Positions 1-64,000 of a stretch of DNA of 64,000 bases are shown one piece after another. The stretch lies in contig NZ_JAIUHG010000010.1 of NCBI RefSeq assembly GCF_020164955.1, positions 1 to 64,000 of the forward strand, given 5' to 3'. Within the stretch, counting starts at the first letter, position 1, and each line of letters begins with the position of its first letter. The translations under genes were made by a program, and so were the position numbers. The stretch is from Mesorhizobium sp. CA8. GTDB taxonomy: Bacteria > Pseudomonadota > Alphaproteobacteria > Rhizobiales > Rhizobiaceae. Below the pieces are notes generated by a model. That model ran no database searches. It saw only the letters and a list, made by a program, of their open reading frames with translations, and was not told where the DNA came from.

Positions 1-26
1 CCAGCCTCCATTCGCTGGCGATAAAA

Positions 27-65
27 CCGGACAACTCATGTGCTACCTAACCCGGACAACTCATG
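27..65. repeat. direct repeat at window edge, possible IS end
   Basis: The 14-mer CCGGACAACTCATG occurs twice, at 27-40 and 52-65, offset by 25 bp. No gene start is associated with either copy. Spaced terminal repeats like these occur at the ends of some insertion sequences (for example IS21-type elements), so this may be the edge of an element to the left of the window. That reading is inference; only the repeat is seen. Confidence 0.4.
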
Positions 66-158
66 CGCTTACGACAGACCTCAAGGCGAGGGGTTGCCTA
101 GGCGGATCATTTGCCGTATCGAAAATCTGTAACGTTTCAGATTCTGGGAGGAGCCGAA

Positions 159-1397
159 ATGCGATACAAATTCCTGACTGCTGCCCTTGCCGCGACAGTT
201 GCGCTCAATTTCGCCGGCCCGGCGGCCGCGACCGACCTGGAAGTCACCCATTGGTGGACTTCCGGCGGCGAGGCGGCAGCGGTGGCCGAGCTTGCCAAGG
301 CATTCGACGCGACGGGCAACCACTGGGTCGACGGCGCCATTGCAGGCTCCGGCGGCACGGCGCGGCCGATCATGATCAGCCGCATCACCGGCGGCGATCC
401 AATGGGCGCCACCCAGTTCAACCACGGCCGCCAGGCGGAGGAACTGGTGCAGGCCGGGCTGATGCGCGACCTCACCGATATCGCCACCAAGGACAACTGG
501 ACGGAGATCGTGCGGCCGAAGAGCCTGCTCGATAGTTGCACCATCGACGGCAAGATCTATTGCGTGCCGGTCAATATCCATTCCTGGCAGTGGCTGTGGC
601 TGTCCAACGAGGCCTTCCAGAAGGCCGGCCTGCCTGTGCCGAAGGACTGGAATGAATTCGTGGCGGATGCGCCGGCGCTGGAAAAGGCGGGCATCATTCC
701 GCTCGCGGTCGGCGGACAGGCCTGGCAAGCCTCGGGCGCCTTCGACGTGCTGATGGCCGCGACCGGGGGCACGGACACGTTCCTCAAGGTCTACAAGGAC
801 AAGGACGCCAAGTTTGCCGCCGGCCCCGAGATCGCCAAGGTGTTCAAGGCCGCCGACGACGCCCGCAAGATGGCCAAGAACACCAATGTGCAGGACTGGA
901 ATCAGGCCACCAACCTGGTCATCACCGGCAAGGCCGCCGGCCAGATCATGGGCGACTGGGCCCAAGGCGAGTTCCAGGTCGCCGGCAAGACCGCCGGCAA
1001 GGACTATACCTGCCTGCCCGGCCTTGGGCTCAACGAAGTCATCGCCACCGGCGGCGACGCCTTCTACTTCCCGCTGCTCAAGGACGAAGCGAAGTCCAAG
1101 GCGCAGGTGGTGCTGGCGGAGACGCTGCTCGATCCTAAGACCCAGGTCGCCTTCAATCTCAAGAAGGGCTCGCTGCCGGTGCGCGGCGACGTCGACCTCA
1201 ACACGGCGAACGACTGCATGAAGAAGGGTCTCGCCATCCTCGCCAAGGGCGCGGTTATGCCGTGGACGGACCAGCTGCTTTCGCAGGACACCCAGAAGCA
1301 GAAGGAGGACCTGTTCTCCGAATTCTTCGCCAAGCCCGACATGACGCTCGAAGAGGCGCAGAAGCGCTTCGCCGACATCATCGCCTCGGCGGATTGA
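159..1397 (+). CDS. sugar ABC transporter substrate-binding protein (CUT1, GtsA-like)
   Basis: This is a periplasmic solute-binding protein (family 1) that delivers a sugar to the permeases encoded immediately downstream. Residues 1-24 form a signal peptide with a hydrophobic core ending in AAA. The mature protein begins near TDLEVTHWWTSGGE. The motif VITGKAAGQIMGDWA (about residue 265) recalls glucose/mannose-type binding proteins of the GtsA group. The product is 412 aa, normal for the family. The ATG at 159 was chosen because GGGAGGAG precedes it and the signal peptide starts there; the in-frame extension upstream lacks coding character. Substrate is inferred from family resemblance only. 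Confidence 0.9.
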   Translation: MRYKFLTAALAATVALNFAGPAAATDLEVTHWWTSGGEAAAVAELAKAFDATGNHWVDGAIAGSGGTARPIMISRITGGDPMGATQFNHGRQAEELVQAGLMRDLTDIATKDNWTEIVRPKSLLDSCTIDGKIYCVPVNIHSWQWLWLSNEAFQKAGLPVPKDWNEFVADAPALEKAGIIPLAVGGQAWQASGAFDVLMAATGGTDTFLKVYKDKDAKFAAGPEIAKVFKAADDARKMAKNTNVQDWNQATNLVITGKAAGQIMGDWAQGEFQVAGKTAGKDYTCLPGLGLNEVIATGGDAFYFPLLKDEAKSKAQVVLAETLLDPKTQVAFNLKKGSLPVRGDVDLNTANDCMKKGLAILAKGAVMPWTDQLLSQDTQKQKEDLFSEFFAKPDMTLEEAQKRFADIIASAD

Positions 1398-1477
1398 CGA
1401 CCGGCGCCCCCGCCGGCTTCCGGCCCCAGCCTATCGGGGGTCGGAAGCTCGATGTCCTCATTGCCCAGCCGGCCGAG

Positions 1478-2371
1478 ATGAGCAGCAGCAAACGCCCCAG
1501 TAAGCTTTTCCGCAACCTGAATGCCAAGGTCGCATCGATCCCGATGATCCTGACGGCGCTTGTGGTGTTCGTCGGCGGCACGGCCTGGACGGTGCTCTAT
1601 TCCTTCACCAATTCGAAGCTTTTGCCGCGGCTCAACTTCGTCGGGCTCGACCAGTATCACCGGCTCTGGTCGACGTCGCGCTGGCTGGTGTCGATCGAGA
1701 ACCTCTTGATCTATGGCGCGATTTCGCTGGTGTTCTCGCTGGTCATCGGCTTCCTGCTTGCAGCCCTTCTCGACCAGAAGATCCGCTTCGAGGATACCTT
1801 TCGCACCATTTTCCTCTATCCCTTCGCGCTGTCCTTCATCGTCACCGGGCTGGTCTGGCAATGGCTGCTCAATCCGGATTTCGGGGTGCAGCGCGTCGTG
1901 CGCGACCTCGGCTGGACGAGCTTCAGCTTCGACCCGCTTTATAATTCCAGCCTCGTCATCTACGGCATCTCGATCGCGGCGCTCTGGCAGGGCACGGGCC
2001 TGGTCATGTGCCTGATGCTCGCCGGCCTGCGCGGCATCGACGAAGATATCTGGAAGGCGGCAAGGGTGGACGGGATACCTATGTGGAAGACCTATCTCTT
2101 CATCGTCATCCCGATGATGCGGCCGGTCTTCATCACCACGCTGGTGATCATCGCGGCCGGCATCGTCAAGGTCTATGACCTGGTCGTGGCGCAGACCAGC
2201 GGCGGCCCCGGCATCGCCTCGGAAGTGCCGGCGAAATATGTCTACGACTACATGTTCTTCGCGCAGAATCTCGGCCAGGGTTTCGCCGCCTCGACCATGA
2301 TGCTGTTGTCGGTGGTGATCGTCATCGTGCCATGGGCCTATCTCGAATTCGGAGGCAAGAAGCGTGGCTGA
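1478..2371 (+). CDS. sugar ABC transporter permease (MalF-type)
   Basis: This is an inner-membrane permease subunit of the CUT1 importer, 297 aa. It has about six hydrophobic segments; the first is around residues 20-45. The cytoplasmic EAA-type loop, WKAARVDG followed by IPMMRP, lies near residues 189-212 and contacts the ATPase. The ATG at 1478 was chosen over the longer open frame because the upstream part overlaps the binding-protein gene and lacks membrane or coding character. The gene overlaps the next permease by 8 bp, which suggests translational coupling. The closest resemblance is to GtsB-like glucose/mannose permeases; the substrate is unproven. Confidence 0.88.
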   Translation: MSSSKRPSKLFRNLNAKVASIPMILTALVVFVGGTAWTVLYSFTNSKLLPRLNFVGLDQYHRLWSTSRWLVSIENLLIYGAISLVFSLVIGFLLAALLDQKIRFEDTFRTIFLYPFALSFIVTGLVWQWLLNPDFGVQRVVRDLGWTSFSFDPLYNSSLVIYGISIAALWQGTGLVMCLMLAGLRGIDEDIWKAARVDGIPMWKTYLFIVIPMMRPVFITTLVIIAAGIVKVYDLVVAQTSGGPGIASEVPAKYVYDYMFFAQNLGQGFAASTMMLLSVVIVIVPWAYLEFGGKKRG

Positions 2372-3296
2372 CGGCGCCTCCCTGTCCACCGGTGCGGAAG
2401 CGCTCAAGCGCAATGCCGCCGGCCCGAGCGGATCGAAGCCGCGGCATATGCTGTCGCGCCGCAACATCTTCCTCTACGGCACGCTGATCGTCGTGGCGCT
2501 CTATTACCTCTTACCGCTCTACGTGATGATCGTCACGTCGCTGAAAGGCATGCCGGAAATCCGGCTTGGCAACATCTTCTCGCCACCGGTGGAGATCACC
2601 TTCGAACCCTGGGTGAAAGCCTGGGCGACTGCCTGTACCGGCCTCAACTGCGACGGGCTCTCGCGCGGCTTCTGGAATTCGGTGCGCATCACCGTGCCAT
2701 CGGTGATCCTGTCGATCGCGATCGCCTCGGTGAACGGCTATGCCTTGGCCAACTGGCGTTTCAAGGGCGCCGATACCTTCTTCATCATCCTGATCGTCGG
2801 CGCCTTCATCCCTTATCAGGTGATGATCTATCCGATCGTCATCATCCTGCGCGAGATCGGCATATACGGCACGCTGACCGGGCTGGTGATCGTGCATTCG
2901 ATCTTCGGCATGCCGATCCTGACGCTCTTGTTCCGCAACTATTTCACCTCGATGCCGGAGGAGCTGTTCCGCGCCGCGCGCGTCGATGGCGCAGGCTTCT
3001 GGGGCATCTATCTGCGCATCATGCTGCCGATGTCGCTGCCGATCTTCGTCGTCGCCATCATCCTGCAGGTGACCGGCATCTGGAACGATTTCCTGTTCGG
3101 CGTCGTCTACACGCGCCCCGACACCTATCCGATGACGGTGCAGCTCAACAACATCGTCAATTCGGTCCAGGGTGTGAAGGAATACAACGTCAACATGGCG
3201 GCGACCATCCTCACCGGCCTCGTTCCGCTCATCGTCTATTTCGTTTCCGGCAAGCTCTTCGTGCGCGGCATCGCCGCCGGCGCGGTGAAAGGATGA
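2364..3296 (+). CDS. sugar ABC transporter permease (MalG-type)
   Basis: This is the second membrane subunit of the importer, 310 aa. A GTG start at 2364 is preceded by GGAGG at 2351 and overlaps the end of the first permease. A cytoplasmic N-terminus of about 35 residues precedes the first membrane helix (about residues 38-60). The EAA loop (EELFRAARVDGAGF, then LPMS) lies around residues 197-225. The C-terminus overlaps the ATPase gene in an ATGA junction. The sequence resembles GtsC-like permeases. All four transporter genes form one operon. Confidence 0.9.
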   Translation: MADGASLSTGAEALKRNAAGPSGSKPRHMLSRRNIFLYGTLIVVALYYLLPLYVMIVTSLKGMPEIRLGNIFSPPVEITFEPWVKAWATACTGLNCDGLSRGFWNSVRITVPSVILSIAIASVNGYALANWRFKGADTFFIILIVGAFIPYQVMIYPIVIILREIGIYGTLTGLVIVHSIFGMPILTLLFRNYFTSMPEELFRAARVDGAGFWGIYLRIMLPMSLPIFVVAIILQVTGIWNDFLFGVVYTRPDTYPMTVQLNNIVNSVQGVKEYNVNMAATILTGLVPLIVYFVSGKLFVRGIAAGAVKG

Positions 3297-4399
3297 TGAT
3301 GGCAGCTGAAATCGCCAATCCCAGCGTTTCGATCCAGGACCTGTCGCTCAATTTCGGCGCCGTCTCGGTGCTGCAGACGCTCAACCTGGATGTCGCCAAC
3401 GGCGAATTCATCGTGCTGCTCGGCCCCTCCGGCTGCGGCAAGTCGACCTTGCTCAACTGCATCGCCGGACTGCTCGACATTTCGGAAGGCCGCATCTTCA
3501 TCAAAGGCAAGAACGTCACCTGGGAAGAGCCGAAGGACCGCGGCATCGGCATGGTGTTCCAGTCCTATGCGCTCTATCCGCAGATGACGGTGGAGAGGAA
3601 CCTCTCTTTCGGCCTGCGCGTCGCAGGCGTGCCGAAGGACGAGATCGCCAAGCGCATCGCACGCGCCGCCGAGATCCTGCAAATCGAGCCGCTGTTGCAG
3701 AGGAAGCCCTCGGCGCTGTCCGGCGGCCAGCGCCAGCGCGTGGCGATCGGGCGCGCGCTAGTGCGCGACGTCGACGTCTTCCTGTTCGACGAGCCGCTTT
3801 CCAATCTCGATGCCAAGCTGCGTTCGGAGCTGCGCGTGGAGATCAAACTTCTGCACCGCAGGCTTCAGAACACCATGATCTACGTCACCCACGACCAGAT
3901 CGAGGCGATGACGCTGGCCGACCGCATCGCGGTGATGAAGGGCGGCGTGATCCAGCAGCTGGACGCGCCGCAGACGATCTACAACCGTCCGGTCAATCGC
4001 TTCGTCGCCGGCTTCCTCGGCTCGCCGGCGATGAACTTTGTCGACGGCCATTTGGAAAACGCGGATGGCGGCTGGCATTTTCTCGCCCATGGTCTGAAGA
4101 TTCCACTCAGTACCTATAATTTCGATCGGCAGCCCGAACCCGGACCAGCCGTGTTCGGCATCAGGCCCGAACATGTGAGTCTGAACAGCGGCGCCGGCTG
4201 GCCGTTCTCGGCGGCCAGCAAAGTCGAAGTGGTGGAACCGATGGGCTCCGACACGCTGGTCTGGCTGCAGCTCGCCCAACAGAAATTCAGCGTCCGGGTT
4301 ACCTCGGAGCGTACGCCCGGGAATGATGAGGCGGTGACCGTCGGTTTCGATCCGATGCGCGCCTCGCTCTTCGACGCTCAAACCGGCAACCGCCTTTAA
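3293..4399 (+). CDS. sugar ABC transporter ATP-binding protein (MalK/UgpC family)
   Basis: This is the cytoplasmic ATPase that powers the importer, 368 aa. It shows Walker A GPSGCGKST (residues 44-52), signature LSGGQRQ (about 142), Walker B ending LFDEP with the D-loop SNLDAK (about 162-172), and the H-loop VTHD (about 198). The C-terminal region (about 240-365) is the TOBE/regulatory domain typical of MalK-type subunits, with FGIRPEHV. The start codon lies in the run ATGATGATG at 3293-3301, so the first residue is uncertain by up to two codons. Confidence 0.93.
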   Translation: MMMAAEIANPSVSIQDLSLNFGAVSVLQTLNLDVANGEFIVLLGPSGCGKSTLLNCIAGLLDISEGRIFIKGKNVTWEEPKDRGIGMVFQSYALYPQMTVERNLSFGLRVAGVPKDEIAKRIARAAEILQIEPLLQRKPSALSGGQRQRVAIGRALVRDVDVFLFDEPLSNLDAKLRSELRVEIKLLHRRLQNTMIYVTHDQIEAMTLADRIAVMKGGVIQQLDAPQTIYNRPVNRFVAGFLGSPAMNFVDGHLENADGGWHFLAHGLKIPLSTYNFDRQPEPGPAVFGIRPEHVSLNSGAGWPFSAASKVEVVEPMGSDTLVWLQLAQQKFSVRVTSERTPGNDEAVTVGFDPMRASLFDAQTGNRL

Positions 4400-4428
4400 C
4401 CTCCCAAGCCAATGAACGGACAGGACAG

Positions 4429-5181
4429 ATGAACTGGTCATTCCAACTCTACAGCGCCCGCAATTTCCAGCCATGGAACGGCGTGGTCAAAATGCTTGGG
4501 CAACTCGGCTATGCCCAAGTCGAGGGCTTCGGCGGCGTCTATGACGACCCGAAGGCGTTCCGCGCCGAGCTCGACAAGAACGGGCTTGCGATGCCCACCG
4601 GGCATTTCTCGATAGATGCGCTGGAGAACGATTTCGACGGTGTGCGCAACATCGCCGACGCGCTCGGCATAACGCTGCTGATCTGCCCCTATCTGATGCC
4701 CGATCAGCGCCCGTCCGACGCCGCCGGCTGGCGCGGCTTCGGCGAGCGCTTGGCCAAGGTTGGCGAGGTGGCGAAAAAGGCCGGCTACGGTTTTGCCTGG
4801 CACAACCATGATTTCGAGTTCAAGGCGCTTGCCGACGGCTCGCTGCCCCAGGACCACATCCTGTCCGCGGCGCCCGACATCGGCTGGGAAATGGACGTGG
4901 CCTGGGTGATCCGCGGCGGCGCCGATCCGCTGCCCTGGATCGAAAAACACGGCAGGCGCATCAGCGCCGTCCACGTCAAGGATATAGCCAAGCCGGGCGA
5001 GGGGCTCGACGAGGACGGCTGGTCCGACGTCGGTCACGGCACGATCGACTGGGCGGGCCTGTTCAAGACATTGCGCGCCAAGAGCGCGGCTCAGTACTTC
5101 ATCATGGAACAGGACAACCCCAATGACATCGAGCGCTATGCCCGCCGCTCGATCGCGGCAGCCAAGAGCTGGCAGGAGTAA
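4429..5181 (+). CDS. sugar phosphate isomerase/epimerase family protein
   Basis: This is a 250-aa protein of the xylose-isomerase-like TIM-barrel family. It contains FAWHNHDFEF (about residues 122-131), EMDVAWV (about 155) and VHVKDIAK (about 182), which match the metal- and substrate-binding strands of that fold. It follows the transporter ATPase by 29 bp and precedes the dehydrogenase by 6 bp, so it is probably the second step of catabolism of the imported sugar or polyol. The exact reaction cannot be read from sequence. Confidence 0.85.
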   Translation: MNWSFQLYSARNFQPWNGVVKMLGQLGYAQVEGFGGVYDDPKAFRAELDKNGLAMPTGHFSIDALENDFDGVRNIADALGITLLICPYLMPDQRPSDAAGWRGFGERLAKVGEVAKKAGYGFAWHNHDFEFKALADGSLPQDHILSAAPDIGWEMDVAWVIRGGADPLPWIEKHGRRISAVHVKDIAKPGEGLDEDGWSDVGHGTIDWAGLFKTLRAKSAAQYFIMEQDNPNDIERYARRSIAAAKSWQE

Positions 5182-5187
5182 TCGAAA

Positions 5188-6330
5188 ATGGCAAAGAAGC
5201 TTGGCGTCGGCGTCATCGGCTGCGGCAACATCTCGAAGGCGTATTTCTCGCTGGCGCCGCTGTTCCGCGGCATCAAGATGCGCGCCTGCGCGGACATCAA
5301 CATGGAGGCCGCGAAGGCGCGGGCGAAGGAGTTCAAGCTGCGCGCCGAGACGGTCAACGACCTGCTCAGGGACGAAGAGATCGATATCATCGTCAACCTG
5401 ACGATCCCCGCGGTGCACTATGAAGTGTCGAAGGCGGTGCTCGACGCCGGCAAGCATGTCTATTCGGAAAAGCCGTTCGTGCTGTCGATCGAGGAAGGGC
5501 TGGACCTGAAGAAGCGGGCCGAGAAGAAGGGCCTGCGCATCGGCTCGGCGCCGGATACTTTCCTCGGCGGCGCGCATCAGCTGGTCCGCGATCTCATCGA
5601 CAGCGGCAAGCTCGGCGCGATCACCAGCGGCACCTGCCATGTGATGGGCCATGGCATGGAGCACTGGCACCCCAATCCGGATTTCTTCTTCCAGCCGGGC
5701 GCCGGTCCGGTGCTCGACATCGGACCGTATTATGTCACCAACCTGATCCAACTGATCGGACCGGTAAAACAGGTGGCGGCCTTCGCGACGACGCCGGCCA
5801 AAGAGCGGACGATCTCATCGAAGCCGCGCGCGGGCGAAAAGATCCCGGTGAACACGCCGACCACAATCCATGCGCTGCTCGAGTTCGCGAATGGTGCGGT
5901 GATCACGCTCAACACCTCCTGGGACGTCTGGAGCCATGGCCACGCGCCGATGGAGCTCTACGGCGAATTGGGCACCGTCTTCGTGCCGGACCCGAATTTC
6001 TTCGGCGGCGAGGTGCGCTTCACGGACGGCGCCAAGCCGGTGAAGAAACTGCCGAAATGGAACCATCCGTTCGGCGTGCCGAACGAGATGCATGGCCAAG
6101 GCATGATGGCGAACTATCGCACCGCGGGCCTGGCCGACATGGCAATCGCGATCGCCGAAGGGCGGCCGCATCGCTGCTCGATGGAGCTCGCGCTGCACGC
6201 CGTCGACGTCATGACCGGCATCCTGCGCTCCGGCGAGAGCGGCAAATATGCCGCCATGCAGACGACCTGCGAACGGCCGGCCGCACTCGGCGTCAAGGAC
6301 GCGAAGGCGCTGCTGGCCAAGAAAAACTAA
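5188..6330 (+). CDS. Gfo/Idh/MocA family oxidoreductase
   Basis: This is an NAD(P)-dependent sugar or polyol dehydrogenase, 380 aa. The N-terminal Rossmann fold carries GVIGCGNISKAY (residues 7-18). The family motif EKP occurs at about 95-97, and DIGPYYVTNLIQ (about 177) is the usual active-site region of the C-terminal alpha/beta domain. It is the last gene of the transporter operon and is followed by a palindromic repeat that could end transcription. Pairing with an isomerase and a CUT1 transporter suggests oxidation or epimerisation of the imported sugar; the substrate is unknown. Confidence 0.88.
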   Translation: MAKKLGVGVIGCGNISKAYFSLAPLFRGIKMRACADINMEAAKARAKEFKLRAETVNDLLRDEEIDIIVNLTIPAVHYEVSKAVLDAGKHVYSEKPFVLSIEEGLDLKKRAEKKGLRIGSAPDTFLGGAHQLVRDLIDSGKLGAITSGTCHVMGHGMEHWHPNPDFFFQPGAGPVLDIGPYYVTNLIQLIGPVKQVAAFATTPAKERTISSKPRAGEKIPVNTPTTIHALLEFANGAVITLNTSWDVWSHGHAPMELYGELGTVFVPDPNFFGGEVRFTDGAKPVKKLPKWNHPFGVPNEMHGQGMMANYRTAGLADMAIAIAEGRPHRCSMELALHAVDVMTGILRSGESGKYAAMQTTCERPAALGVKDAKALLAKKN

Positions 6331-6379
6331 AGCATGTCTCCCGAAAGTGGGAACCGGTTTCGGGGCAAAGACATGCGCA
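6331..6379. repeat. palindromic intergenic repeat R1, copy 1
   Basis: The element has 8-bp inverted ends, GCATGTCT at 6332-6339 and AGACATGC at 6369-6376. Between them is an imperfect palindrome with CCGAAA on one side and TTTCGG on the other. Related sequences are at 40575-40623, 40987-41031 and, in the opposite orientation, 48937-48985. It starts directly after the stop codon of the dehydrogenase gene, so it may act as a transcript end or stabiliser (inference). Confidence 0.7.
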
Positions 6380-6436
6380 AATCAAAAGCCTAAATGTTTG
6401 ATCCCAGGCTTTGATGGGGCATCCTTATCCTCCGAA

Positions 6437-6676
6437 TCAAAGGATGCGCCGAAAGGCGACGATGACCGCCTCTTCCTCGACGGAAAGAACCGTCGACCTC
6501 GGCTCTTTTGGGCCGGTCGGCAGATCAGCGACCGAGGTCCGATTCTTCCATTTGCCGACCGTCTTCTGGTTGATCCCGTAGCGCTTGGCCAGGACCCTCA
6601 AGCTCTCTTGACTATGCTGTATCGCTCGACGGACCGCCTCTGTCGTCGTGGCGCTTCCATGAAGAACCTGGCCCAT
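6437..6676 (-). pseudogene. truncated IS481-family transposase, N-terminal HTH fragment
   Basis: The reading frame from ATG 6676 gives MGQVLHGSATTTEAVRRAIQ, followed by a helix-turn-helix with LAKRYGINQKTV and then the TSVADLPTGPKEPRSTVL segment. I recognise this as the N-terminus of IS481-type transposases. The match stops after VAFRR at about residue 77 and a stop codon follows, so the whole DDE catalytic domain is missing. The fragment is flanked by hairpin repeats (6679-6721, 6731-6756). It is a dead insertion-sequence remnant. Confidence 0.75.
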
Positions 6677-6678
6677 AG

Positions 6679-6721
6679 CTAAAGCGCAGGGAGCGATCTG
6701 AAAGATCGCGACGCGCTTTAG
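6679..6721. repeat. imperfect palindromic hairpin
   Basis: The outer arms CTAAAGCGC (6679-6687) and GCGCTTTAG (6713-6721) are perfect inverted repeats. The inner arms GCGATCT (6693-6699) and AGATCGC (6703-6709) form a second stem. It sits just 5' of the transposase remnant on the minus strand. I recall similar sequences scattered between genes in rhizobial genomes, but cannot confirm copy number here. Confidence 0.6.
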
Positions 6722-6730
6722 GTGGCAACC

Positions 6731-6756
6731 CCTCTCCCCGTTTCGGCGGGGAGAGG
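6731..6756. repeat. GC-rich hairpin repeat
   Basis: A perfect 10-bp stem CCTCTCCCCG / CGGGGAGAGG encloses the 6-nt loop TTTCGG. It lies between the transposase remnant and the aldo/keto reductase gene. There is no T-run after it on the plus strand, so it is more likely a dispersed palindrome than a classical terminator. Confidence 0.55.
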
Positions 6757-6833
6757 GTAAAAGGTTAGGGGCAAGCATCGATTCAATTCAGGTTGGCGGT
6801 GATCGCCGCGCTGTTTCGATCCCGAGGATTCCC

Positions 6834-7880
6834 ATGCCCTATGTCGCCGCCGAGAACCGCTACGAGAAGATGATCTACAACCGCTGCGGGCGCTCCGGCC
6901 TGAAGCTGCCGGCGATCTCGCTCGGGCTGTGGCACAATTTCGGCAACGACACGCCGCACCGGACCAAGCAGGCGATCGTGCGCAAGGCCTTCGACCTCGG
7001 CATCACGCATTTCGACCTCGCCAACAATTATGGACCGCCGCCAGGCTCGGCGGAAACCGCGTTCGGCGAGATCCTGCGCAGCGATTTCGCCGCTTACCGC
7101 GACGAGCTGATCATCTCGACCAAGGCCGGCTACGAGATGTGGGCTGGCCCGTACGGCGAATGGGGCAGCCGCAAATATGTGCTGGCCAGCCTCGACCAGA
7201 GCCTCAAGCGCATGGGGCTCGACTATGTCGATATCTTCTATTCGCATCGTTTCGATCCGGAGACGCCGCTGGAGGAAACCATGGGCGCGCTCGACCATGC
7301 GGTGCGCTCGGGCAAGGCGCTCTATGTCGGCATCTCGTCTTACAATTCGCAGCGCACGCGCGAAGCAGTCGACATATTAAGGCAGCTCGGCACGCCCTGC
7401 CTGATCCATCAGCCGAGCTATTCCATGCTCAACCGCTGGGTCGAGGAAGACGGGCTGCTCGACACGCTGGAGGGGCTGGGCATCGGCTCGATCGTGTTCT
7501 CGCCGCTGGCGCAAGGCATGCTGACCGACAAATATCTGGGCGGCATCCCCGAGGGCAGCCGCGCCAGCCAGGGCAAGTCTTTGCGAGCGGCCTTCATCAA
7601 CGACAAGTCGATCGCCAACATCAGGGCGCTCAACGCCATTGCCGCACGGCGCGGCCAGACACTGGCGCAGATGGCGCTGGCCTGGGTGCTGCGCAAGGGC
7701 CGGGTGACCACGGCGCTGATCGGCGCCAGCCGGCCGGAACAGGTCGAGGATTGCGTCGGCGCGCTCAAGGCGCTCGAGTTCTCCGATGCCGAGCTCGCCG
7801 AGATCGACACTTACGCGCGCGAGTCCGACATCAACCTCTGGGCGGCTTCGGCCGAACGCAAGGGACCGCCGCGCAAGTAG
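6834..7880 (+). CDS. aldo/keto reductase, L-glyceraldehyde 3-phosphate reductase type (YghZ-like)
   Basis: This is an NADPH-dependent aldo/keto reductase of 348 aa, close in length and motifs to YghZ/Gpr. The catalytic tetrad is visible: DLANNYG (Asp near 61 and Tyr near 65), STKAGYEMW (Lys near 97) and YSHRFD (His near 137). The cofactor loop IGASRPEQ lies near 300. The family reduces L-glyceraldehyde 3-phosphate and methylglyoxal-like aldehydes, a detoxification role. It stands alone behind the IS remnant, so transcription probably starts in the short stretch before it. Confidence 0.88.
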   Translation: MPYVAAENRYEKMIYNRCGRSGLKLPAISLGLWHNFGNDTPHRTKQAIVRKAFDLGITHFDLANNYGPPPGSAETAFGEILRSDFAAYRDELIISTKAGYEMWAGPYGEWGSRKYVLASLDQSLKRMGLDYVDIFYSHRFDPETPLEETMGALDHAVRSGKALYVGISSYNSQRTREAVDILRQLGTPCLIHQPSYSMLNRWVEEDGLLDTLEGLGIGSIVFSPLAQGMLTDKYLGGIPEGSRASQGKSLRAAFINDKSIANIRALNAIAARRGQTLAQMALAWVLRKGRVTTALIGASRPEQVEDCVGALKALEFSDAELAEIDTYARESDINLWAASAERKGPPRK

Positions 7881-8028
7881 CGATTGGCCGGTGAGCCATT
7901 TCGGTCCGCCCGTGCCTAAAGGGAGGCGCAGCGGAAACGGTGGCAAAATCGTTCGTTCGTCGCTATCTCAGGGAAATTGAGGTCGTGCGTATGCGAGATC
8001 GCGTGCGGACGTCGATTGGGCGAACAAG

Positions 8029-8433
8029 ATGACGGCAAGAGATGCGCTGACCAAGAACCAGCTCTGCGTGCTCGAGAAGCTCGAGGCGTCAAGCGGGCCG
8101 CTCAGCGCCTATACGCTGCTCGACCAGCTGCGCGAGCGCGGCTTCCGCGCGCCGCTGCAGGTCTACCGGGCGCTCGATACGCTGGTGAAGTCCGGCTTTG
8201 TGCATCGGCTCGAAAGCCTCAACTCCTTTGTCGCCTGCGCCGAGCCGCACGACCACAGCCATTCGATGACGGCCTTCGCCATCTGCGACAATTGCGGCCA
8301 GGTGACCGAGATGTCCGACCATGATGTGGACCACCGGCTGGACGAATGGGTGCGCTCGACGGGATTCGCTGCCAAGAAGGCGGTGATCGAGTTTCGCGGT
8401 GTTTGCGCAAAGTGTAGGGCCGAAGCGGCGTAA
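8029..8433 (+). CDS. zur: Fur-family transcriptional regulator, probably Zur
   Basis: This is a 134-aa metal-responsive repressor. The winged-helix segment with LQVYRALDTLVKSGFVHRL lies at about residues 43-61. A histidine-rich metal loop, EPHDHSH, is at about 72-78. Two Cys pairs, CDNCG (about 86-90) and CAKC (126-129), form the structural zinc site, as in Zur. The early DNA-binding region and the AICDNCG motif favour Zur over Fur. No znu transporter genes are in the window, so the zinc role rests on sequence type alone. The stop codon forms one end of a long inverted repeat shared with polA. Confidence 0.8.
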   Translation: MTARDALTKNQLCVLEKLEASSGPLSAYTLLDQLRERGFRAPLQVYRALDTLVKSGFVHRLESLNSFVACAEPHDHSHSMTAFAICDNCGQVTEMSDHDVDHRLDEWVRSTGFAAKKAVIEFRGVCAKCRAEAA

Positions 8434-8572
8434 GAACGCTGATATTCAGGTGAGGTCGGCCTGCAAATGGCGGCTCCCTGCGCTTCCGGTGCTCACGTAT
8501 TTTAGTACGCTCCGCTCCGGTTGTCGGGACCCACCACTTTCGACTCGACCTGACCTGAATCTCGACGCTCTT
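8432..8572. terminator. long inverted repeat between convergent zur and polA
   Basis: Arms of 27 nt at 8432-8458 and 8546-8572 pair with few mismatches, including a near-perfect block ATTCAGGTGAGGTCG against CGACCTGACCTGAAT. The 87-nt interior contains further self-complementary pieces (CCGGTGCTCACGTA and CGCTCCGCTCCGG). It starts inside the zur stop codon and ends 18 bp from the polA stop. Position between convergent genes suggests a shared transcription end, but it lacks a T-tract and may be a dispersed repeat. Confidence 0.5.
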
Positions 8573-8589
8573 ACAGCGTGGGGTAGCGC

Positions 8590-11553
8590 CTAATGCGCCT
8601 CGTCCCAGTTGTTGGCGGCGCGGGCGTCGACATGCAGCGGTACCGACATCGAGACGGCCGGCATCGGCGCGTTCTCCATCACCTTGCGCACCACGGGGAT
8701 CGTCGCCTCGACCTCTGCTTCCACCGTTTCGAAGATCAGCTCGTCATGCACCTGCAACAGCATGCGGGCCGACAGCTTCGCCTTCTCCAGCGCTTCTTCC
8801 ATATGCACCATGGCGCGGCGGATGATGTCGGCGGCGGTGCCCTGGAGCCTGGCGTTGATCGAGGCGCGCTCATTGAAGGCGCGGATCGACGGATTGGAGG
8901 ATCGTATCTCCGGATAATGGATGCGGCGGCCGAAGATGGTCTCGACGAAGCCGTTCTCCCGCGCATAAGCCTTGGTCTCCTCGATATAGTCGCGGATGCC
9001 CGGGAAGCGCTCGAAATAGCGCTTGATATAGGCGCCCGCCTCCTCGCGCGGGATCGACAGCTGGTTGGCGAGACCGAAGGCCGAGATGCCGTAGATGATG
9101 CCGAAATTGATCGCCTTGGCGCGCCGGCGCACTTCCGAAGGCATGCCCTCGACTGGCACGTTGAACATTTCCGACGCGGTGATAGCGTGGATGTCGGCGC
9201 CGTCGGCGAAGGCCTGCTTGAGCTGCGGGATTTCGGCCACATGGGCAAGCACGCGCAGCTCGATCTGGCTGTAGTCGGCCGAGACCAGCTTGTGGCCCTT
9301 TTCGGCGATGAAGGCGGTCCTGATCTTGCGCCCTTCGGCCGTGCGCACCGGGATGTTCTGCAGATTGGGATCGGAGGACGACAGCCGCCCGGTGGTGGTC
9401 GCTGCCAGCGCATATGAGGTGTGCACGCGGTTGGTGCCGGGGTTGATGAAGCCGGGCAGCGCGTCGGTATAGGTCGATTTCAGCTTGGTGAGCTGGCGCC
9501 AGTCGACGATCTTGCGCGGCAGCTCGTGGCCTTCGGCGGCGAGATCTTCCAGCAGTTGCGCCGAGGTCGACCATTGGCCGGTCTTGGTCTTGGAGCCGCC
9601 CGGCAGGCCCATCTTGCCGAACAATATGTCGCCGAGCTGCTTTGGCGAACCGATGTTGATGCGCTCGCCGACAATCCCGTAGATTTCCTCCTCGACGCGG
9701 GCAGCACCCTGCGCCAGTTCCCCCGACAATCGCGACAGGATCTGGCGGTCGACGGAGATGCCGCGCTGCTCCATGCGCGCAAGCACGGGCACCAGCGGCC
9801 TTTCCAGCCGCTCATAAACGGAAACGAGGCCCTTGGCGGCAAGCCTCGGCTTCAGCACCTGCCAGAGCCGGAGGGCCAGGTCGGCCTGCTCGCCGGCATA
9901 GGCGGTCGCGCGCTCGATATCGACCTGATCGAAGCCGATGGCGCTCTTGCCCGAGCCTGCAAGCTCCTTTTTCGTAGCCGGCGCGTGGCCCAGCCATTTT
10001 TCCGACAGCGAAGCGAGATCGTGACCGCCGGAGGTGCCTGCATCGAGCACGTAGGAGATCAGCATCGTGTCGTCGAACGGAGTGACCTCGATGCCGTGCC
10101 GGCTCATCACGACGATATCGTATTTCATGTCCTGCACGATCTTGAGGACCGATCGGTCCTCAAGCAGCGGCTTGAGCAGCGCCAGCGCCTTGCGGACCGG
10201 GATCTGGTTCTCCACAAGGCCACCGCCGAGCAGGTCGCCATTGCCGCTCTTGTGGGCGAGCGGCACATAGGTGGCGCGGCCCGGCGCGAGCGCCATGGAC
10301 AGGCCGATGAGATCGGCCTGCATCGGGTCGGACGAGGTGGTCTCGGCGTCGAAAGCAAGGATGCCGGCGTCGCGGGCTTCGGCTATCCAGGCCTCGAGCG
10401 CGGCCGTGTCGCGGATGGGTGCATAGGCCGACGTGTCGATCTTGCGCGCCGACGCCTGTTCCAGCCGCAGCGCCGAGAGGAGCGACGGGGTATCGCCTTG
10501 CGGCGGCGCGTCCTCGCCCCTGACCGGCGCAGCCGGCTTTGCGGCCTCGCTCGACGCGGCGGTCGGCCTTGGCGCCGGCGGCGCGCCGGCGCCGACATCG
10601 GGGCCATGCGCGGTATCGGCGCGCTCGATGGTCACGGCTGAGGCCTGGACGTCGCCAATGTCCGTTCCGGTCGCTTCGGCGACGCGTCGGGTCAGCGTGG
10701 TGAACTCCATCGTCTTCAGGAACCCGATCAGCTTCGGGCCATCCGGCGCATGCAGGACAAGGTCGTCCAGGCCTTCCTTCAGCGGCACGTCGTTCTTGAG
10801 CGTCACCAGTTGGCGCGAGATGCGCGCCTTGTCGGCGTTGGCGATGATGGTCTCGCGCCGTTTCTCCTGCTTGATCTCGGAAGCGCGCGCCAGCAGCCCG
10901 TCAAGGTCGCCGAACTGTTCGAGCAATTGCGCCGCGGTCTTCGGGCCGATGCCCGGCACGCCTGGCACGTTGTCAACCGAATCGCCGGTGAGCGCCTGAA
11001 GGTCGATCATCTTTTCCGGCGGCACGCCCCATTTCTCGATCACCTCGGGAATGCCGATCTGGCGATCCTTCATCGGGTCGTACATGCCGACGGTCGGACC
11101 GACCAGCTGCATCAGATCCTTGTCGGAAGAGATGATGGTGGTGTCGGCGCCGGCTTCGCAAGCCAGCCGGCAATAAGTGGCGATGATGTCGTCGGCTTCA
11201 AAACCCTCCGTCTCTATGCAAGGGACATTGAAGGCCGCGGTCGCCTGGCGGATCAGGCCGAATTGCGGGATCAGGTCTTCCGGCGGCGCAGAGCGGTTGG
11301 CCTTGTATTCGGGGTAGAGATCGCTGCGGAAGGTTTTCGACGAATAATCGAAGATGACGGCGAAATGCGTCGGCACCACGCCGACATCGGTGTTGCGGGC
11401 GTCCTGCATCAGCTTCCATACCATGTTGCAGAAACCGAGCACGGCGCTGGTCGGCAGGCCGTCGGACTTGCGGTTGAGTGGCGGCAGCGCGTGGTAGGCG
11501 CGGAAAATGTAGCCCGAGCCGTCGACGAGGAAGAGGTGATCGCCTTTTTTCAT
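8590..11553 (-). CDS. polA: DNA polymerase I
   Basis: This is the repair and Okazaki-fragment polymerase, 987 aa. The N-terminal 5'-nuclease domain starts FLVDGSGYIFRAYHAL and continues to about residue 290. The 3'-5' exonuclease domain carries the metal motif FDAETTSSDP (about 400), so proofreading appears intact. The polymerase domain has motif A DYSQIELR (about 760), motif B RRRAKAINFGIIYG (about 805) and motif C QVHDE (about 932). A longer frame begins at 11595, but the conserved start MKKGDHLFLVDGSG favours 11553. It is transcribed alone and converges on zur. Confidence 0.96.
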   Translation of the reverse strand: MKKGDHLFLVDGSGYIFRAYHALPPLNRKSDGLPTSAVLGFCNMVWKLMQDARNTDVGVVPTHFAVIFDYSSKTFRSDLYPEYKANRSAPPEDLIPQFGLIRQATAAFNVPCIETEGFEADDIIATYCRLACEAGADTTIISSDKDLMQLVGPTVGMYDPMKDRQIGIPEVIEKWGVPPEKMIDLQALTGDSVDNVPGVPGIGPKTAAQLLEQFGDLDGLLARASEIKQEKRRETIIANADKARISRQLVTLKNDVPLKEGLDDLVLHAPDGPKLIGFLKTMEFTTLTRRVAEATGTDIGDVQASAVTIERADTAHGPDVGAGAPPAPRPTAASSEAAKPAAPVRGEDAPPQGDTPSLLSALRLEQASARKIDTSAYAPIRDTAALEAWIAEARDAGILAFDAETTSSDPMQADLIGLSMALAPGRATYVPLAHKSGNGDLLGGGLVENQIPVRKALALLKPLLEDRSVLKIVQDMKYDIVVMSRHGIEVTPFDDTMLISYVLDAGTSGGHDLASLSEKWLGHAPATKKELAGSGKSAIGFDQVDIERATAYAGEQADLALRLWQVLKPRLAAKGLVSVYERLERPLVPVLARMEQRGISVDRQILSRLSGELAQGAARVEEEIYGIVGERINIGSPKQLGDILFGKMGLPGGSKTKTGQWSTSAQLLEDLAAEGHELPRKIVDWRQLTKLKSTYTDALPGFINPGTNRVHTSYALAATTTGRLSSSDPNLQNIPVRTAEGRKIRTAFIAEKGHKLVSADYSQIELRVLAHVAEIPQLKQAFADGADIHAITASEMFNVPVEGMPSEVRRRAKAINFGIIYGISAFGLANQLSIPREEAGAYIKRYFERFPGIRDYIEETKAYARENGFVETIFGRRIHYPEIRSSNPSIRAFNERASINARLQGTAADIIRRAMVHMEEALEKAKLSARMLLQVHDELIFETVEAEVEATIPVVRKVMENAPMPAVSMSVPLHVDARAANNWDEAH

Positions 11554-11746
11554 GCCGGCAGGGATAGCGCGGCCGGGCTCCGCGGTCCATGCCAAAGGCT
11601 GGGGAACCCACCGGTTCGGGCAACACCCCTGACAGATCCTGTCCGGCTGGAAATTTAGCCCGGAAATTTGTCGCTCACGGGCATGTTACAAAAGTGTAAT
11701 TTTCGTGCCCTTGAATCGCCATGTTCACAGACCCAAATACACGTCA

Positions 11747-11898
11747 TCGGCAGTTTTTCGCCGAAGTCCGGAGTAAGGCCCGTCCCCCGCCTATCCCGGG
11801 CAAACTGCGGCAGCCTATCCCCCCTCTCCGGGCTGCCGCAACGTTTCGAGTAGAGACCGCCGTGGTTCCCCCTCCACCACGGCGGTCTTCTTTTATTT
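11747..11898 (+). ncRNA. candidate small RNA with C-rich hairpin loops and intrinsic terminator
   Basis: Four hairpins lie in tandem. A small one is TCGGC/GCCGA at 11747-11764. The second is GCCCG/CGGGC at 11778-11801 with loop TCCCCCGCCTATCC. The third is TGCGGCAGCC/GGCTGCCGCA at 11806-11840 with loop TATCCCCCCTCTCCG. The last is a perfect 12-bp stem at 11855-11887 with loop TCCCCCTCC, followed by TTCTTTTATTT. The terminator is 94 bp before the peptidase start, so it belongs to an upstream transcript, and no reading frame with coding character covers it. C-rich loops are typical of rhizobial sRNAs that bind Shine-Dalgarno regions. The 5' end is not defined. Confidence 0.6.
11855..11898 (+). 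terminator. strong intrinsic terminator
   Basis: The 12-bp perfect stem GACCGCCGTGGT / ACCACGGCGGTC has a 9-nt loop, TCCCCCTCC, and is followed by a T-rich tail on the plus strand. polA runs the other way and ends 3 kb away, so this terminator serves the candidate small RNA. Confidence 0.8.
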
Positions 11899-11991
11899 GG
11901 CGACAGCGATCGCATCCTGGTCTAACGATCGCGGGCTTTTCGTTTTCGGCGCGGCCCATTAGGGTCTGCCGAAAACTTGAAAGGCTCCCGC

Positions 11992-13377
11992 ATGTCCAGA
12001 ATTGCCCCCGTCCTTGAGCGTCTCGATCAGAATCTCGACCAGAGCCTGGAGCGGCTGTTCGGCCTGCTCGCTATCAAGTCGATTTCCACCGATCCGGCCT
12101 TTGCCGCCGACTGCCGCAAGGGTGCCGAATGGCTAGTCGCCGAGCTCAAGCTGATCGGCTTCGACGCGAGTGTGCGCGGGACGCCCGGACACCCGATGGT
12201 GGTGGCGCATCACGAGGGACCGGCGGGCGCGCCGCATGTGCTGTTCTACGGCCACTACGATGTACAGCCCGTCGATCCGATCGAATTGTGGGAAACCGAT
12301 CCGTTCGCGCCTTCGATCAAGGAGATCGAGCCCGGCCGCAAGGTGATCACCGGCCGCGGCTCGGCCGACGACAAGGGCCAGCTGATGACCTTCGTTGAGG
12401 CCTGCCGCGCGTGGAAGCAGGTGCATGGCAACCTGCCCTGCCGCGTCACCATCCTGTTCGAAGGCGAGGAGGAATCCGGCTCGCCGTCGCTCAAGCCATT
12501 CCTGGAAGCCAACGCGGCCGAGCTGAAGGCGGATTTCGCGCTGGTCTGCGACACCAGCATGTGGAACCGCGAGACGCCGTCGATCTGCGTGTCGCTGCGC
12601 GGCATGGTCGGCGAGGAGGTCACCGTCAAGGCGGCCAACCGCGACCTGCATTCGGGCCTCTATGGCGGCCCGGCCGCCAATCCGATCCGCATCCTGGCCA
12701 AAGTGCTGGCCGACGTTCACGACAAGGACGGCCGCGTCACCATTCCGGGCTTCTATGACGGCGTCGAGGAGACGCCTTCGCAGGTGCTGAAATCCTGGGA
12801 GGGACTTGGCGAGACGGCCGAGACCTTCCTCGGACCGGTCGGCCTCTCCATTCCCGCCGGCGAAAAGGGGCGCTCGGTGCTCGAGCTCACCTGGGCGCGG
12901 CCGACCGCGGAATTCAACGGCATCATCGGCGGCTATACCGGCAAGGGCTTCAAGACGGTGATCGCGGCGGAGGCCTCGGCGAAAGTGTCGTTCCGGCTCG
13001 TGCACAAGCAGGATCCGAAGAAGATCCGCGCCGCCTTCCAGGCCTTCGTGCGCGAACGCATTCCCGGCGACTGCTCGGTCGAATTCCACCCGCATGGCGG
13101 TTCGCCGGCGATCCAGCTTTCCTACGACTCGCCGTTCCTGGCCAAGGCCAAGGATGCGCTGTCCGACGAATGGGAGAAGCAGGCGGTCACCACCGGCGGC
13201 GGCGGCTCCATTCCTGTGGTCGGCGATTTCCAGACTTATCTCGGCATGGAATCGTTGCTGGTCGGCTTCGGCCTCGACGACGACCGCATCCATTCGCCGA
13301 ACGAGAAATATGAGCTGACTTCGTTCCACAAGGGTCAGCGGTCCTGGGCGCGCATCCTCGACGCGCTGACACGTTGA
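11992..13377 (+). CDS. M20 family dipeptidase/metallopeptidase
   Basis: This is a cytosolic zinc peptidase of 461 aa related to dipeptidases of the ArgE/DapE/CNDP group. Metal and catalytic motifs are visible: FYGHYDVQPVDP (about residue 85), RGSADDKGQ (about 121) and GEEESGSPSL (about 157); the C-terminal metal ligand region is VGFGLDDDRIHSPNE. The dimerisation lid domain lies at about 200-330. The ATG at 11992 is preferred to a TTG at 11977 because GAAAGG sits at a usual distance. The substrate peptide is not predictable. Confidence 0.88.
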   Translation: MSRIAPVLERLDQNLDQSLERLFGLLAIKSISTDPAFAADCRKGAEWLVAELKLIGFDASVRGTPGHPMVVAHHEGPAGAPHVLFYGHYDVQPVDPIELWETDPFAPSIKEIEPGRKVITGRGSADDKGQLMTFVEACRAWKQVHGNLPCRVTILFEGEEESGSPSLKPFLEANAAELKADFALVCDTSMWNRETPSICVSLRGMVGEEVTVKAANRDLHSGLYGGPAANPIRILAKVLADVHDKDGRVTIPGFYDGVEETPSQVLKSWEGLGETAETFLGPVGLSIPAGEKGRSVLELTWARPTAEFNGIIGGYTGKGFKTVIAAEASAKVSFRLVHKQDPKKIRAAFQAFVRERIPGDCSVEFHPHGGSPAIQLSYDSPFLAKAKDALSDEWEKQAVTTGGGGSIPVVGDFQTYLGMESLLVGFGLDDDRIHSPNEKYELTSFHKGQRSWARILDALTR

Positions 13378-13403
13378 AATCCAACTTTCTGTTGATTTTT
13401 CTT

Positions 13404-13489
13404 CGGATCGCGGCGAGGACGAATGAGCAGCGCAACGCGCCGCCTGCTGGCGCATCCCAGGCGATGCGCGGTATTGCGGCCGCGATCCG
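13404..13489 (+). promoter_or_regulatory. structured leader before RNase D gene
   Basis: CGGATCGCGGC (13404-13414) and GCCGCGATCCG (13479-13489) are a perfect 11-bp inverted repeat. Inside the loop GCGCAT and ATGCGC form another hairpin. The 3' arm runs directly into the ribosome-binding site GGAGAAGAG of the RNase D gene, so folding could limit translation. Function is inference. Confidence 0.45.
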
Positions 13490-13498
13490 GAGAAGAGA

Positions 13499-14119
13499 AT
13501 GACCGATATCCGTTTCCACAAAAACGATCTGCCTGACCTGTCGCGCTATAGTGTCGGGGCGGTCGCCATCGACACGGAGACGCTGGGGCTCAACCCGCAT
13601 CGCGACCGGCTCTGCGTGGTGCAGATTTCGCCCGGCGACGGCAGCGCCGATGTCATCCAGATCGCTCCGGGCCAGAAAGAGGCGCCGAACCTCGCCAGCC
13701 TGTTGAGAAACAACACCATTACCAAGCTGTTTCACTACGGCCGCTTCGACATCGCCGTGCTCTACCACACCTTCGGCGTGATGGCCGAGCCGGTGTTCTG
13801 CACCAAGATCGCCTCGCGGCTCACCCGCACCTATACCGATCGTCACGGGTTGAAGGATCTCTGCAGCGAACTGCTCGGCATCGGCCTGTCCAAGGCGCAG
13901 CAATCCTCCGACTGGGCGGCCGAAACGCTCTCGCCCGAACAGCTCGAATATGCCGCCTCGGACGTGCTCTACCTGCACAGGCTGCACGAGGTGCTGGGCG
14001 CGCGCCTGGCGCGCGAGAACCGCACCAAGGAGGCGGACGCCTGCTTCCGTTTCCTGCCGACGCGCGCCAAGCTCGACCTTATGGGCTGGGCGGAGGAAGA
14101 CATCTTCGCGCATAGCTGA
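13499..14119 (+). CDS. ribonuclease D-like 3'-5' exonuclease, short form
   Basis: This is a DEDDy-type exoribonuclease of 206 aa, consisting of the catalytic domain only. Exo I is DTE (D25, E27), Exo II is HYGRFD (D85), and Exo III is YAASD (Y151, D155). The HRDC domains of long RNase D are absent. This short form is common in alphaproteobacteria and is expected to trim stable RNA 3' ends. The start at 13499 follows GGAGAAGAG. A structured leader precedes it. Confidence 0.9.
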   Translation: MTDIRFHKNDLPDLSRYSVGAVAIDTETLGLNPHRDRLCVVQISPGDGSADVIQIAPGQKEAPNLASLLRNNTITKLFHYGRFDIAVLYHTFGVMAEPVFCTKIASRLTRTYTDRHGLKDLCSELLGIGLSKAQQSSDWAAETLSPEQLEYAASDVLYLHRLHEVLGARLARENRTKEADACFRFLPTRAKLDLMGWAEEDIFAHS

Positions 14120-14171
14120 CGGAACCCGGCGCATCGAAAGGACGTTGGGGCCGGTTGGTGGAGGGAGTGAG

Positions 14172-14372
14172 ATGGCAGAGCGCAAACCGATAGAAAGCGC
14201 GCCGAAGGACGGCTCGAAGGTCACCATCCTGTGGAAAGACGGCGACGGCGTCGTCAATGAATCCATCGGCCAGTATCGCGACGGCGGCTGGTGGGTCTAC
14301 ACCGACAGCGACACGCAAAAGAAGGTCGATCCGACGAGCTGGCGCCCAGCATCAGATGACGGCGACCAGTAG
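14172..14372 (+). CDS. small hypothetical protein
   Basis: This is a 66-aa acidic soluble protein. It starts MAERKPIESAPKDGSKV and contains the block DGGWWVYTDSDTQKKVDPTSW. The ATG at 14172 is preceded by GGAGGGAGTGAG, a good ribosome-binding site, and the codon use fits the neighbours. No catalytic motif is seen. The N-terminal IESAPKDG..V..LW pattern recalls small rhizobial proteins of unknown function. It lies 52 bp after the RNase D gene and may share its transcript. Confidence 0.7.
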   Translation: MAERKPIESAPKDGSKVTILWKDGDGVVNESIGQYRDGGWWVYTDSDTQKKVDPTSWRPASDDGDQ

Positions 14373-14420
14373 GCTGCCTGCAGGCTTCAAAGCGGGCCTC
14401 GACCGAAACAAGGGGACGCA

Positions 14421-14567
14421 ATGAGGCAGAACACGCTCTATCTCATCATCGGGGCCCTGGTTGCGGCGATCATCGCGCTCGGCATCTATGTCTATCGCGA
14501 GCAGACCAGGCCGAAAGGCGTCGAGCTCAAGATCGACGACAAGGGCATTTCGATCCAGCAGAATTGA
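14421..14567 (+). CDS. small single-pass membrane protein
   Basis: This is a 48-aa protein from ATG 14421 to TGA 14567, with ribosome-binding site AAGGGGA. A single hydrophobic segment, LYLIIGALVAAIIALGIYVY, covers about residues 6-25. It is followed by a short charged tail, KGVELKIDDKGISIQQN. The type I-like layout with a beta-rich tail suggests a small periplasm- or cytoplasm-facing accessory protein. The function is unknown. Confidence 0.65.
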   Translation: MRQNTLYLIIGALVAAIIALGIYVYREQTRPKGVELKIDDKGISIQQN

Positions 14568-14941
14568 CCATGGTGGCCAGCCGGGAGACCGGCGCCGTGA
14601 GGGGCTAGACCGGCTTTGCGAGACGACATTGCGCCGGGGGATTTCGGCCGGAGATACAGGGGCTGCGCGGGCTTGCCGTAGCCATCATCTCACGGCAACC
14701 TATGCGCTGGCGCTGGCGCCTTATCTGGCAAAAGCCGCGGGAGCAACCGTCCACCCGCGATGATACGGCGTCCCGCAGGCGATCGATTCGACAGCGAAGG
14801 ATAGTGCGATGCCGTTGGATCTAGAAAATCCTAAGGGTTTTCAAAAGGCTGCATAAACCCTGCTTTAACCCGCCTTTAAACCGCCGCATCTACTCTGCAA
14901 CCCGAACGCCATCGGCACCGGGGACAGACAAGCAAGAGCGC
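14568..14941 (+). other. intergenic region upstream of the penicillin-binding protein gene
   Basis: No coding sequence with convincing start and codon use is seen in these 374 bp. A short palindrome, GAAAATCC-TAA-GGGTTTTC, lies at 14824-14842. It is followed by T/A-rich repeats of the form TAAACC, TTAACC and TTTAAACC at about 14854-14882. These sit 60-120 bp before the start of the downstream gene and could be its promoter or operator. No match to a known regulator is claimed. Confidence 0.4.
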
Positions 14942-17200
14942 ATGGCGAACCGCAGGGACAGTCGCATCGAACCGAGCTTCGAGGGATCGCCGCGCGCGAA
15001 ATCTTCCGAGGGCTTTTCGGTCAGCGAGGAGGATCGCGTCGTGCCGCGCACCCGTAAATCCGCTGCGAAGGGAAGTTCCGCAAAGGCGAAATCACGCGGT
15101 CGCGGCCGCGATCGCAACCGGCGGGGCTTGCTCGGCATTGCCACCCGGCTGGTCTACTGGTGCTTCGTGCTGTGCATCTGGGGCGGCATCGCGGCGGCGG
15201 GCATCGTCATCTATTACGGCGCCAAGATGCCGGCGGCGACGACATGGTCGGTCCCGGACCGCGCGCCCAACATCAAGATCGTGTCGGTCGATGGCGCGCT
15301 GATCGCCAATCGCGGCGCGTCGGGCGGCGAGGCCGTCGGCCTGCACGAAACGTCGCCCTATATCCCGGAGGCCGTCGTCGCCATCGAGGACCGCCGCTTC
15401 TATTCGCATTTCGGCATCGACCCGATCGGCCTGTCGCGCGCCATGGTCACCAATTTGCTTGGCGGGCATTTTTCGCAAGGCGGCTCGACGCTGACGCAGC
15501 AGCTAGCGAAGAACCTGTTCCTGACCCCGGACCGCACGCTGGAGCGCAAGGTGCAGGAAGTGCTGCTCGCGCTCTGGCTCGAGCACAAGCATAGCAAGGA
15601 CCAGATCCTCGAAATGTACCTCAACCGGGTCTATTTCGGCTCGGGCGCCTATGGCGTCGAGGCGGCCTCGCGGCGCTATTTCGGCAAGAGCGCGCGCGAC
15701 GTGACGCTTTCGGAGGCCGCGCTCCTTGCGGGTCTGCTCAAGGCGCCGTCCAAGCTGTCGCCGGCGCGCGATCCCAAAGCGGCCGAGGAGCGGGCGCAGC
15801 TCGTGCTCGCCGCCATGCGCGAGACAGGCAAGATCAGCGACAAGGAATACAAGACCGCGCTGAGCGCGCCGGCGACGCGTGCGCCGTCCTACTGGACCGG
15901 CTCTGAGAACTATGTCGCCGACACGGTGATGGACGAGCTTCCCGACCTCATCGGCGACGTGCGCGGCGACATCGTCATCAACACCACCGTCGACCTCAAC
16001 CTGCAGAAGATTGCCGAACAGTCGATCCGCCGGCTGATCGATGAGAGCGGCAAGAAGCTCAACGTCACGCAAGGCGCGCTGGTGTCGATCGACGATTCGG
16101 GCGCGGTGCGCGCCATGGTCGGCGGCTATGATTATTCGACCAGCCAGTTCGACCGCGCCTCGGAAGCGCGCCGCCAGCCTGGCTCGGCCTTCAAGCCCTT
16201 CGTCTACATGGCGGCGCTTGAGGCCGGCCGCACGCCGGACAGCGTCCGCAACGACGCGCCGATCAAAATCGGCAAATGGACACCCGACAATTACGGCGGC
16301 AAATATTACGGCAAGGTCACGCTGGCCACGGCACTGGCCAAGTCGCTCAATTCGGTCGCGGCACAGCTCACCATGGAGGTCGGGCCCGACGCGGTGGTCG
16401 AAGCCGCGCATCGCATGGGCATCCAGTCGGACCTGCAGGCCAACACCTCGATCGCGCTCGGCACATCGGAAGTGACGCCGCTGGAATTGACGTCGGCCTA
16501 TGTGCCTTTCGCCAATGGCGGCTACAAGCCGGATATTCATTTCATCCAGCGCATCACGACAGCCAACGGCAAGGTGCTCTACGAGGGCAGCACCGGCAGC
16601 GCGCCGCGCGTCATCAAGGCCGATATCGTCGGCATGATGAACTCGATGATGACCGGGACCGTCGAGGTCGGCACCGCCAAGAAGGCGGCGTTCAACTGGC
16701 CTTCGGCCGGCAAGACCGGCACCAGCCAGAATTCGCGCGATGCCTGGTTCGTCGGCTACACCGCCAATCTCACCACCGGCGTGTGGTTCGGCAATGACGA
16801 CGGCAGCCCGATGAAGAAGGTCACCGGCGGCGCCTTGCCGGCGCAGGCCTGGCATGAATTCATGGTGGCCGCGCATAAGGGCGTGCCTGTCAGGCCGCTG
16901 CCCGGCACCTGGAAATCGACGCCGTCCGATACGATCGTGCCGGACGAGATCCCGTCGGCGGATGCCACGCAGCCGCCGCCTGCGCCGCCGGCCGCCGTCG
17001 GCCAGTCGGCGCCCGTCGCCCAGGCCGCTGCGCCCGCACGGCAGGCGCGTCCGGCCCAGACGGTCGATGCCGACGGCTTCGGCATGCCGAGCGATGGCGG
17101 CACCACCGCATCGGTCGGACATCCGGTGCCGCCCGGCGACGTCGGCGGTCCGAAGAAAAGGCGCCAGACCTCGATCCTCGATATTCTGGGCGGCGGTTAG
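14942..17200 (+). CDS. class A penicillin-binding protein (PBP1-type transglycosylase/transpeptidase)
   Basis: This is a bifunctional peptidoglycan synthase, 752 aa, anchored in the inner membrane. A basic cytoplasmic tail (1-65) precedes one membrane helix (about 68-92). The GT51 domain has EDRRFYSHFGID (about 149-160) and GGSTLTQQLAKNLF (about 180-193). The transpeptidase domain has SAFK (415-418), SLN (468-470) and KTG (591-593). The C-terminal 110 residues are Pro/Ala-rich and probably disordered. All catalytic motifs are present. The gene ends 3 bp before a small broken membrane gene. Confidence 0.95.
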   Translation: MANRRDSRIEPSFEGSPRAKSSEGFSVSEEDRVVPRTRKSAAKGSSAKAKSRGRGRDRNRRGLLGIATRLVYWCFVLCIWGGIAAAGIVIYYGAKMPAATTWSVPDRAPNIKIVSVDGALIANRGASGGEAVGLHETSPYIPEAVVAIEDRRFYSHFGIDPIGLSRAMVTNLLGGHFSQGGSTLTQQLAKNLFLTPDRTLERKVQEVLLALWLEHKHSKDQILEMYLNRVYFGSGAYGVEAASRRYFGKSARDVTLSEAALLAGLLKAPSKLSPARDPKAAEERAQLVLAAMRETGKISDKEYKTALSAPATRAPSYWTGSENYVADTVMDELPDLIGDVRGDIVINTTVDLNLQKIAEQSIRRLIDESGKKLNVTQGALVSIDDSGAVRAMVGGYDYSTSQFDRASEARRQPGSAFKPFVYMAALEAGRTPDSVRNDAPIKIGKWTPDNYGGKYYGKVTLATALAKSLNSVAAQLTMEVGPDAVVEAAHRMGIQSDLQANTSIALGTSEVTPLELTSAYVPFANGGYKPDIHFIQRITTANGKVLYEGSTGSAPRVIKADIVGMMNSMMTGTVEVGTAKKAAFNWPSAGKTGTSQNSRDAWFVGYTANLTTGVWFGNDDGSPMKKVTGGALPAQAWHEFMVAAHKGVPVRPLPGTWKSTPSDTIVPDEIPSADATQPPPAPPAAVGQSAPVAQAAAPARQARPAQTVDADGFGMPSDGGTTASVGHPVPPGDVGGPKKRRQTSILDILGGG

Positions 17201-17203
17201 ACA

Positions 17204-17541
17204 ATGGCAGGCGAACCGGCCGAGTCGACTGATGGGATAGGATACAAGCGTCTAAGCACGTGGCAGTGGCTCTTGCTGGCCGGGATGACGGTCAGTGTCG
17301 TGGCCATTCGACACCTGCCATATCTCTATTACCCCGATCCTCGATACCTCGATCAGGAAAGAGTCGGGGCGATATACGGCTCCGTCATCCTGGGCTTTTA
17401 TTGCCTTACGGGTTGGCCTGGGGCATTGCGCGCCTAGCCAGACGGTCGCGGGGAACTTTTCTAGTGGTGCTCTGGACGTTGTCGGGTCTGGTTTTTCTTC
17501 TCAATCTCGGCCTGCGTGCGGCGTGCCCGACTTGCTATTGA
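17204..17541 (+). pseudogene. small membrane protein gene with a single-base frameshift
   Basis: The frame from ATG 17204 reads a membrane-type protein (LSTWQWLLLAGMTVSVVAI, then YGSVILGFYCL) and then runs into a stop at 17437. From about 17405, the -1 frame continues with YGLAWGIARLARRSRGTFL and the hydrophobic LVVLWTLSGLVFLLNLGL, ending at 17541. Restoring one base near 17402-17412 would give one protein of about 112 aa with three membrane helices. Either the gene has decayed or a base was lost in sequencing. The family is not recognised. Confidence 0.5.
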
Positions 17542-17630
17542 ATGGCAATTGCCGGCCGATCTTGCGATCTCCTAGCGGCCTCTCGCCATTGTAACCATAT
17601 TCGGCTAGATCACGCGCCGGAGACCGCGAC

Positions 17631-18380
17631 ATGGCCGAGACCGACAGCAGAAAAACCATAGTGCTCACCGGCGCCAGCCGAGGCATCGGCCATGCAACGG
17701 TGAAGCGCTTTTCGCGCGAGGGCTGGCGCGTCATCACCTGCTCGCGCCAGGCCTTTGCCGAGGACTGTCCATGGCCGGCCGGTCCCGAGGACCACATCAA
17801 GGTCGACCTCGCCGACCAGGAGGATGTCGGTATCGCCGTTTCGGAAATCCGTCACCGGCTGGAGGCGCATGGCGGACAGCTGCACGCGCTGGTCAACAAT
17901 GCCGGCATCTCGCCGAAGCTGAAAGACGGCAGCCGCATGAATTCGATCGACACGCCTATGCATGTCTGGCGCGACGTGTTCCAGGTCAATTTCTTCGCGC
18001 CGATCATGTTGGCGAGAGGTCTGTTCAAGGAACTCGCCGCCGCCAAGGGCTCGATCGTCAACGTCACCTCGATCGCCGGCACCCGCGTGCATCCCTTCGC
18101 CGGCACGGCCTATGCCACATCCAAGGCGGCGCTCGGCTCGCTGACGCGCGAGATGGCGCATGACTTCGGCCCGCACGGCATCCGCGTCAACGCCATCGCG
18201 CCGGGCGAGATCGACACGGCGATCCTGTCGCCCGGCACCGATAAGATCGTCGAGACAATCCCGCTCAGACGCCTCGGCGCCACCTCGGAAGTCGCCGACA
18301 TCATCTTCTTCCTGTGTTCGGGCCAGGCGTCCTACGTGACCGGCTCGGAAATCCACATCAATGGCGGCCAGCACGTGTGA
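17631..18380 (+). CDS. SDR family NAD(P)-dependent oxidoreductase
   Basis: This is a classical short-chain dehydrogenase/reductase of 249 aa. The cofactor motif TGASRGIG is at residues 13-20, NNAG at about 89-92, and the active-site YATSK at 161-165 with the catalytic Ser in VTSIAG (about 147). The C-terminus GSEIHINGGQHV is standard. The substrate is not predictable. It is transcribed towards the minus-strand oxidoreductase, with 10 bp between the two stop codons. Confidence 0.9.
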   Translation: MAETDSRKTIVLTGASRGIGHATVKRFSREGWRVITCSRQAFAEDCPWPAGPEDHIKVDLADQEDVGIAVSEIRHRLEAHGGQLHALVNNAGISPKLKDGSRMNSIDTPMHVWRDVFQVNFFAPIMLARGLFKELAAAKGSIVNVTSIAGTRVHPFAGTAYATSKAALGSLTREMAHDFGPHGIRVNAIAPGEIDTAILSPGTDKIVETIPLRRLGATSEVADIIFFLCSGQASYVTGSEIHINGGQHV

Positions 18381-18390
18381 TTGGCTGACG

Positions 18391-19308
18391 TCAAGCCATG
18401 GTGACAACAGCCTTGCCGCTGAAGCTGCGTTGCCGCAGAGCGTCCAGGGCCTGGCCGATGTCCGTCCACGGCACGGTCATGGCCACGCGCGTTTCGAGCC
18501 TGCCGGCCGCGACGAGATCGAGCAGCGCGGCGATGTCGGCGCCGATGGCTGAACCGGACGCGTAATAGGCGAAGGTCTGAAGCCGCGCGCCTTCGTGGCC
18601 TGGAACGAACTGGCGGAATCCGATCGGCGTGAGCTCGCCGCTGCTCGAGCCGAACATAACGATTGTCCCGCCGGGCGCGACGTGTTCGATCGCGTCGGCG
18701 AGGCTTTTCCCGCCGACCGACTCGGTGATCAATGAAAACGCTCCCTCGGTGAGTTCGATCGACTCGACGACCTGCTCGGCGCCCAGTTCGCGAAGATCAT
18801 CGTGGTGCCGGGCCGAAGCGATCGCTGTCACCGAAGCGCCCTGCTCGCGGGCGATTTGAATCTGGAAGCGGCCGACCGCGCCGCTCGCGCCGGTGATCAA
18901 AACCCGCTGTCCGGTGAGATCGCCGCCATGGCGCAACGTCCTGAGCGCCGTCGTACCCGCCACGGGAAGCGTGGCTGCGTCGGCGAAGCTGACCGCGTCC
19001 GGCACGACGGCGAGACGATCGGTCGGAACGGCCACCCGTTCAGCCCAGCCGGCCTGGTCGACCAAGGCCGCAACGCGCGTGCCCGCGGCCGGGCCTGAAC
19101 CATCGGCGGCCGCGCGCTCGACAATGCCGACGATGTCCTGGCCAGGTATCCAGCCGTCGGGACGTATGCCGAGCAGGCGCAGCTCACCACGATTCAGCGA
19201 AGTTGCATGAACAGCCACCAATGCTTCATTTCCATTGCAGCTTGGCTCCTCGGCTCCGGTGAGCTTCAGCCGGGTAGGGCTGTCGGAAGAAATGGCGAGA
19301 GCGAGCAC
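18391..19308 (-). CDS. zinc-independent MDR-family oxidoreductase (quinone oxidoreductase-like)
   Basis: This is a medium-chain dehydrogenase/reductase of 305 aa. The N-terminal GroES-like domain contains SLNRGELRLLG and GQDIVGIV. The Rossmann motif TGASGAVGRFQIQIA lies near residue 139. Zinc-ligand cysteines are absent, so it resembles NADPH:quinone reductases. It is divergent from an AraC-type regulator gene across 165 bp, the usual arrangement when the regulator controls the enzyme. Confidence 0.85.
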   Translation of the reverse strand: MLALAISSDSPTRLKLTGAEEPSCNGNEALVAVHATSLNRGELRLLGIRPDGWIPGQDIVGIVERAAADGSGPAAGTRVAALVDQAGWAERVAVPTDRLAVVPDAVSFADAATLPVAGTTALRTLRHGGDLTGQRVLITGASGAVGRFQIQIAREQGASVTAIASARHHDDLRELGAEQVVESIELTEGAFSLITESVGGKSLADAIEHVAPGGTIVMFGSSSGELTPIGFRQFVPGHEGARLQTFAYYASGSAIGADIAALLDLVAAGRLETRVAMTVPWTDIGQALDALRQRSFSGKAVVTMA

Positions 19309-19473
19309 AGGCCCCTCCTTTCGAAATTGGCTTTGGGAGTCGATTGACGAAACGGCTGGAGCCTATCGACTTTCGCGCTTGAAAAATTTAGAGATAAAGC
19401 CAGATGATCGCTAAAAGACATCAAGGATGAGACAGCCGCTTCGCTGGCCCAGGCTGGATTTGACGTCGACGAC

Positions 19474-20232
19474 GTGGCCGCGCCGGCGATCGCCGTTGGC
19501 GTCGATGTCACAGAGACCAGGGCCGAGGTGCGCGAGCATTGGCATCGCAAGGGGCAGCTCGTCTTCGCGCTCGGCGGCGGCGTCACCTGTCGCGTTCCGA
19601 GCGGGCTTTGGATGGTGCCGCCGCATTGCGGCGTGTGGGTGCCGAGCCGCATGGAACACAGCAACATCGCAACGGTCAATGCCCGGATTTTCTTCGTCTA
19701 TATCGAGCCGGGCGCCGCCGACCTGCCGGATCGGTGCTGCACGCTTTCGATCTCGCCGCTGCTGCGCGAGCTGATCATCGAACTGTCGGACTGCGCGCCG
19801 GACGATGCGCGCGGCAACTTCCTGGGAAGCGTGCTGCTCGCCGAACTGCCGCGTATGCCTGTGCAGCAATTGCATTTGCCGATCTCGGCCGAGCCGCGGT
19901 TGCGGCGGATCGCCGAAGCGCTGGCCGACGACCCTGCCGATCGCGGCACGCTGGCGGAGTGGGCGGACCGCCTGGCGCTCAGCGAGAGCAGCCTGGCGCG
20001 CCTCGTCGTGAAGGAGACGGGCTTAAGTTTCGGGCGCTGGCGCCAGCAGCTGCATCTGATCGTGGCACTCAGGGAGCTGTCTTCCGGCGCCAGCGTGCAG
20101 CAGGTGTCGGGCGATCTCGGCTATGAATCGGTCACCGCCTTCATCACCATGTTCAAGAAGGCGCTGGGCAAGCCGCCGGCGAAATATCTCAGCGACATCG
20201 CGCAGAATGGCGGTTCCGCGTTCCTGGCCTGA
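19474..20232 (+). CDS. AraC-family transcriptional regulator
   Basis: The protein has an N-terminal cupin-like sensor domain (HWHRKGQLVFALGGGVTC, then WMVPPHCGVWVP). Its C-terminal double helix-turn-helix includes LALSESSLARLVVKETGLSF and VSGDLGYESVTAFITMFKKALG. At 252 aa from GTG 19474 it is near normal length. The start is doubtful: coding-like sequence (KDETAASLAQAGFDVDDV) continues upstream without a start codon, and ATG 19404 would be in frame if the AAAA at 19413-19416 were AAA. It is divergent from the oxidoreductase at 18391-19308, its likely target. Confidence 0.85.
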   Translation: MAAPAIAVGVDVTETRAEVREHWHRKGQLVFALGGGVTCRVPSGLWMVPPHCGVWVPSRMEHSNIATVNARIFFVYIEPGAADLPDRCCTLSISPLLRELIIELSDCAPDDARGNFLGSVLLAELPRMPVQQLHLPISAEPRLRRIAEALADDPADRGTLAEWADRLALSESSLARLVVKETGLSFGRWRQQLHLIVALRELSSGASVQQVSGDLGYESVTAFITMFKKALGKPPAKYLSDIAQNGGSAFLA

Positions 20233-20238
20233 CTTCCA

Positions 20239-22038
20239 TCAAGCGGGCTGCGGGTTGATCTCCATGGCAGGCCCGGCCGGATCCGTGGCCGTGCCGGTTA
20301 CCACCTCGACGATGGCGCGGGCGATCTCGCGCTCGCCCATGATCACGATGTCGGCGCCGAGCCCTTTGAGGTGCTCGACCTCGGCGTCGGAATGGGCGCG
20401 AGCAATGACATCGATCGCCGGATTGGCCGCGCGAGCCCTGAGCACAACCTGCCCCGCCTCGAAAGCGTTGGGGATAGCGAGGATCAGCCGCTTGGCGCCC
20501 TCCGGATTGGCCGCTGCGAAGACCTCCACATTGGCGGCATTGCCGGCGATGGTCTCGAAGCCGTCGTCACGCAGCTTGGCCAGCGTCTTGTCGGCATCCT
20601 CGATGACCAGAAAGGGCAGGGCGGCTTCTTTCAACGCCGCGCCCACCAGGTTGCCGACGCGGCCGTAGCCGATCAGGATGGAATGGCCGGCAAGCGCGGT
20701 CTTGGGCGGCGGGCCATCTTCCTTGCCAGGAGCCGCCTGGAGCGACGCGACCTGGCCCGGCTCGGTCGCCGGGCCGACCGGCCTTTGCTCTTCGACCGGC
20801 GTGGCCTTGCCGGCGCGCCTTTCCAGGCACGGCTTCATCCAGTCGACAATGAGGAACATCAGCGGATTGAGCAGGATCGAGAGGATCGCGCCGGCGAGGA
20901 TCAGGTCGCGGCCCTGCTCGGGCAACAGTTTCAGGCCGACGCCAAGCTCGGCCAGGATGAAGGAAAATTCGCCGATCTGGGCAAGGCTCGCCGAAGTCAT
21001 CAGCGCGGTGGCGATCGGATAGCGGAAGGCGACCACGATGACGAAAGCCGCGATCGACTTGCCGATGATGATGATGGCCAAGGTGGCGAGGATCGGCAGG
21101 CCGTTGCTGATCAGGCTGAAAGGGTCGAACAGCATGCCGACCGAGACGAAGAACAGCACCGAGAAGGCGTCGCGCAGCGGCAGCGATTCTTCCGCCGCGC
21201 GGTGGCTGAGCTCGGATTCGCTCATGATCATGCCGGCGAAGAAGGCGCCGAGCGCCAGCGAGACGCCGAAAAGCTTCGCCGCGCCGAAGGCGACGCCGAG
21301 CGCAATGGCCAGCACCGCGAGCCGGAACAATTCCCGGGAGCCGGTGTGGGCGACGTAATGCAGGATCCACGGAATAACCCTGCGGCCGACCACCAGCATG
21401 ACGACGACGAAGGCGGCGACCTTGGCAAGCGTGACGCCGACCACGCCCCAAATGCCGTAGCTGGCGGGCAGCGAAAGCAGGCTCGCATGGTCGTCGACCT
21501 GCGGCTGCCCGCCAAGCACGCCGGCGAGCGCCGGCAATAGCACCAGCGCCAGCACCATGGCCAGATCCTCGACGATCAGCCAGCCGACGGCAATGCGGCC
21601 GCGCTCGGTCTCGATCAGCCGCCGCTCCTGCATGGCGCGCAAAAGCACCACGGTCGATGCGACTGAAAGCGCCAGGCCGAAGACCAGGCCGGCGCCCAGC
21701 GACCAGCCGAGCAGCCATGCCAGTCCGACGCCGAGCAAGGTCGCAAAGCCGATCTGCACGATGGCGCCCGGCACGGCGATGGCGCGGACGGACAGAAGGT
21801 CCTTCAGCGAAAAATGCAGGCCGACGCCGAACATCAAAAGGATGACGCCGATTTCCGCGAGTTCATTGGCAAGGCTGGCGTCGGCGACGAAGCCGGGCGT
21901 GTTCGGACCGACAAGGACGCCGGCGACAAGATAGCCGACGAGCGGCGGGATGCGGAAACGGTTGGCTAACGCCCCGAAGACGAATGCAAGCCCCAGACCG
22001 GCGACGATGGTGGCGATAAGGGGCGTGTCATGCGGCAT
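20239..22038 (-). CDS. cation:proton antiporter with RCK domain (KefB/YbaL-type, CPA2)
   Basis: This is an inner-membrane monovalent cation:proton antiporter of 599 aa. Residues 1 to about 390 hold roughly 12 hydrophobic helices with the CPA2 motif pattern (PPLVGYLVAGVLVGP near 31-45). A cytoplasmic RCK/TrkA-N domain follows a Pro-rich linker and starts ILIGYGRVGN (about 454-463). It includes the nucleotide-binding acidic region VIEDAD. YbaL is the closest well-known type. The role is probably potassium/proton homeostasis. Confidence 0.9.
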   Translation of the reverse strand: MPHDTPLIATIVAGLGLAFVFGALANRFRIPPLVGYLVAGVLVGPNTPGFVADASLANELAEIGVILLMFGVGLHFSLKDLLSVRAIAVPGAIVQIGFATLLGVGLAWLLGWSLGAGLVFGLALSVASTVVLLRAMQERRLIETERGRIAVGWLIVEDLAMVLALVLLPALAGVLGGQPQVDDHASLLSLPASYGIWGVVGVTLAKVAAFVVVMLVVGRRVIPWILHYVAHTGSRELFRLAVLAIALGVAFGAAKLFGVSLALGAFFAGMIMSESELSHRAAEESLPLRDAFSVLFFVSVGMLFDPFSLISNGLPILATLAIIIIGKSIAAFVIVVAFRYPIATALMTSASLAQIGEFSFILAELGVGLKLLPEQGRDLILAGAILSILLNPLMFLIVDWMKPCLERRAGKATPVEEQRPVGPATEPGQVASLQAAPGKEDGPPPKTALAGHSILIGYGRVGNLVGAALKEAALPFLVIEDADKTLAKLRDDGFETIAGNAANVEVFAAANPEGAKRLILAIPNAFEAGQVVLRARAANPAIDVIARAHSDAEVEHLKGLGADIVIMGEREIARAIVEVVTGTATDPAGPAMEINPQPA

Positions 22039-22252
22039 TGTCTATGGAGCGCCTTTCGAAAATTCACGATGTCGGATAGGCGCCCGCCGAGGCCCTCGCC
22101 TTCGGCAATATGATGGACGCAGCGGCGATGATGCAACCGCCGCCGCGCAGAATTCGATGCTGAAGCCGGCGCGCACCGGAAACCGGCGCCGCGCCGACAA
22201 AGAGACGGCTTCGGGACGCGATCCAGGCTCGAAGCAGCTTTTTTTCGGCGCC

Positions 22253-22693
22253 TTATGCCGCTTGCAACAGGTTCTCGATGTCGGAAATCGTGTGGTTGGT
22301 GAGCGTCTTGGGGATTTCCGCTTGCACCTTCTCGCCCACCTCCTTGTGCAGTTTCTGGCGCATCTCGCCAAGCACCTGCGGCGGCGCGATCAGCACGACC
22401 GCATCGAACGCGCCGCGATGCGCAAGCTTGTAGAGCCGGTCGGCAATCTCGACGGCGAAGCGCTCCTTGCCGAGACGGTGCCAATCGGTTTCTTCGACGG
22501 CGCTGCGGGGACCCTCGTTGCTCTGGCGGCCCGGCTTGTCGCTGCCTTGCTCGCGCGTCGGGGGGTTCTCCTGCTCCATCTCCTGCACCACCTCCAGGTT
22601 CGGGAACTTGCTGTCGCCCTGGTTGCGCAGGAAGAGCGCCTTTTCGCCATCAGCCACGACGACCCACACTCCGTGTTTCAGCTTGACGCTCAT
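22253..22693 (-). CDS. host attachment family protein
   Basis: This is a 146-aa soluble protein matching the host-attachment (AtsE-like) family. It has WVVVADGEKALFLRN near the N-terminus, a variable charged middle with GRQSNEGPRSAVEETDWH, and a conserved C-terminal half (FAVEIADRLYKLAHRG, VLIAPPQVLGEMR, then LTNHTISDIENLL). The start at 22693 has AAGGAGG at ideal spacing. The name comes from an Agrobacterium plant-attachment locus; the biochemical function is unknown. Confidence 0.85.
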   Translation of the reverse strand: MSVKLKHGVWVVVADGEKALFLRNQGDSKFPNLEVVQEMEQENPPTREQGSDKPGRQSNEGPRSAVEETDWHRLGKERFAVEIADRLYKLAHRGAFDAVVLIAPPQVLGEMRQKLHKEVGEKVQAEIPKTLTNHTISDIENLLQAA

Positions 22694-23108
22694 GGCGTTC
22701 CTCCTTGCTTGCATTGTTGTCGATCGATGGAACTCGGGATCGACAGGATGATCGCTAGGCAAACGAGCCGCGCAGCATGATGGTTCCGATCCGGGATGAT
22801 GCCCTCGACTGCTCCCGCAAGGCGAAGCTGGGGCGCCGACCGGCAAGGTCGGCTTAATCTACTAAGTTAGTAGAATTTAGAAAAACTGTTTTGCGGCCTT
22901 CCGGCAAAGACGCTAAAAATTGCGACGGATCAAAGCGGTTTCCCATGCCGCTCTGGCCGTCTCATTCTTAAAGTAGAATTTTTTTCTCTTGCTCTTCGCG
23001 GCTGCGAAAAAGCGATTGCCTGCCGTTCGGCAGTGCGCGAGTGCTTGCCTTCTGGTTTTTGGCCAGCCCGCGTAAAACTGCCAAACTGTTCCAATATTGC
23101 TCGTCGCC
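22694..23108. other. intergenic control region upstream of the cys operon
   Basis: This region of 415 bp lies between the divergent host-attachment gene and cysG. No convincing reading frame is present. It contains the palindrome at 22858-22874 and a second copy of its right half at 22972-22981. The sequence between them is locally AT-rich (TTTAGAAAAACTG), unlike the GC-rich surroundings, as expected for a promoter region. Confidence 0.5.
22858..22874. promoter_or_regulatory. palindromic operator candidate upstream of cysG
   Basis: CTACTAA-G-TTAGTAG is a perfect 7-bp inverted repeat around one base, extended by T and A at the ends. Its right half, AGTAGAATTT (22869-22878), recurs at 22972-22981 inside a second imperfect palindrome, ATTCT...AGAAT. 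The nearest plus-strand gene is cysG, start 23109. The binding protein is unknown; a sulfur-responsive regulator is inferred from position. Confidence 0.5.
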
Positions 23109-24557
23109 ATGTCGCAAACCAATACCAAGCTCAATGCCTTTCCCGTCTTCATGCGGGTCGACGGCGAAGCCGTAGCCATCGTCGGCAATGGCGAGGAGGC
23201 GCTTGCCAAGGCCAGGCTGCTTGCGCAATCGAGCGCGGTGCTGCGTATCGTCGCCGACAATGCCAGTGGCGGGCTGCTGGATTTCATCGCATCGACCGGC
23301 GCCGTCCACATCAACGCAGCCTATGAGGCCGCGCATCTCCAAGGCGCCGCCCTGGTGTTCGCTGCGAGCGGCGACGAAGCACTCGATCGCAGCGTAGCCG
23401 AGGACGCGCGCCGGCTGGGCATCCCGGTCAACGCGGTCGACCGTCCGGACCTCTGCGATTTCTTCACCCCGGCCTTGGTCAACCGCGCGCCGGTGGCGAT
23501 TGCCATCGGCACCGAGGGCGGCGGACCGGTTCTGGCGCAAATGCTGCGCGGGCGCATCGACCGCATGCTGTCGCCATCGCTCGGCCGGCTGGTGGCACTT
23601 GCCGCGACGTTCCGGGCCGCCGCCGAGAGCCTGCCGAAGGGCAGTCGCCGCCGCCGCTTCTGGAGCGATTTCTTCGCCGGCGCGCCGGCCAAGGCAATCG
23701 AGGCAGGCGACCTCGCCGAGGCGCATGGCGCGGCGCTCGACCTCTTGGCCCAGGATGCTCCGGTCGAGGGACATATTGCGCTGGTCGGTGCCGGTCCGGG
23801 CGCGGAAGATCTTTTGACTTTGCGCGCGCATCGCCTTCTGATGGAGGCCGATGTCATCGTCTACGACGCGCTGGTGCCGGAGGCGATCGTCGCCATGGGC
23901 CGCCGCGACGCCGAGCGCCTGCCGGTCGGCAAGCGCAAGGGCTGTCATTCCAAGAGCCAGGAAGAGATCAACGCGCTGCTCATCGAACTTGGCCGCGCCG
24001 GCAAGCGCGTGGTGCGGCTGAAGTCCGGCGACCCGCTGGTGTTCGGACGGGCCGGCGAGGAAATGGCGGCGCTGCGCGAGGCCGGGATCGCCTATGAGGT
24101 GGTTCCGGGCGTCACCGCCGCCTTCGCCGCCGCCGCCGATTTCGAACTGCCGCTGACGCTGCGCGGCGTTTCGTCCTCGATGGTGTTCACCACAGGCCAC
24201 GACCTCAAGGGCAACTCGCTGCCCGACTGGGCAAAGCTTGCCATCTCCGGCGCGACGGTCGCCGTCTATATGGGGCGTTCGGTCGCGGCGGAAGTCGCGG
24301 GGCGGCTGATCGAAGCGGGGCTGTCGCCGGACACCGCGGTCGCCGTCGTCGAGAATGCCAGTCTCGCCGGCCGCCGCCGTTTCCACGGCACGCTTGCCGA
24401 CCTGCCGTCGCTGGAGGCGCGCGCCGATCTCACCGGACCGGTGATGACGATCATCGGCGACGCCGTCGCCGGCGCCAATTTCGAACAATCCGAGCCGCTC
24501 GCGGCACATAGGCATGAGTGTGCGGCTTCAGCCGTGGCCGAAGGAGTTGAGCAATGA
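23109..24557 (+). CDS. cysG: siroheme synthase (bifunctional CysG)
   Basis: This enzyme makes siroheme, the cofactor of the sulfite reductase encoded downstream. Residues 1 to about 210 are the precorrin-2 dehydrogenase/ferrochelatase part (VAIVGNGEEALAKARLL near 18-35). Residues about 218-465 are the uroporphyrinogen-III methyltransferase part, with VGAGPGAEDLLTLRA (about 222) and SGDPLVFGRAGEE (about 305). The length of 482 aa is normal. ATG 23109 was preferred to a TTG at 23097. The last codon overlaps the next start (ATGA). Confidence 0.95.
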   Translation: MSQTNTKLNAFPVFMRVDGEAVAIVGNGEEALAKARLLAQSSAVLRIVADNASGGLLDFIASTGAVHINAAYEAAHLQGAALVFAASGDEALDRSVAEDARRLGIPVNAVDRPDLCDFFTPALVNRAPVAIAIGTEGGGPVLAQMLRGRIDRMLSPSLGRLVALAATFRAAAESLPKGSRRRRFWSDFFAGAPAKAIEAGDLAEAHGAALDLLAQDAPVEGHIALVGAGPGAEDLLTLRAHRLLMEADVIVYDALVPEAIVAMGRRDAERLPVGKRKGCHSKSQEEINALLIELGRAGKRVVRLKSGDPLVFGRAGEEMAALREAGIAYEVVPGVTAAFAAAADFELPLTLRGVSSSMVFTTGHDLKGNSLPDWAKLAISGATVAVYMGRSVAAEVAGRLIEAGLSPDTAVAVVENASLAGRRRFHGTLADLPSLEARADLTGPVMTIIGDAVAGANFEQSEPLAAHRHECAASAVAEGVEQ

Positions 24558-24859
24558 AGGTTCTCACCGCGAACAGGCTCTCCGACGGCATCGCCGTCTG
24601 GTACGCCGCCGGCGGCTGGGCGGAGACGGTCGGCCATGCCGATATCGCGTATGACAAGACGGCGGAGGACCGGCTGGAAGCGATCGGCGCCGCGGCGGCC
24701 GCCAACAATGAGGTGGTCGACGTCAACATCATCGACGTTGCGATCGTCGACGGATTGGTCGAACCGGTGCGGCTGCGCGAAAAGATACGCGCCGCGGGCC
24801 CGACCATCCGCACCGATCTCGGCAAGCAGGCGAGCCCGCAACCGGCACGGGCGGCTTAA
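24554..24859 (+). CDS. DUF2849 domain-containing protein
   Basis: This is a 101-aa protein starting MKVLTANRLSDGIAVWYA, typical of the DUF2849 family, which is nearly always found next to cysI-type sulfite reductases. It overlaps cysG by 4 bp and precedes cysI by 43 bp. No enzyme motif is seen. The association suggests an accessory role in assimilatory sulfite or nitrite reduction, still undefined. Confidence 0.88.
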   Translation: MKVLTANRLSDGIAVWYAAGGWAETVGHADIAYDKTAEDRLEAIGAAAAANNEVVDVNIIDVAIVDGLVEPVRLREKIRAAGPTIRTDLGKQASPQPARAA

Positions 24860-24902
24860 ACCCAAGGAAAGCAGCGGGCGGACGCGCCCGGAAAGACGAA
24901 GC

Positions 24903-26573
24903 ATGTACCGTTACGATGAGTTCGACCAGGATTTCGTACACGCCCGTGTCGCCGAGTTCAGCGACCAGGTGCAGCGCCGGCTTGCCGGCGAAATCACCGA
25001 GGACCAGTTCCGGCCGCTCCGGCTGATGAATGGCGTCTATCTGCAGCTGCACGCCTATATGCTGCGCATCGCGGTGCCTTACGGCACGTTGAACAGCCGG
25101 CAATTGCGCATGCTGGCCCATATCGCCCGCAAATATGACAAGGGTTACGGCCATTTCACCACGCGCCAGAACATCCAGTTCAACTGGCCGGCGTTGTCGG
25201 ACATTCCGGCGATCCTGGCCGATCTGGCGAGCGTCGAGATGCACGCGATCCAGACCAGCGGCAATTGCATCCGCAACGTCACCGCCGACCATTTCGCTGG
25301 CGCCGCAGCCGACGAGGTCGCCGATCCGCGGCCCTATGCCGAAATCCTGCGCCAATGGTCGTCCGTGCATCCGGAGTTCTCGTATCTGCCGCGCAAATTC
25401 AAGATCGCCGTGACTGGCGCCGAGCGCGACCGCGCCGCTATCCAGACGCACGACATCGGCCTGCATCTGAAGAAGAACGCCGCCGGCGAGCTTGGTTTCG
25501 CCGTCTATGTCGGCGGCGGCCAGGGCCGCACGCCTATGGTGGCAAGAAAAATCCGCGACTTCCTGCCGGAGGCCGAGTTGCTGTCCTACTGCACGGCCAT
25601 CCTGCGCGTTTACAACCTCTATGGCCGCCGCGACAACAAGTTCAAGGCGCGCATCAAGATCCTGGTGCACGAGACCGGCGTGGAGGAGATCACCCGCCAG
25701 GTCGAAGCTGAGTGGCAGGCGCTGAAGGATGCCGAGCTCAAGCTGCCGGAAGCCGATATCCAGGCCATCAACGCCTATTTCGCGCCGCCGGCGCTGGTTC
25801 CCCGTCCGGAAGGCGATGATGTGGTGAAACAGGCAAGGCTCGATTCCAAGAGTTTTTCGGAATGGCTCGATCAGAATGTCGTGACGCATCGCCACCCCGA
25901 CTACGCGGCGGTGACGATCTCGCTCAAGGGCATCGGCGAGGTGCCCGGCGACGCCACCGACAGCCAGATGGAAGCGGTGGCCGACATCGCCGAGAGATAC
26001 GCCTTCGACGAATTGCGCGTCAGCCACGAGCAGAACCTTATCCTGCCGCATGTGGCGCGCGCCGATCTCAAGGCAGTCTATGACGCGCTGGTCGAGATCG
26101 GCCTGGCAACCGCCAATTCCAATCTGATCAGCGACATCATCTCCTGCCCGGGCCTCGATTATTGCGCGCTGGCGACGGCGCGCTCGATTCCGGTGGCGCA
26201 GGAAATCTCGCGCCGCTTCGCCTCGCTGGAGCGGCAGCGCGAGATCGGCGAGCTGAAGCTGAAGATCTCCGGCTGCATCAATGCCTGCGGCCACCACCAT
26301 GTCGGCCATATCGGCATTCTTGGCGTCGAGAAGAAAGGCACCGAGCTCTACCAGGTGACGCTTGGCGGTTCGGCCGACGAAAATACGTCCGTCGGCGAGA
26401 TCATCGGCCGCGGCTTCTCCTCGGAAGAAATCACCGATGCCATCGAGCAGATCGTCGATACCTATCTCGGCCTTCGGCTCAATCCCGACGAACGTTTTAT
26501 CGACGCCTACCGCCGTGTCGGTCCCGCGCCGTTCAAGGAGGCGCTCTATGCTGGCGAAACCAAGGCCGCTTGA
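24903..26573 (+). CDS. cysI: assimilatory sulfite reductase, siroheme/4Fe-4S hemoprotein (CysI type)
   Basis: The enzyme reduces sulfite to sulfide using a coupled 4Fe-4S cluster and siroheme; 556 aa. Two ferredoxin-like half domains are present (FTTRQNIQFNWP at about residue 85 and the second repeat after residue 310). The cluster cysteines are C415 and C421 (CPGLDYC) and C458 and C462 (SGCINACGHHH). The start at 24903, MYRYDEFDQDFV, is conserved; the longer open frame overlaps the previous gene. Electrons probably come from ferredoxin, since no cysJ flavoprotein gene is nearby. Confidence 0.94.
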   Translation: MYRYDEFDQDFVHARVAEFSDQVQRRLAGEITEDQFRPLRLMNGVYLQLHAYMLRIAVPYGTLNSRQLRMLAHIARKYDKGYGHFTTRQNIQFNWPALSDIPAILADLASVEMHAIQTSGNCIRNVTADHFAGAAADEVADPRPYAEILRQWSSVHPEFSYLPRKFKIAVTGAERDRAAIQTHDIGLHLKKNAAGELGFAVYVGGGQGRTPMVARKIRDFLPEAELLSYCTAILRVYNLYGRRDNKFKARIKILVHETGVEEITRQVEAEWQALKDAELKLPEADIQAINAYFAPPALVPRPEGDDVVKQARLDSKSFSEWLDQNVVTHRHPDYAAVTISLKGIGEVPGDATDSQMEAVADIAERYAFDELRVSHEQNLILPHVARADLKAVYDALVEIGLATANSNLISDIISCPGLDYCALATARSIPVAQEISRRFASLERQREIGELKLKISGCINACGHHHVGHIGILGVEKKGTELYQVTLGGSADENTSVGEIIGRGFSSEEITDAIEQIVDTYLGLRLNPDERFIDAYRRVGPAPFKEALYAGETKAA

Positions 26574-27312
26574 CCGCACCGGCAGCGTGGAGACGGGCGT
26601 CGCCGCGGAAGCGGCGGGGCTCGACGCGCTGCACGGCCATCTAAAGCCGATCGAGATCATCGAGCGCGCGGCGCGTGATCTGTTTCGCGGCGAGGTCGCT
26701 GCCGTGTCGTCCTTCGGCGCGGATTCGGCGGTGCTTCTGCACATGATTTCGGAGATCGACCGTTCGCTCCCTGTCATCTTCCTCGATACCGGCAAGCATT
26801 TCGAGGAGACGCTCGGCTATCGTGATGCGCTGGTGGCCGATTTCGGCCTGACCGACATAAGGGTGATCAAGCCTGAGGAGGCTGCGCTCGACCGTGTCGA
26901 TCCGACCGGCCGGCTGCACGAGACCGACACCGATTCCTGCTGCAATGTGCGCAAGGTCGAGCCGCTGGCGCGCGGCGTCGAGCCGTTCCGCGCCTGGTTG
27001 ACCGGGCGCAAGCGCTTCCAGGCTTCGACGCGCGCGGCACTGCCCGTCTTCGAGGCCGTTGGCTCGCGCATCCGCATCAATCCGCTGGCGCATTGGACGA
27101 CATCGGACCAGGCAGACTATATGCGCGCGCATGCGCTGCGCGAAAATCCGCTGGTCGCCTATGGCTATCTCTCGATCGGCTGCTTCCCTTGCACGCAGCC
27201 GGTGCAGCCCGGCGAGGACGCGCGCAGCGGCCGCTGGGCGGGGCACGCCAAGACCGAGTGCGGCATTCATTTGTCGGGGTTAGAGAAGTCGCTGACCGAC
27301 GCCTCACTTTAG
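26548..27312 (+). CDS. cysH: adenylyl-sulfate / phosphoadenylyl-sulfate reductase (CysH)
   Basis: The enzyme reduces activated sulfate to sulfite; 254 aa. The PAPS-reductase fold begins at VSSFGADSAVLLHM (about 55). Cysteines C131/C132 (SCCNVRK) and C212/C215 (GCFPC) are the ligands of a 4Fe-4S cluster, which marks the APS-type enzyme. C238 in ECGIH is the catalytic thiol. The start at 26548 has AAGGAGG and overlaps the cysI end by 26 bp. Substrate preference for APS is inferred from the cluster cysteines. Confidence 0.93.
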   Translation: MLAKPRPLDRTGSVETGVAAEAAGLDALHGHLKPIEIIERAARDLFRGEVAAVSSFGADSAVLLHMISEIDRSLPVIFLDTGKHFEETLGYRDALVADFGLTDIRVIKPEEAALDRVDPTGRLHETDTDSCCNVRKVEPLARGVEPFRAWLTGRKRFQASTRAALPVFEAVGSRIRINPLAHWTTSDQADYMRAHALRENPLVAYGYLSIGCFPCTQPVQPGEDARSGRWAGHAKTECGIHLSGLEKSLTDASL

Positions 27313-27411
27313 GGTATATCGCTATTCACGGTATGCCGGTCCGCAAGCGGCTTCCGGTTGCTGGCGGCCCTGCCGGTTCGCCTCGAAATCTTTGGGACTT
27401 TAGGAATTTTG

Positions 27412-27945
27412 ATGACTGGATCGACGACGGCGGGGACCCGCCTCTGGACCCCGGGCGGTTTTCGCGAGGACGAGTGGACGCACGCCGAAAGCGCCGAGGC
27501 GCTTGCCGGCAATGGCCGTTTCATCCTGCCGCTGCAGGCTTTTCTCGGGCTGGATGAAGAAGTCCGCAAATCCGCCAAGGAGCGCCTCGGGGTGTTGCTG
27601 CAGCCCGGCGACGAACTCGACAAGATAACCGGCCTGCTGGATCAACTGTCGCTGGTGGCGCTCGCCTTCCCGGCCTTCAATGACGGCCGTTCTTTTTCCA
27701 AGGGCGAATTGCTGCGGACCCGGCATCATTTCAAGGGCGCGGTTCGCGCCACCGGCCAGGTTCTCGTCGACCAGCTGCCGCACATGCTGCGGCTCGGTTT
27801 CGACGAATTCGAGGTCTCCAATCCGGTGCTGTTGAAGCGCCTGGAGGAAGGGCGGACCGGCGGACTGCCGGTGTACTATCAGCCAGCAGTGGAGGCGGAG
27901 CCCAAGGGGCCGAAATATTCCTGGCGGCGCAAGCGCCCCGGCTGA
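27412..27945 (+). CDS. DUF934 domain-containing protein
   Basis: This is a 177-aa protein of the DUF934 family, the usual last member of alphaproteobacterial cysI-cysH operons. It shows LPLQAFLGLD, LVALAFPAFNDGRSFSKGELLR and ATGQVLVDQLPHMLRLGFD. The GRSFS and GQVL blocks are the conserved core. The start at 27412 follows TAGGAATTT. The gap of 99 bp from cysH holds no terminator, so it is likely cotranscribed. Function is unknown but tied to sulfite reduction by context. Confidence 0.88.
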   Translation: MTGSTTAGTRLWTPGGFREDEWTHAESAEALAGNGRFILPLQAFLGLDEEVRKSAKERLGVLLQPGDELDKITGLLDQLSLVALAFPAFNDGRSFSKGELLRTRHHFKGAVRATGQVLVDQLPHMLRLGFDEFEVSNPVLLKRLEEGRTGGLPVYYQPAVEAEPKGPKYSWRRKRPG

Positions 27946-27966
27946 CCCCCCGCAAGAGTATCGCCT

Positions 27967-27977
27967 TGGTCCGACCA
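27967..27977. promoter_or_regulatory. GntR (FadR/PdhR-like) operator candidate 1
   Basis: TGGTC-C-GACCA is a perfect palindrome. It matches the TGGTNNNACCA pattern known for FadR/PdhR-type GntR regulators. It lies 22 bp after the DUF934 stop and 170 bp upstream of the PfpI gene start. Confidence 0.5.
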
Positions 27978-28040
27978 GCATCGCGTATTTTGCCGGTCAA
28001 CTCGGCCCAGAATAGGGCTGGAACGCATGCTGCCTCGTTC

Positions 28041-28051
28041 TGGTCAGACCA
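28041..28051. promoter_or_regulatory. GntR (FadR/PdhR-like) operator candidate 2
   Basis: TGGTC-A-GACCA is the second copy of the palindrome, centred 74 bp after the first, close to seven helical turns. It lies 96 bp upstream of the PfpI gene start. The paired arrangement suggests looping or cooperative binding. No GntR gene is in the window. Confidence 0.5.
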
Positions 28052-28146
28052 CTTTGGCGGTTCAAGCTTTCCCTTCTGCCGACCTGCCCTTAGGATGGGG
28101 CACGTTATTTCGGGTCATGAATAATCGGCAGCTAAGGGAGGAAAGC

Positions 28147-28768
28147 ATGGCAGGCAAGAAGATATTGATGCTCGTTGGCGAGTTCAGCGAGGAGTACGAG
28201 ATTTTCGTCTTCGAACAGGCCATGCACGCGGTCGGGCACACCGTCCATGTCGTGTGCCCGGACAAGAAGGCCGGTGACGTCCTCAAGACCCTCATTGCAT
28301 GACTTCGAGGGCCACCAGACCTATACCGAAAAACTCGGCCACGACTACATCCTCAACAAGACCTTCGCCGAAGTGAACCCTGCCGACTACGATGCGGTCT
28401 ATGCGGCGGGCGGGCGCGGACCTGAATATATCCGCATCGACAAGCGCGTGCAGGCGCTGGTCAGGCATTTCCATGAGACCGGCAAGCCGATCTTCACGAT
28501 TTGCCACGGCGTGCAGATCCTGATCGCGGTCGACGGCGTTGTGCGCGGCAGGGAAGTGGCGGCGCTGCATTATTGCGAGCCGGAAGTGACGCTTGCCGGC
28601 GGCACCTATATCGATGTCGCCCCGACCGGCGCGCATGTCGACGGCAATCTGGTTTCAGCCAAGGGATGGCCGGGCCTTGCCGCCTTCATGCGGGAATGCC
28701 TGAAGGTGCTTGGCACTGAGATCCGCCACGGCGAAGCGCTGATGCGTGACGACCGCAAGGCGGCCTGA
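28147..28768 (+). pseudogene. DJ-1/PfpI-family protein, frameshifted by one base
   Basis: The first frame starts at ATG 28147, behind GGGAGGAAAGC, and reads MAGKKILMLVGEFSEEYEIF up to VLKTLIA, where a stop follows at 28302. The family continues with HDFEG, which appears in the +1 frame from about 28299 and runs to 28768 with AGGRGPEYIR and ICHGVQIL, the nucleophile elbow Cys. Deleting the G at 28297 restores one frame of about 206 aa. All expected motifs are otherwise intact, so the lesion is very recent or a sequencing error. PfpI proteins act as glyoxalases, deglycases or peptidases. Confidence 0.8.
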
Positions 28769-28774
28769 AACTCG

Positions 28775-28993
28775 TCAATTGCGACGTGCGGCTATTGAGG
28801 GCTGCCCGCCGCCCGCATTCTCGGCCTCGGCCTCGTCGAGGCGGTCCAGCAAGTCGCTCAGCCGCCGGGGCATCTCCTTTTCCAGGCGAAATGCCGGCAA
28901 GGTGCGCAGAAAGCGCTTGGTCGCTTCGCTGCCCGCCTGTCGCCTGATATCGTTGGCCAGTTCAGCGCGCCTTTGGCCGTTGTTGCCGTTCAT
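28775..28993 (-). CDS. small hypothetical protein
   Basis: This is a 72-aa charged protein starting MNGNNGQRRAELANDIRRQA and ending AENAGGGQPSIAARRN. The central part is amphipathic helical, and the segment EMPRRLSDLLDRLDEAEAE resembles, loosely, the C-terminal helix of NepR-type anti-sigma factors. The ATG at 28993 follows GGGACG on the minus strand. There is no phyR or ecfG nearby, so a NepR role is not claimed. The product converges with the PfpI gene. Confidence 0.55.
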   Translation of the reverse strand: MNGNNGQRRAELANDIRRQAGSEATKRFLRTLPAFRLEKEMPRRLSDLLDRLDEAEAENAGGGQPSIAARRN

Positions 28994-29209
28994 CGTCCCA
29001 AAATCCTGTGTCGGCTTCGAAACTCCTCCAGCCCGCCTATGGTTCCCGCAACCGCATCTGGGGGCAAGCAAAGCCGCGTGATACGGTAAAATTTGAATTA
29101 ATTTGGAACGATGATGGACGTCCTCGGCCAGCGCTTACCCCTTGATTTTTGCCCTCCAAACCTCGATATCGGGCGCAAATCCACACCAATCCGAATGACG
29201 GGAAACGCG

Positions 29210-29845
29210 ATGAGCGACCAGGCAAAAGACGAACGCACGCCCGAAGATATGGAAGCCACCGCCCAGCCTTCCGGCGAGCGTGCGGAAGGTGGCGTCGACG
29301 GCGACTACGAAGCGCTCGTGCGGCTGCTGAAGGAAAACGAGGAACTGAAGGACCGTGCGTTGCGCACGGCGGCCGAAATGGAGAATTTGCGGAGGCGCAC
29401 CGCGCGCGACGTTCAGGACGCCCGCGCCTACGCCGTCGCCAATTTCGCGCGCGACATGCTGTCGGTTTCCGACAATCTGCGCCGCGCGCTCGATGCGATC
29501 CCTGACGAGGCGAAAGCCAGCGGCGACGCCGGGTTCAAGGCGCTGATCGAAGGTGTCGATCTTACCGAACGCGCCATGCTTTCGGCGCTGGAGCGCCACG
29601 GCGTGAAGAAACTCGCGCCGGAAGGCGAGAAGTTCGATCCGAACTTCCACCAGGCGATGTTTGAGGTACCCAATCCGGAAGTTCCGGCCGGGACCGTCGT
29701 CCAGGTGGTGCAGCCGGGTTATTCGATCGGCGAACGCGTGCTGCGGCCGGCGATGGTCGGCGTCGCCAAGGGCGGTCCGAAGGCGGCCGCCGAGGCGAAG
29801 GTCGAGCCGGGCCCGGTGAACGAGCAGGCCGAGAAGGATGCGTGA
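29210..29845 (+). CDS. grpE: nucleotide exchange factor GrpE
   Basis: This is a co-chaperone that releases ADP from DnaK; 211 aa. An acidic N-terminal tail (1-40) is followed by a long coiled coil with [20 protein letters not shown] and [10 protein letters not shown] (about 44-80). The beta domain carries [15 protein letters not shown] and [21 protein letters not shown] (about 140-180), the family signature. ATG 29210 is chosen over an upstream frame without GrpE similarity. hrcA, its frequent partner, is not adjacent here. Confidence 0.95.
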
Positions 29846-29847
29846 GA

Positions 29848-29939
29848 GTGAGTAGCGAATAGGGAATAGTGAGTAGGGGCTGATATTTATCTGCGGCTTC
29901 GTGCTATTTCCCTACTCATATTCGCTACTCACTACTCGC
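29848..29939. repeat. heptad inverted-array element A
   Basis: Four direct 7-mers (GTGAGTA, GCGAATA, GGGAATA, GTGAGTA) fill 29848-29875. After an unrelated spacer, inverted units of the form TAYTCNC fill 29905-29939. The block GTGAGTAGCGAATA (29848-29861) pairs perfectly with 29919-29932. The element lies between the grpE stop and the start of the TRIC-type gene, so a hairpin would sit in the leader of that gene or at the end of grpE mRNA. Confidence 0.75.
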
Positions 29940-29945
29940 TCAGCC

Positions 29946-30578
29946 ATGAATCCCATCGCGTTGCTCGACTATGCCGGCGTCGCCGTCTTTGCGGCGACGG
30001 GCGCGCTTGCCGCATCGCGTAAGGAGCTCGACATTATCGGGTTCCTGTTCCTGGCCAGCGTCACTGGCATCGGCGGCGGGACGCTGCGCGACGTCATCCT
30101 CAACCTGCCGGTGTTCTGGGTCGCCAACAGCGGCTATGTGCTGATCTGCGCCGTGGTCGCGGTGCTGGTGTTCTTCAGCGCCCATCGCTTCGAATCCCGC
30201 TACAAGCTGCTGCTTTGGCTCGATGCCATCGGCCTTGCCGCGTTCTCGGTGATGGGCGCGGCGAAGGGGCTGGCGATCACCGGCTCTCCTGTCGTGTCGG
30301 TCGTCATGGGCGTGCTCACGGCGACCTTCGGCGGCATCTTGCGCGACCTGCTTGCCGGCGAGCCTTCGGTGCTGCTCAGGCCGGAGATCTATGTCACGGC
30401 CGCCCTTGCCGGCGCGACGATCTTCACCCTAGGCGATCTTGCCGGTCTGCCGGCCGTGGCGTCCAGCCTGCTCGGATTTGCGGCTGCGTTCCTGGTGCGG
30501 GGCGGCGCGCTCAGGTTCGGCTGGTCGTTTCCGGCCTATAAGAGCCGGCCGGGGCGAAGGCCGGAAGATATTCCCTGA
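29946..30578 (+). CDS. trimeric intracellular cation channel (TRIC/YicG) family protein
   Basis: This is an inner-membrane protein of 210 aa with about seven helices in two homologous halves. Each half carries the conserved glycine-rich kink and RD motif: GIGGGTLRD (about residue 38-46) and TFGGILRDLL (about 124-133). Bacterial members form trimeric potassium-permeable channels. The start at 29946 begins the first membrane helix shortly after. Remarkably, the gene is bracketed by heptad elements A and B. Confidence 0.9.
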   Translation: MNPIALLDYAGVAVFAATGALAASRKELDIIGFLFLASVTGIGGGTLRDVILNLPVFWVANSGYVLICAVVAVLVFFSAHRFESRYKLLLWLDAIGLAAFSVMGAAKGLAITGSPVVSVVMGVLTATFGGILRDLLAGEPSVLLRPEIYVTAALAGATIFTLGDLAGLPAVASSLLGFAAAFLVRGGALRFGWSFPAYKSRPGRRPEDIP

Positions 30579-30589
30579 GGGAGCGAGTG

Positions 30590-30674
30590 GTGAATAGTGA
30601 ATAGTGAATAGTGAATACATATCGGTGGGTGAACCAGCTTCGCTGGCTACTACCATTCACCATTCACCATTCAC
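30590..30674. repeat. heptad inverted-array element B
   Basis: Four perfect copies of GTGAATA (30590-30617) are followed by a spacer with the small hairpin CCAGC/GCTGG (30634-30646), then three copies of CATTCAC (30654-30674). The arms pair with one mismatch per unit on the plus strand, which becomes a G-U pair in RNA from the minus strand. It lies between the convergent TRIC-type gene and olsB, six bases from the olsB stop codon. Confidence 0.8.
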
Positions 30675-30679
30675 TGGAA

Positions 30680-31561
30680 TCACGCCGCGAAGCGCTGCCC
30701 TTCACCGCCATAGTAGTTGACGTACCGGGCGCCGATCTCCTTGACCGGCATGACGACGAAGACGTCGACGGTGGAGAATTCGTGGTCGATGACGCAGCCG
30801 TCGCCGATGCGGGCGCCGACGCGCAGGTAACCCTTGACCAGCGGCGGCATGGCGGCGATCGCCGCCTTGGTGTTCACCGCCTCGATCGGCATCAGATCCA
30901 TGGAGCAGTAGCGTCCCGGAACCGCGCGAACATCCCAAGCGGAGTTGGTGCGGCAATGATGAGCGAGATAGGTCAGCGCCTCGGCATGCGCAGCCGGCAC
31001 GATGCCATGGAAGGAAGCACAGCCGGTCATCACGCCGATGCCGTAGTGATTGATATAGGCCCAGATGCCTTGCCAGAGCGCCTCGATGGTGCGCTTGGAG
31101 CGGTATTCCGGCAAAACGCAGGAACGGCCGAGCTCGAGGAAGCGCTGGCCGGGATGCCGCGCGATCAGCTTGGTGAGCTCAAACTCGCCCTCGGAATAGA
31201 AGCCGCCGGCGGCGGTGGCGATCTCCTGCCGCAGCAAACGGTAGGTGCCGACGATGCGGCGATGCTCGGGACCGGGAAGGGAGGTATCGAACACAAGAAG
31301 GTGATCGCAGAGCGGATCGAAACGGTCGGCGTCGCGCCGGTCCTGGAACAGATCCTTCCTCGCGCCAAGTTCGTCATAGAATACCCGATAGCGGACTTCC
31401 TGGGCGGCGGCGATCTCGGCCTCGTTGCGGGCAAGCCGCACTTCGAGATTGCCGATGCGGCCCAGCGGAGCACCGCTTGCGACGGCGTCGGCGCTACGGG
31501 CAGCGAGCAAGGCGCCGCCAGCATTCGGCCGAGTGTCACATTCAGGCACGACTGTATGCAC
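30680..31561 (-). CDS. olsB: L-ornithine N(alpha)-acyltransferase
   Basis: The enzyme transfers a 3-hydroxy fatty acid from acyl carrier protein to ornithine, the first step of ornithine-lipid synthesis. The 293-aa length and motifs match rhizobial OlsB: AAQEVRYRVFYDELGA, DPLCDHLLVFD, FELTKLIARHP and ELGRSCVLPEYR. The fold is GNAT-like. The partner OlsA is not in the window. A Pho-box-like site lies about 50 bp upstream of the start, in agreement with phosphate-starvation control of olsB known in Sinorhizobium meliloti. Confidence 0.9.
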   Translation of the reverse strand: MHTVVPECDTRPNAGGALLAARSADAVASGAPLGRIGNLEVRLARNEAEIAAAQEVRYRVFYDELGARKDLFQDRRDADRFDPLCDHLLVFDTSLPGPEHRRIVGTYRLLRQEIATAAGGFYSEGEFELTKLIARHPGQRFLELGRSCVLPEYRSKRTIEALWQGIWAYINHYGIGVMTGCASFHGIVPAAHAEALTYLAHHCRTNSAWDVRAVPGRYCSMDLMPIEAVNTKAAIAAMPPLVKGYLRVGARIGDGCVIDHEFSTVDVFVVMPVKEIGARYVNYYGGEGQRFAA

Positions 31562-31612
31562 GAGTGATTCTCCTTCGAGCCATCCCTCTTGGCACGGGGA
31601 TACGGTGTAGGT

Positions 31613-31641
31613 GCAACAGGATTGTGACAGTACCGTGATAC
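31613..31641 (-). promoter_or_regulatory. Pho box upstream of olsB
   Basis: Read on the minus strand, three 7-mers follow one another with 4-nt spacers: GTATCAC, CTGTCAC and CTGTTGC. The pattern of 11-bp steps and the central CTGTCAC match the PhoB binding consensus. The site ends 52 bp upstream of the olsB start codon. Confidence 0.7.
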
Positions 31642-31744
31642 GGCGTGGCGGGCAATACTTTGTCGGCTGGGCAATACTCTCAACCGGCTATCTTGTGGCC
31701 GCGAAAGCCAGGTAAGCCAAGGCGTTCAAGGGTTAAAAATTTCC

Positions 31745-34024
31745 TCAGGCGGCAACCTGGCCCTCGACCGCCTGGACGAGCGCGGCCGGGTCGAGCGGCT
31801 TGGTCACGAAACCGCTGGCGCCATGGGCGAGGACGGCATGCCGGGTCTTTTCCTGGCTGTCGGCCGAAAGCACCATGATCGGAATAGGCGGCATGGCCAG
31901 CGACTCTTCGTGGCGACGGATGGCGGCGATCGCGTCGAGCCCGTCCATGACAGGCATATGCAGGTCCATCAGCACCACATCGAAACGGAACTTGAGGCCG
32001 GCGTCGGTAACGGCATCGACCGCGGCCTTGCCGTTGCCGACGATCTTGACGCGATGCCCGGCCTTGAGCAACGTCGCGCGGGCCAGCATGGCGTTGATGT
32101 CATTGTCTTCTGCGATCAGCACCGACAGGCCCTGATTGCGCTTGCGCGCCGAGGAAGTCTCGCGCGGCGCCGGCCGTGGCTGGGCGAGCGCGGAGCCATG
32201 GCTGGTCAACAGCACCCGCAGCAGGGTCTCGCCGCGCACGGGTCTCGCAAGGAAGGTGGCGTAGCCGCTGGCGCGGAATTCGCCAAGCATGCCGCGGTCG
32301 GTCGGCGCAATCAGGGTGATGGCCTCGCAGTCGACAAAGCCCGAGTCACGCAACCGCTTGAGCAGCCTGCCGTCGCTGTTTTCAAGTGCGGCGTCGATCA
32401 GGAGCACGTTGCAGCCGGCGGCGAGGGCAGCGGCCTGGCTTGGCGTCGCCGCGATCTCGACAATGCCGCCATGGGCCCTGATCGCGCGGGCGATGGCATC
32501 GGCCTCGGTGGTGTTTTTCGACACGATCACCGCCCGCCGGTCGGCAAGGATGTTGTGGCGATGCGGCGGCGGCTCGGTAGCTGCGACCGCCGGAAGCTCG
32601 AGGACGAATTCGGATCCTTCGCCGAGCCGGCTCGAGACCGAGATCGTGCCGCCCATCGCCGTCACCAGCCGCTTCGAGATGGCAAGTCCGAGGCCTGCGC
32701 CGCCATGCACCCTCGTCGAGGTGCCGTCGGACTGCTCGAACTCCTCGAAAATGCGCTCCATGTCCTCTTCGCGCAGGCCCGGGCCGGTGTCGGCGACGGT
32801 GAAGCAAATGCGGTCGGTGGTTTCGGTGCGGGCGCGCGCCACGGTGAGCAGCACGCCGCCTGTGTCGGTGAACTTCACCGCATTGCCGATGAGGTTGAGC
32901 AGCACCTGGCGCACGCGGCCGGGGTCGGCGGTGATCATCTGCGGCACGTCCGGCTCGACATGGCAGCCAAGGCCGATGTTCTTGGCGAAGGCTTTTGCGG
33001 CCAGAAGTTCGATGATGTTGTCGGCGATTTCGCGCAGCGAGGTCGGCTGCGGCTCGGGCTCGAAGCGGCCGGCCTCAATCTTGGAATAGTCGAGCAGGTC
33101 TTCGATGAGCGCGAGCAGCGCGCTGGCCGAGGTGGAAACGGCGCCCACATAGGTGCGCTGCTCGGGCGAAAGGTCGGTATCGGCAAGCAGCTTCGCCATG
33201 CCCATGATGCCGTTCATGGGCGTGCGGATCTCATGGCTGACGGTGGCGAGGAAGCGCGACTTGGCCTGGCTGGCATATTCGGCCCGCTCGCGCGCGGTGA
33301 TCAGCGAGGATTCGGCGCGCTTGCGGGCGGTGATGTCGCGGGCGATCGCCCGATGCGAGACCGCGCCCGTGTCCTTGTCGCGCACCGACAATTCGATCCA
33401 GGAGAACCAGCGCGGCCCGTTCGGGGTGCGGATCACGACATCGGTGGAACTCAGGCATTCATGATCGGAGAAGGCGGCGTCGGGAACGACGCCGACATCG
33501 ATGCCAAGCTCGGCCAAGGTCTTGCCGGCAAGATCGCGCGCATCGAGCTCGACAAGCGAGGCAAAGACGCTGTTGGCATAAACGATATGGCCGTCGCGGT
33601 CGCGATGGACGACGAGGTCGCCAAGCGCATCGATGAGGCCGCGGAAGCGCTCCTCGCTCTCCTGCATCTCCCACATGCGGTCGGCGAGGGTTTCGATCTC
33701 GGCGCGGCTGCGGGCGGCGGTCTCGTCGAGCAGCGCTGCGGTGCGACGCTCGTCGCGACGGCTGCGCAGATGCGTGGCCAGGCCCGCAAAGGCTATGGCG
33801 GCGAGGCCGGCGGTGATGATGAGCGGCGCTCCGGTGAGATGCGCGAGCCCTGCCATGACGGCGATCGCGACGATCATCGGGAACGGCAAGCCTTCGTGGC
33901 TGGCCGTGGGCAATTCGGGGGCCAGCGGCGGCGCGACAAGCACCTGCCGCTTCGGCGCATCGGGGATGAGCCTGTCAGCGCCCGCGGCTTTGCTATCCTG
34001 TCTGATGTCGGAGTCCGCGACCAT
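31745..34024 (-). CDS. PAS hybrid sensor histidine kinase/response regulator
   Basis: This is a membrane-bound two-component hybrid kinase of 759 aa. Two hydrophobic segments (about 48-85) are followed by a short coil, a PAS domain (about 125-240, [20 protein letters not shown]) and a HisKA domain with H264 in [10 protein letters not shown]. The HATPase domain shows [21 protein letters not shown] and [15 protein letters not shown] degenerate receiver-like segment (about 505-620) starts [10 protein letters not shown] without the acidic pair. The C-terminal receiver is intact ([10 protein letters not shown]; phospho-acceptor D687 in MDLHMP). No partner regulator gene is adjacent, and the ligand is unknown. 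Confidence 0.92.
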
Positions 34025-34133
34025 GCGCAGACCATGCCAGACAGAAATTATGGAAGACTGGGAGGGATCGTTCGAATTTTAGCGATTGCGCGCATTCCGG
34101 CCCCCCTTATGCGGGCGAGACGGCGATCTCCAG

Positions 34134-35123
34134 CTACATATCGACGACGACGCGGCCCCTGATCTTACCTTCGACGATGTCGCGCGCGGCGGCGACAATG
34201 CCGTCGAAACCGATCGTGCGCGACAATGTCGACAGCTTCTTCAAGTCGAGATCGGCGCCGATGCGGCGCCACGCCTCCAGGCGGACTTCCTTCGGCGCCA
34301 TCACCGAATCGATGCCGAGCAGCGAGACGCCGCGCAGGATGAAGGGCGCGACGCTTCCCGGCAGGTCCATGCCGCCGGCGAGGCCGCAGGCGGCGATCGC
34401 GCCGCCATAGGATGTCATCGACAGCACGTTGGCCAAGGTATGGCTGCCGACCGAGTCGACGCCGCCTGCCCAGCGCTCCTTGGCGAGCGGCTTCGCCGGC
34501 TGGCCGAGCTCCTCGCGCGAGATCACCTCGGCCGCGCCGAGATCGATCAGATAGGGGCTTTCGGCGCTGCGGCCGGTCGAGGCGATGACATGGTAGCCAA
34601 GGCTCGACAGGATCGAGATGGCGACCGAGCCGACGCCGCCGGCAGCGCCCGTCACCACCACCGGACCGCGGTCCGGCACGATGCCGTGACGCTCCAGCGC
34701 CATGACCGAGAGCATTGCCGTGTAGCCCGCCGTGCCGACGGCCATCGCATCATGCGCGCTCATGCCCTCGGGCAGCGGCACCAGCCAGTCGCCCTTGACG
34801 CGGGCGCGGCCGGCATAAGCACCATAGTGCGTCTCGCCGACGCCCCAGCCGTTGAGGATCACCTTGTCCCCCTTGCGCCAGTCGGCATGCGAGGAGGAGA
34901 TCACAGTGCCAGCGAAATCGATGCCAGGAACCAGCGGCCAGCGGCGCACGACCGGCGCCTTGCCGGTGATGGCGAGCCCGTCCTTGTAGTTCACCGTCGT
35001 CGCCTCGACGGCGACGGTGACGTCGCCTTCCATCAGGTCGGTCTCGGTGAGGTCGACGACATCGACCGACTGCTTCTTGTCCGCATCGCGCGAAACGAGG
35101 ATGGCTTTGAAGGTGTCGGTCAC
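34134..35123 (-). CDS. MDR family oxidoreductase, acrylyl-CoA reductase (AcuI/YhdH) type
   Basis: This is an NADPH-dependent medium-chain reductase of 329 aa. It has the YhdH/AcuI pattern: TVNYKDGLAITGK, PLVPGIDFAGTV, GVGETHYGAYAG and the Rossmann motif VVTGAAGGVGSVAI (about residue 151). The catalytic zinc is absent. AcuI reduces toxic acryloyl-CoA to propionyl-CoA. The substrate here is inferred from the close motif match. It follows lspA on the minus strand with a gap of 53 bp. Confidence 0.87.
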   Translation of the reverse strand: MTDTFKAILVSRDADKKQSVDVVDLTETDLMEGDVTVAVEATTVNYKDGLAITGKAPVVRRWPLVPGIDFAGTVISSSHADWRKGDKVILNGWGVGETHYGAYAGRARVKGDWLVPLPEGMSAHDAMAVGTAGYTAMLSVMALERHGIVPDRGPVVVTGAAGGVGSVAISILSSLGYHVIASTGRSAESPYLIDLGAAEVISREELGQPAKPLAKERWAGGVDSVGSHTLANVLSMTSYGGAIAACGLAGGMDLPGSVAPFILRGVSLLGIDSVMAPKEVRLEAWRRIGADLDLKKLSTLSRTIGFDGIVAAARDIVEGKIRGRVVVDM

Positions 35124-35176
35124 GTTTTCTCCTCGGTTCTGGCTGTTGAGAAATCTGCGGCTTCAACAGCGTGAGG

Positions 35177-35665
35177 TCAATTGCCAAGATCCTGGGACTT
35201 GGCTTCGCGCCGCCAGCCGATCAGCTCGTCGAAGACGACAAGTGCCGCGCCGACGGAAATGAAGGCGTCGGCCAGATTGAAGACCGCGAAGGACCAGACG
35301 GGCGTGTGGAACAGGATATAGTCGATGACGTGGCCGTAGACGGCGCGGTCGATGAGGTTGCCGAGCGCGCCGCCGACGATGAGTGCAAAGCCGATACGGG
35401 CGACGACATGGCCGGCCGGCGTGCGCGTGGCGAGATAGAGCACGAAGGCAACGACCAGCACGGCGATGACCACCAGGCCGGTATCGCCGAAGGACTGGAA
35501 CATCGAGAAAGCGATGCCGGTGTTATAAGTGCGGAACAGCGCCAGGAAGGGCAGGAGGTCGATCTTCTCCTGAAAGGCGAGCCCGTTCTCGACCAGTTGC
35601 TTGATCCACTGGTCGAGCGCAATGGCAATGACGACCAGCACGACGTAAGGGGACCAGGATTTCAC
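35177..35665 (-). CDS. lspA: lipoprotein signal peptidase (signal peptidase II)
   Basis: This is an inner-membrane aspartyl protease that removes lipoprotein signal peptides; 162 aa with four membrane helices. Conserved boxes are DQWIKQ (18-23), FRTYNTGIAFSMF (44-56), GGALGNLIDR (98-107), VIDY with catalytic D115, and FNLADAFI with catalytic D133. It lies 24 bp downstream of the TrmH-type gene and is probably cotranscribed. Confidence 0.95.
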   Translation of the reverse strand: MKSWSPYVVLVVIAIALDQWIKQLVENGLAFQEKIDLLPFLALFRTYNTGIAFSMFQSFGDTGLVVIAVLVVAFVLYLATRTPAGHVVARIGFALIVGGALGNLIDRAVYGHVIDYILFHTPVWSFAVFNLADAFISVGAALVVFDELIGWRREAKSQDLGN

Positions 35666-35689
35666 TTGGCAGTCCTCATCGGGCAGTCC

Positions 35690-36550
35690 TCATCGCATGT
35701 CGGTGGCAGGCTCGAGCTTCAACGCGCCGCGCCTTATCTCGAACAGCATCACGCCGGTGGCGACCGCCAGGTTGAGCGAGTCGGCGCGGCCGGCCTGGGG
35801 GATTCGAAGCAGCCGATCGCAGCTTTCGGCCAGGTTGTCGGGCAGTCCCTGCTGCTCATTGCCCATCAGCAGCAGGACCGGTCCCCTGGAGAAATCGACC
35901 GAGCGATAATCGACCGCGCCCTTAAGGTGCGTTCCAACGACCAGACCGGAAAAATCACGCCGCCAGGCGAGGAAGGCCTGCTCGGTCGCTTTGGCGACCG
36001 GCACGGCGAAGATCGAGCCCATGGTGGCGCGCACCGTCTCCAGCGAGAACGGATCGGTGGTGTCGCCGACCAGGATGACGCCCTTGGCGCCGACGGCATC
36101 GACGGTGCGGATCACGGTGCCGAGATTGCCGGGGTCGCGGACCCGGTCGAGCGCGACCCAGACATCGCCGTCCCTGGCGCGGATGTCCTTCAGCGGTACG
36201 GTCTGCTGGGCAAAGACACCGACCACCATTTGCGGGTTTTCGCGGCGGGTGATGGCCGCGAGCACCTTTTCCGAAACCTCCAGAACCGTGCCGCCGGCGG
36301 CGACGGTTCGCGCAGCGACCTTTTCGATGGCCGCGTTGCCGCGTCCGGCTTTGGCGAAGACCAAGGTCCTGATCGACCAGCCGAGGTCGAGCGCGTCGAT
36401 GACCAGCTTCAAGCCCTCCGCCATGAAGGCGTTCTGCTGGTCACGGAATTTCTTGAGCGCCAGCGCCTTGATGTCTTTGACCAGCGGATTGGTAAGGCTG
36501 GTGACTTCCTTGACCTGCCCGACCAGGCGTACGCCGTCATGTGCAGTCAT
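35690..36550 (-). CDS. TrmH/SpoU-family RNA methyltransferase
   Basis: This is a SAM-dependent 2'-O-ribose methyltransferase of 286 aa with a deep-knot fold. The three SPOUT motifs are visible: ALDRVRDPGNLGTVIRT (about 148), LLLMGNEQQGL (about 227) and SLNLAVATGVMLFE (about 257). An N-terminal substrate-binding domain begins with VTSLTNPLVKDIKAL. The target is rRNA or tRNA and cannot be told apart. The start directly abuts the stop of the upstream methyltransferase gene, so the two are cotranscribed. Confidence 0.9.
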   Translation of the reverse strand: MTAHDGVRLVGQVKEVTSLTNPLVKDIKALALKKFRDQQNAFMAEGLKLVIDALDLGWSIRTLVFAKAGRGNAAIEKVAARTVAAGGTVLEVSEKVLAAITRRENPQMVVGVFAQQTVPLKDIRARDGDVWVALDRVRDPGNLGTVIRTVDAVGAKGVILVGDTTDPFSLETVRATMGSIFAVPVAKATEQAFLAWRRDFSGLVVGTHLKGAVDYRSVDFSRGPVLLLMGNEQQGLPDNLAESCDRLLRIPQAGRADSLNLAVATGVMLFEIRRGALKLEPATDMR

Positions 36551-37633
36551 TCAGGCCACCCAGCGCGAGAACAGCGAGGTCGACAGCGCGCGGCCGGCCG
36601 ATTTCTCGCGAATGATCAGTTCGCCGGATTCGACCGTGCCGCCCATGCCGGCGAAGGTATCGCGCATCAGCGCATGGATGGCGAAGAAGGAGGCGCGGAT
36701 CGAATAGGCGGTGAGAACGACGGCGAGCGGTTTTGGCGTCAGGATCGAGCAGCAAAGGTCGGTGAGGCCCGGCAGATCCTCGAACAATTGCCAGACCTCG
36801 CCCTTGGGGCCGCGGCCATAGGCCGGCGGGTCGAACAGCACGATGTCGTAGCGGCTGCCGCGTCGCTCCTCGCGTTCCGCGAATTTCACCGCGTCCTCGA
36901 CGATCCAGCGGATCGGCTTGTCGGCAAGCCCGGCCATCTCCTGGTTCTCGCGCGCCCAGCCGATCGCCTTCTTCGAGGCATCGACATGGGTGACCTCGGC
37001 GCCGGCGCGGGCCGCCACCAGCGAGGCGAGACCCGTATAGCCGAAAAGGTTCAGCACCTTGACCGGACGCTTCGCCGCCGCGATCAGGCCGGCCATATGA
37101 TCCCAATGCGAGGCCTGTTCCGGAAAGACGCCGACATGGCGGAAGGATGTGAAGCGGCCGAGATAGTCGATGCCGTCATGCTTCATCGGCCAGGTTTCGC
37201 CGAGCGGCGCCTTCGGAAAGCGCCAGCGGCCGATGCCTTCCTCGTCGGTGTCGCCGGTGAAGATGGCGTCGGCGCGCTCCCACTCCTTCGCCGGAAGGGC
37301 CCGCTGCCAGATCGCCTGGCCTTCGGGCCGCACGATGCGGTAGGGGCCGTATTGCTCGAGCTTCTCGCCGGCGCCGCTGTCCAGCAGGGCGTAATCGGCA
37401 TTGGGCGCGACTTCGAGGATCAATGGCAGGCGCTCGGCGGGCAACGTGCCCTCGCGGCGCGCAAGCACGCGCGGCGCCGGCCTGGCTTCCTGCCGGTCCG
37501 CCGGTTTGGTTTCGCGGCGCTCGGCGGGCGCGGCCTGCTGCCGTCCGGCCGCTAACGCCTCACGCGGGCGGGGCTGTTCCGCCCTTGCGGGATGCGGGCG
37601 GCCATCGCGGCGTTTGTCCCGAAAAGATTTCAA
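36551..37633 (-). CDS. class I SAM-dependent rRNA methyltransferase (RlmI-like)
   Basis: The protein has 360 aa. The first 65 residues are basic, Arg/Pro/Ala-rich and probably disordered. The methyltransferase core carries VLNLFGYTGLASLVAARAG (SAM motif I, about residue 192) and VLFDPPAYGRGPKGE (catalytic region, about 263). The pattern is that of SAM-dependent 23S rRNA cytosine methyltransferases of the RlmI type, but without the PUA domain. It is the first gene of the minus-strand cluster with the TrmH-type gene and lspA. Confidence 0.86.
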   Translation of the reverse strand: MKSFRDKRRDGRPHPARAEQPRPREALAAGRQQAAPAERRETKPADRQEARPAPRVLARREGTLPAERLPLILEVAPNADYALLDSGAGEKLEQYGPYRIVRPEGQAIWQRALPAKEWERADAIFTGDTDEEGIGRWRFPKAPLGETWPMKHDGIDYLGRFTSFRHVGVFPEQASHWDHMAGLIAAAKRPVKVLNLFGYTGLASLVAARAGAEVTHVDASKKAIGWARENQEMAGLADKPIRWIVEDAVKFAEREERRGSRYDIVLFDPPAYGRGPKGEVWQLFEDLPGLTDLCCSILTPKPLAVVLTAYSIRASFFAIHALMRDTFAGMGGTVESGELIIREKSAGRALSTSLFSRWVA

Positions 37634-37721
37634 GAAGGATCATCTCCGGCGGTTCGGCCCGCTTCTGCCACAGCTAAGCCCACCGGCGCAACAAAGCCCG
37701 GCTCATTCAATGGTGGGGTCA

Positions 37722-38204
37722 TCAACCATGCCTGACGCCGAGCAGGCCGAAACAAAGCGAAATGAAGCCAAGCGCCTTCGCCGCCGTCACCGCCATGTGG
37801 CCGGTTTCCCAACGCAGTCGGACGGCTTCGAAGTTTTCTGGAATTGGCCCCGGCGTCCAGGTCGCGAGGATAGCATTTGCCGGTCTGACGAGGCCGAACC
37901 AAAGCGCCAGCGAGACCGCATAAAGCAATGCGGCGACGAGGACGAACCGGACGGCAAACGGGTCCGCACGCAGTATCCAGGCAAGCAGCGCCGGACAGAG
38001 GATCGCTGCGATATCGAGCGGCGCTCCGATGACGGCAAAAAGCAGGAACTGACCGTTGAAGACCGTCGCCTCTCGCCACAGCGCCGGCGACCATTTCGTC
38101 AGCCTCGGCAGCGATTCCAGCACATGGGCAAAGGAGGGCCCAAGGCTGAGCGCCGCAATGAAAACGGTCAGCACCGACCAGAACAGGGTTCCGCGCATCT
38201 CCAT
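37722..38204 (-). CDS. DUF1772-like integral membrane protein
   Basis: This is a 160-aa protein with four predicted helices: TLFWSVLTVFIAALSLGPSF, FLLFAVIGAPLDIAAILCPA, FVLVAALLYAVSLALWFGLV and a C-terminal one. The sequence LRWETGHMAVTAAKALGF near the C-terminus and the overall layout fit DUF1772 / anthrone-oxygenase-like proteins. It is divergent from the WYL regulator gene across 100 bp, so that regulator may control it. Function is unknown. Confidence 0.7.
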   Translation of the reverse strand: MEMRGTLFWSVLTVFIAALSLGPSFAHVLESLPRLTKWSPALWREATVFNGQFLLFAVIGAPLDIAAILCPALLAWILRADPFAVRFVLVAALLYAVSLALWFGLVRPANAILATWTPGPIPENFEAVRLRWETGHMAVTAAKALGFISLCFGLLGVRHG

Positions 38205-38304
38205 TGTGGAGAAAACGGCAATGGTCAGCCGGCGTTCCTGGCATCGGACTGCTTGCCGTGATGTGCAGGCCAGCCCTATTGTCCGGCACGCCGGTTAGCC
38301 ATTC

Positions 38305-39015
38305 ATGTCCCGTTCAGCCCGCCTGCTTGACCTCGTCCAGATCCTGCGCCGCCATCGCCGGCCGGTGAGCGGCCGCACGCTTGCGGATGCAATCGGCGTG
38401 TCGATCCGCACCCTTTATCGCGACATCGCGACGCTGCAGGGGCAGGGCGCGCCGATCGAAGGCGAGGCGGGGCTTGGCTATGTGCTGAAGCCCGGCTTCA
38501 TGCTGCCGCCGCTGATGTTCACCGACGAGGAGATCGAGGCCATCGTGCTCGGCTCGCGCTGGGTGGCGAAGCAGCCGGACAAAAGGCTGGCGGCCGCCGC
38601 GGCTGATGCGCTGGCCAAGATCGCGGCGGTGCTGCCGGATGAGCTGCGCGACGATCTCGACGCCACGACGCTGCTTGTCGGACCGCGCTCGGAAAATGCC
38701 GAAGCGATCGACCTCGGCATCGTGCGGCAGGCGATCCGCGACGAGCGCAAGCTTGGCTTCCTCTACCGTGACGCCGGGGGAGCGGCATCGAAGCGCCTGG
38801 TTTGGCCGTTCGCGCTCGCCTTCTTCGACAAGGTGCGGGTGATGGTGGCGTGGTGCGAAACGCGCCAGGATTTCCGCCATTTCCGCGCCGACCGGATGTC
38901 CGGCCTGGCAACGACCGGCATCCGTTATCCGCGACGCCGACAGGCGATGCTGAAGGAGTGGCGGGCGGGCCTTGACGCGCCCGACCGGAACGGCGCGAAA
39001 GACGCTTCCGGCTGA
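38305..39015 (+). CDS. YafY-type WYL-domain transcriptional regulator
   Basis: The protein has 236 aa. The N-terminal helix-turn-helix reads RRPVSGRTLADAIGVSIRTL and YRDIATLQGQGAPIEGEAGL (about 18-58), as in DeoR/YafY regulators. The C-terminal WYL-like domain (about 135-215) includes IRDERKLGFLYRD and KRLVWPFALAFFDKV; the WYL triad itself is diverged. A VOC-family gene follows 70 bp downstream, a common pairing. The ligand is unknown. Confidence 0.87.
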   Translation: MSRSARLLDLVQILRRHRRPVSGRTLADAIGVSIRTLYRDIATLQGQGAPIEGEAGLGYVLKPGFMLPPLMFTDEEIEAIVLGSRWVAKQPDKRLAAAAADALAKIAAVLPDELRDDLDATTLLVGPRSENAEAIDLGIVRQAIRDERKLGFLYRDAGGAASKRLVWPFALAFFDKVRVMVAWCETRQDFRHFRADRMSGLATTGIRYPRRRQAMLKEWRAGLDAPDRNGAKDASG

Positions 39016-39085
39016 TCGCTGCTGCCAGAATCTGACAGCAGGTCCGCGTATGGTCTCCAAGGTCCAGACACTTTGGAGATCAGAT

Positions 39086-39449
39086 ATGACCACGCCGAAT
39101 TTCGTCATCCTCTATGTCGACAGTCCGGAAAAGAGCGGCGCGTTCTACGCTTCGCTGCTCGGACGCGAGCCGGTCGAATCCTCGCCGACGTTCGTCATGT
39201 TCGTGCTCGACAAGGGCTTCAAGCTCGGCCTCTGGTCGCGCCACACGGTGGAACCGGCTGCGGCGGCAGCGGGCGGTGGCAGCGAGCTCGTGATCGCGGC
39301 CGCGGATGCGGGCGACGTTGATGCGACGCATACGGACTGGGCGGGGCGCGGCCTGAATATCCTGCAGGCGCCGACCGATATGGATTTCGGCCGCACCTTC
39401 GTGGCGCTCGATCCGGACAATCATCGCCTGCGCGTCTATTGGCCGGATG

Positions 39450-39457
<8 letters not shown>
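39086..39457 (+). CDS. VOC family (glyoxalase/bleomycin-resistance-like) protein
   Basis: This is a 123-aa vicinal-oxygen-chelate protein with two beta-alpha-beta-beta-beta repeats: [20 protein letters not shown] at the N-terminus and [20 protein letters not shown], then HRLRVYW, at the C-terminus. ATG 39086 follows TTGGAG. The TAG stop and the final residues GQ come from the first heptad of repeat element C, so the natural C-terminus may have been altered by the repeat. It is probably controlled by the upstream WYL regulator. Confidence 0.85.
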
Positions 39458-39581
<124 letters not shown>

Positions 39582-39589
<8 letters not shown>

Positions 39590-40544
39590 GCGCCTTGTAG
39601 ACGGCGATGCCTGCGGCGAGGTCCTCGAGCGCCGCGCCGACCGACTTGAAAAGCGTGATCTCGCTGTCGCTTTGCCGTCCCTGCTTCTCGCCGCGCGCAA
39701 GCTCCTGCAGGTCGGCGACGATGGCGTCCGGCTTCAGCACGCCTGAGGCCAGCGGCTGGACGATGTCGCCGGCTTCCTTGGTGGCGCCGGCGCGGGTGTC
39801 GACATAGACGCGGGCGCGCTTGATCGCGTCGTCATCGCTTTCGCGCATCGTCGGCGTGAAGCCGCCGACGAGATCGACATGGGCGCCCGGCTTCAGCAGC
39901 GCGCCCTTGACCAGCGGCGTGTTCGAGATGGTCGCCGAGGCGACGATGTCGGCCTCGGCAAGCTCCGTATCGAGATCGCCGGCGGCACTTGCCGGAAGGC
40001 CTTCTACGCGCAAGGCGGCCGCCACTTTTTCGGCATTGGCCGGCGTGCGGTTCCAGATGCGGATTGAGGTGATCGGCCTGACCGCCGAATGCGCCTTGGC
40101 AAGGAACGGCGACAGCGCGCCGGCGCCGATCACCAGAAGCCGCGAGGCATCCTTGCGCGCGAGATAGGAGGCGGCGAGCGCGGAGGCGCAGGTCGTGCGC
40201 CACTGCGTCAACCGTTGGCCGTCGATCAGCGCCTGCGGCTCGCCGGTGACGCCGTCGAGCAACAGATAGAGACCCATCACTGCCGGCTTGCCGATGGCGT
40301 TGTTGTCCGGCGATACGGTGACGATCTTGACGCCGATATGGCCGCCCGCCGAGGTGCCGGCGGCGTTGAAATCAGTCCAGGCCGGCATCAAAAGCAGGGT
40401 CGACGCGGCGCCGTCCGGCCGTTCGACGCCATGATGATGGCGAACCGGCTGCACGGCGCCATCGCGAAAAGCCGTGCGCAATGTCTCGACAAGGCCGGGA
40501 AAGGTCAACGCGCGGTCGACATCGGCGGCCGAAATGGTCAGCAT
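39582..40544 (-). CDS. ornithine cyclodeaminase/mu-crystallin family protein
   Basis: The protein has 320 aa and an NAD(P)-binding Rossmann motif LLVIGAGALSPFLAKAHSA (about residue 134). Family blocks GGHIGVKIVTVSPDNN, LLDGVTGEPQALIDG and LTQWRTTCASALAA are also present. Members include ornithine cyclodeaminase and delta-1-pyrroline-2-carboxylate or ketimine reductases; the last fits the bimodular family best, but the substrate cannot be fixed. The stop codon lies in heptad element C. Confidence 0.85.
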
Positions 40545-40574
40545 CGGAGGCTCCGTAATTGTTGCTCAGAGACA

Positions 40575-40623
40575 GAGCGTGATGTCGCCCGAAAACCGCT
40601 TCACATGTTTCGACATCATTCTC
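40575..40623. repeat. palindromic intergenic repeat R1, copy 2 (diverged)
   Basis: GATGTCG (40581-40587) and CGACATC (40611-40617) are perfect inverted repeats around a core with CCCGAAAACCGCTTC. The core resembles the R1 element at 6331-6379 but is degraded. It lies between the ornithine-cyclodeaminase homologue and the lapA-like gene and touches the lapA-like stop codon. Confidence 0.5.
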
Positions 40624-40955
40624 TAGTCCGTAGGCTTGGGCAGCGCCGGACCCTTGGGCGCTGCTGGCGGGCGGCTCACAGCCTGGCGCAGGTTTTCGGC
40701 TTCCAGACCGCGCTGGCGCGCGAGCTTGCGGTAGCGCCCCTGCTTCACCCAGGTCGCCATGCTGCCGACGACCATGCCGACGGCCAAGGCAAGGAACAGG
40801 AAGATGAAAAGCGGCAGGGTCAGCGTCAGCGCGGGATTGCCGGGATGGAATGGATCGAGCGTGAAGGCTACAGGGCCGCGATTGGCGACGGCGAGCGCGA
40901 TCAGGATGATAGCCAGCGGCACGAAGACCACGACGAGGATGAAGCGATTGAACAT
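40623..40955 (-). CDS. LapA (DUF1049) family inner-membrane protein
   Basis: This is a 110-aa protein with two membrane helices, FILVVVFVPLAIILIALAVA and TLPLFIFLFLALAVGMVVGS. A cytoplasmic coiled tail, RYRKLARQRGLEAENLRQA, and a Pro-rich end follow. This is the LapA/YciS layout, linked in enterics to LPS assembly. It lies downstream of ihfB on the same strand, but an R1 repeat separates the two. Copies of R1 flank the gene on both sides. Confidence 0.85.
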   Translation of the reverse strand: MFNRFILVVVFVPLAIILIALAVANRGPVAFTLDPFHPGNPALTLTLPLFIFLFLALAVGMVVGSMATWVKQGRYRKLARQRGLEAENLRQAVSRPPAAPKGPALPKPTD

Positions 40956-40986
40956 CAGATCTCCATGGAGAGACTTCTTGAAGCGC

Positions 40987-41031
40987 GCATGTCCTTGTCC
41001 CGAAAACCGGTCTTCACTTTCGGAGACATGC
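40987..41031. repeat. palindromic intergenic repeat R1, copy 3
   Basis: GCATGTC (40987-40993) and GACATGC (41025-41031) are perfect inverted ends around CCCGAAAACCGGTC and CACTTTCGG. It lies between the lapA-like gene and ihfB. Confidence 0.65.
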
Positions 41032-41073
41032 TTTTAAGCGCCAAGATGCCGATTCAACCCGCCGGCGCGGCGC

Positions 41074-41358
41074 CTATTTGCCGCCGTTCAGTCTCTCGCG
41101 CAACTCCTTGCCGGTCTTGAAGAACGGCACCCACTTTTCCTCGACCTCGACGGATTCGCCGGTGCGCGGATTGCGGCCGGTGCGGGCAGGACGGTTTTTC
41201 ACCGAAAAGGCGCCGAAACCGCGCAACTCGACCCGGTTGCCCTCGGCAAGCGCATCGGTGATCTCGTCAAAGATCGCGCCGACGATGTTTTCGACATCGC
41301 GCAGGAAAAGGTGCGGGTTGCGCGCGGCAATGATCTGCACAAGCTCGGATTTGATCAT
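41074..41358 (-). CDS. ihfB: integration host factor subunit beta
   Basis: This is a nucleoid DNA-bending protein that acts as a heterodimer with IHF-alpha; 94 aa. It has the HU/IHF signature [20 protein letters not shown] (about residues 46-65), with the intercalating proline in RNPRTGE. The ATG at 41358 follows GGGGAACG and matches the conserved start MIKSELVQ. sppA lies directly upstream on the same strand. IHF usually assists sigma-54 promoters, and rpoN is 4 kb away. Confidence 0.94.
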
Positions 41359-41434
41359 AGAACGTTCCCCGTAAACCACTGCAGTCGATTATCAGGATGA
41401 TTTTACTGCTTTTTTGGCTCGCCCCAGCGAGATG

Positions 41435-42391
41435 TCAAGGGTGCCAGACCGAAACGAGACCGTCAAGAAACAAGCGGTCGGCGCCGAGCTCGTGAATGAC
41501 ATCGCCGCCGGCATCCGGCAGGCCGAGCGCCTTGGCCGCCAGTTTTGGCATGGACTGGGAAAACAGGAAACCGCCACGCCTGTCCCTGTCCTTCCACTCG
41601 ACGACCTTGAGCTTGGCGTCCACGCCCTTCGTCGCCAGCCAGTCGATCGCCTCCTGCTCGCCGCCGACGGCGTCGACCAGATGGTTGGCCAAAGCCTGGC
41701 GGCCGGTAAAGATCGAACCGTCAGCCAGCGCCAGCGCCTGCTCATGCGTCATTTTGCGGCGCTCCGCGACAGTGCCGACGAACCAGTCGTAACTGTCGAG
41801 GATCAGCTTGCGCACCATGGCGCGCTCATCGTCGTTGGTCGGCTTGAAGGGCGAGGGCGAAGCCTTGAGCGGCGAGGATTTCACTTCTTCCAGCTTGATG
41901 CCGAGCTTGTCCATGAGGCCGCTGACATCAGGGTATTGGATCAGCACACCGATCGAACCGACGATCGAGGTTTTGCGGGCGACGATGTGGTCGGCAGCGC
42001 TGGCGATCATATAGCCGGCCGATGCGGCCAGCGTGCCGACTTCGGCTACCACTGGCTTGTCGCCGGCAAGCTTGCGCACGGCGTCGAACGTCGACTCGCC
42101 ACCGACCGTGGTGCCTCCGGGCGAATCGATCGACAGGATGACGCCCTTCACCTCCGGCGACTTGCGGATCGAGTCCAGCCTTTTGAGCAGGTCCTCATCC
42201 TCGGTGATGGTGCCTTCGATCTTGACCTTGGCGATATGGGGGACCGCCTTGCCGGTAAAGTTGTCGTCATAGACCCACGTCGAGAAGGCGATAATTGCCG
42301 CTGCCAGAACCAGAAACGCGACCACGCGCCAGAAGGTCAGCTTGCGGCGCAAGCGTCGGCGGTCGATCAGGTCGTCGGCTCTCATTGCCAT
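41435..42391 (-). CDS. sppA: signal peptide peptidase SppA, 36K type
   Basis: This is a membrane-anchored serine protease that degrades cleaved signal peptides; 318 aa. An N-terminal membrane helix (FWRVVAFLVLAAAIIAF, about 20-37) precedes the peptidase domain. Key blocks are LSIDSPGGTTVGGES, GTLAASAGYMIASAAD with the nucleophile Ser, and ARKTSIVGSIGVL with the general-base Lys region. The start could be any of four nearby ATGs; 42391 has GAGG at suitable spacing. Confidence 0.9.
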   Translation of the reverse strand: MAMRADDLIDRRRLRRKLTFWRVVAFLVLAAAIIAFSTWVYDDNFTGKAVPHIAKVKIEGTITEDEDLLKRLDSIRKSPEVKGVILSIDSPGGTTVGGESTFDAVRKLAGDKPVVAEVGTLAASAGYMIASAADHIVARKTSIVGSIGVLIQYPDVSGLMDKLGIKLEEVKSSPLKASPSPFKPTNDDERAMVRKLILDSYDWFVGTVAERRKMTHEQALALADGSIFTGRQALANHLVDAVGGEQEAIDWLATKGVDAKLKVVEWKDRDRRGGFLFSQSMPKLAAKALGLPDAGGDVIHELGADRLFLDGLVSVWHP

Positions 42392-42681
42392 CATCAGCCT
42401 CATGGATCGGTGGGAAGCACGCTTTTAAAGCAAGCCTCGGCACACGGCTACCGTTTCCTGAAAATGCTCCGCCGTGAAGCGTTGACGCCGACCTCACGAA
42501 AAATTAACGCAACCAAGTCCCTATCTGCTATAAAGTATAGGTCGTCGCGCCGGATTCCTCTCGATTTTGCGGGCGGCCAGTTGTCACATTTTTGCAGTTT
42601 TCCTCGGCTTGTGCTTGCTTGTAGGTGCCGGCATACCACCTATAGGCGGTGTTTGGGCGGGCAAAGGTCCATTAGAAAGTC

Positions 42682-43395
42682 ATGTTGGCGCGATCTGACG
42701 AAACGAGCCATGCCGGCGAGGCATCGGCTCCCGCGGCCCAAGGCGGCACGCGTGGCGATGCTTTCAACCGCGCGCAACGGCACTCGCGCCGCGTGCGCGT
42801 GCTAAAATTCGCGGTGCCGCTGCTCGCGGTCGTGATCGCCGTCGCCTTTCCTGTCTATTCCTACCTCAAGGCGCCGCTGTCCGTCTCGGTGCAGGCCGAC
42901 GGCACGGCGTTTTCCAACGGAAAGCTGGTGATGGCCAATCCGAAGCTCAACGGCTTCACCAAGCAGAAGCTGCCATACTCGCTGACGGCGACCAGGGCGA
43001 CGCAGGATGTCGGCCAGCAGGCCGTCATTAATCTCGAGGGCATCAACGCCAAACTGCCCGTCGCCAACGACAACATCGTGTCGGTCGATGCCGCGCACGG
43101 TATCTACAATCGCGACGCCAACACGATGGACCTGACCAGCGAGGTCAGCGTGACGACGACAGACGGTCTGATGGCGAAGTTCAAATCGATCTTCCTAGAC
43201 ATGAGCAAAGGCTCTATGAAGACGAGCAATCCGGTCGACGTCAGCCGCGGCGGGTCGCGCATCACCGCGGACTCGATGGCGGTCGAGGACAATGGCAGGC
43301 TCGTGGTCTTCGAGAACCGGGTTCGCGTCAACATAGATCCAACCGCGCTGAAGGCGGCGGGGGTAAACGGTGGAGAACAGAATGCGTCGCAGTAA
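42682..43395 (+). CDS. lptC: LPS export ABC transporter periplasmic protein LptC
   Basis: This is a bitopic inner-membrane protein of 237 aa that passes LPS from LptBFG to LptA. A basic cytoplasmic tail of about 40 residues precedes the single helix LKFAVPLLAVVIAVAFPVYSY (about 41-61). The periplasmic part is a beta-jellyroll with MANPKLNGF and YSLTATRATQ. It is the first gene of lptC-lptA-lptB and overlaps lptA by 14 bp. The 290 bp upstream has no other gene and should hold the promoter. Confidence 0.9.
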   Translation: MLARSDETSHAGEASAPAAQGGTRGDAFNRAQRHSRRVRVLKFAVPLLAVVIAVAFPVYSYLKAPLSVSVQADGTAFSNGKLVMANPKLNGFTKQKLPYSLTATRATQDVGQQAVINLEGINAKLPVANDNIVSVDAAHGIYNRDANTMDLTSEVSVTTTDGLMAKFKSIFLDMSKGSMKTSNPVDVSRGGSRITADSMAVEDNGRLVVFENRVRVNIDPTALKAAGVNGGEQNASQ

Positions 43396-43975
43396 ATCGG
43401 CATGGCTTCCGGGCGCTGCTTCCGCATTGCTGCTTTTGGCAACGGCGCATTCCTTCGCGCAATCGAGCGCGACCAGCCAGATTCCGGGGCTGAAACTGTC
43501 GGGCGACCAGCCGATCCAGATCGAAAGCGACAAGCTTGAGGTCCGCCAGGCCGAGAGCATGGCCGTGTTCAGCGGCAACGTCACCGTCAATCAGGGGCCG
43601 ACCCTGCTCAAGGCCGGCAAGATGACGGTCTACTACGTCAAGGATGCCAATGCCGGCAAAAGCGCCGCGGCCGGCGCGTCGGCGATGACCGGGGCGGCCA
43701 ATATCGACCACCTGGAGGTCGAGAACAAAGTCTACGTCAAATCGAATGACCAGGTCGCCACGGGCGACAGCGGCACATTCGACATGAAGACCCAGGTGCT
43801 GGTGCTTAAGGGCAAGGAAGTGGTGTTGTCACAAGGCGACAATGTGCTCAAGGGCTGCAAGCTTACCGTGCAGATGAAGAGCGGCCTCGCCAATGTCGAC
43901 GGCTGCGGCGGCCGCGTGATGATGTCGTTCACGCCCCAGAAGCAGGGCGCGCAGCAGGGAGCGTCGGGCAAGTAA
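43382..43975 (+). CDS. lptA: lipopolysaccharide transport periplasmic protein LptA
   Basis: This is a periplasmic bridge protein for LPS, 197 aa. A signal peptide ([19 protein letters not shown], about 8-26) is followed by an OstA-like beta domain: [36 protein letters not shown] and [22 protein letters not shown] 43382 has GGAG upstream; an ATG at 43370 is possible. The stop overlaps the lptB start by one base (TAATG). Confidence 0.92.
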
Positions 43976-44793
43976 TGGCCGGCGTAACCTCGCTGCTGGC
44001 CCGTCTTCCGGGACTGGCGGCCGCAAAACCGGCTGCGCCGGCGATGGTCGGCACCGACAAAGCGAAGTTCAAGGGCACCCTGATCGCCAAGGGCCTGACC
44101 AAGAGCTACAAGGGCCGCAAGGTGGTGAGCGGGGTGACGCTTGGCGTGCGCGCCGGCGAGGCCGTCGGCCTGCTCGGGCCCAATGGCGCCGGCAAGACCA
44201 CTTGTTTCTACATGGTCACGGGCCTTGTGCCGGTCGACGAAGGCTCGATCGAGATCGACGGCTTCGATGTCACGTCAATGCCGATGTACCGGCGTGCCCG
44301 CCTCGGTATCGGCTATCTGCCGCAGGAAGCGTCGATCTTCCGCGGCCTTAACGTCGAACAGAACATCCGCGCCGTGCTGGAAGTGGTCGAAAAGGATCGC
44401 AAGGCGCGTGAACGCAATCTCGACGAGCTGCTCGAGGAATTCCACATCAGCCATCTGCGCAAGGCGCCGTCGATGTCGCTGTCGGGCGGTGAACGGCGTC
44501 GCCTCGAAATCGCGCGGGCGCTGGCGACGCGGCCGGCCTATATGCTGCTCGACGAGCCCTTCGCCGGTATCGACCCGATCGCCGTCGCCGACATCCAGCA
44601 GCTCGTCCGGCACCTCACGGCCCGCGGTATCGGCGTCTTGATCACCGACCACAATGTGCGCGAGACGCTCGGTCTGATCGACCGCGCCTATATCATCCAT
44701 GCCGGCCAGGTGCTGACGCATGGCCGGGCCGACGAGATCGTCGCCAACGCCGATGTGCGGCGTCTTTATCTCGGCGAGGGCTTCACGCTCTGA
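43975..44793 (+). CDS. lptB: LPS export ABC transporter ATPase LptB
   Basis: This is the cytoplasmic ATPase of the Lpt exporter; 272 aa. It has Walker [10 protein letters not shown] (about 67-75), the signature [15 protein letters not shown] (about 164), Walker [12 protein letters not shown] and the H-loop [10 protein letters not shown]. About 30 residues at the N-terminus precede the usual LptB start, a common alphaproteobacterial feature. It leads into rpoN 190 bp downstream, the standard gene order. Confidence 0.95.
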
Positions 44794-44982
44794 TCCGCGG
44801 TTTTCGGGTCGTGGCGCGATTTTGGAACATCGCGTGGCGGTTTTTCGCTATTTTAGCGCTCGATAACGCTCCGGTAAGCCGCAGCTGCTAGCGTTTTCCT
44901 TGACAAGCAAAAGCCGGGCCAGTTTCAATGCCCGACCGAAAAACAACTGTACGACGCGTAGACGAGGCGTTTGAATCCCACC

Positions 44983-46509
44983 ATGGCGCTGGCAGCCAAA
45001 CTGCAGCTCAGACAGTCCCAGTCGCTGGTGATGACGCCGCAACTGATGCAGTCGATCCGGCTGCTGCAGCTCACTCATGTCGAGCTCGAGCGCTTCATCG
45101 ACGAGGAGATCGAGCGCAACCCGCTGCTGGAGCGGGCCGAACCGCAAGACGATGCCGCCGGCGACCAAGCCCAGAAAAGCGAGGTGTTGCCGGAGCGGGA
45201 TCCCGAAGGCGACTGGTTCGAAGGCGAGACGGAATGGAGCGCCGAAGCGATCTCGCAAAAGCTCGATTCCTCGCTGGAGAACCTGTTTCCCGACGATCCC
45301 GGTACCCATGAGAGGCTCGGGCCTGATCTCACGGCGCAGTGGAAGTCGGCCGCCGGCAGCGCCGGCACGGCGTCATCGGAAGGTTTCGACGTCGGCGACA
45401 TGGCGGCGGCCGTCGCCACGCTGCGTGAGCATGTCGGCGAGCAGATCGCGCTTGCGTCCCTCAGCCCTGGCGAACGCCTGATCGCGGGTGAGCTCGCCGA
45501 CGGGCTCGACGAAGCCGGTTATTTGCGCACCGACCTTGTGGAGATCGCGGCCCGGCTCGGTGCTGACGAAGCGGCGGTGGCGCGCGTGCTTGGCCTCTGC
45601 CAGACCTTTGAGCCTTCAGGACTTTTCGCGCGCGACCTTGCGGAGTGCCTGTCGTTGCAACTGGCGGTGCGCGACCGGCTCGATCCGGCGATGAAAGCGC
45701 TGGTCGCCAATCTCGAGCTTCTGGCGCGGCGGGATTTCCAGACGCTGAAACGCATCTGCGGCGTCGACGAGGAGGATCTCCTCGACATGCTGGCCGAGAT
45801 CCGCGCGCTCGATCCGCGTCCCGGCCTGGCGTTTTCAGGCGGCGCGAGCGATGCGATCGTCGCCGATGTCGAGGTGCGCGCGGCCAATGACGGCAGCTGG
45901 GCGGTGGAGCTCAACGCCGATACGCTGCCGCGCGTGCTGGTGGACAATGTCTACTTCGCCCGCGTTTCAAGCCACACCAGAGACCAGGCGGAAAAGGATT
46001 TTCTCGCCGAATGCCTGCAAAACGCCAACTGGCTGACGCGCAGCCTCGACCAGCGGGCCAAGACCATTCTAAAGGTGGCGTCCGAGATCGTGCGGCAGCA
46101 GGATGCCTTCCTCGTCCATGGCGTGCGCCACCTCAAGCCGCTCAACCTGCGCACTGTGGCAGATGCCATCGGCATGCATGAATCGACCGTCAGCCGCGTC
46201 ACCGCCAACAAATATATGCTGACGCCTCGCGGCGTCTTCGAACTGCGCTATTTCTTCACGGCGTCGATCGCCTCGGCCGGAGGCGGCGAAGCGCATTCGT
46301 CCGAGGCCGTGCGCGACCGCATCAAGCAGATGATCGACGAGGAAAAACCCGCCGACGTGCTTTCCGACGACGCCATCGTCGACATGCTTAAGGAAAGCGG
46401 GATCGATATCGCCCGCCGCACCGTCGCGAAATACCGCGAAGGCATGAATATCCCATCGTCTGTGCAGCGGCGGCGGGAAAAGCGGGCGCTCGCGAACGTC
46501 GGCCGCTAG
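44983..46509 (+). CDS. rpoN: RNA polymerase sigma-54 factor
   Basis: This sigma factor serves nitrogen and other activator-dependent promoters; 508 aa. Region I is Gln/Leu-rich (LQLRQSQSLVMTPQLMQSIR). The acidic region II is about residues 50-110. The core-binding domain follows, then the helix-turn-helix (RTVADAIGMHESTVSRVTAN). The RpoN box lies near the end (ARRTVAKYREGMNIPSS). The ATG at 44983 gives the conserved start MALAAKLQLRQS; a TTG at 44971 with GAGG before it is an alternative. hpf and ptsN follow. Confidence 0.96.
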   Translation: MALAAKLQLRQSQSLVMTPQLMQSIRLLQLTHVELERFIDEEIERNPLLERAEPQDDAAGDQAQKSEVLPERDPEGDWFEGETEWSAEAISQKLDSSLENLFPDDPGTHERLGPDLTAQWKSAAGSAGTASSEGFDVGDMAAAVATLREHVGEQIALASLSPGERLIAGELADGLDEAGYLRTDLVEIAARLGADEAAVARVLGLCQTFEPSGLFARDLAECLSLQLAVRDRLDPAMKALVANLELLARRDFQTLKRICGVDEEDLLDMLAEIRALDPRPGLAFSGGASDAIVADVEVRAANDGSWAVELNADTLPRVLVDNVYFARVSSHTRDQAEKDFLAECLQNANWLTRSLDQRAKTILKVASEIVRQQDAFLVHGVRHLKPLNLRTVADAIGMHESTVSRVTANKYMLTPRGVFELRYFFTASIASAGGGEAHSSEAVRDRIKQMIDEEKPADVLSDDAIVDMLKESGIDIARRTVAKYREGMNIPSSVQRRREKRALANVGR

Positions 46510-46814
46510 GCCCGGCCCGGAATCCCGACAAGCCTTGGCCAATGCGGGACAGGCTGCTTTCCCACAATTCCCAAGCTTGATTGACAAGCCGCAATGAAGT
46601 GTCTAGAAGCCCGCCCGCATGGAGCAGGGCGTAATGCCCGCTTGCGAATGGGTCTGTCAGACATGGCCATGGACGGCCAAGAAGGCGACTTGTGATCAAC
46701 CGGAAAGTTCGGGTCTAAAATCGGCGCGCATGCCGCTGCGAAGCTTGTGCGCGCGCGCCACGGGTATAAACTCGGGAACAGTTTGAAGCCTGAGCAAGGA
46801 AGGTCAGTTTTCAG
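46510..46814 (+). promoter_or_regulatory. intergenic region with promoter for hpf
   Basis: No gene is seen in these 305 bp. TTGACA at 46581-46586, a 17-bp spacer and TAGAAG at 46604-46609 form a plausible sigma-70 promoter pointing at hpf, leaving a leader of about 200 nt. The ribosome-binding site AAGGAAGG lies about 12 bp before the hpf start. Confidence 0.5.
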
Positions 46815-47402
46815 ATGAATCTACGCATTTCGGGAAAACACATGGACATCGGCGATGCGTTCCGTACGCGCATCAACGACCGGGTCGGCGAGGCGATCGA
46901 GAAATATTTCGATCGGGGTTTTTCAGGACATGTCACGGTCATCAAATCGGGATCGCGCTTCTCCGCCGACTGCATGGTCCGGCTCGATTCCGGCGCTTCG
47001 CTGCAGGCAACCGGCGACGCCCAGGACCCGACGCTCGCCTTCGAAGCGGCCGCCGACCGCCTGGAAACACGGCTGCGGCGCTACAAGCGCCGGCTGAAAT
47101 CCCGCAATACCGGCAACGGCAATGGCGAAGCGCCGACCGACGTCGCCTACACCGTGATGGCTCCCCTCACCGACGACGAGGAAGACATTCCGGAGGACTT
47201 CGCTCCGGTTATCGTCGCCGAATCAAGCGTGACGCTGCGGACCATGTCGGTGGCTTCGGCGGTCATCGAACTCGACAACAGCGACAGCCCGGTCTTCCTG
47301 TTCCGCAACGCCGGAACCGACCATCTCAATATCGTCTACCGCCGGCCGGATGGTAATATCGGCTGGATCGATCCGTCGACGACCAAAGTCGCGCAAGGAT
47401 AA
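46815..47402 (+). CDS. hpf: ribosome hibernation-promoting factor, long form
   Basis: The protein binds stationary-phase ribosomes and drives 100S dimer formation; 195 aa. The N-terminal HPF/YfiA domain (1 to about 100) has NLRISGKHMDIGDAFRTRIN and the basic helix ETRLRRYKRRLKSR. The C-terminal dimerisation domain (about 135-193) reads VTLRTMSVASAVIELDNSDS and RPDGNIGWIDPS. The two-domain length marks the long form. It lies between rpoN and ptsN, as usual. Confidence 0.94.
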   Translation: MNLRISGKHMDIGDAFRTRINDRVGEAIEKYFDRGFSGHVTVIKSGSRFSADCMVRLDSGASLQATGDAQDPTLAFEAAADRLETRLRRYKRRLKSRNTGNGNGEAPTDVAYTVMAPLTDDEEDIPEDFAPVIVAESSVTLRTMSVASAVIELDNSDSPVFLFRNAGTDHLNIVYRRPDGNIGWIDPSTTKVAQG

Positions 47403-47463
47403 AAAGCCAGCCGCGCAAGGGGGCGAGGACTGGCGCGGCAGGCGAGCAAGGGATTTTTCAAGC

Positions 47464-47928
47464 ATGGATCTCAGCGATCTCATCAGCGTTCCGGCGATTA
47501 TGCCGGCGTTGAAGGCGAATTCCAAAAAGCAGCTTCTGCAATTGCTGTCGGAGAGGGCGGCGGCGATTTCGGGGATTCCGGAACGGGAGGTGTTCGATAC
47601 CATCCTGCAGCGCGAACGGCTGGGCTCGACCGGCGTCGGCAACGGCATCGCCATTCCGCATGGCAAGCTCGCCGGCGTGAAGCGGATCGCCGGCGTCTTC
47701 GCCCGGCTGGAAACGCCGGTCGATTTCGAGGCGCTGGACGACCAGCCGGTGGACCTGGTGTTTCTGCTGCTGGCGCCGGAAGGGGCGGGCGCCGACCATC
47801 TCAAGGCGCTGTCTCGCATCGCGCGCGTGCTGCGCGATGCCGACACGGTGGCCAAGATCAGAGGTACGCGCGACGCGGTGGCGATCCACGCGCTCTTGTC
47901 CGATACGCAGGCCTCGCACGCGGCCTGA
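47464..47928 (+). CDS. ptsN: PTS IIA-like nitrogen-regulatory protein PtsN (EIIA-Ntr)
   Basis: This is a phospho-carrier of the nitrogen PTS that adjusts potassium transport and other processes; 154 aa. The phospho-accepting H66 lies in GIAIPHGKLAG. It has the EIIA-type C-terminal RIARVLRDADTVAKIRGTRD. The start at 47464 gives the conserved MDLSDLISVPAIMPALKA. The gap from hpf is 61 bp, and a terminator follows at 47971. Confidence 0.94.
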   Translation: MDLSDLISVPAIMPALKANSKKQLLQLLSERAAAISGIPEREVFDTILQRERLGSTGVGNGIAIPHGKLAGVKRIAGVFARLETPVDFEALDDQPVDLVFLLLAPEGAGADHLKALSRIARVLRDADTVAKIRGTRDAVAIHALLSDTQASHAA

Positions 47929-47970
47929 AGTTTTTTGGATCAAGACCTGTCTTTGGATTAAAACCTTCAG

Positions 47971-47998
47971 GGGCCGCCGCGTGGCGGCCCTTTCGATT
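47971..47998. terminator. bidirectional intrinsic terminator
   Basis: The perfect 8-bp stem GGGCCGCC / GGCGGCCC has loop GCGT and is followed by TTTCGATT. It lies between ptsN and the convergent DUF1150 gene; on the minus strand it is preceded by an A/T-rich stretch, so it could serve both. Confidence 0.75.
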
Positions 47999-48035
47999 CA
48001 AGACGTCACAATCGCTATTTTAGTCGATCATAATC

Positions 48036-48293
48036 TTAGTGGATCGCGACGGTGGTCAGATCGTTCTCCAACGCACCCGCCAGCGCCCGGTCACGGGCAT
48101 CCGAAAGCAGGATCGGCTGGCCGTTGGCGGCAAACAGCGCCCACAGCTCCAGGCCGGGCGCGATTTCCTGAAGGCCGGGGAAGCGGCCGCGCAGGTCGTC
48201 GCTCGACACTTTCCTGAGATAGGCGACAGAACCTTCGCCGAGATGGGCGAGTTCGCCGCTGGTCATGGTGATCGTTTCGTCAGTTCTGGTCAT
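48036..48293 (-). CDS. DUF1150 family protein
   Basis: This is an 85-aa protein typical of DUF1150, usually encoded next to a small heat-shock gene in alphaproteobacteria. Conserved parts are GEGSVAYLRKVSSDDL and PGLELWALFAANGQPILLSD. The start at 48293 has a strong AAGGAGG. It lies 63 bp downstream of the Hsp20 gene on the same strand, so they are likely cotranscribed. Function is unknown. Confidence 0.88.
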   Translation of the reverse strand: MTRTDETITMTSGELAHLGEGSVAYLRKVSSDDLRGRFPGLQEIAPGLELWALFAANGQPILLSDARDRALAGALENDLTTVAIH

Positions 48294-48356
48294 TTCAAGC
48301 CTCCTTGGCGCGAGGACGCCAGGATCGGCCGCCTCGCATAGAGCCATCGGCAAAGG

Positions 48357-48782
48357 TCAGTCTTTCACCGATATGTTTATTTTCCGTACCATCCGCTCGG
48401 ACTCCGGCCGGTCGAGATCGATCGACAGCAGACCGTTCTTCAGTTCCGCCGCGATCACTCGCATGCCGTCGGCCAGCACGAAGCAGCGCTGGAACTGGCG
48501 CGCAGCGATGCCGCGGTGCAGGAATTCGCGCTCGGTATCGTCGGTCTGACGGCCGCGCACGATCAGTTGGTTTTCCTCCGTGGTGACATCGAGATCGCTT
48601 TCTGCGAAACCGGCAACGGCCAATGTTATGCGCAGCCTCTCGGCCTTGCCGTCGGCGGCGCTGAGGCGCTCGATATTGTATGGAGGATAGCTGTCGCCGG
48701 ACTTCGCCAGACGTTCGAGCGTCTTTTCCATGGCATCAAAACCCAGGAGAAGCGGGCTGGAGAAGGGCGTCATTCGACTCAT
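48357..48782 (-). CDS. Hsp20 family small heat-shock protein
   Basis: This is an ATP-independent holdase chaperone of 141 aa. It begins MSRMTPFSSPLLLGFDAMEK, like IbpA/HspH class A proteins of rhizobia. The alpha-crystallin domain spans about residues 33-125 (YNIERLSAADGKAERLRITL, REFLHRGIAARQFQRCFVLA, ELKNGLLSIDL). The terminal IXI-like motif is NISV. No ROSE-type thermometer was recognised before the start, but only a short leader is present. Confidence 0.9.
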   Translation of the reverse strand: MSRMTPFSSPLLLGFDAMEKTLERLAKSGDSYPPYNIERLSAADGKAERLRITLAVAGFAESDLDVTTEENQLIVRGRQTDDTEREFLHRGIAARQFQRCFVLADGMRVIAAELKNGLLSIDLDRPESERMVRKINISVKD

Positions 48783-48936
48783 TGTTACACTGTCCTCTGA
48801 AGAGCGACACAAACTGGAAAAACCCGGATGGCATTTTTCCCGATGGTCTTGATATGGTCCGTTGCGCGATCAAGTTCAAGCCGCCAAATCAGGATGACGT
48901 TTCGTCGAACCGTCATCTTCATCCAGCCTTTCATTG

Positions 48937-48985
48937 GAGCATGAGTTCGTCCGAAACCGGTTCCCACTTTTCGGGAACCATGCTC
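48937..48985. repeat. palindromic intergenic repeat R1, copy 4 (inverted)
   Basis: GAGCATG (48937-48943) and CATGCTC (48979-48985) are inverted ends around CCGAAACCGGTTCCCAC and TTTTCGGG. The core is the reverse complement of copy 1 at 6331-6379 with one extra base. It lies just upstream of the nucleoside hydrolase gene. Confidence 0.7.
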
Positions 48986-49024
48986 TAAAAACCCGCCCAA
49001 AAAGACTTCCCAAAAGGAATTGAA

Positions 49025-49966
49025 ATGCCCCAGTCCAGAAAGATCATCATCGACACGGATCCCGGCCAGGACGATGCCGTCGCCATATTGCTGGCGCTCG
49101 GCAGTTCCGAGCTGGAGATCGTCGGCATCACTGCGGTTGCCGGCAACGTGCCGCTGAAACTGACCCAGAACAACGCCCGCAAGATCTGCGAACTGGCCGG
49201 CCGGCCCGACATCAAGGTCTATGCCGGCGCCGTCCGGCCGCTGGCGCGCGAACTCGTCACCGCCGAAGAAGTGCACGGCAAGACCGGCCTGAACGGCCCG
49301 CAGTTGCCGGAGCCGACCATGCCGTTGCAGGAACAATACGCCGTCGATTTCATCGTCGAGACGCTGATGCGCGAGGAAAGCGGCACGATCACGCTCTGCC
49401 CGCTCGGACCGCTCACCAACATCGCGCTGGCGCTGATCGGCGAGCCCAGGATCGCGCCGCGCATCAAGGAAATCGTCTTGATGGGCGGCGGCTTCTTCGA
49501 GGGCGGCAATGTCACGCCGGCCGCCGAATTCAACATCTACGTCGACCCGCAGGCCGCCGATCTGGTGTTCAAATCGGGCATTCCGATTGTGATGATGCCG
49601 CTCGACGTCACCCACAAGGCGCTGACCACCTCCAAGCGCATCCAGGCTTTCCGCCAGCTCGGCACCAAGGTCGGCACAGCGACCGCCGAGATGCTGGAAT
49701 TCTTCGAGCGCTATGACGAGGGAAAATACGGCACCGATGGCGGGCCGCTGCACGACCCGTGCGTGATCGCCTATCTCATCAAGCCGGAGCTGTTCAAGGG
49801 CCGCCACTGCAATGTCAGCGTCGAGACCGCGTCCGAGCTCACCATGGGCATGACGGTCATCGACTGGTGGGCGGTCACCAAGCGGGAAAAGAACGCCATG
49901 GTGATGCGCGACATCGACCATGACGGCTTCTTCGCGCTGCTGGTAGAGCGGCTCGGGCGGCTATAA
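49025..49966 (+). CDS. inosine/uridine-preferring nucleoside hydrolase
   Basis: The enzyme cleaves ribonucleosides to base and ribose; 313 aa. The calcium-binding signature DTDPGQDDA is at residues 10-18. Other ligand regions are GPLTNIALAL (about 126) and VMMPLDVTHKAL, and the active-site His region is MRDIDHDGF. A ribokinase gene lies 2.3 kb away on the other strand and could use the released ribose. Substrate range is not predictable. Confidence 0.9.
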   Translation: MPQSRKIIIDTDPGQDDAVAILLALGSSELEIVGITAVAGNVPLKLTQNNARKICELAGRPDIKVYAGAVRPLARELVTAEEVHGKTGLNGPQLPEPTMPLQEQYAVDFIVETLMREESGTITLCPLGPLTNIALALIGEPRIAPRIKEIVLMGGGFFEGGNVTPAAEFNIYVDPQAADLVFKSGIPIVMMPLDVTHKALTTSKRIQAFRQLGTKVGTATAEMLEFFERYDEGKYGTDGGPLHDPCVIAYLIKPELFKGRHCNVSVETASELTMGMTVIDWWAVTKREKNAMVMRDIDHDGFFALLVERLGRL

Positions 49967-49983
49967 GGATGGTTCCCCCTTCC

Positions 49984-50136
49984 CCCCCTTGTGGGGGAAG
50001 GTGGCCGAGCGAAGCTCGGTCGGATGAGGGGTGCTCCAGCTTGGCGATATGCTTGAAATTGCCGCCGCCTCATTCCTTCCAACACCCCTCATCCGTCTCG
50101 GCGCTATCGCGCCGATCCACCTTCTCCCACAAGGGG
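49984..50136. repeat. large inverted repeat between convergent genes
   Basis: The left arm (49984-50033) holds CCCTTGTGGGGGAAGGTGG, then the hairpin CCGAGC-GAA-GCTCGG and GGATGAGGGGTG. The right arm (50083-50136) holds CACCCCTCATCC, then the hairpin TCGGCG...CGCCGA and CCACCTTCTCCCACAAGGGG. The whole can fold into one long hairpin with side hairpins. It lies between the nucleoside hydrolase and the LysE-type gene, and resembles dispersed palindromes I recall from rhizobial genomes. Confidence 0.75.
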
Positions 50137-50151
50137 GAGAAGGAGAGGTGC

Positions 50152-50766
50152 TCATTTCGCCTTCGAGAACGCCAGCCACAGCCCGCCGCCGACCAGGAAG
50201 CTGCCGCTAATCTTCGACATCAGCCTGACGCGGCTGGCCGACAGCAGCCGGCCGGCTCGGCCGGCGGCAAAGGCATAGGTCGAGTCCGACATGGCGGCGA
50301 AGATCATCGCGGTCAGGCCCATGACGACGATCTGCAGCGTATAATTGCCTTGCGGTGAAATGAACTGCGGGAAGAAGGCGCCGAAGAACACCAAGGTCTT
50401 CGGATTGCTGACGGCGACCAGGAACCCTTGCAGGAAGAAGCCGCCGCGCGGCTTCTTCGCCGACCCGTCGGGGTTCAGCGCGCCCTTGGCGCGGAACATC
50501 TGCACGCCCATCCAGATCAGGTAAGCGGCGCCGATCAGCCGCACCCATTCGAACCAGTGGCCCATGCCGGCGATCAGCGTGTTGAGGCCGATGCCGACGA
50601 TGGCGATCATGATGGCAAGGCCGGCCTGGGTGCCGGCGACGTTGGCCAAGCCCGCGCGCGAACCATGGCGGATGCTGTTGGCGATGATCAGCGTGACCGT
50701 GGGTCCCGGCACCAGGATAATGACGATGCAGGCGACGACATAGGTGGCGTAGAGTTCCAGCGACAT
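50152..50766 (-). CDS. LysE family translocator
   Basis: This is an inner-membrane amino-acid exporter of the LysE/RhtB family; 204 aa with five to six helices. The family motif VPGPTVTLIIANSIRHGSRA is at about residues 19-38, and FLVAVSNPKTLVFFGAFFPQF is near 115. The start is either of two adjacent ATGs; the second (50766) is better spaced from GAGGG. The exported substrate is unknown. Confidence 0.9.
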   Translation of the reverse strand: MSLELYATYVVACIVIILVPGPTVTLIIANSIRHGSRAGLANVAGTQAGLAIMIAIVGIGLNTLIAGMGHWFEWVRLIGAAYLIWMGVQMFRAKGALNPDGSAKKPRGGFFLQGFLVAVSNPKTLVFFGAFFPQFISPQGNYTLQIVVMGLTAMIFAAMSDSTYAFAAGRAGRLLSASRVRLMSKISGSFLVGGGLWLAFSKAK

Positions 50767-50859
50767 CATTTCCCTCGAACAGGACAGCGCCGACTTGGGC
50801 GGACCGCGATCAATGCACGGGATTGACGCCGGCGCAAGCTGGTCGGGCAGGGCGGCCCG

Positions 50860-52311
50860 TCACGCAGCCCCCGCTGCCCATGGCAGTGTCGCCTCATAGG
50901 CTGCGCCGGCCTTGAGCACGGCGAGGTCGCCGCGCGGGCGGCCGATCAATTGCATGCCCATCGGCCGGCCCCTCTCGTCGAAGCCGGCCGGCACGTTGAG
51001 CGCCGGGCAGCCGCCCAGCGTGGCGAAAGCGGAGACCTGCATCCAGCGGTGATAGCTGTCCATGGCCCGCCCCGCGACCTCGCGCGGCCAATGGGTGGTC
51101 ACGTCGAACGGGAAGATCTGCGCGGTGGGCAGCGCGATCAGGTCGAAGCGCTCGAACAGCGACAGCAGCGTGCGGTGCCACGAGGTGCGCCGGACGCTCG
51201 CGGCATGGATCTGCGGCGCGGTCAGGCGCATCGCCTGCTCCACTTCCCAGACAGCCTCGGGCTTCAGAAGGCTGCGTTTTGCCGGATCATCGTAATGCGC
51301 CTTAAGCCCGCAGCCGCTGCTTGCCTGGCGCAAGGTGACGAAAGCCTGCCACAGCGCCTCGAAATCGACATCCGGAACCAAGGCTTCGCTGTGGAAGGAA
51401 GCATCGGCGAAGCGGGCAAGCGCAGCCTCGCAGAGGTCGAGCACGCCCGGCTCCGTCGGCAGGTGGCCGCCGAGATCGCCCAGCCAGGCAATGTGGCCGC
51501 CGGACGCTTTCGCCCCTAAACCGTCGAGGAACGACCCCTCCTTGACATATGACAGCGGCGCGTGCGGGTGATAGCCGGCCTGTTCATCGAGCAGCAGCGC
51601 GATATCGCGCACGCTGCGGCCCATCGGGCCCTCGACGCCCATCTGCGAATGGAAGGCGTCGACGTCCGGGCCCGCAGGCACCAGCCCCTGCGACGGGCGG
51701 AAGCCGTAGACATTGTTGTAGGCCGCCGGATTGCGCAGCGAGCCACCGAAGTCGCTGCCGTCGGCGAGCGGCATCATGTCGAGCGCCAGCGCCACGGCCG
51801 CGCCGCCGCTCGAGCCGCCGGCGGTGAGTGCGGGGTCGAAGGCGTTGAGCGTCGGCCCGAAGACCGGATTATAGGTGTTGGAACCCAGCCCGAATTCCGG
51901 GGTGTTGCTCTTGCCGATGATGATAGCGCCGGCCTTGCGGATACGCTCGACGAAGAAGTCGTCCGTGTCTGGAATGAAATCGGCAAAGATCGGCGAGCCG
52001 AAGGTGGTTCTGAGCCCCTTGGTCAGGGCAAGGTCTTTGATGGCGATAGGCACGCCGAACAGCGATCCGGCCTCGCCGCCGCGGGCGAGATGAGCATCGG
52101 CCCTGTCGGCCTCGGCCAGGATGTCGGCGCGCTCGCGCAGCGAGACGATGGCGTTGACCCGGGGGTTCAGGGCCTCGATGCGGTCGAGGAACGCGCCGAC
52201 CACCTCGCGAACCGAAAAGCGACGCCTTCTGATGCCGTCAGCGAGCTCGACGGCGGAGAGGCGGCAGATATCGCCGGCCGGCGACACGGCATGTTTTGTG
52301 ACGGGGCGCAT
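50860..52311 (-). CDS. amidase (amidase signature family)
   Basis: This is a Ser-cisSer-Lys amide hydrolase of 483 aa. The catalytic Lys is K92 in GVPIAIKDLALTKG. The cis-Ser region GGSSGGAA is at 165-172. The nucleophile S191 lies in DFGGSLRNPAAYNN. The length is normal. The substrate is not predictable. It overlaps neither neighbour and lies 3 bp downstream of the ribokinase on the same strand, so both are likely on one transcript. Confidence 0.92.
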   Translation of the reverse strand: MRPVTKHAVSPAGDICRLSAVELADGIRRRRFSVREVVGAFLDRIEALNPRVNAIVSLRERADILAEADRADAHLARGGEAGSLFGVPIAIKDLALTKGLRTTFGSPIFADFIPDTDDFFVERIRKAGAIIIGKSNTPEFGLGSNTYNPVFGPTLNAFDPALTAGGSSGGAAVALALDMMPLADGSDFGGSLRNPAAYNNVYGFRPSQGLVPAGPDVDAFHSQMGVEGPMGRSVRDIALLLDEQAGYHPHAPLSYVKEGSFLDGLGAKASGGHIAWLGDLGGHLPTEPGVLDLCEAALARFADASFHSEALVPDVDFEALWQAFVTLRQASSGCGLKAHYDDPAKRSLLKPEAVWEVEQAMRLTAPQIHAASVRRTSWHRTLLSLFERFDLIALPTAQIFPFDVTTHWPREVAGRAMDSYHRWMQVSAFATLGGCPALNVPAGFDERGRPMGMQLIGRPRGDLAVLKAGAAYEATLPWAAGAA

Positions 52312-52314
52312 CGC

Positions 52315-53220
52315 TTAACGGGTGCCCGCCAAAGCCGCGTCGACATCCTTGGCCAGCGGGATCGCCGGTTGCGCGCCTGGCTTCAGGCAGGCGAGCGACC
52401 CGGCCGCGGCGGCGCGGCTGAGCGCATCCTGAAGCGGGAGACCGGACGAGAGGCCGGCGCCGAAATAGCCGCAGAATGTGTCGCCGGCACCGACCGTGTC
52501 GACCGGCGTGATCTTCAGCGCGGGAACGGTGAGGAAATCGTGAGGCGTGGCGGCAAGCACACCGTCCCCGCCGAGCGTGACGACGATGGCGCGGCCGGTC
52601 TTTTGGGCATAGTCGCGCATGCGGGCCGGGCGGTCGCGCCCCGAAAGCGCCAGCGCCTCGCCATAGAGATCGAACTCGGTTTCGTTGGCGACCGCATAGT
52701 CGGCCTGGCCGATGAAGCCGGCGGCTTCGGCACGGAAGGGGGCGGTGTTGAGCACGCTGACGGCGGCCGCCACGCGCGCCGCGTCGAGCGTGGCCTCGAC
52801 CGTCTGCAGCGGGATCTCATGCTGCAAGAGCACGACGTCGCCTTTTTTGAGATAAGCCTTGGCGACATCGCCCGGCACCACCGAATCATTGGCGCCCGGC
52901 ACGACGGCGATGACGTTTTCTCCGTCGGCGCCGACCAGGATCAAGGCCGTGCCGGTGGAGGCGAAGCTCTCCCCGACACCCGACAGATCGACAGTGCCGG
53001 CCTTGAGAAGGGCGAGCGCCTCGGCGGCAAAGCTATCCTTGCCGACCGCGCCCACCATGCGCACTTGCGCGCCGGCGCGCGCCGCGGCCAGCGCCTGGTT
53101 GGCGCCCTTGCCGCCGGGCGCGGTGACGAAGCCGGAGCCGCGCACCGTCTCGCCGGGTTCCGGCAAGCGGTCGACATTGGCGATGAGGTCGAGGTTGATC
53201 GAGCCGACGACGATAATCAA
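52315..53220 (-). CDS. rbsK: ribokinase
   Basis: The enzyme phosphorylates D-ribose to ribose 5-phosphate; 301 aa. PfkB-family motifs are visible: the GG switch APGGKGANQALAAARAG (about 35-51) and the C-terminal anion hole with catalytic Asp, DTVGAGDTFCGYFGAGL (about 241). VGSINLD at the N-terminus is the usual ribokinase start. It lies upstream of an amidase on the minus strand. A nucleoside hydrolase nearby suggests a ribonucleoside salvage role. Confidence 0.88.
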   Translation of the reverse strand: MIIVVGSINLDLIANVDRLPEPGETVRGSGFVTAPGGKGANQALAAARAGAQVRMVGAVGKDSFAAEALALLKAGTVDLSGVGESFASTGTALILVGADGENVIAVVPGANDSVVPGDVAKAYLKKGDVVLLQHEIPLQTVEATLDAARVAAAVSVLNTAPFRAEAAGFIGQADYAVANETEFDLYGEALALSGRDRPARMRDYAQKTGRAIVVTLGGDGVLAATPHDFLTVPALKITPVDTVGAGDTFCGYFGAGLSSGLPLQDALSRAAAAGSLACLKPGAQPAIPLAKDVDAALAGTR

Positions 53221-53401
53221 GAAGGGCCTCCTGCTGATGCGCGGGAAGCTACTCCGGAAGGCACGCGGTTACCAGTGTTCCGATGACGGTCTGTACGAGG
53301 CCTAAATTCTGGTTACGAACAGTGTTTTGATGGTTACTAATAAGTAAGAGTTATAGCTGTAAACGTTTCCGCTGGGTTCCTGGCTGCAACGCGAGACAAG
53401 A

Positions 53402-55864
53402 ATGCCCAGCTCAGAGTCTCCGCTCGACCAACTCGCAAAGTCATTTTCCAGCGATGATGCCGACGCCGTGCGGCTCGTGCTGGACGCGGTTCCGCACCCA
53501 ATATTCGTGAAGGACAGCCAATCCCGCTTCCTCGTGGTGAACCGAAGCATGTGCGATTTCATGGGCCGATCCTTCGAGGAACTGGCCGGCCGCACCGACT
53601 ATGATTTCGTCCCCAAGGAACATGCAGATGTGTTCGGCCGGATCGACCAGCTGGTGCTGGACACCGGCGAAGTCAACGAGAATGAGGAGATCATTCGGGG
53701 CCCCGACGGCAAAGTCCGCACGTTGATGACACGCAAGGCCCGCGCATTGCTGCCGAACGGCGCTCGCTTCGTCGTCGGTTGCATTTCGGACATCACGCCG
53801 CTCAAACAGCACGAGGCCTCGCTTCGGTTGCTGTTCGAGGAGAACCCGGTTCCGATGTGGGTGTTTGACCGGGATAGTCTGCGTTTTTTGGCCGTCAACC
53901 ATGCCGCCGTCGAGCGCTATGGTTACTCGCGCGAGCAGTTCCTTTCAAAATCGATACTCGACATCAGGCCCCCGGAAGACGTCGAGGCGTTCCGCCGGAT
54001 CGTGGATGCCGGCGAGGGCTCGGACAGAAGCGGACGCAGCTGGCGTCACATAAAGGCAGACGGCAGCGTGATCCACATCGTCGCCTACTCCAAGCCTATC
54101 GAATATGATGGCCGTGCCTCCTTCATGACTGCCATCATAGATGTGACGGAGCGAAAGCTCGCGGAAGACGGCATGCGCCGCGCGAGGGAGTTCCTGGACA
54201 CGGTGATAGAGAACATTCCGGTCATGCTCTTCGCCAAAGAGGCCGGGCGCTACGTTTTGATGAATCGGGCGGGCGAGGGGCTGCTCGGCATCCCTCGAGA
54301 GGAACTGATCGGAAAGACCGATGCCGAGCTGTTTCCGCCAGAGGATGCGGAGTCCTTTCTGGCACGTGATCAGGAGGCCTTGCGTTGCGATACCGTACAG
54401 ATCGCGGCGGAAGAGAAGATCCCCACGCGGCACAAGGGCGTACGCGATCTCATTACCCGGCGATTGGCCGTAGAGAGCCACGACGGCAAATCGAAATATG
54501 TGCTTGCAGTCGCCGAGGACATCACGGACCGCAAGCGAGATGCCGCGCGGATCGCCCACATGGCCACCCATGATGCGTTGACCGATCTTCCTAACCGAAC
54601 GATGCTTGTCGAGCGCCTCGAATTCACGCTCGAGCGGGCGACGTCCGGGCGTGAGTCTTTCGCCGTCATGCGTGTTGACATCGATGGTTTCAAGGAGGTC
54701 AACGACGTCTACGGCCCGGTGGTCGCGGACACTCTGCTTGGCAAGGCAGCGAAGCGCCTTGCAGGAGTTGCTGGCAAGCACTTCCTTGCGCGCACAGGCG
54801 GCAGCGGGTTCACCATAATCGTCAGCGAGGGCCCGCATCCAGCAACAGCCATCGAATTGGCAGACCGTCTGCTGGCGACAATCGCCGACGCTTTCGATGT
54901 CGAGGGCCGTGCGCTGCGGGTTGGGCTCAGCATCGGCATCACGTTCTTCCCCGATGATGCGACAGACGTTGCGGCGCTCTTGAGCAATGCTCGTGCGGCG
55001 CTTGATCGCGCAAGAGCCGACGGCCGCGGCGTTTTCCGGATGTTTGAGGCCGACATGGATCGCAAGCTGCGCGAACGCCGTGTCCTCGAGCAAGACTTGC
55101 GCTCGGCACTGGCAAGCGGCGAGTTGCTCCTGCATTACCAACCGCAGGCGAACGTATCCGGCGAGATTGTCGGCTTCGAAGCTTTGGTCCGCTGGTCCCA
55201 CAAGGAACGAGGAATAATCCCGCCTGCCGAGTTCATTCCGGTGGCCGAAGAGAGCGGACTGATCATATCCTTGGGAGAATGGGTGCTGCGGCAGGCATGC
55301 CGCGAGGCAGCGTCATGGCCCAACCCGGTTCAGGTTGGCGTCAACCTGTCTCCGGTACAATTTCGCCAGGGCGATCTTCCGAGTCTGCTGCACCAAATCC
55401 TGCTCGAATCGGGACTCGATCCGAAAAGGCTTGAACTTGAAATAACCGAGAGCGTCCTGCTCGACGACCTTTCGCGGGCAAGTTCGATCCTTAGGCGGCT
55501 GAAATCGCTCGGCGTGAAGGTCGCCTTGGACGATTTCGGGACCGGCTACTCATCGCTTTCCTATCTCCAGTCTTTTCCTTTCGACAAGATCAAGATCGAC
55601 AAGTCCTTTGTCGGAATGATCCAGAAGAATCCGCAGACGGCCGCCATAATCCGCGCCATCGTCGGACTGGGCAGGGGCTTGTCGATGGATATCATCGCTG
55701 AAGGCGTCGAGACGCTCGAGCAGTTGAGCTTTCTCAGCGACGAGGGCTGTCACGCGCTTCAGGGATATCTGATCGGACGTCCTCATCCGATCGAGGCATA
55801 TGCGAATGAGGTTGGCAGATTTGCCGCCAAGGCAGGCACCTTGCGCCGTCAGCGCGGGCAATAG
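53402..55864 (+). CDS. PAS-PAS-PAS-GGDEF(degenerate)-EAL c-di-GMP phosphodiesterase candidate
   Basis: This is a soluble signalling protein of 820 aa. Three PAS domains occupy about residues 20-380 (DAVPHPIFVKDSQSRFLVVN, ENPVPMWVFDRDSLRFLAVN, ENIPVMLFAKEAGRYVLMNR). The GGDEF domain (about 395-555) has GGSGF at 466-470 in place of GGDEF, so cyclase activity is not expected. The EAL domain (about 570-805) keeps FEALVRW, LEITES, DDFGTGYSSLSYL, KIDKSFV, AEGVET and LQGYLIG, so phosphodiesterase activity is expected. No membrane segment is seen, so it senses a cytoplasmic signal. Confidence 0.92.
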   Translation: MPSSESPLDQLAKSFSSDDADAVRLVLDAVPHPIFVKDSQSRFLVVNRSMCDFMGRSFEELAGRTDYDFVPKEHADVFGRIDQLVLDTGEVNENEEIIRGPDGKVRTLMTRKARALLPNGARFVVGCISDITPLKQHEASLRLLFEENPVPMWVFDRDSLRFLAVNHAAVERYGYSREQFLSKSILDIRPPEDVEAFRRIVDAGEGSDRSGRSWRHIKADGSVIHIVAYSKPIEYDGRASFMTAIIDVTERKLAEDGMRRAREFLDTVIENIPVMLFAKEAGRYVLMNRAGEGLLGIPREELIGKTDAELFPPEDAESFLARDQEALRCDTVQIAAEEKIPTRHKGVRDLITRRLAVESHDGKSKYVLAVAEDITDRKRDAARIAHMATHDALTDLPNRTMLVERLEFTLERATSGRESFAVMRVDIDGFKEVNDVYGPVVADTLLGKAAKRLAGVAGKHFLARTGGSGFTIIVSEGPHPATAIELADRLLATIADAFDVEGRALRVGLSIGITFFPDDATDVAALLSNARAALDRARADGRGVFRMFEADMDRKLRERRVLEQDLRSALASGELLLHYQPQANVSGEIVGFEALVRWSHKERGIIPPAEFIPVAEESGLIISLGEWVLRQACREAASWPNPVQVGVNLSPVQFRQGDLPSLLHQILLESGLDPKRLELEITESVLLDDLSRASSILRRLKSLGVKVALDDFGTGYSSLSYLQSFPFDKIKIDKSFVGMIQKNPQTAAIIRAIVGLGRGLSMDIIAEGVETLEQLSFLSDEGCHALQGYLIGRPHPIEAYANEVGRFAAKAGTLRRQRGQ

Positions 55865-55975
55865 CGGCGGTGCAAGCCTGCCTTGGGCAATTCCGGGAAA
55901 GGCGTTTTTCGTACGGAAGCTGCGTGACTACAAATAGTTAGAGCAGACTACCGACGCTTGACCGCCCCAAACATT

Positions 55976-56881
55976 TCAGGAAGCCACCTGTCCCGCTTCC
56001 CAGCCGAGGATGGCGCGTTTGCGCGTCAGGCCCCAGTGATAGCCGGTGAGCGCGCCGGACTTGCCCAGCGCCCGATGGCAGGGCACCACGAAGGACATCG
56101 GGTTGGCGCCCACCGCCGCGCCAACGGCCCGGCTGGCGCTGGGCGCGCCGATGCTTGCCGCGATCGAGGAATAGGTGCAGGCCCTGCCCATCGGGATGCG
56201 CAGCAACGCTTCCCAAACGCGAAGCTGGAAATCGGTGCCGATCATCACCACGCGCAGCGGCTGGTCGGCGCGCCACTTCGTCGGGTCGAAGACCCGCGCG
56301 GCGTAAGCCTGGGTGGCGGACATGTCCTCGACATAAGTCGCGTTCGGCCAGCGGCCTGACATGTCGGCGAAGGCAGTCCGCTCGCCGCCGGCGTCACAGA
56401 ATGCGAGGCCCGCGAGACCGCGGTCCGTGACCATGATGAGCGCGATGCCGAAAGGCGAGATGTGATAGCCGTAGCGGATCGTGAGACCCGCGCCTCGGGT
56501 CTTGTAGTCGCCGGGCGACATCGCCTCATGGGTGACGAAGAGGTCGTGCAGCCGGCCGGGGCCGGACATGCCGAGCTCGAACGAGGTCTCCAGGAGCGGC
56601 ATGCCCGAATCGAGCAGCCTGCGCGCATGGTCGAGCGTCACCGCCTGCAGGAAGGCCTTGGGCGACAGGCCGGCCCAGCGCGTGAACAGCTTCTGCAGGC
56701 CGGTCGGCGTCTCGCCGACTTCCTCGGCCAGCACCTCCAGCGAGGGCTGGTCGCGATAGTCGAGGCTGATCTTCTCGATGGCGCGGCGCACGACGTCATA
56801 GTCGCTGCCTTCCGGCGTGATGTCGTTCTCAAGGACCGCGGTCGGTTTCATCCGCGTATTCATGGTCATCTGAGCGTTCAT
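55976..56881 (-). CDS. Ada-like AraC/methylated-DNA-protein cysteine methyltransferase
   Basis: The protein has 301 aa. The N-terminal half is an AraC-type helix-turn-helix region (LEVLAEEVGETPTGLQKLFT, RLHDLFVTHEAMSPGDYK). The C-terminal half is an O6-alkylguanine transferase with RIPMGRACTYSSIA and the acceptor C268 in VVPCHRALGKSG. The N-terminal zinc-binding Ada domain with the phosphotriester-accepting Cys is absent. ATG 56881 with AAGGAGATATTGCT is clearly better than the frame start at 57031. It probably repairs alkylated DNA and may regulate its own promoter. Confidence 0.9.
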   Translation of the reverse strand: MNAQMTMNTRMKPTAVLENDITPEGSDYDVVRRAIEKISLDYRDQPSLEVLAEEVGETPTGLQKLFTRWAGLSPKAFLQAVTLDHARRLLDSGMPLLETSFELGMSGPGRLHDLFVTHEAMSPGDYKTRGAGLTIRYGYHISPFGIALIMVTDRGLAGLAFCDAGGERTAFADMSGRWPNATYVEDMSATQAYAARVFDPTKWRADQPLRVVMIGTDFQLRVWEALLRIPMGRACTYSSIAASIGAPSASRAVGAAVGANPMSFVVPCHRALGKSGALTGYHWGLTRKRAILGWEAGQVAS

Positions 56882-56996
56882 AGCAATATCTCCTTGGTCG
56901 CGAATATCGGTCTTCCAGAGCTTTGCAACCACCCGAAACTTGCCTTCCTGACGTCGGCACCCAGATAGAGTCAGCTTCGGAACGAAGAGGACAATC

Positions 56997-57893
56997 ATGG
57001 CCGGCGAAAAGGTCGATCTGACCGGGGCCAAGGAAACCTTGCTGATGACGCTTTATGGCAAGGCGCTGGAGAGCCGGCTGCCCAATTCGCTGCTCCAGGA
57101 TCGCTTCGCCGACGAGGCGGTGCGCAAGATCGACTATGATTTCTCAAGGCTCAAGGTCGACGGCAATCTCGGGTTGGGATTTGCGATCAGGGCGAAAACG
57201 CTGGACGTCAGCATCCGGGATTTCCTTGCGCGATATCCGGACGCGATCGTGCTGCATTTGGGATGCGGGCTCGACACTCGGATCTTCCGGGTCGACCCAC
57301 TGCCAGGCGTCGACTGGTTCGATGTCGATTATCCTGACGTCGTCGCGCTCAGGCGCAGGCTCTATCCGCCCAGGGACCAGTATCATCTGATTGCTTCGTC
57401 GGTGACCGAACCGGGCTGGCTGGCCGAGGTGCCGCGCAATCGCCCGGCGATGGTCGTGGCCGAGGGGCTGACGCCGTATCTCGCTGCCGACGAGGGACCG
57501 CTGCTGCTTGCGCGGCTTGTCGAGCATCTGGCTGGCGGCGAGCTGATGTTCGATGCCTATAGCCGTTTCGGGCTGAAGCTGATGCGCCTCAGTCCGGCCT
57601 TGAAGGCGATGGGCGCCGACGTTCATTGGGCCATTGAGGATCCGCGCGAACTGGAGCGAGCCATCCCGAAACTTCGCTTCATCAGCGAGGTTCCGTCCTA
57701 CAAGCCGGAGCAAGGGGCGCGCCTGGGCTGGTCCGCGCGGTTGTTCGTTGGCCTCTGGAAGCTCATCCCGCCATGCGCAAGGTCGGCAGGCTGCTGCGCT
57801 ACCGGTTCTGAGGAACTGTGTGTCAGCGTGTCTTGGCGGTCGCCAGCGCGCGCGAAAAGGCGGTGGCGAAACTTTCGCGGTCGTCGGGGTTGA
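56997..57893 (+). CDS. class I SAM-dependent methyltransferase (leucine carboxyl methyltransferase family), frameshifted C-terminus
   Basis: The protein resembles the LCMT/Tcmp family: LHLGCGLDTRIFRVDPLP (SAM motif, about residue 85), DWFDVDYPDVVALRRRLY and VVAEGLTPYL. The annotated frame ends at 57893 after a Cys/Arg-rich tail (PPCARSAGCCATG) that does not look native and overlaps the DUF2244 gene. Inserting one base at about 57772 gives IPPMRKVGRLLRYRF and a stop at 57811, leaving the two convergent genes separate. Substrate is unknown. It is divergent from the Ada-like gene. Confidence 0.82.
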   Translation: MAGEKVDLTGAKETLLMTLYGKALESRLPNSLLQDRFADEAVRKIDYDFSRLKVDGNLGLGFAIRAKTLDVSIRDFLARYPDAIVLHLGCGLDTRIFRVDPLPGVDWFDVDYPDVVALRRRLYPPRDQYHLIASSVTEPGWLAEVPRNRPAMVVAEGLTPYLAADEGPLLLARLVEHLAGGELMFDAYSRFGLKLMRLSPALKAMGADVHWAIEDPRELERAIPKLRFISEVPSYKPEQGARLGWSARLFVGLWKLIPPCARSAGCCATGSEELCVSVSWRSPARAKRRWRNFRGRRG

Positions 57894-58317
57894 GGAAACC
57901 GCCGATCGCCACGCTCCTGTCCTGCGCTTCCACCGCCATTTTGGTGATGCCGATCTCAGCATGGCGGGCGATCGAAAACCGCGTCCAGAACGGATTGAAA
58001 TGATGCGCTTCGGATCGCCCGGACGGTGCGGTCTTGAGGATGTCGAGGCTGGTGCGCGAGACCGAGATTTCCTCGCGGGCGCGCGCGGCGCGGTAATTGG
58101 CGCGGAAGGCGATGTAGACGGCGATCACGTCGAGGCCGAAGAAGCCGAACACCGGCCAGGCGCCATGCGCCAGGAAGAACGCGCCGGTGACCGCCCAGCC
58201 GAACAGAAGCGCTCCCATCAGGATCAGGAAGCCGGTGCGGCCGAGCGAGCGGTGCGGCGTCAGCAAGGCCTGGAAAAATGGCTCGTCGGCCCGGAACGAG
58301 GCGTTTGTGTCGCTCAT
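57823..58317 (-). CDS. DUF2244 family membrane protein
   Basis: This is a 164-aa protein with two adjacent membrane helices, GFLILMGALLFGWAVTGAFF and WPVFGFFGLDVIAVYIAFRA, near residues 28-70. A soluble C-terminal half follows (ISVSRTSLDILKTAPSG, ARHAEIGITKMAVEAQD, IGGFLNPDDRESFATAF). This is the DUF2244 layout. The gene is divergent from nth across 22 bp, a pairing often seen in alphaproteobacteria. Function is unknown. Confidence 0.87.
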   Translation of the reverse strand: MSDTNASFRADEPFFQALLTPHRSLGRTGFLILMGALLFGWAVTGAFFLAHGAWPVFGFFGLDVIAVYIAFRANYRAARAREEISVSRTSLDILKTAPSGRSEAHHFNPFWTRFSIARHAEIGITKMAVEAQDRSVAIGGFLNPDDRESFATAFSRALATAKTR

Positions 58318-58339
58318 GAGGGAATATTATAGGAAGGAA

Positions 58340-59146
58340 ATGGCGCCCCCCAAGTCGAAAAAATCCGCAGCTGTCGAAAGACCTTATCCCGCCCTTGCCG
58401 GCAGCGGCCGGGCGGCCGGTGCGCGGCCACGAAAAGCCGCTTCCCGGTCGCTCTACAGCCCCGCCGAGGTGCGCGAGATCTTCAGGCGTTTTTCCGTGCA
58501 GCGGCCGGAGCCGGAAGGCGAGCTCGACTATGTCAACGCCTTCACCCTGCTGGTCGCGGTGGTGCTGTCCGCGCAAGCGACGGACGCCGGCGTCAACAAG
58601 GCGACGAAGGCGCTGTTCGCGGCGGCCGACACGCCGGCCAAGATGCTGGCATTGGGCGAGGCCAAGCTCGGCGACTATATCCGCACCATCGGTCTGTGGC
58701 GCAACAAGGCCAAGAACGTGATCGCGCTGTCGAAGACGCTGATCGACGATTATGCAGGCCAGGTCCCGCAGGATCGCGACGAGCTGGTGAAGCTGCCGGG
58801 CGTCGGGCGCAAGACCGCCAACGTCGTGCTCAACGTCGCCTTCGGCCAGCATACCATGGCGGTCGACACGCATATCTTCCGCATCGGCAACCGGATCGGG
58901 CTGGCGCCCGGCAAGACGCCGGAACAGGTCGAACAAGGGCTGCTCAAGGTCATTCCGGCCGAATATATGCGCCACGCGCATCACTGGCTGATCCTGCATG
59001 GCCGCTATGTCTGTAAGGCGCGCAAGCCCGATTGCCCGGTCTGCGTCATCGCCGATATCTGCAAGTCGAAGGAAAAGACCACCGACGTGCCGGCCGCGCT
59101 GGTACCGATCGCGCCGCTGGATGAGACGTTTCCGGTCGAGGCCTAG
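58340..59146 (+). CDS. nth: endonuclease III (DNA glycosylase/AP lyase)
   Basis: The enzyme removes oxidised pyrimidines and nicks AP sites; 268 aa. The helix-hairpin-helix motif is LPGVGRKTANVVLNVAFG with the catalytic Lys, followed by VDTHIFRIGNRIG with the catalytic Asp (about 175). The 4Fe-4S loop has C225, C232, C235 and C241 in the standard spacing. About 45 basic residues precede the core. ATG 58340 follows AGGAAGG. Confidence 0.95.
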   Translation: MAPPKSKKSAAVERPYPALAGSGRAAGARPRKAASRSLYSPAEVREIFRRFSVQRPEPEGELDYVNAFTLLVAVVLSAQATDAGVNKATKALFAAADTPAKMLALGEAKLGDYIRTIGLWRNKAKNVIALSKTLIDDYAGQVPQDRDELVKLPGVGRKTANVVLNVAFGQHTMAVDTHIFRIGNRIGLAPGKTPEQVEQGLLKVIPAEYMRHAHHWLILHGRYVCKARKPDCPVCVIADICKSKEKTTDVPAALVPIAPLDETFPVEA

Positions 59147-59155
59147 AGTGGTGTT

Positions 59156-59635
59156 CTAATAGCCGTAGCCGCGCGCCATCGCCGCGGCAAGAACCGGAAT
59201 GAGCAGGAAGATGAAGCCCTCGGCGCGGACATAGTTCTTCACCGATGCCAGTTCCGCCGCCGGCACGGCGAAAGACGGATTGCCGCTCGCTTGCCTGTTC
59301 CAGGAGAGGAAGCGCATGGTCGGCACGATCGACAGCAGGCCGACGATGATGAAGGCCACCATCTTTGCCCAGAACACCCAATTGTAGACGTAGAATTCCC
59401 AGCCCTTCAGCCCGAAGAACACCCGGCAGATGCCGACGATGACGATCAGCGCTGCAATGATGCCATAGTGACGGTCGATGCCGGCAAGGCGCTTCAGGGT
59501 CGCCGCGCCCAGATCGCCGCGCACCAGCACGAACTCGGCACCAATGATGGCGGCCAGCGAGAACACCAGAAGGTGATGCGCGATCGCCAGCACAGGTCTG
59601 TGGTGTCCATGGTTCTTCCTTCGGTAGACTTGCAT
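59156..59635 (-). CDS. DUF2214 family membrane protein, start region frameshifted
   Basis: The protein has four hydrophobic helices (VLAIAHHLLVFSLAAIIGAE, HYGIIAALIVIVGICRVFFG, WAKMVAFIIVGLLSIVPTMR and a C-terminal one) and fits DUF2214. In this frame the N-terminus reads KNHGHHRP, which is not native-looking. An ATG at 59610 with GAAGGAAG before it reads MDTTDL in the next frame; one missing base near 59593 would join it to VLAIAHHLL, the usual family start. Either the gene is mutated or a base was lost in sequencing. Confidence 0.75.
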   Translation of the reverse strand: MQVYRRKNHGHHRPVLAIAHHLLVFSLAAIIGAEFVLVRGDLGAATLKRLAGIDRHYGIIAALIVIVGICRVFFGLKGWEFYVYNWVFWAKMVAFIIVGLLSIVPTMRFLSWNRQASGNPSFAVPAAELASVKNYVRAEGFIFLLIPVLAAAMARGYGY

Positions 59636-59797
59636 TTCCGGGTCGGCTTCGGGCGCAAACTAGCATCGCCAGGCGAAAAGCCCATAGCGATGCAGCCCTG
59701 CCATGGCTGTCATGGCTGGAAGAGCCAACGCATTGTCCTGGCCCTTGATCGAGCCCCCTGGTTTGCTAGCACTGACGCGTCAATGGAGGGCAATGCC

Positions 59798-60358
59798 ATG
59801 AGCATCAAAACGGAAGCCGGCGTGCCGATCCTCGAAACGGCGCGCACCGTTTTGCGGCCGCACAGGCTGGACGATTTCGAGACCTATGCCGCCATGTGGG
59901 CGGAGCCCGCCGTCACCCGTTTCATCGGCGGCAAGCCGCGCACGCGCGAGGAGAGCTGGATGCGCTTCCTGCGCCATGCCGGCCTGTGGTCGCTGATCGG
60001 CTATGGGTTCTGGGCGATCGAGGACAAGGCGACGGGGCGCTTCATCGGCGAGGCCGGCTTCCATGACCTGAAGCGTGAGATCGAACCGTCGATCGAAGGC
60101 GTGCCGGAAGCCGGCTGGGCCTTGGCCTCGGAGGCGCACGGCCGAGGGCTTGCGAGCGAGGTCGTCGGGCGGATCGTCGCCTGGAGTGACGAGACGTTCG
60201 GACAGGCGAGAACCGTCTGCATCATCGATCCGGAAAACGGCGCTTCTCAGAAGGTGGCCGAAAGGAACGGCTATAGAGAGATTTTGCGGACCACCTATCA
60301 CGAGAAGCCGACGATCCTGTTGGAGCGGCAGGCCGGATCCGGAAAGGGAAACGCTTAA
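59798..60358 (+). CDS. GNAT family N-acetyltransferase
   Basis: This is a 186-aa acetyltransferase of the RimJ-like group. It has ETARTVLRPHRLDDFETYAA at the N-terminus, the acetyl-CoA loop region ALASEAHGRGLASEVVGRIV (about 110) and IDPENGASQKVAERNGYRE (about 145). ATG 59798 is preferred because GGAGGG lies 7 bp before it. The stop codon overlaps, in TTAA, with that of the convergent GGDEF/EAL gene. Substrate is unknown. Confidence 0.88.
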   Translation: MSIKTEAGVPILETARTVLRPHRLDDFETYAAMWAEPAVTRFIGGKPRTREESWMRFLRHAGLWSLIGYGFWAIEDKATGRFIGEAGFHDLKREIEPSIEGVPEAGWALASEAHGRGLASEVVGRIVAWSDETFGQARTVCIIDPENGASQKVAERNGYREILRTTYHEKPTILLERQAGSGKGNA

Positions 60359-62832
60359 CCCGTCTTACGGCGCAAGGGCCCCGCCACGCCTTCCCACGCG
60401 TCCGCCCTTGCACCCGGCCGGCTGCGCAGAACCGTCGTCGCGTCGAATGGCTGGGGTCTCGCGATGGCATAGCCCTGCGCATAGTCGACGCCGATCGCCA
60501 TCAAGGCTTCGACGATGCCGTCGCTTTCGACGAATTCGGCGATGGTGCGTTTTCCCGTCACCTTGCCGATGTGATGGATCATCTCGACCATGGCGCGGTC
60601 GATGCGGTCGTCGAGCATGTCCTTGACGAAGCCGCCGTCGATCTTGAGGTAGTCGACCGGCAGATGCTTCAGATAGGCGAAGGACGACATGCCGGAGCCG
60701 AAATCGTCGAGCGCGAAGCGGCAGCCCAGCCCGCGCAGGTCGGCGATGAAGCGCATCGCCTCGGTCAGATTGGCGATGGCGCTGGTCTCGGTGATCTCCA
60801 GGCAGATTGTTTCGGGCGCGATGGCGTGCTCGGCGAATTGCTCGCGCAGGAAGCCGAGAAATGTCTCGTCGCCGAAAGTTGCACCGGAAAGATTGATCGC
60901 GCAGGTGGATATCGGCACAGCGCGCGGATCGGCGAGCCTCGCCGCCAATGTGGCGAAGGTGTTGCGCACTACCCAGCGGTCGATCGCCGGCATCAATCCG
61001 TAGCGCTCCGCCGCCGGAATGAAGCTCTGCGGGGTGACGAAGCTGCCGTCCACATCGGTCAGCCTGAGCAGGATTTCGATATGTGCGCCTGCCTCGGCAA
61101 TATCGTCGCGCAACGGCGCGATCTCCTGCGCGTGCAGTCTGAAGCGGTCCTCATCCAGCGCGGCATGCAGGCGCTGCACCCAGGCCATCTCGCCGAAGCG
61201 CTCGCGAAGTGCGGTGTCCCCGTCGCTGTGGAGCTGGACGCGGTTGCGGCCCTTTTCCTTCGCCATGTAACAGGCGACGTCGGCGGCGCGCAGTACCTCT
61301 TCCAGCGTCATGCCGGCATTGGCGACCTCGACCATGCCGATGCTGACGCTGATGTTGAAGGGACGTCCATCCCAGGAGAAATGCAGATCCTGGACCGTGG
61401 CGCGCAACCGTTCGGCGGTCGCGGCGGCACAGTCGGCATCGCAATCGAAGAGCAGCACGCCGAACTCGTCGCCGCCCAGTCTCGCCAGGATGTCGCCGGG
61501 CGGCAGCTCGTTGGCGAGCAGCACCGAGATCTGGCGCAGCAACTGGTCGCCGGCGGCATGGCCACATGTGTCGTTGACCAGCTTGAACTGATCGAGGTCG
61601 AGATACATCAGCGCGTGCCGGCGCGGCCTTTCCGGCGCTCCGGAGATCGCGTCCGCCAGCCGGTTCTCGAAGTCGCGACGGTTGACGAGACCGGTCAGCG
61701 CATCATGCGATGCCTGCCACGACAGGCGCTCGATATAGTCCTGCTCGCGCGTCATGTCGTGCAGGGCCAGGACGCAACCGAGGACCTTGCCGGAAACGAT
61801 CAGCGGCGCGCCATTCAGCGCCACCGGCACGACCGAGCCGTCGGAACGCTCCAGAAGCTGCGGGCGCACGTTGGAGCGGCGCGGCTCGCCTGCGAGCAGG
61901 CGCGTGATCAGATCGGTCTCCTCGACGCCGCTGTCCTTGTCGACGAGCCGGAACAACGAGGCGACCGGTCTGCCCCTGGCTGCGGCAAGCGGGCAGGCGA
62001 GCAGCCTTTCCGCCCCGGCATTCATATAGTCCAGCCGCCCCTCGGCATCGGTGCTGATCACCGCCTGGCCGATCGAGGCCAATGTGATCTGAGCACGCTC
62101 GCGCTCGGCATTGAGGGCCGTCTGAAATGCCTGGCGCTGTTTCATCAGCTTGCGCGTGCGCCAAACGGCGAGCAGGATAAGCAGGGCAGCGGTGGCGAGA
62201 TTGGCCGCCGTTAGCGCCATCTTGATGACGCGCGATCCCTCGCCGAGGCTGTCGGAAAAGGCCTTGGCGAGCGGCCCGATCCGGCGGTCGAGCTGGTGGA
62301 TTTCCGCTTTCCAGAGACCGGTCTCGGTCGGCGAGGCCGGCCCGTTCTCGAGCCTGCGATGCATGTCGTCGCCAAGTCTTTCGATGGCGAGGATCATCTC
62401 GTCGGCATCCGTCCAGTGCCGGATCGCGGTGTCGAGATAGCTGACGCCGCGGAAATTCCGAAACAGCCAGATCAGGCCGGCGACATCGTCTGGGTGGTTG
62501 TTGCCGCCAAGAAAGCCAAGCCTGGCCGCGTTCGCGTCGGGCTCGGCCTGTTCGAGCGCAAGCCGCGCCGCGCGATCGGCGAGCGGCACGGCGATGGCCT
62601 GACGATATTCGTTGAAATACTCTTCCCGACCGGTGTCGGCATAAAGGCTGAGGAAATAGATGGCGTGCTTCTGCCCCTTCGACCATTGGCTTTCGCCGCC
62701 GACATAGGCGCGGACGGCAGACAGCGTGTGGAGGCTGAGCGTCGCAACCAGCGCCTGGGTCAGGACGACCGCGACGAAAGGCCAGACCAGTCCGATGAGA
62801 CGCGGGGCGGCGTCGGTCGATGAGAGCTTCAT
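60355..62832 (-). CDS. membrane-bound PAS-GGDEF-EAL c-di-GMP signalling protein
   Basis: This is an 825-aa protein. Two membrane helices (about 14-38 and 207-228) enclose a periplasmic helical sensor domain of about 170 residues. A PAS domain (about 250-370) precedes the GGDEF domain, where GGDEF is intact at 453-457 (ARLGGDEFGVL), so cyclase activity is expected. The EAL domain (about 570-815) has EIL near 585 instead of EAL, keeps LEITET, DDFGSGMSSFAYL and KIDGGFV, and has AEFVES where AEGVE is usual. The phosphodiesterase activity is therefore uncertain. Confidence 0.92.
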   Translation of the reverse strand: MKLSSTDAAPRLIGLVWPFVAVVLTQALVATLSLHTLSAVRAYVGGESQWSKGQKHAIYFLSLYADTGREEYFNEYRQAIAVPLADRAARLALEQAEPDANAARLGFLGGNNHPDDVAGLIWLFRNFRGVSYLDTAIRHWTDADEMILAIERLGDDMHRRLENGPASPTETGLWKAEIHQLDRRIGPLAKAFSDSLGEGSRVIKMALTAANLATAALLILLAVWRTRKLMKQRQAFQTALNAERERAQITLASIGQAVISTDAEGRLDYMNAGAERLLACPLAAARGRPVASLFRLVDKDSGVEETDLITRLLAGEPRRSNVRPQLLERSDGSVVPVALNGAPLIVSGKVLGCVLALHDMTREQDYIERLSWQASHDALTGLVNRRDFENRLADAISGAPERPRRHALMYLDLDQFKLVNDTCGHAAGDQLLRQISVLLANELPPGDILARLGGDEFGVLLFDCDADCAAATAERLRATVQDLHFSWDGRPFNISVSIGMVEVANAGMTLEEVLRAADVACYMAKEKGRNRVQLHSDGDTALRERFGEMAWVQRLHAALDEDRFRLHAQEIAPLRDDIAEAGAHIEILLRLTDVDGSFVTPQSFIPAAERYGLMPAIDRWVVRNTFATLAARLADPRAVPISTCAINLSGATFGDETFLGFLREQFAEHAIAPETICLEITETSAIANLTEAMRFIADLRGLGCRFALDDFGSGMSSFAYLKHLPVDYLKIDGGFVKDMLDDRIDRAMVEMIHHIGKVTGKRTIAEFVESDGIVEALMAIGVDYAQGYAIARPQPFDATTVLRSRPGARADAWEGVAGPLRRKTG

Positions 62833-63131
62833 CCCATTCCCATCGAGCTAGCGCTGGCTCCCTCAGTGTCTGTCCGACCGGCTCATCCGTCGGTTGAGAC
62901 GATAGTCTTCCCCGCATGTCGCGCGGTTACTGGCGACATCGATCCAGATAGCGCGCCTGGCTTAACGGCCGATAAATTTGTCCAGTATTTGTTTCGTGAC
63001 TTATTGCTAAGCAACAGAAGGATGCTTACGTCGCGTGATCGCGACATTTGGCGCATAGTATCGATCCACAGTGCGAGGGCGGGGAAGAAAAGCCGGCAAC
63101 ATCAATCCGATAGAACCCGGGCAGCCGCGCC
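62833..63131. other. intergenic region without recognised gene
   Basis: These 299 bp lie upstream of the GGDEF/EAL gene and downstream of the DUF1801-type gene, both on the minus strand. A small perfect hairpin, GTCGCG-TGAT-CGCGAC, occurs at about 63030-63045. AT-rich stretches around 62975-63015 are likely promoter sequence for the GGDEF/EAL gene. No coding frame with good codon use was seen. Confidence 0.4.
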
Positions 63132-63530
63132 TCAGCGCTTGGTCTTGGATTTGTTGAGGGCCACGGCCTCGCGGACGAGCGCCTTCAGGGCATCGGCGTC
63201 AATCGTGTCGCCGTCCTTGAAATCGATGGCGCGCCTCGTATTACCTTCGAGGCTGGAGTTGAAGAGCTTCTTGGGATCGGGCAGCGCCGCGCCCCTGGCG
63301 AAAGTCAGCTTGACGACGGCCTTGTAGGTCTCGCCCGTGCAGATCATGCCGGCATCCTCCCAGACGGGCACGCCGCGCCATTTCCACGTCTCGACGGCTT
63401 CGGGGGCAGCCTCCCTGATAAGAGCGCGGAGCCGGGCGAGCGTCTCGCCCCGCCAGTCGCCCAGCTCCTTGATCCGTCCGTCGATCAGCTCGGACGCAGA
63501 CTTGCCATCCTGTACGTCGCCTTGTTGCAT
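63132..63530 (-). CDS. DUF1801-like hypothetical protein
   Basis: This is a 132-aa soluble protein, best compared with DUF1801/YdhG-type proteins. It shows SASELIDGRIKELGDWRGET, LRALIREAAPEAVETWKWRG and WEDAGMICTGETYKAVVKLT, then FARGAALPDPKKLFNSSLEG. ATG 63530 follows GAGGAG. The pattern of a lone Trp-rich core and the phrase KAVVKLTFARG is typical. Function is unknown. Confidence 0.78.
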   Translation of the reverse strand: MQQGDVQDGKSASELIDGRIKELGDWRGETLARLRALIREAAPEAVETWKWRGVPVWEDAGMICTGETYKAVVKLTFARGAALPDPKKLFNSSLEGNTRRAIDFKDGDTIDADALKALVREAVALNKSKTKR

Positions 63531-63607
63531 GTCCGGTTCTCCTCGATGCTGGATAAGAGATCGCCACCATGGCCCTTTCGGGAGACGGCGCTTAATTTTT
63601 CGTGCGC

Positions 63608-64000
63608 TTACATCCGTTCGCCGGGCAGCTGGCTCGCCTGCTTCACCCAAGAAACGAATTGCTCCTCGTCGAGCCGGTCGTTCTCATGGATGCGGAAATA
63701 GCGTGTGTCCTTGCTCCTGGATTCAACAGGCGGCACGGGCTTCAGCGACAGGCCACGAAAGAACGCCATCTTGATGTATTTGGCGAAGCAATGGATGCCG
63801 AGGAACCAGCCCTCGCCTTCCATGCCGTAGAAGGGAGAGTTCCATTTGACGGCCTTTTGCACACCAGGAACGGTCTGCACAATGAGCCGGTCGAGCCGGC
63901 GCCCGACTTCGCTCTTCCAGCCCGGCATCGCCGCGATATAAGCCTGCACGGGAGCATCGCCGTAGCCCTTGGCGATCTGCGGGTTGCCGCCGGAAAGCAG
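63608..64000 (-). CDS. DUF1801 family protein, partial at window edge
   Basis: The frame is open to the end of the window, so the N-terminus is missing. At least 130 residues are visible, including GWKSEVGRRLDRLIVQTVPG, KWNSPFYGMEGEGWFLGIHC and IKMAFFRGLSLKPVP, which fit DUF1801. A GTG at 63949 gives a shorter alternative, but coding-like sequence (NPQIAKGYGDAPVQAYIA) continues beyond it. It is the second DUF1801-type gene in tandem. Confidence 0.8.
   Translation of the reverse strand: MLSGGNPQIAKGYGDAPVQAYIAAMPGWKSEVGRRLDRLIVQTVPGVQKAVKWNSPFYGMEGEGWFLGIHCFAKYIKMAFFRGLSLKPVPPVESRSKDTRYFRIHENDRLDEEQFVSWVKQASQLPGERM

Follow-up and report, generated by a model that had tools for sequence, protein, structure and literature searches.

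A conserved pair of FadR-type palindromes is a probable operator pair upstream of a DJ-1/PfpI gene in Mesorhizobium

DJ-1/PfpI proteins are widespread stress proteins. In Mesorhizobium, a gene for one such protein follows a DUF934 gene, and two short palindromes occupy the DNA between them (Table 1), raising the question of whether this promoter answers to a regulatory protein and, if so, to which kind. A first-pass annotation of the 64,000 nt stretch of DNA analysed here (termed the window) had placed two 11-mers at this site with a start-to-start distance of 74 bp, and both are exact. It had also remarked that no GntR gene is nearby, which is borne out: no GntR domain was detected in the window, and the sole PF00392 match on the contig lies at C2:105983. 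Its further proposals, namely that the palindromes belong to the FadR/PdhR type and that a distant GntR protein acts on them, are taken up below.

Table 1. Features of the DJ-1/PfpI promoter region, numbered from the first nucleotide of the window.
Feature	Position	Strand	Remarks
DUF934 gene, upstream of the palindromes	27412..27945	+	Pfam DUF934, 1.5e-28
Distal palindrome TGGTCCGACCA, predicted FadR-type operator	27967..27977	.	exact match; centre about -131 from inferred start
Proximal palindrome TGGTCAGACCA, predicted FadR-type operator	28041..28051	.	exact match; centre about -57 from inferred start
Inferred -35 element TTTCCC	28068..28073	+	CTT-21 bases-TAnnAT pattern
Inferred -10 element TAGGAT	28091..28096	+	same pattern; T, A, A and T invariant in the chosen 41 of 65 sequences
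Second inverted repeat near inferred transcript start	28105..28124	+	TTATTTCG-N-CGAAATAA in relatives; in the window the right arm is changed
Ribosome binding site AAGGGAGGAA	28134..28143	+	conserved in alignments
DJ-1/PfpI gene, 5' part	28147..28302	+	ATG at 28147, premature stop at 28302; L009 orthologue continues ...KTSLHDFEG
DJ-1/PfpI gene, 3' part, other frame	28298..28768	+	Pfam DJ-1_PfpI, 1.8e-26; closest orthologues 99% identical here

The two palindromes are the only matches to TGGTNNNACCA in the window. Because dinucleotide shuffling of the window gives expectations of 0.03 for TGGTCNGACCA and 0.21 for TGGTNNNACCA, the pair exceeds what chance would supply locally. Genome-wide counts behave differently. 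Specifically, TGGTCNGACCA occurs at 7 places in the 6.16 Mb genome to which the window belongs (G000), exactly as often as its reversed control, and TGGTNNNACCA occurs 42 times compared with 123 for the control. Eight other genomes together hold 43 exact sites, against 67 for the reversed control. Since the count of the 11-mer is close to that of the control, its raw frequency offers no argument for function, and the case for function must be made from the pair and its conservation.

Two overlapping collections of promoters were used for this purpose. The genus set comprises PfpI orthologues from 61 genomes, with upstream DNA from 47 of these at an identity of at least 89%; TGGTNNNACCA is present at the proximal position in 46 of the 47 loci and at the distal position in 37. 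The second set consists of 80 named loci, nearly all labelled as Mesorhizobium, among which the proximal site is found in 78, the distal site in 55 and both sites in 54, while the reversed control matches 1 of 80. The distal site is therefore absent in 25 of these loci, and the proximal site stands alone in 24. Outside the promoter stretch (2601-3100), approximately 488 kb of the same 80 loci contain no match to TGGTNNNACCA. Because loci are shared between the two sets and the sequences have common ancestry, these counts do not represent independent events. Moreover, the flanking columns of the genus-set sites were taken from sites found by pattern, and so their 100% arms arise by construction; the unselected conservation figures are the proximal 46 of 47 and the 80-locus counts. 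A twin pattern with a gap of 55-85 bp was found in 34 of the 61 genus genomes, always at the PfpI locus; G008 has one additional match elsewhere. The reversed twin pattern occurs in 6 of the 61.

These observations leave little room for functionless chance palindromes. Such a reading would fit the chance frequency of the 11-mer in the genome, and it is also consistent with an unconserved copy of TGGTCNGACCA before a sugar-transferase gene (C1:67989; Bac_transf), which is present in 1 of 30 loci, our own genome only, and which we attribute to chance rather than to a link with exopolysaccharide. With conservation in 78 of 80 PfpI promoters and a reversed control in only one, however, this explanation is hardly credible for the pair itself. 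Of the two outcomes that the first-pass annotation had named as damaging to its proposal, chance frequency of the 11-mer is thus true across the genome but is outweighed by conservation, whereas absence from orthologous promoters is false, the pair being kept in orthologues.

The pattern of sequence change at the sites is informative. All 133 sites of the 80 loci retain at least one perfect TGGTC half, while the centres vary. In one sub-lineage of the genus both centres have changed (distal CGA, proximal CTT) and the arms have been kept. The DNA between the two sites aligns poorly. Fixed arms, variable centres and a poorly aligning spacer together form a signature of protein-bound operators.

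The distance between the sites is also largely maintained. Among the 54 pairs, the spacing is 74 bp in 33, 75 in 7, 76 in 4, 64 in 3 and 65 in 2, and spacings of 73, 77, 78, 87 and 175 bp occur once each; 44 of the 54 pairs therefore fall at 74-76 bp and 5 at 64-65 bp. The spacings of 73, 77, 78, 87 and 175 bp mean that this distribution stops short of establishing strict helical phasing. It could be argued that the palindromes act separately, receiving two unrelated inputs and forming no co-operative pair, given that 24 of 80 loci carry the proximal site only, that the two centres differ within the sub-lineage described above and that a spacing of 175 bp is found in 2 of the 47 genus loci. 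We regard separate action as unlikely, because 74-76 bp is held in most pairs while the intervening DNA aligns poorly and because the same spacing recurs at the promoter of an M24-peptidase gene (see below).

The two sites differ in their distribution beyond the genus. Among 20 loci from elsewhere in the family, with genera as the search tool delimits them, 14 retain TGGTNNNACCA, in every case as one exact site. Of these, L081 and L084, which belong to another genus, also carry a near-copy, TGGCCTTACCA, upstream of the proximal site at a distance of exactly 74 bp. We take the proximal site to be the ancestral core of the arrangement, and the exact distal site, which is kept mainly within Mesorhizobium, is probably a later addition.

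Downstream of the palindromes, 45 of the 47 genus loci and 14 of 18 loci from other genera contain the pattern CTT, 21 bases, TAnnAT. We infer that these motifs are the -35 and -10 elements of a weak sigma70-type promoter with a 17-bp spacer; if this reading holds, the centres of the palindromes fall near -57 and -131. The promoter alignment used 41 of 65 references and left out L078, L083, L085, L090 and L093 of other genera, three of which do not have the promoter pattern, so that its invariant columns are flattering; the pattern was accordingly recounted on all 65 references. A sigma54 promoter served by upstream enhancer sites was also considered and set aside, as no -24/-12 element was seen by eye.

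A second inverted repeat lies near the inferred transcript start, between the promoter and the ribosome binding site. A loose pattern detects it in 64 of the 80 loci; the corresponding counts for the genus set and for other genera are 40 of 47 and 11 of 18. In several other genera it occurs even in loci that have no TGGT palindrome, among them L080, L082, L086 and L091, and in L050 it is changed on both arms. This repeat is possibly a second operator. Folding gave no account of it at the RNA level: RNAalifold placed no pairs there across 41 sequences, and single folds were not clearly above shuffles, although this is a weak test in which the folded stretch cut part of the left arm in 4 of 5 cases. 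Elsewhere in the window, the region after grpE (29845-29945) seems by eye to contain an extended, imperfect inverted repeat (gagtagcgaataggg ... ccctactcatattcgctactc) resembling a dispersed repeat element.

The first-pass annotation had named the downstream gene as PfpI. A DJ-1/PfpI gene is indeed present, but the copy in the window is split by a frameshift near 28290, as comparison with an almost identical orthologue shows. The reading frame is open in 79 of 80 relatives. The frameshift reflects either a strain that is losing PfpI or an assembly error, and in both cases the two operators are intact.

The same site is carried by several partner promoters. One of them belongs to a gene for an 84-aa protein (L066 6173-6427, corresponding to G000:C2:78172-78426), which has a conserved TGGTCNGACCA approximately 82 bp before its start. 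Of 30 loci, 28 have TGGTNNNACCA 80-83 bp upstream of the ATG, and in 25 the site is exact; one of the two loci without it is masked sequence. The protein matches no Pfam family, and 81 of its residues gave no NCBIfam match. Close homologues (at least 68% identity) are encoded in 31 of the 61 genus genomes, together with several distant paralogues.

At the M24-peptidase promoter, the two Mesorhizobium genomes checked both have a pair of near-copies with TGGY arms (TGGCAGGACCA/TGGCTGGACCA in our own genome and TGGTAGGACCA/TGGCTGGACCA in G004), with spacings of 74 and 75 bp, and the distance from the pair to the start codon is about the same as at PfpI. The recurrence of this pair at the unlinked PfpI and M24 promoters is, within the two genomes checked, the best evidence that one regulator acts on both. 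In two other genera, M24 is preceded by a single exact site. G163 and G171 each have two exact sites per genome, one of them at PfpI; in G163 the second site is separated by 26 bases from a downstream FCD-GntR reading frame that is followed by M24, and in G171 the second site lies before M24. One of the six sites in G127 also precedes M24. In each of the genomes G092 and G214, one site precedes a gene for an ABC-transporter binding protein homologous to that of our own M24 island.

That island, on contig C33, carries two TGGTTCGACCA/TGGTAATACCA pairs (L067 4732-4918 and 16669-16859), 176 and 180 bp apart, one upstream of an ABC operon, the other within a divergent isomerase promoter. A pair at the position of the ABC operon recurs in four other genomes.

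A weaker partner promoter is possibly that of mucR (ROS_MUCR), which has a TGGTCYGRCCA-type site approximately 240 bp upstream (L064 3000, corresponding to G000:C54:17999). Among 30 loci the site is exact in 15, reads TGGTCCTACCA in 1 and TGGTCNGGCCA in 12, is cut by a contig end in 1 and is missing from 1; these loci were picked with a DNA query that contained the site, which biases the count upward.

Which protein would bind these sites? The first-pass annotation had advised asking which GntR gene carries the palindrome in its own promoter. In our own genome this approach failed at the 7 exact TGGTCNGACCA places, none of which has a GntR domain nearby, but it did return one gene for the broader pattern: among the 24 of 25 FCD GntR hits that were checked, only in the case of the gene on contig C34 does an exact TGGTNNNACCA precede the HTH-coding part. 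In relatives, 32 of 33 exact sites away from PfpI were examined in eight genomes (the 84-aa site of G003 was left out), and an FCD-GntR gene lies just after the site in three: L318, L326 and L328 (internal ATG). When the reading frames of the 31 fetched loci were all scanned with a profile of seven GntR proteins, those of L318, L326, L328 and L348 included, GntR-like genes came up in three further loci, none adjoining the site; L323 and L335 were additions lying further from it. Among the FCD GntR proteins of G000 that were compared, none is close to the GntR protein of G163 (best 33%).

The FCD-GntR gene on C34 is one candidate for the regulator. It has a highly conserved self-operator (L063 2479; ATTGGTTGGACCATTGAACCACTT and close variants) and adjoins genes of the sugar-transport type. 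The self-site TGGTTGGACCA is kept in 29 of 30 orthologues, and the best NCBIfam matches of the protein are NanR, LldR and PdhR, all below cut-offs. Against this assignment, G016, G020 and G052 keep exact PfpI and 84-aa sites but have no close C34 orthologue (best 45-46%), indicating that the C34 protein is not required; furthermore, its flanks (ATTGGTTGGACCATTGAACCACTT) are unlike CTGGTCNGACCA, and its neighbours appear by eye to serve sugar transport. That this particular protein is the PfpI regulator is accordingly very doubtful.

Another candidate is encoded within the M24/ABC/sugar-isomerase island, at C33:15729-16445. This protein has both FCD and GntR domains and is present at 99% in G004, and its island holds not only M24 with the 74-75 bp pair but another two TGGTNNNACCA pairs. 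One of these occupies the divergent region ahead of a row of genes in which the GntR gene is third. Autoregulation is plausible. However, the island pairs have other centres and the wide spacing given above, no TGGTNNNACCA lies directly before the HTH of this gene, and the gene was not found in the fetched stretches of G127, G171, G092, G214 or G163. We judge it improbable, if still worth naming, that this is the protein in question.

In what is the main rival to a GntR regulator, the sites might instead belong to a TetR-family protein or to another dimer outside the GntR family. A TetR-type gene (TetR_N domain) stands directly before the ABC operon of the island with TGGTNNNACCA pairs in its promoter, and homologues with 60-72% identity accompany sites in L332, L344, L354 and L356 as well as in our own genome, whereas the C33 GntR was not seen in the stretches from those four loci. 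Nevertheless, FCD-GntR genes follow an exact site in L318, L326 and L328, and the core with its 3-nt centre agrees with the published consensus of the FadR subfamily. Also, the ABC sites, which often have TCG or AAT centres and are mostly 176-180 bp apart, may have a regulator other than that of PfpI. Ownership by a TetR-type or similar dimer is thus distinctly unlikely.

Two FadR-like proteins in our own genome, at C9:33892 and C27:2944, are further candidates. A GntR gene on contig C5 drew attention because it is paired with a PfpI paralogue (78%; L055 146-1483, G000:C5), but it was rejected as the regulator since its operon has a different conserved element: TATCCT...AGGATA is found before the GntR gene in all 7 aligned loci, and no TGGTNNNACCA with up to one mismatch was detected in 7 of 8 loci scanned.

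Taken together, the two palindromes are best explained as a conserved operator pair for one dimeric factor, most likely a GntR protein of the FadR subfamily (with an FCD domain) that is encoded elsewhere, and we assign this reading a probability of roughly 0.7. It draws on the position of the sites, their conservation, their fixed arms around a variable centre and the occurrence of the same site before another gene; the 74-75 bp pair before another gene takes the form of near-copies. The earlier proposal of an operator pair for a distant regulator accordingly stands as to class.

On this explanation, a GntR dimer would sit on each site, upstream of a weak promoter of the sigma70 type; the two dimers would share one face of the DNA, be separated by about seven turns and be in mutual contact. 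A small metabolite would then release or alter the protein and so switch PfpI expression. Dimer binding, the effector, the sign of regulation and the contact between dimers are all what we infer from the arrangement of the DNA. The placement of both sites upstream of the promoter would slightly favour activation or a looped repressor over simple blockage of the promoter.

The matching sites before a few other genes look like a small gene control circuit of a familiar kind. More specifically, one FadR-type GntR (or the TetR of the island) might join PfpI, M24, the 84-aa gene and possibly mucR in a small regulon, in which the 74-75 bp pair would be a lineage-specific loop switch derived from a single ancestral site and used at two unlinked promoters. 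We offer this wider proposal tentatively and at less than even odds. If it is true, a small metabolite-sensing regulon would span several rhizobial genera. The conserved operator pair provides a direct handle on the signal and the regulator, with M24 and the 84-aa gene as partners. This would still be one more GntR-type regulon, and the general surprise is moderate.

A search of open-licence literature with the site, PfpI, GntR, FadR, FCD and Mesorhizobium returned no report of this PfpI promoter arrangement. The FadR subfamily has been given the consensus TKGT-N3-ACMA, and double sites occur within it (PMC4494728). Both palindromes agree exactly, having inverted TKGT/ACMA arms with 3 nt between GT and AC. 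As in that subfamily, the arms are conserved around a free centre, in 78 of 80 loci for the proximal site and 55 of 80 for the distal, and exact copies precede FCD-GntR genes in relatives (3 of 32 exact sites). The assignment to the FadR type made by the first-pass annotation is thus upheld, with the difference that the gene here encodes a DJ-1/PfpI protein and is far from any GntR gene. The same 11 bases also appear in a predicted FadR-type site for a GntR protein of Mycobacterium smegmatis (PMC2018728).

Assignment to an individual E. coli protein is not sustained, as the outer bases of the PdhR, FadR and LldR boxes differ from those found here. The LldR box has the 11-bp core TGGTCNGACCA, with two boxes per promoter (PMC10272880), and both the core and the doubling are as at PfpI. 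In contrast, its AAn flank is absent at both of our sites and its nTT flank at the distal one: the flanks are CCT/GCA at the distal site and TTC/CTT at the proximal, so that the proximal right flank alone fits nTT. Furthermore, LldR targets lactate genes in E. coli, whereas the gene here is PfpI. The E. coli FadR operator AACTGGTCNGACCAGTT shares the core (PMC3626644). Its outer bases differ from ours, however, and we identified no regulator with a FadR_C domain. The E. coli PdhR box, ATTGGTNNNACCAAT, has ATT/AAT flanks next to the arms. The TGGTNNNACCA core is common to both systems, but these flanks are not seen at PfpI, where the core is preceded by C in 101 of 133 sites and followed by A, G or C in 132 of them. 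The comparison supports filing the two palindromes as predicted FadR-subfamily operators by class, as neither LldR nor PdhR boxes.
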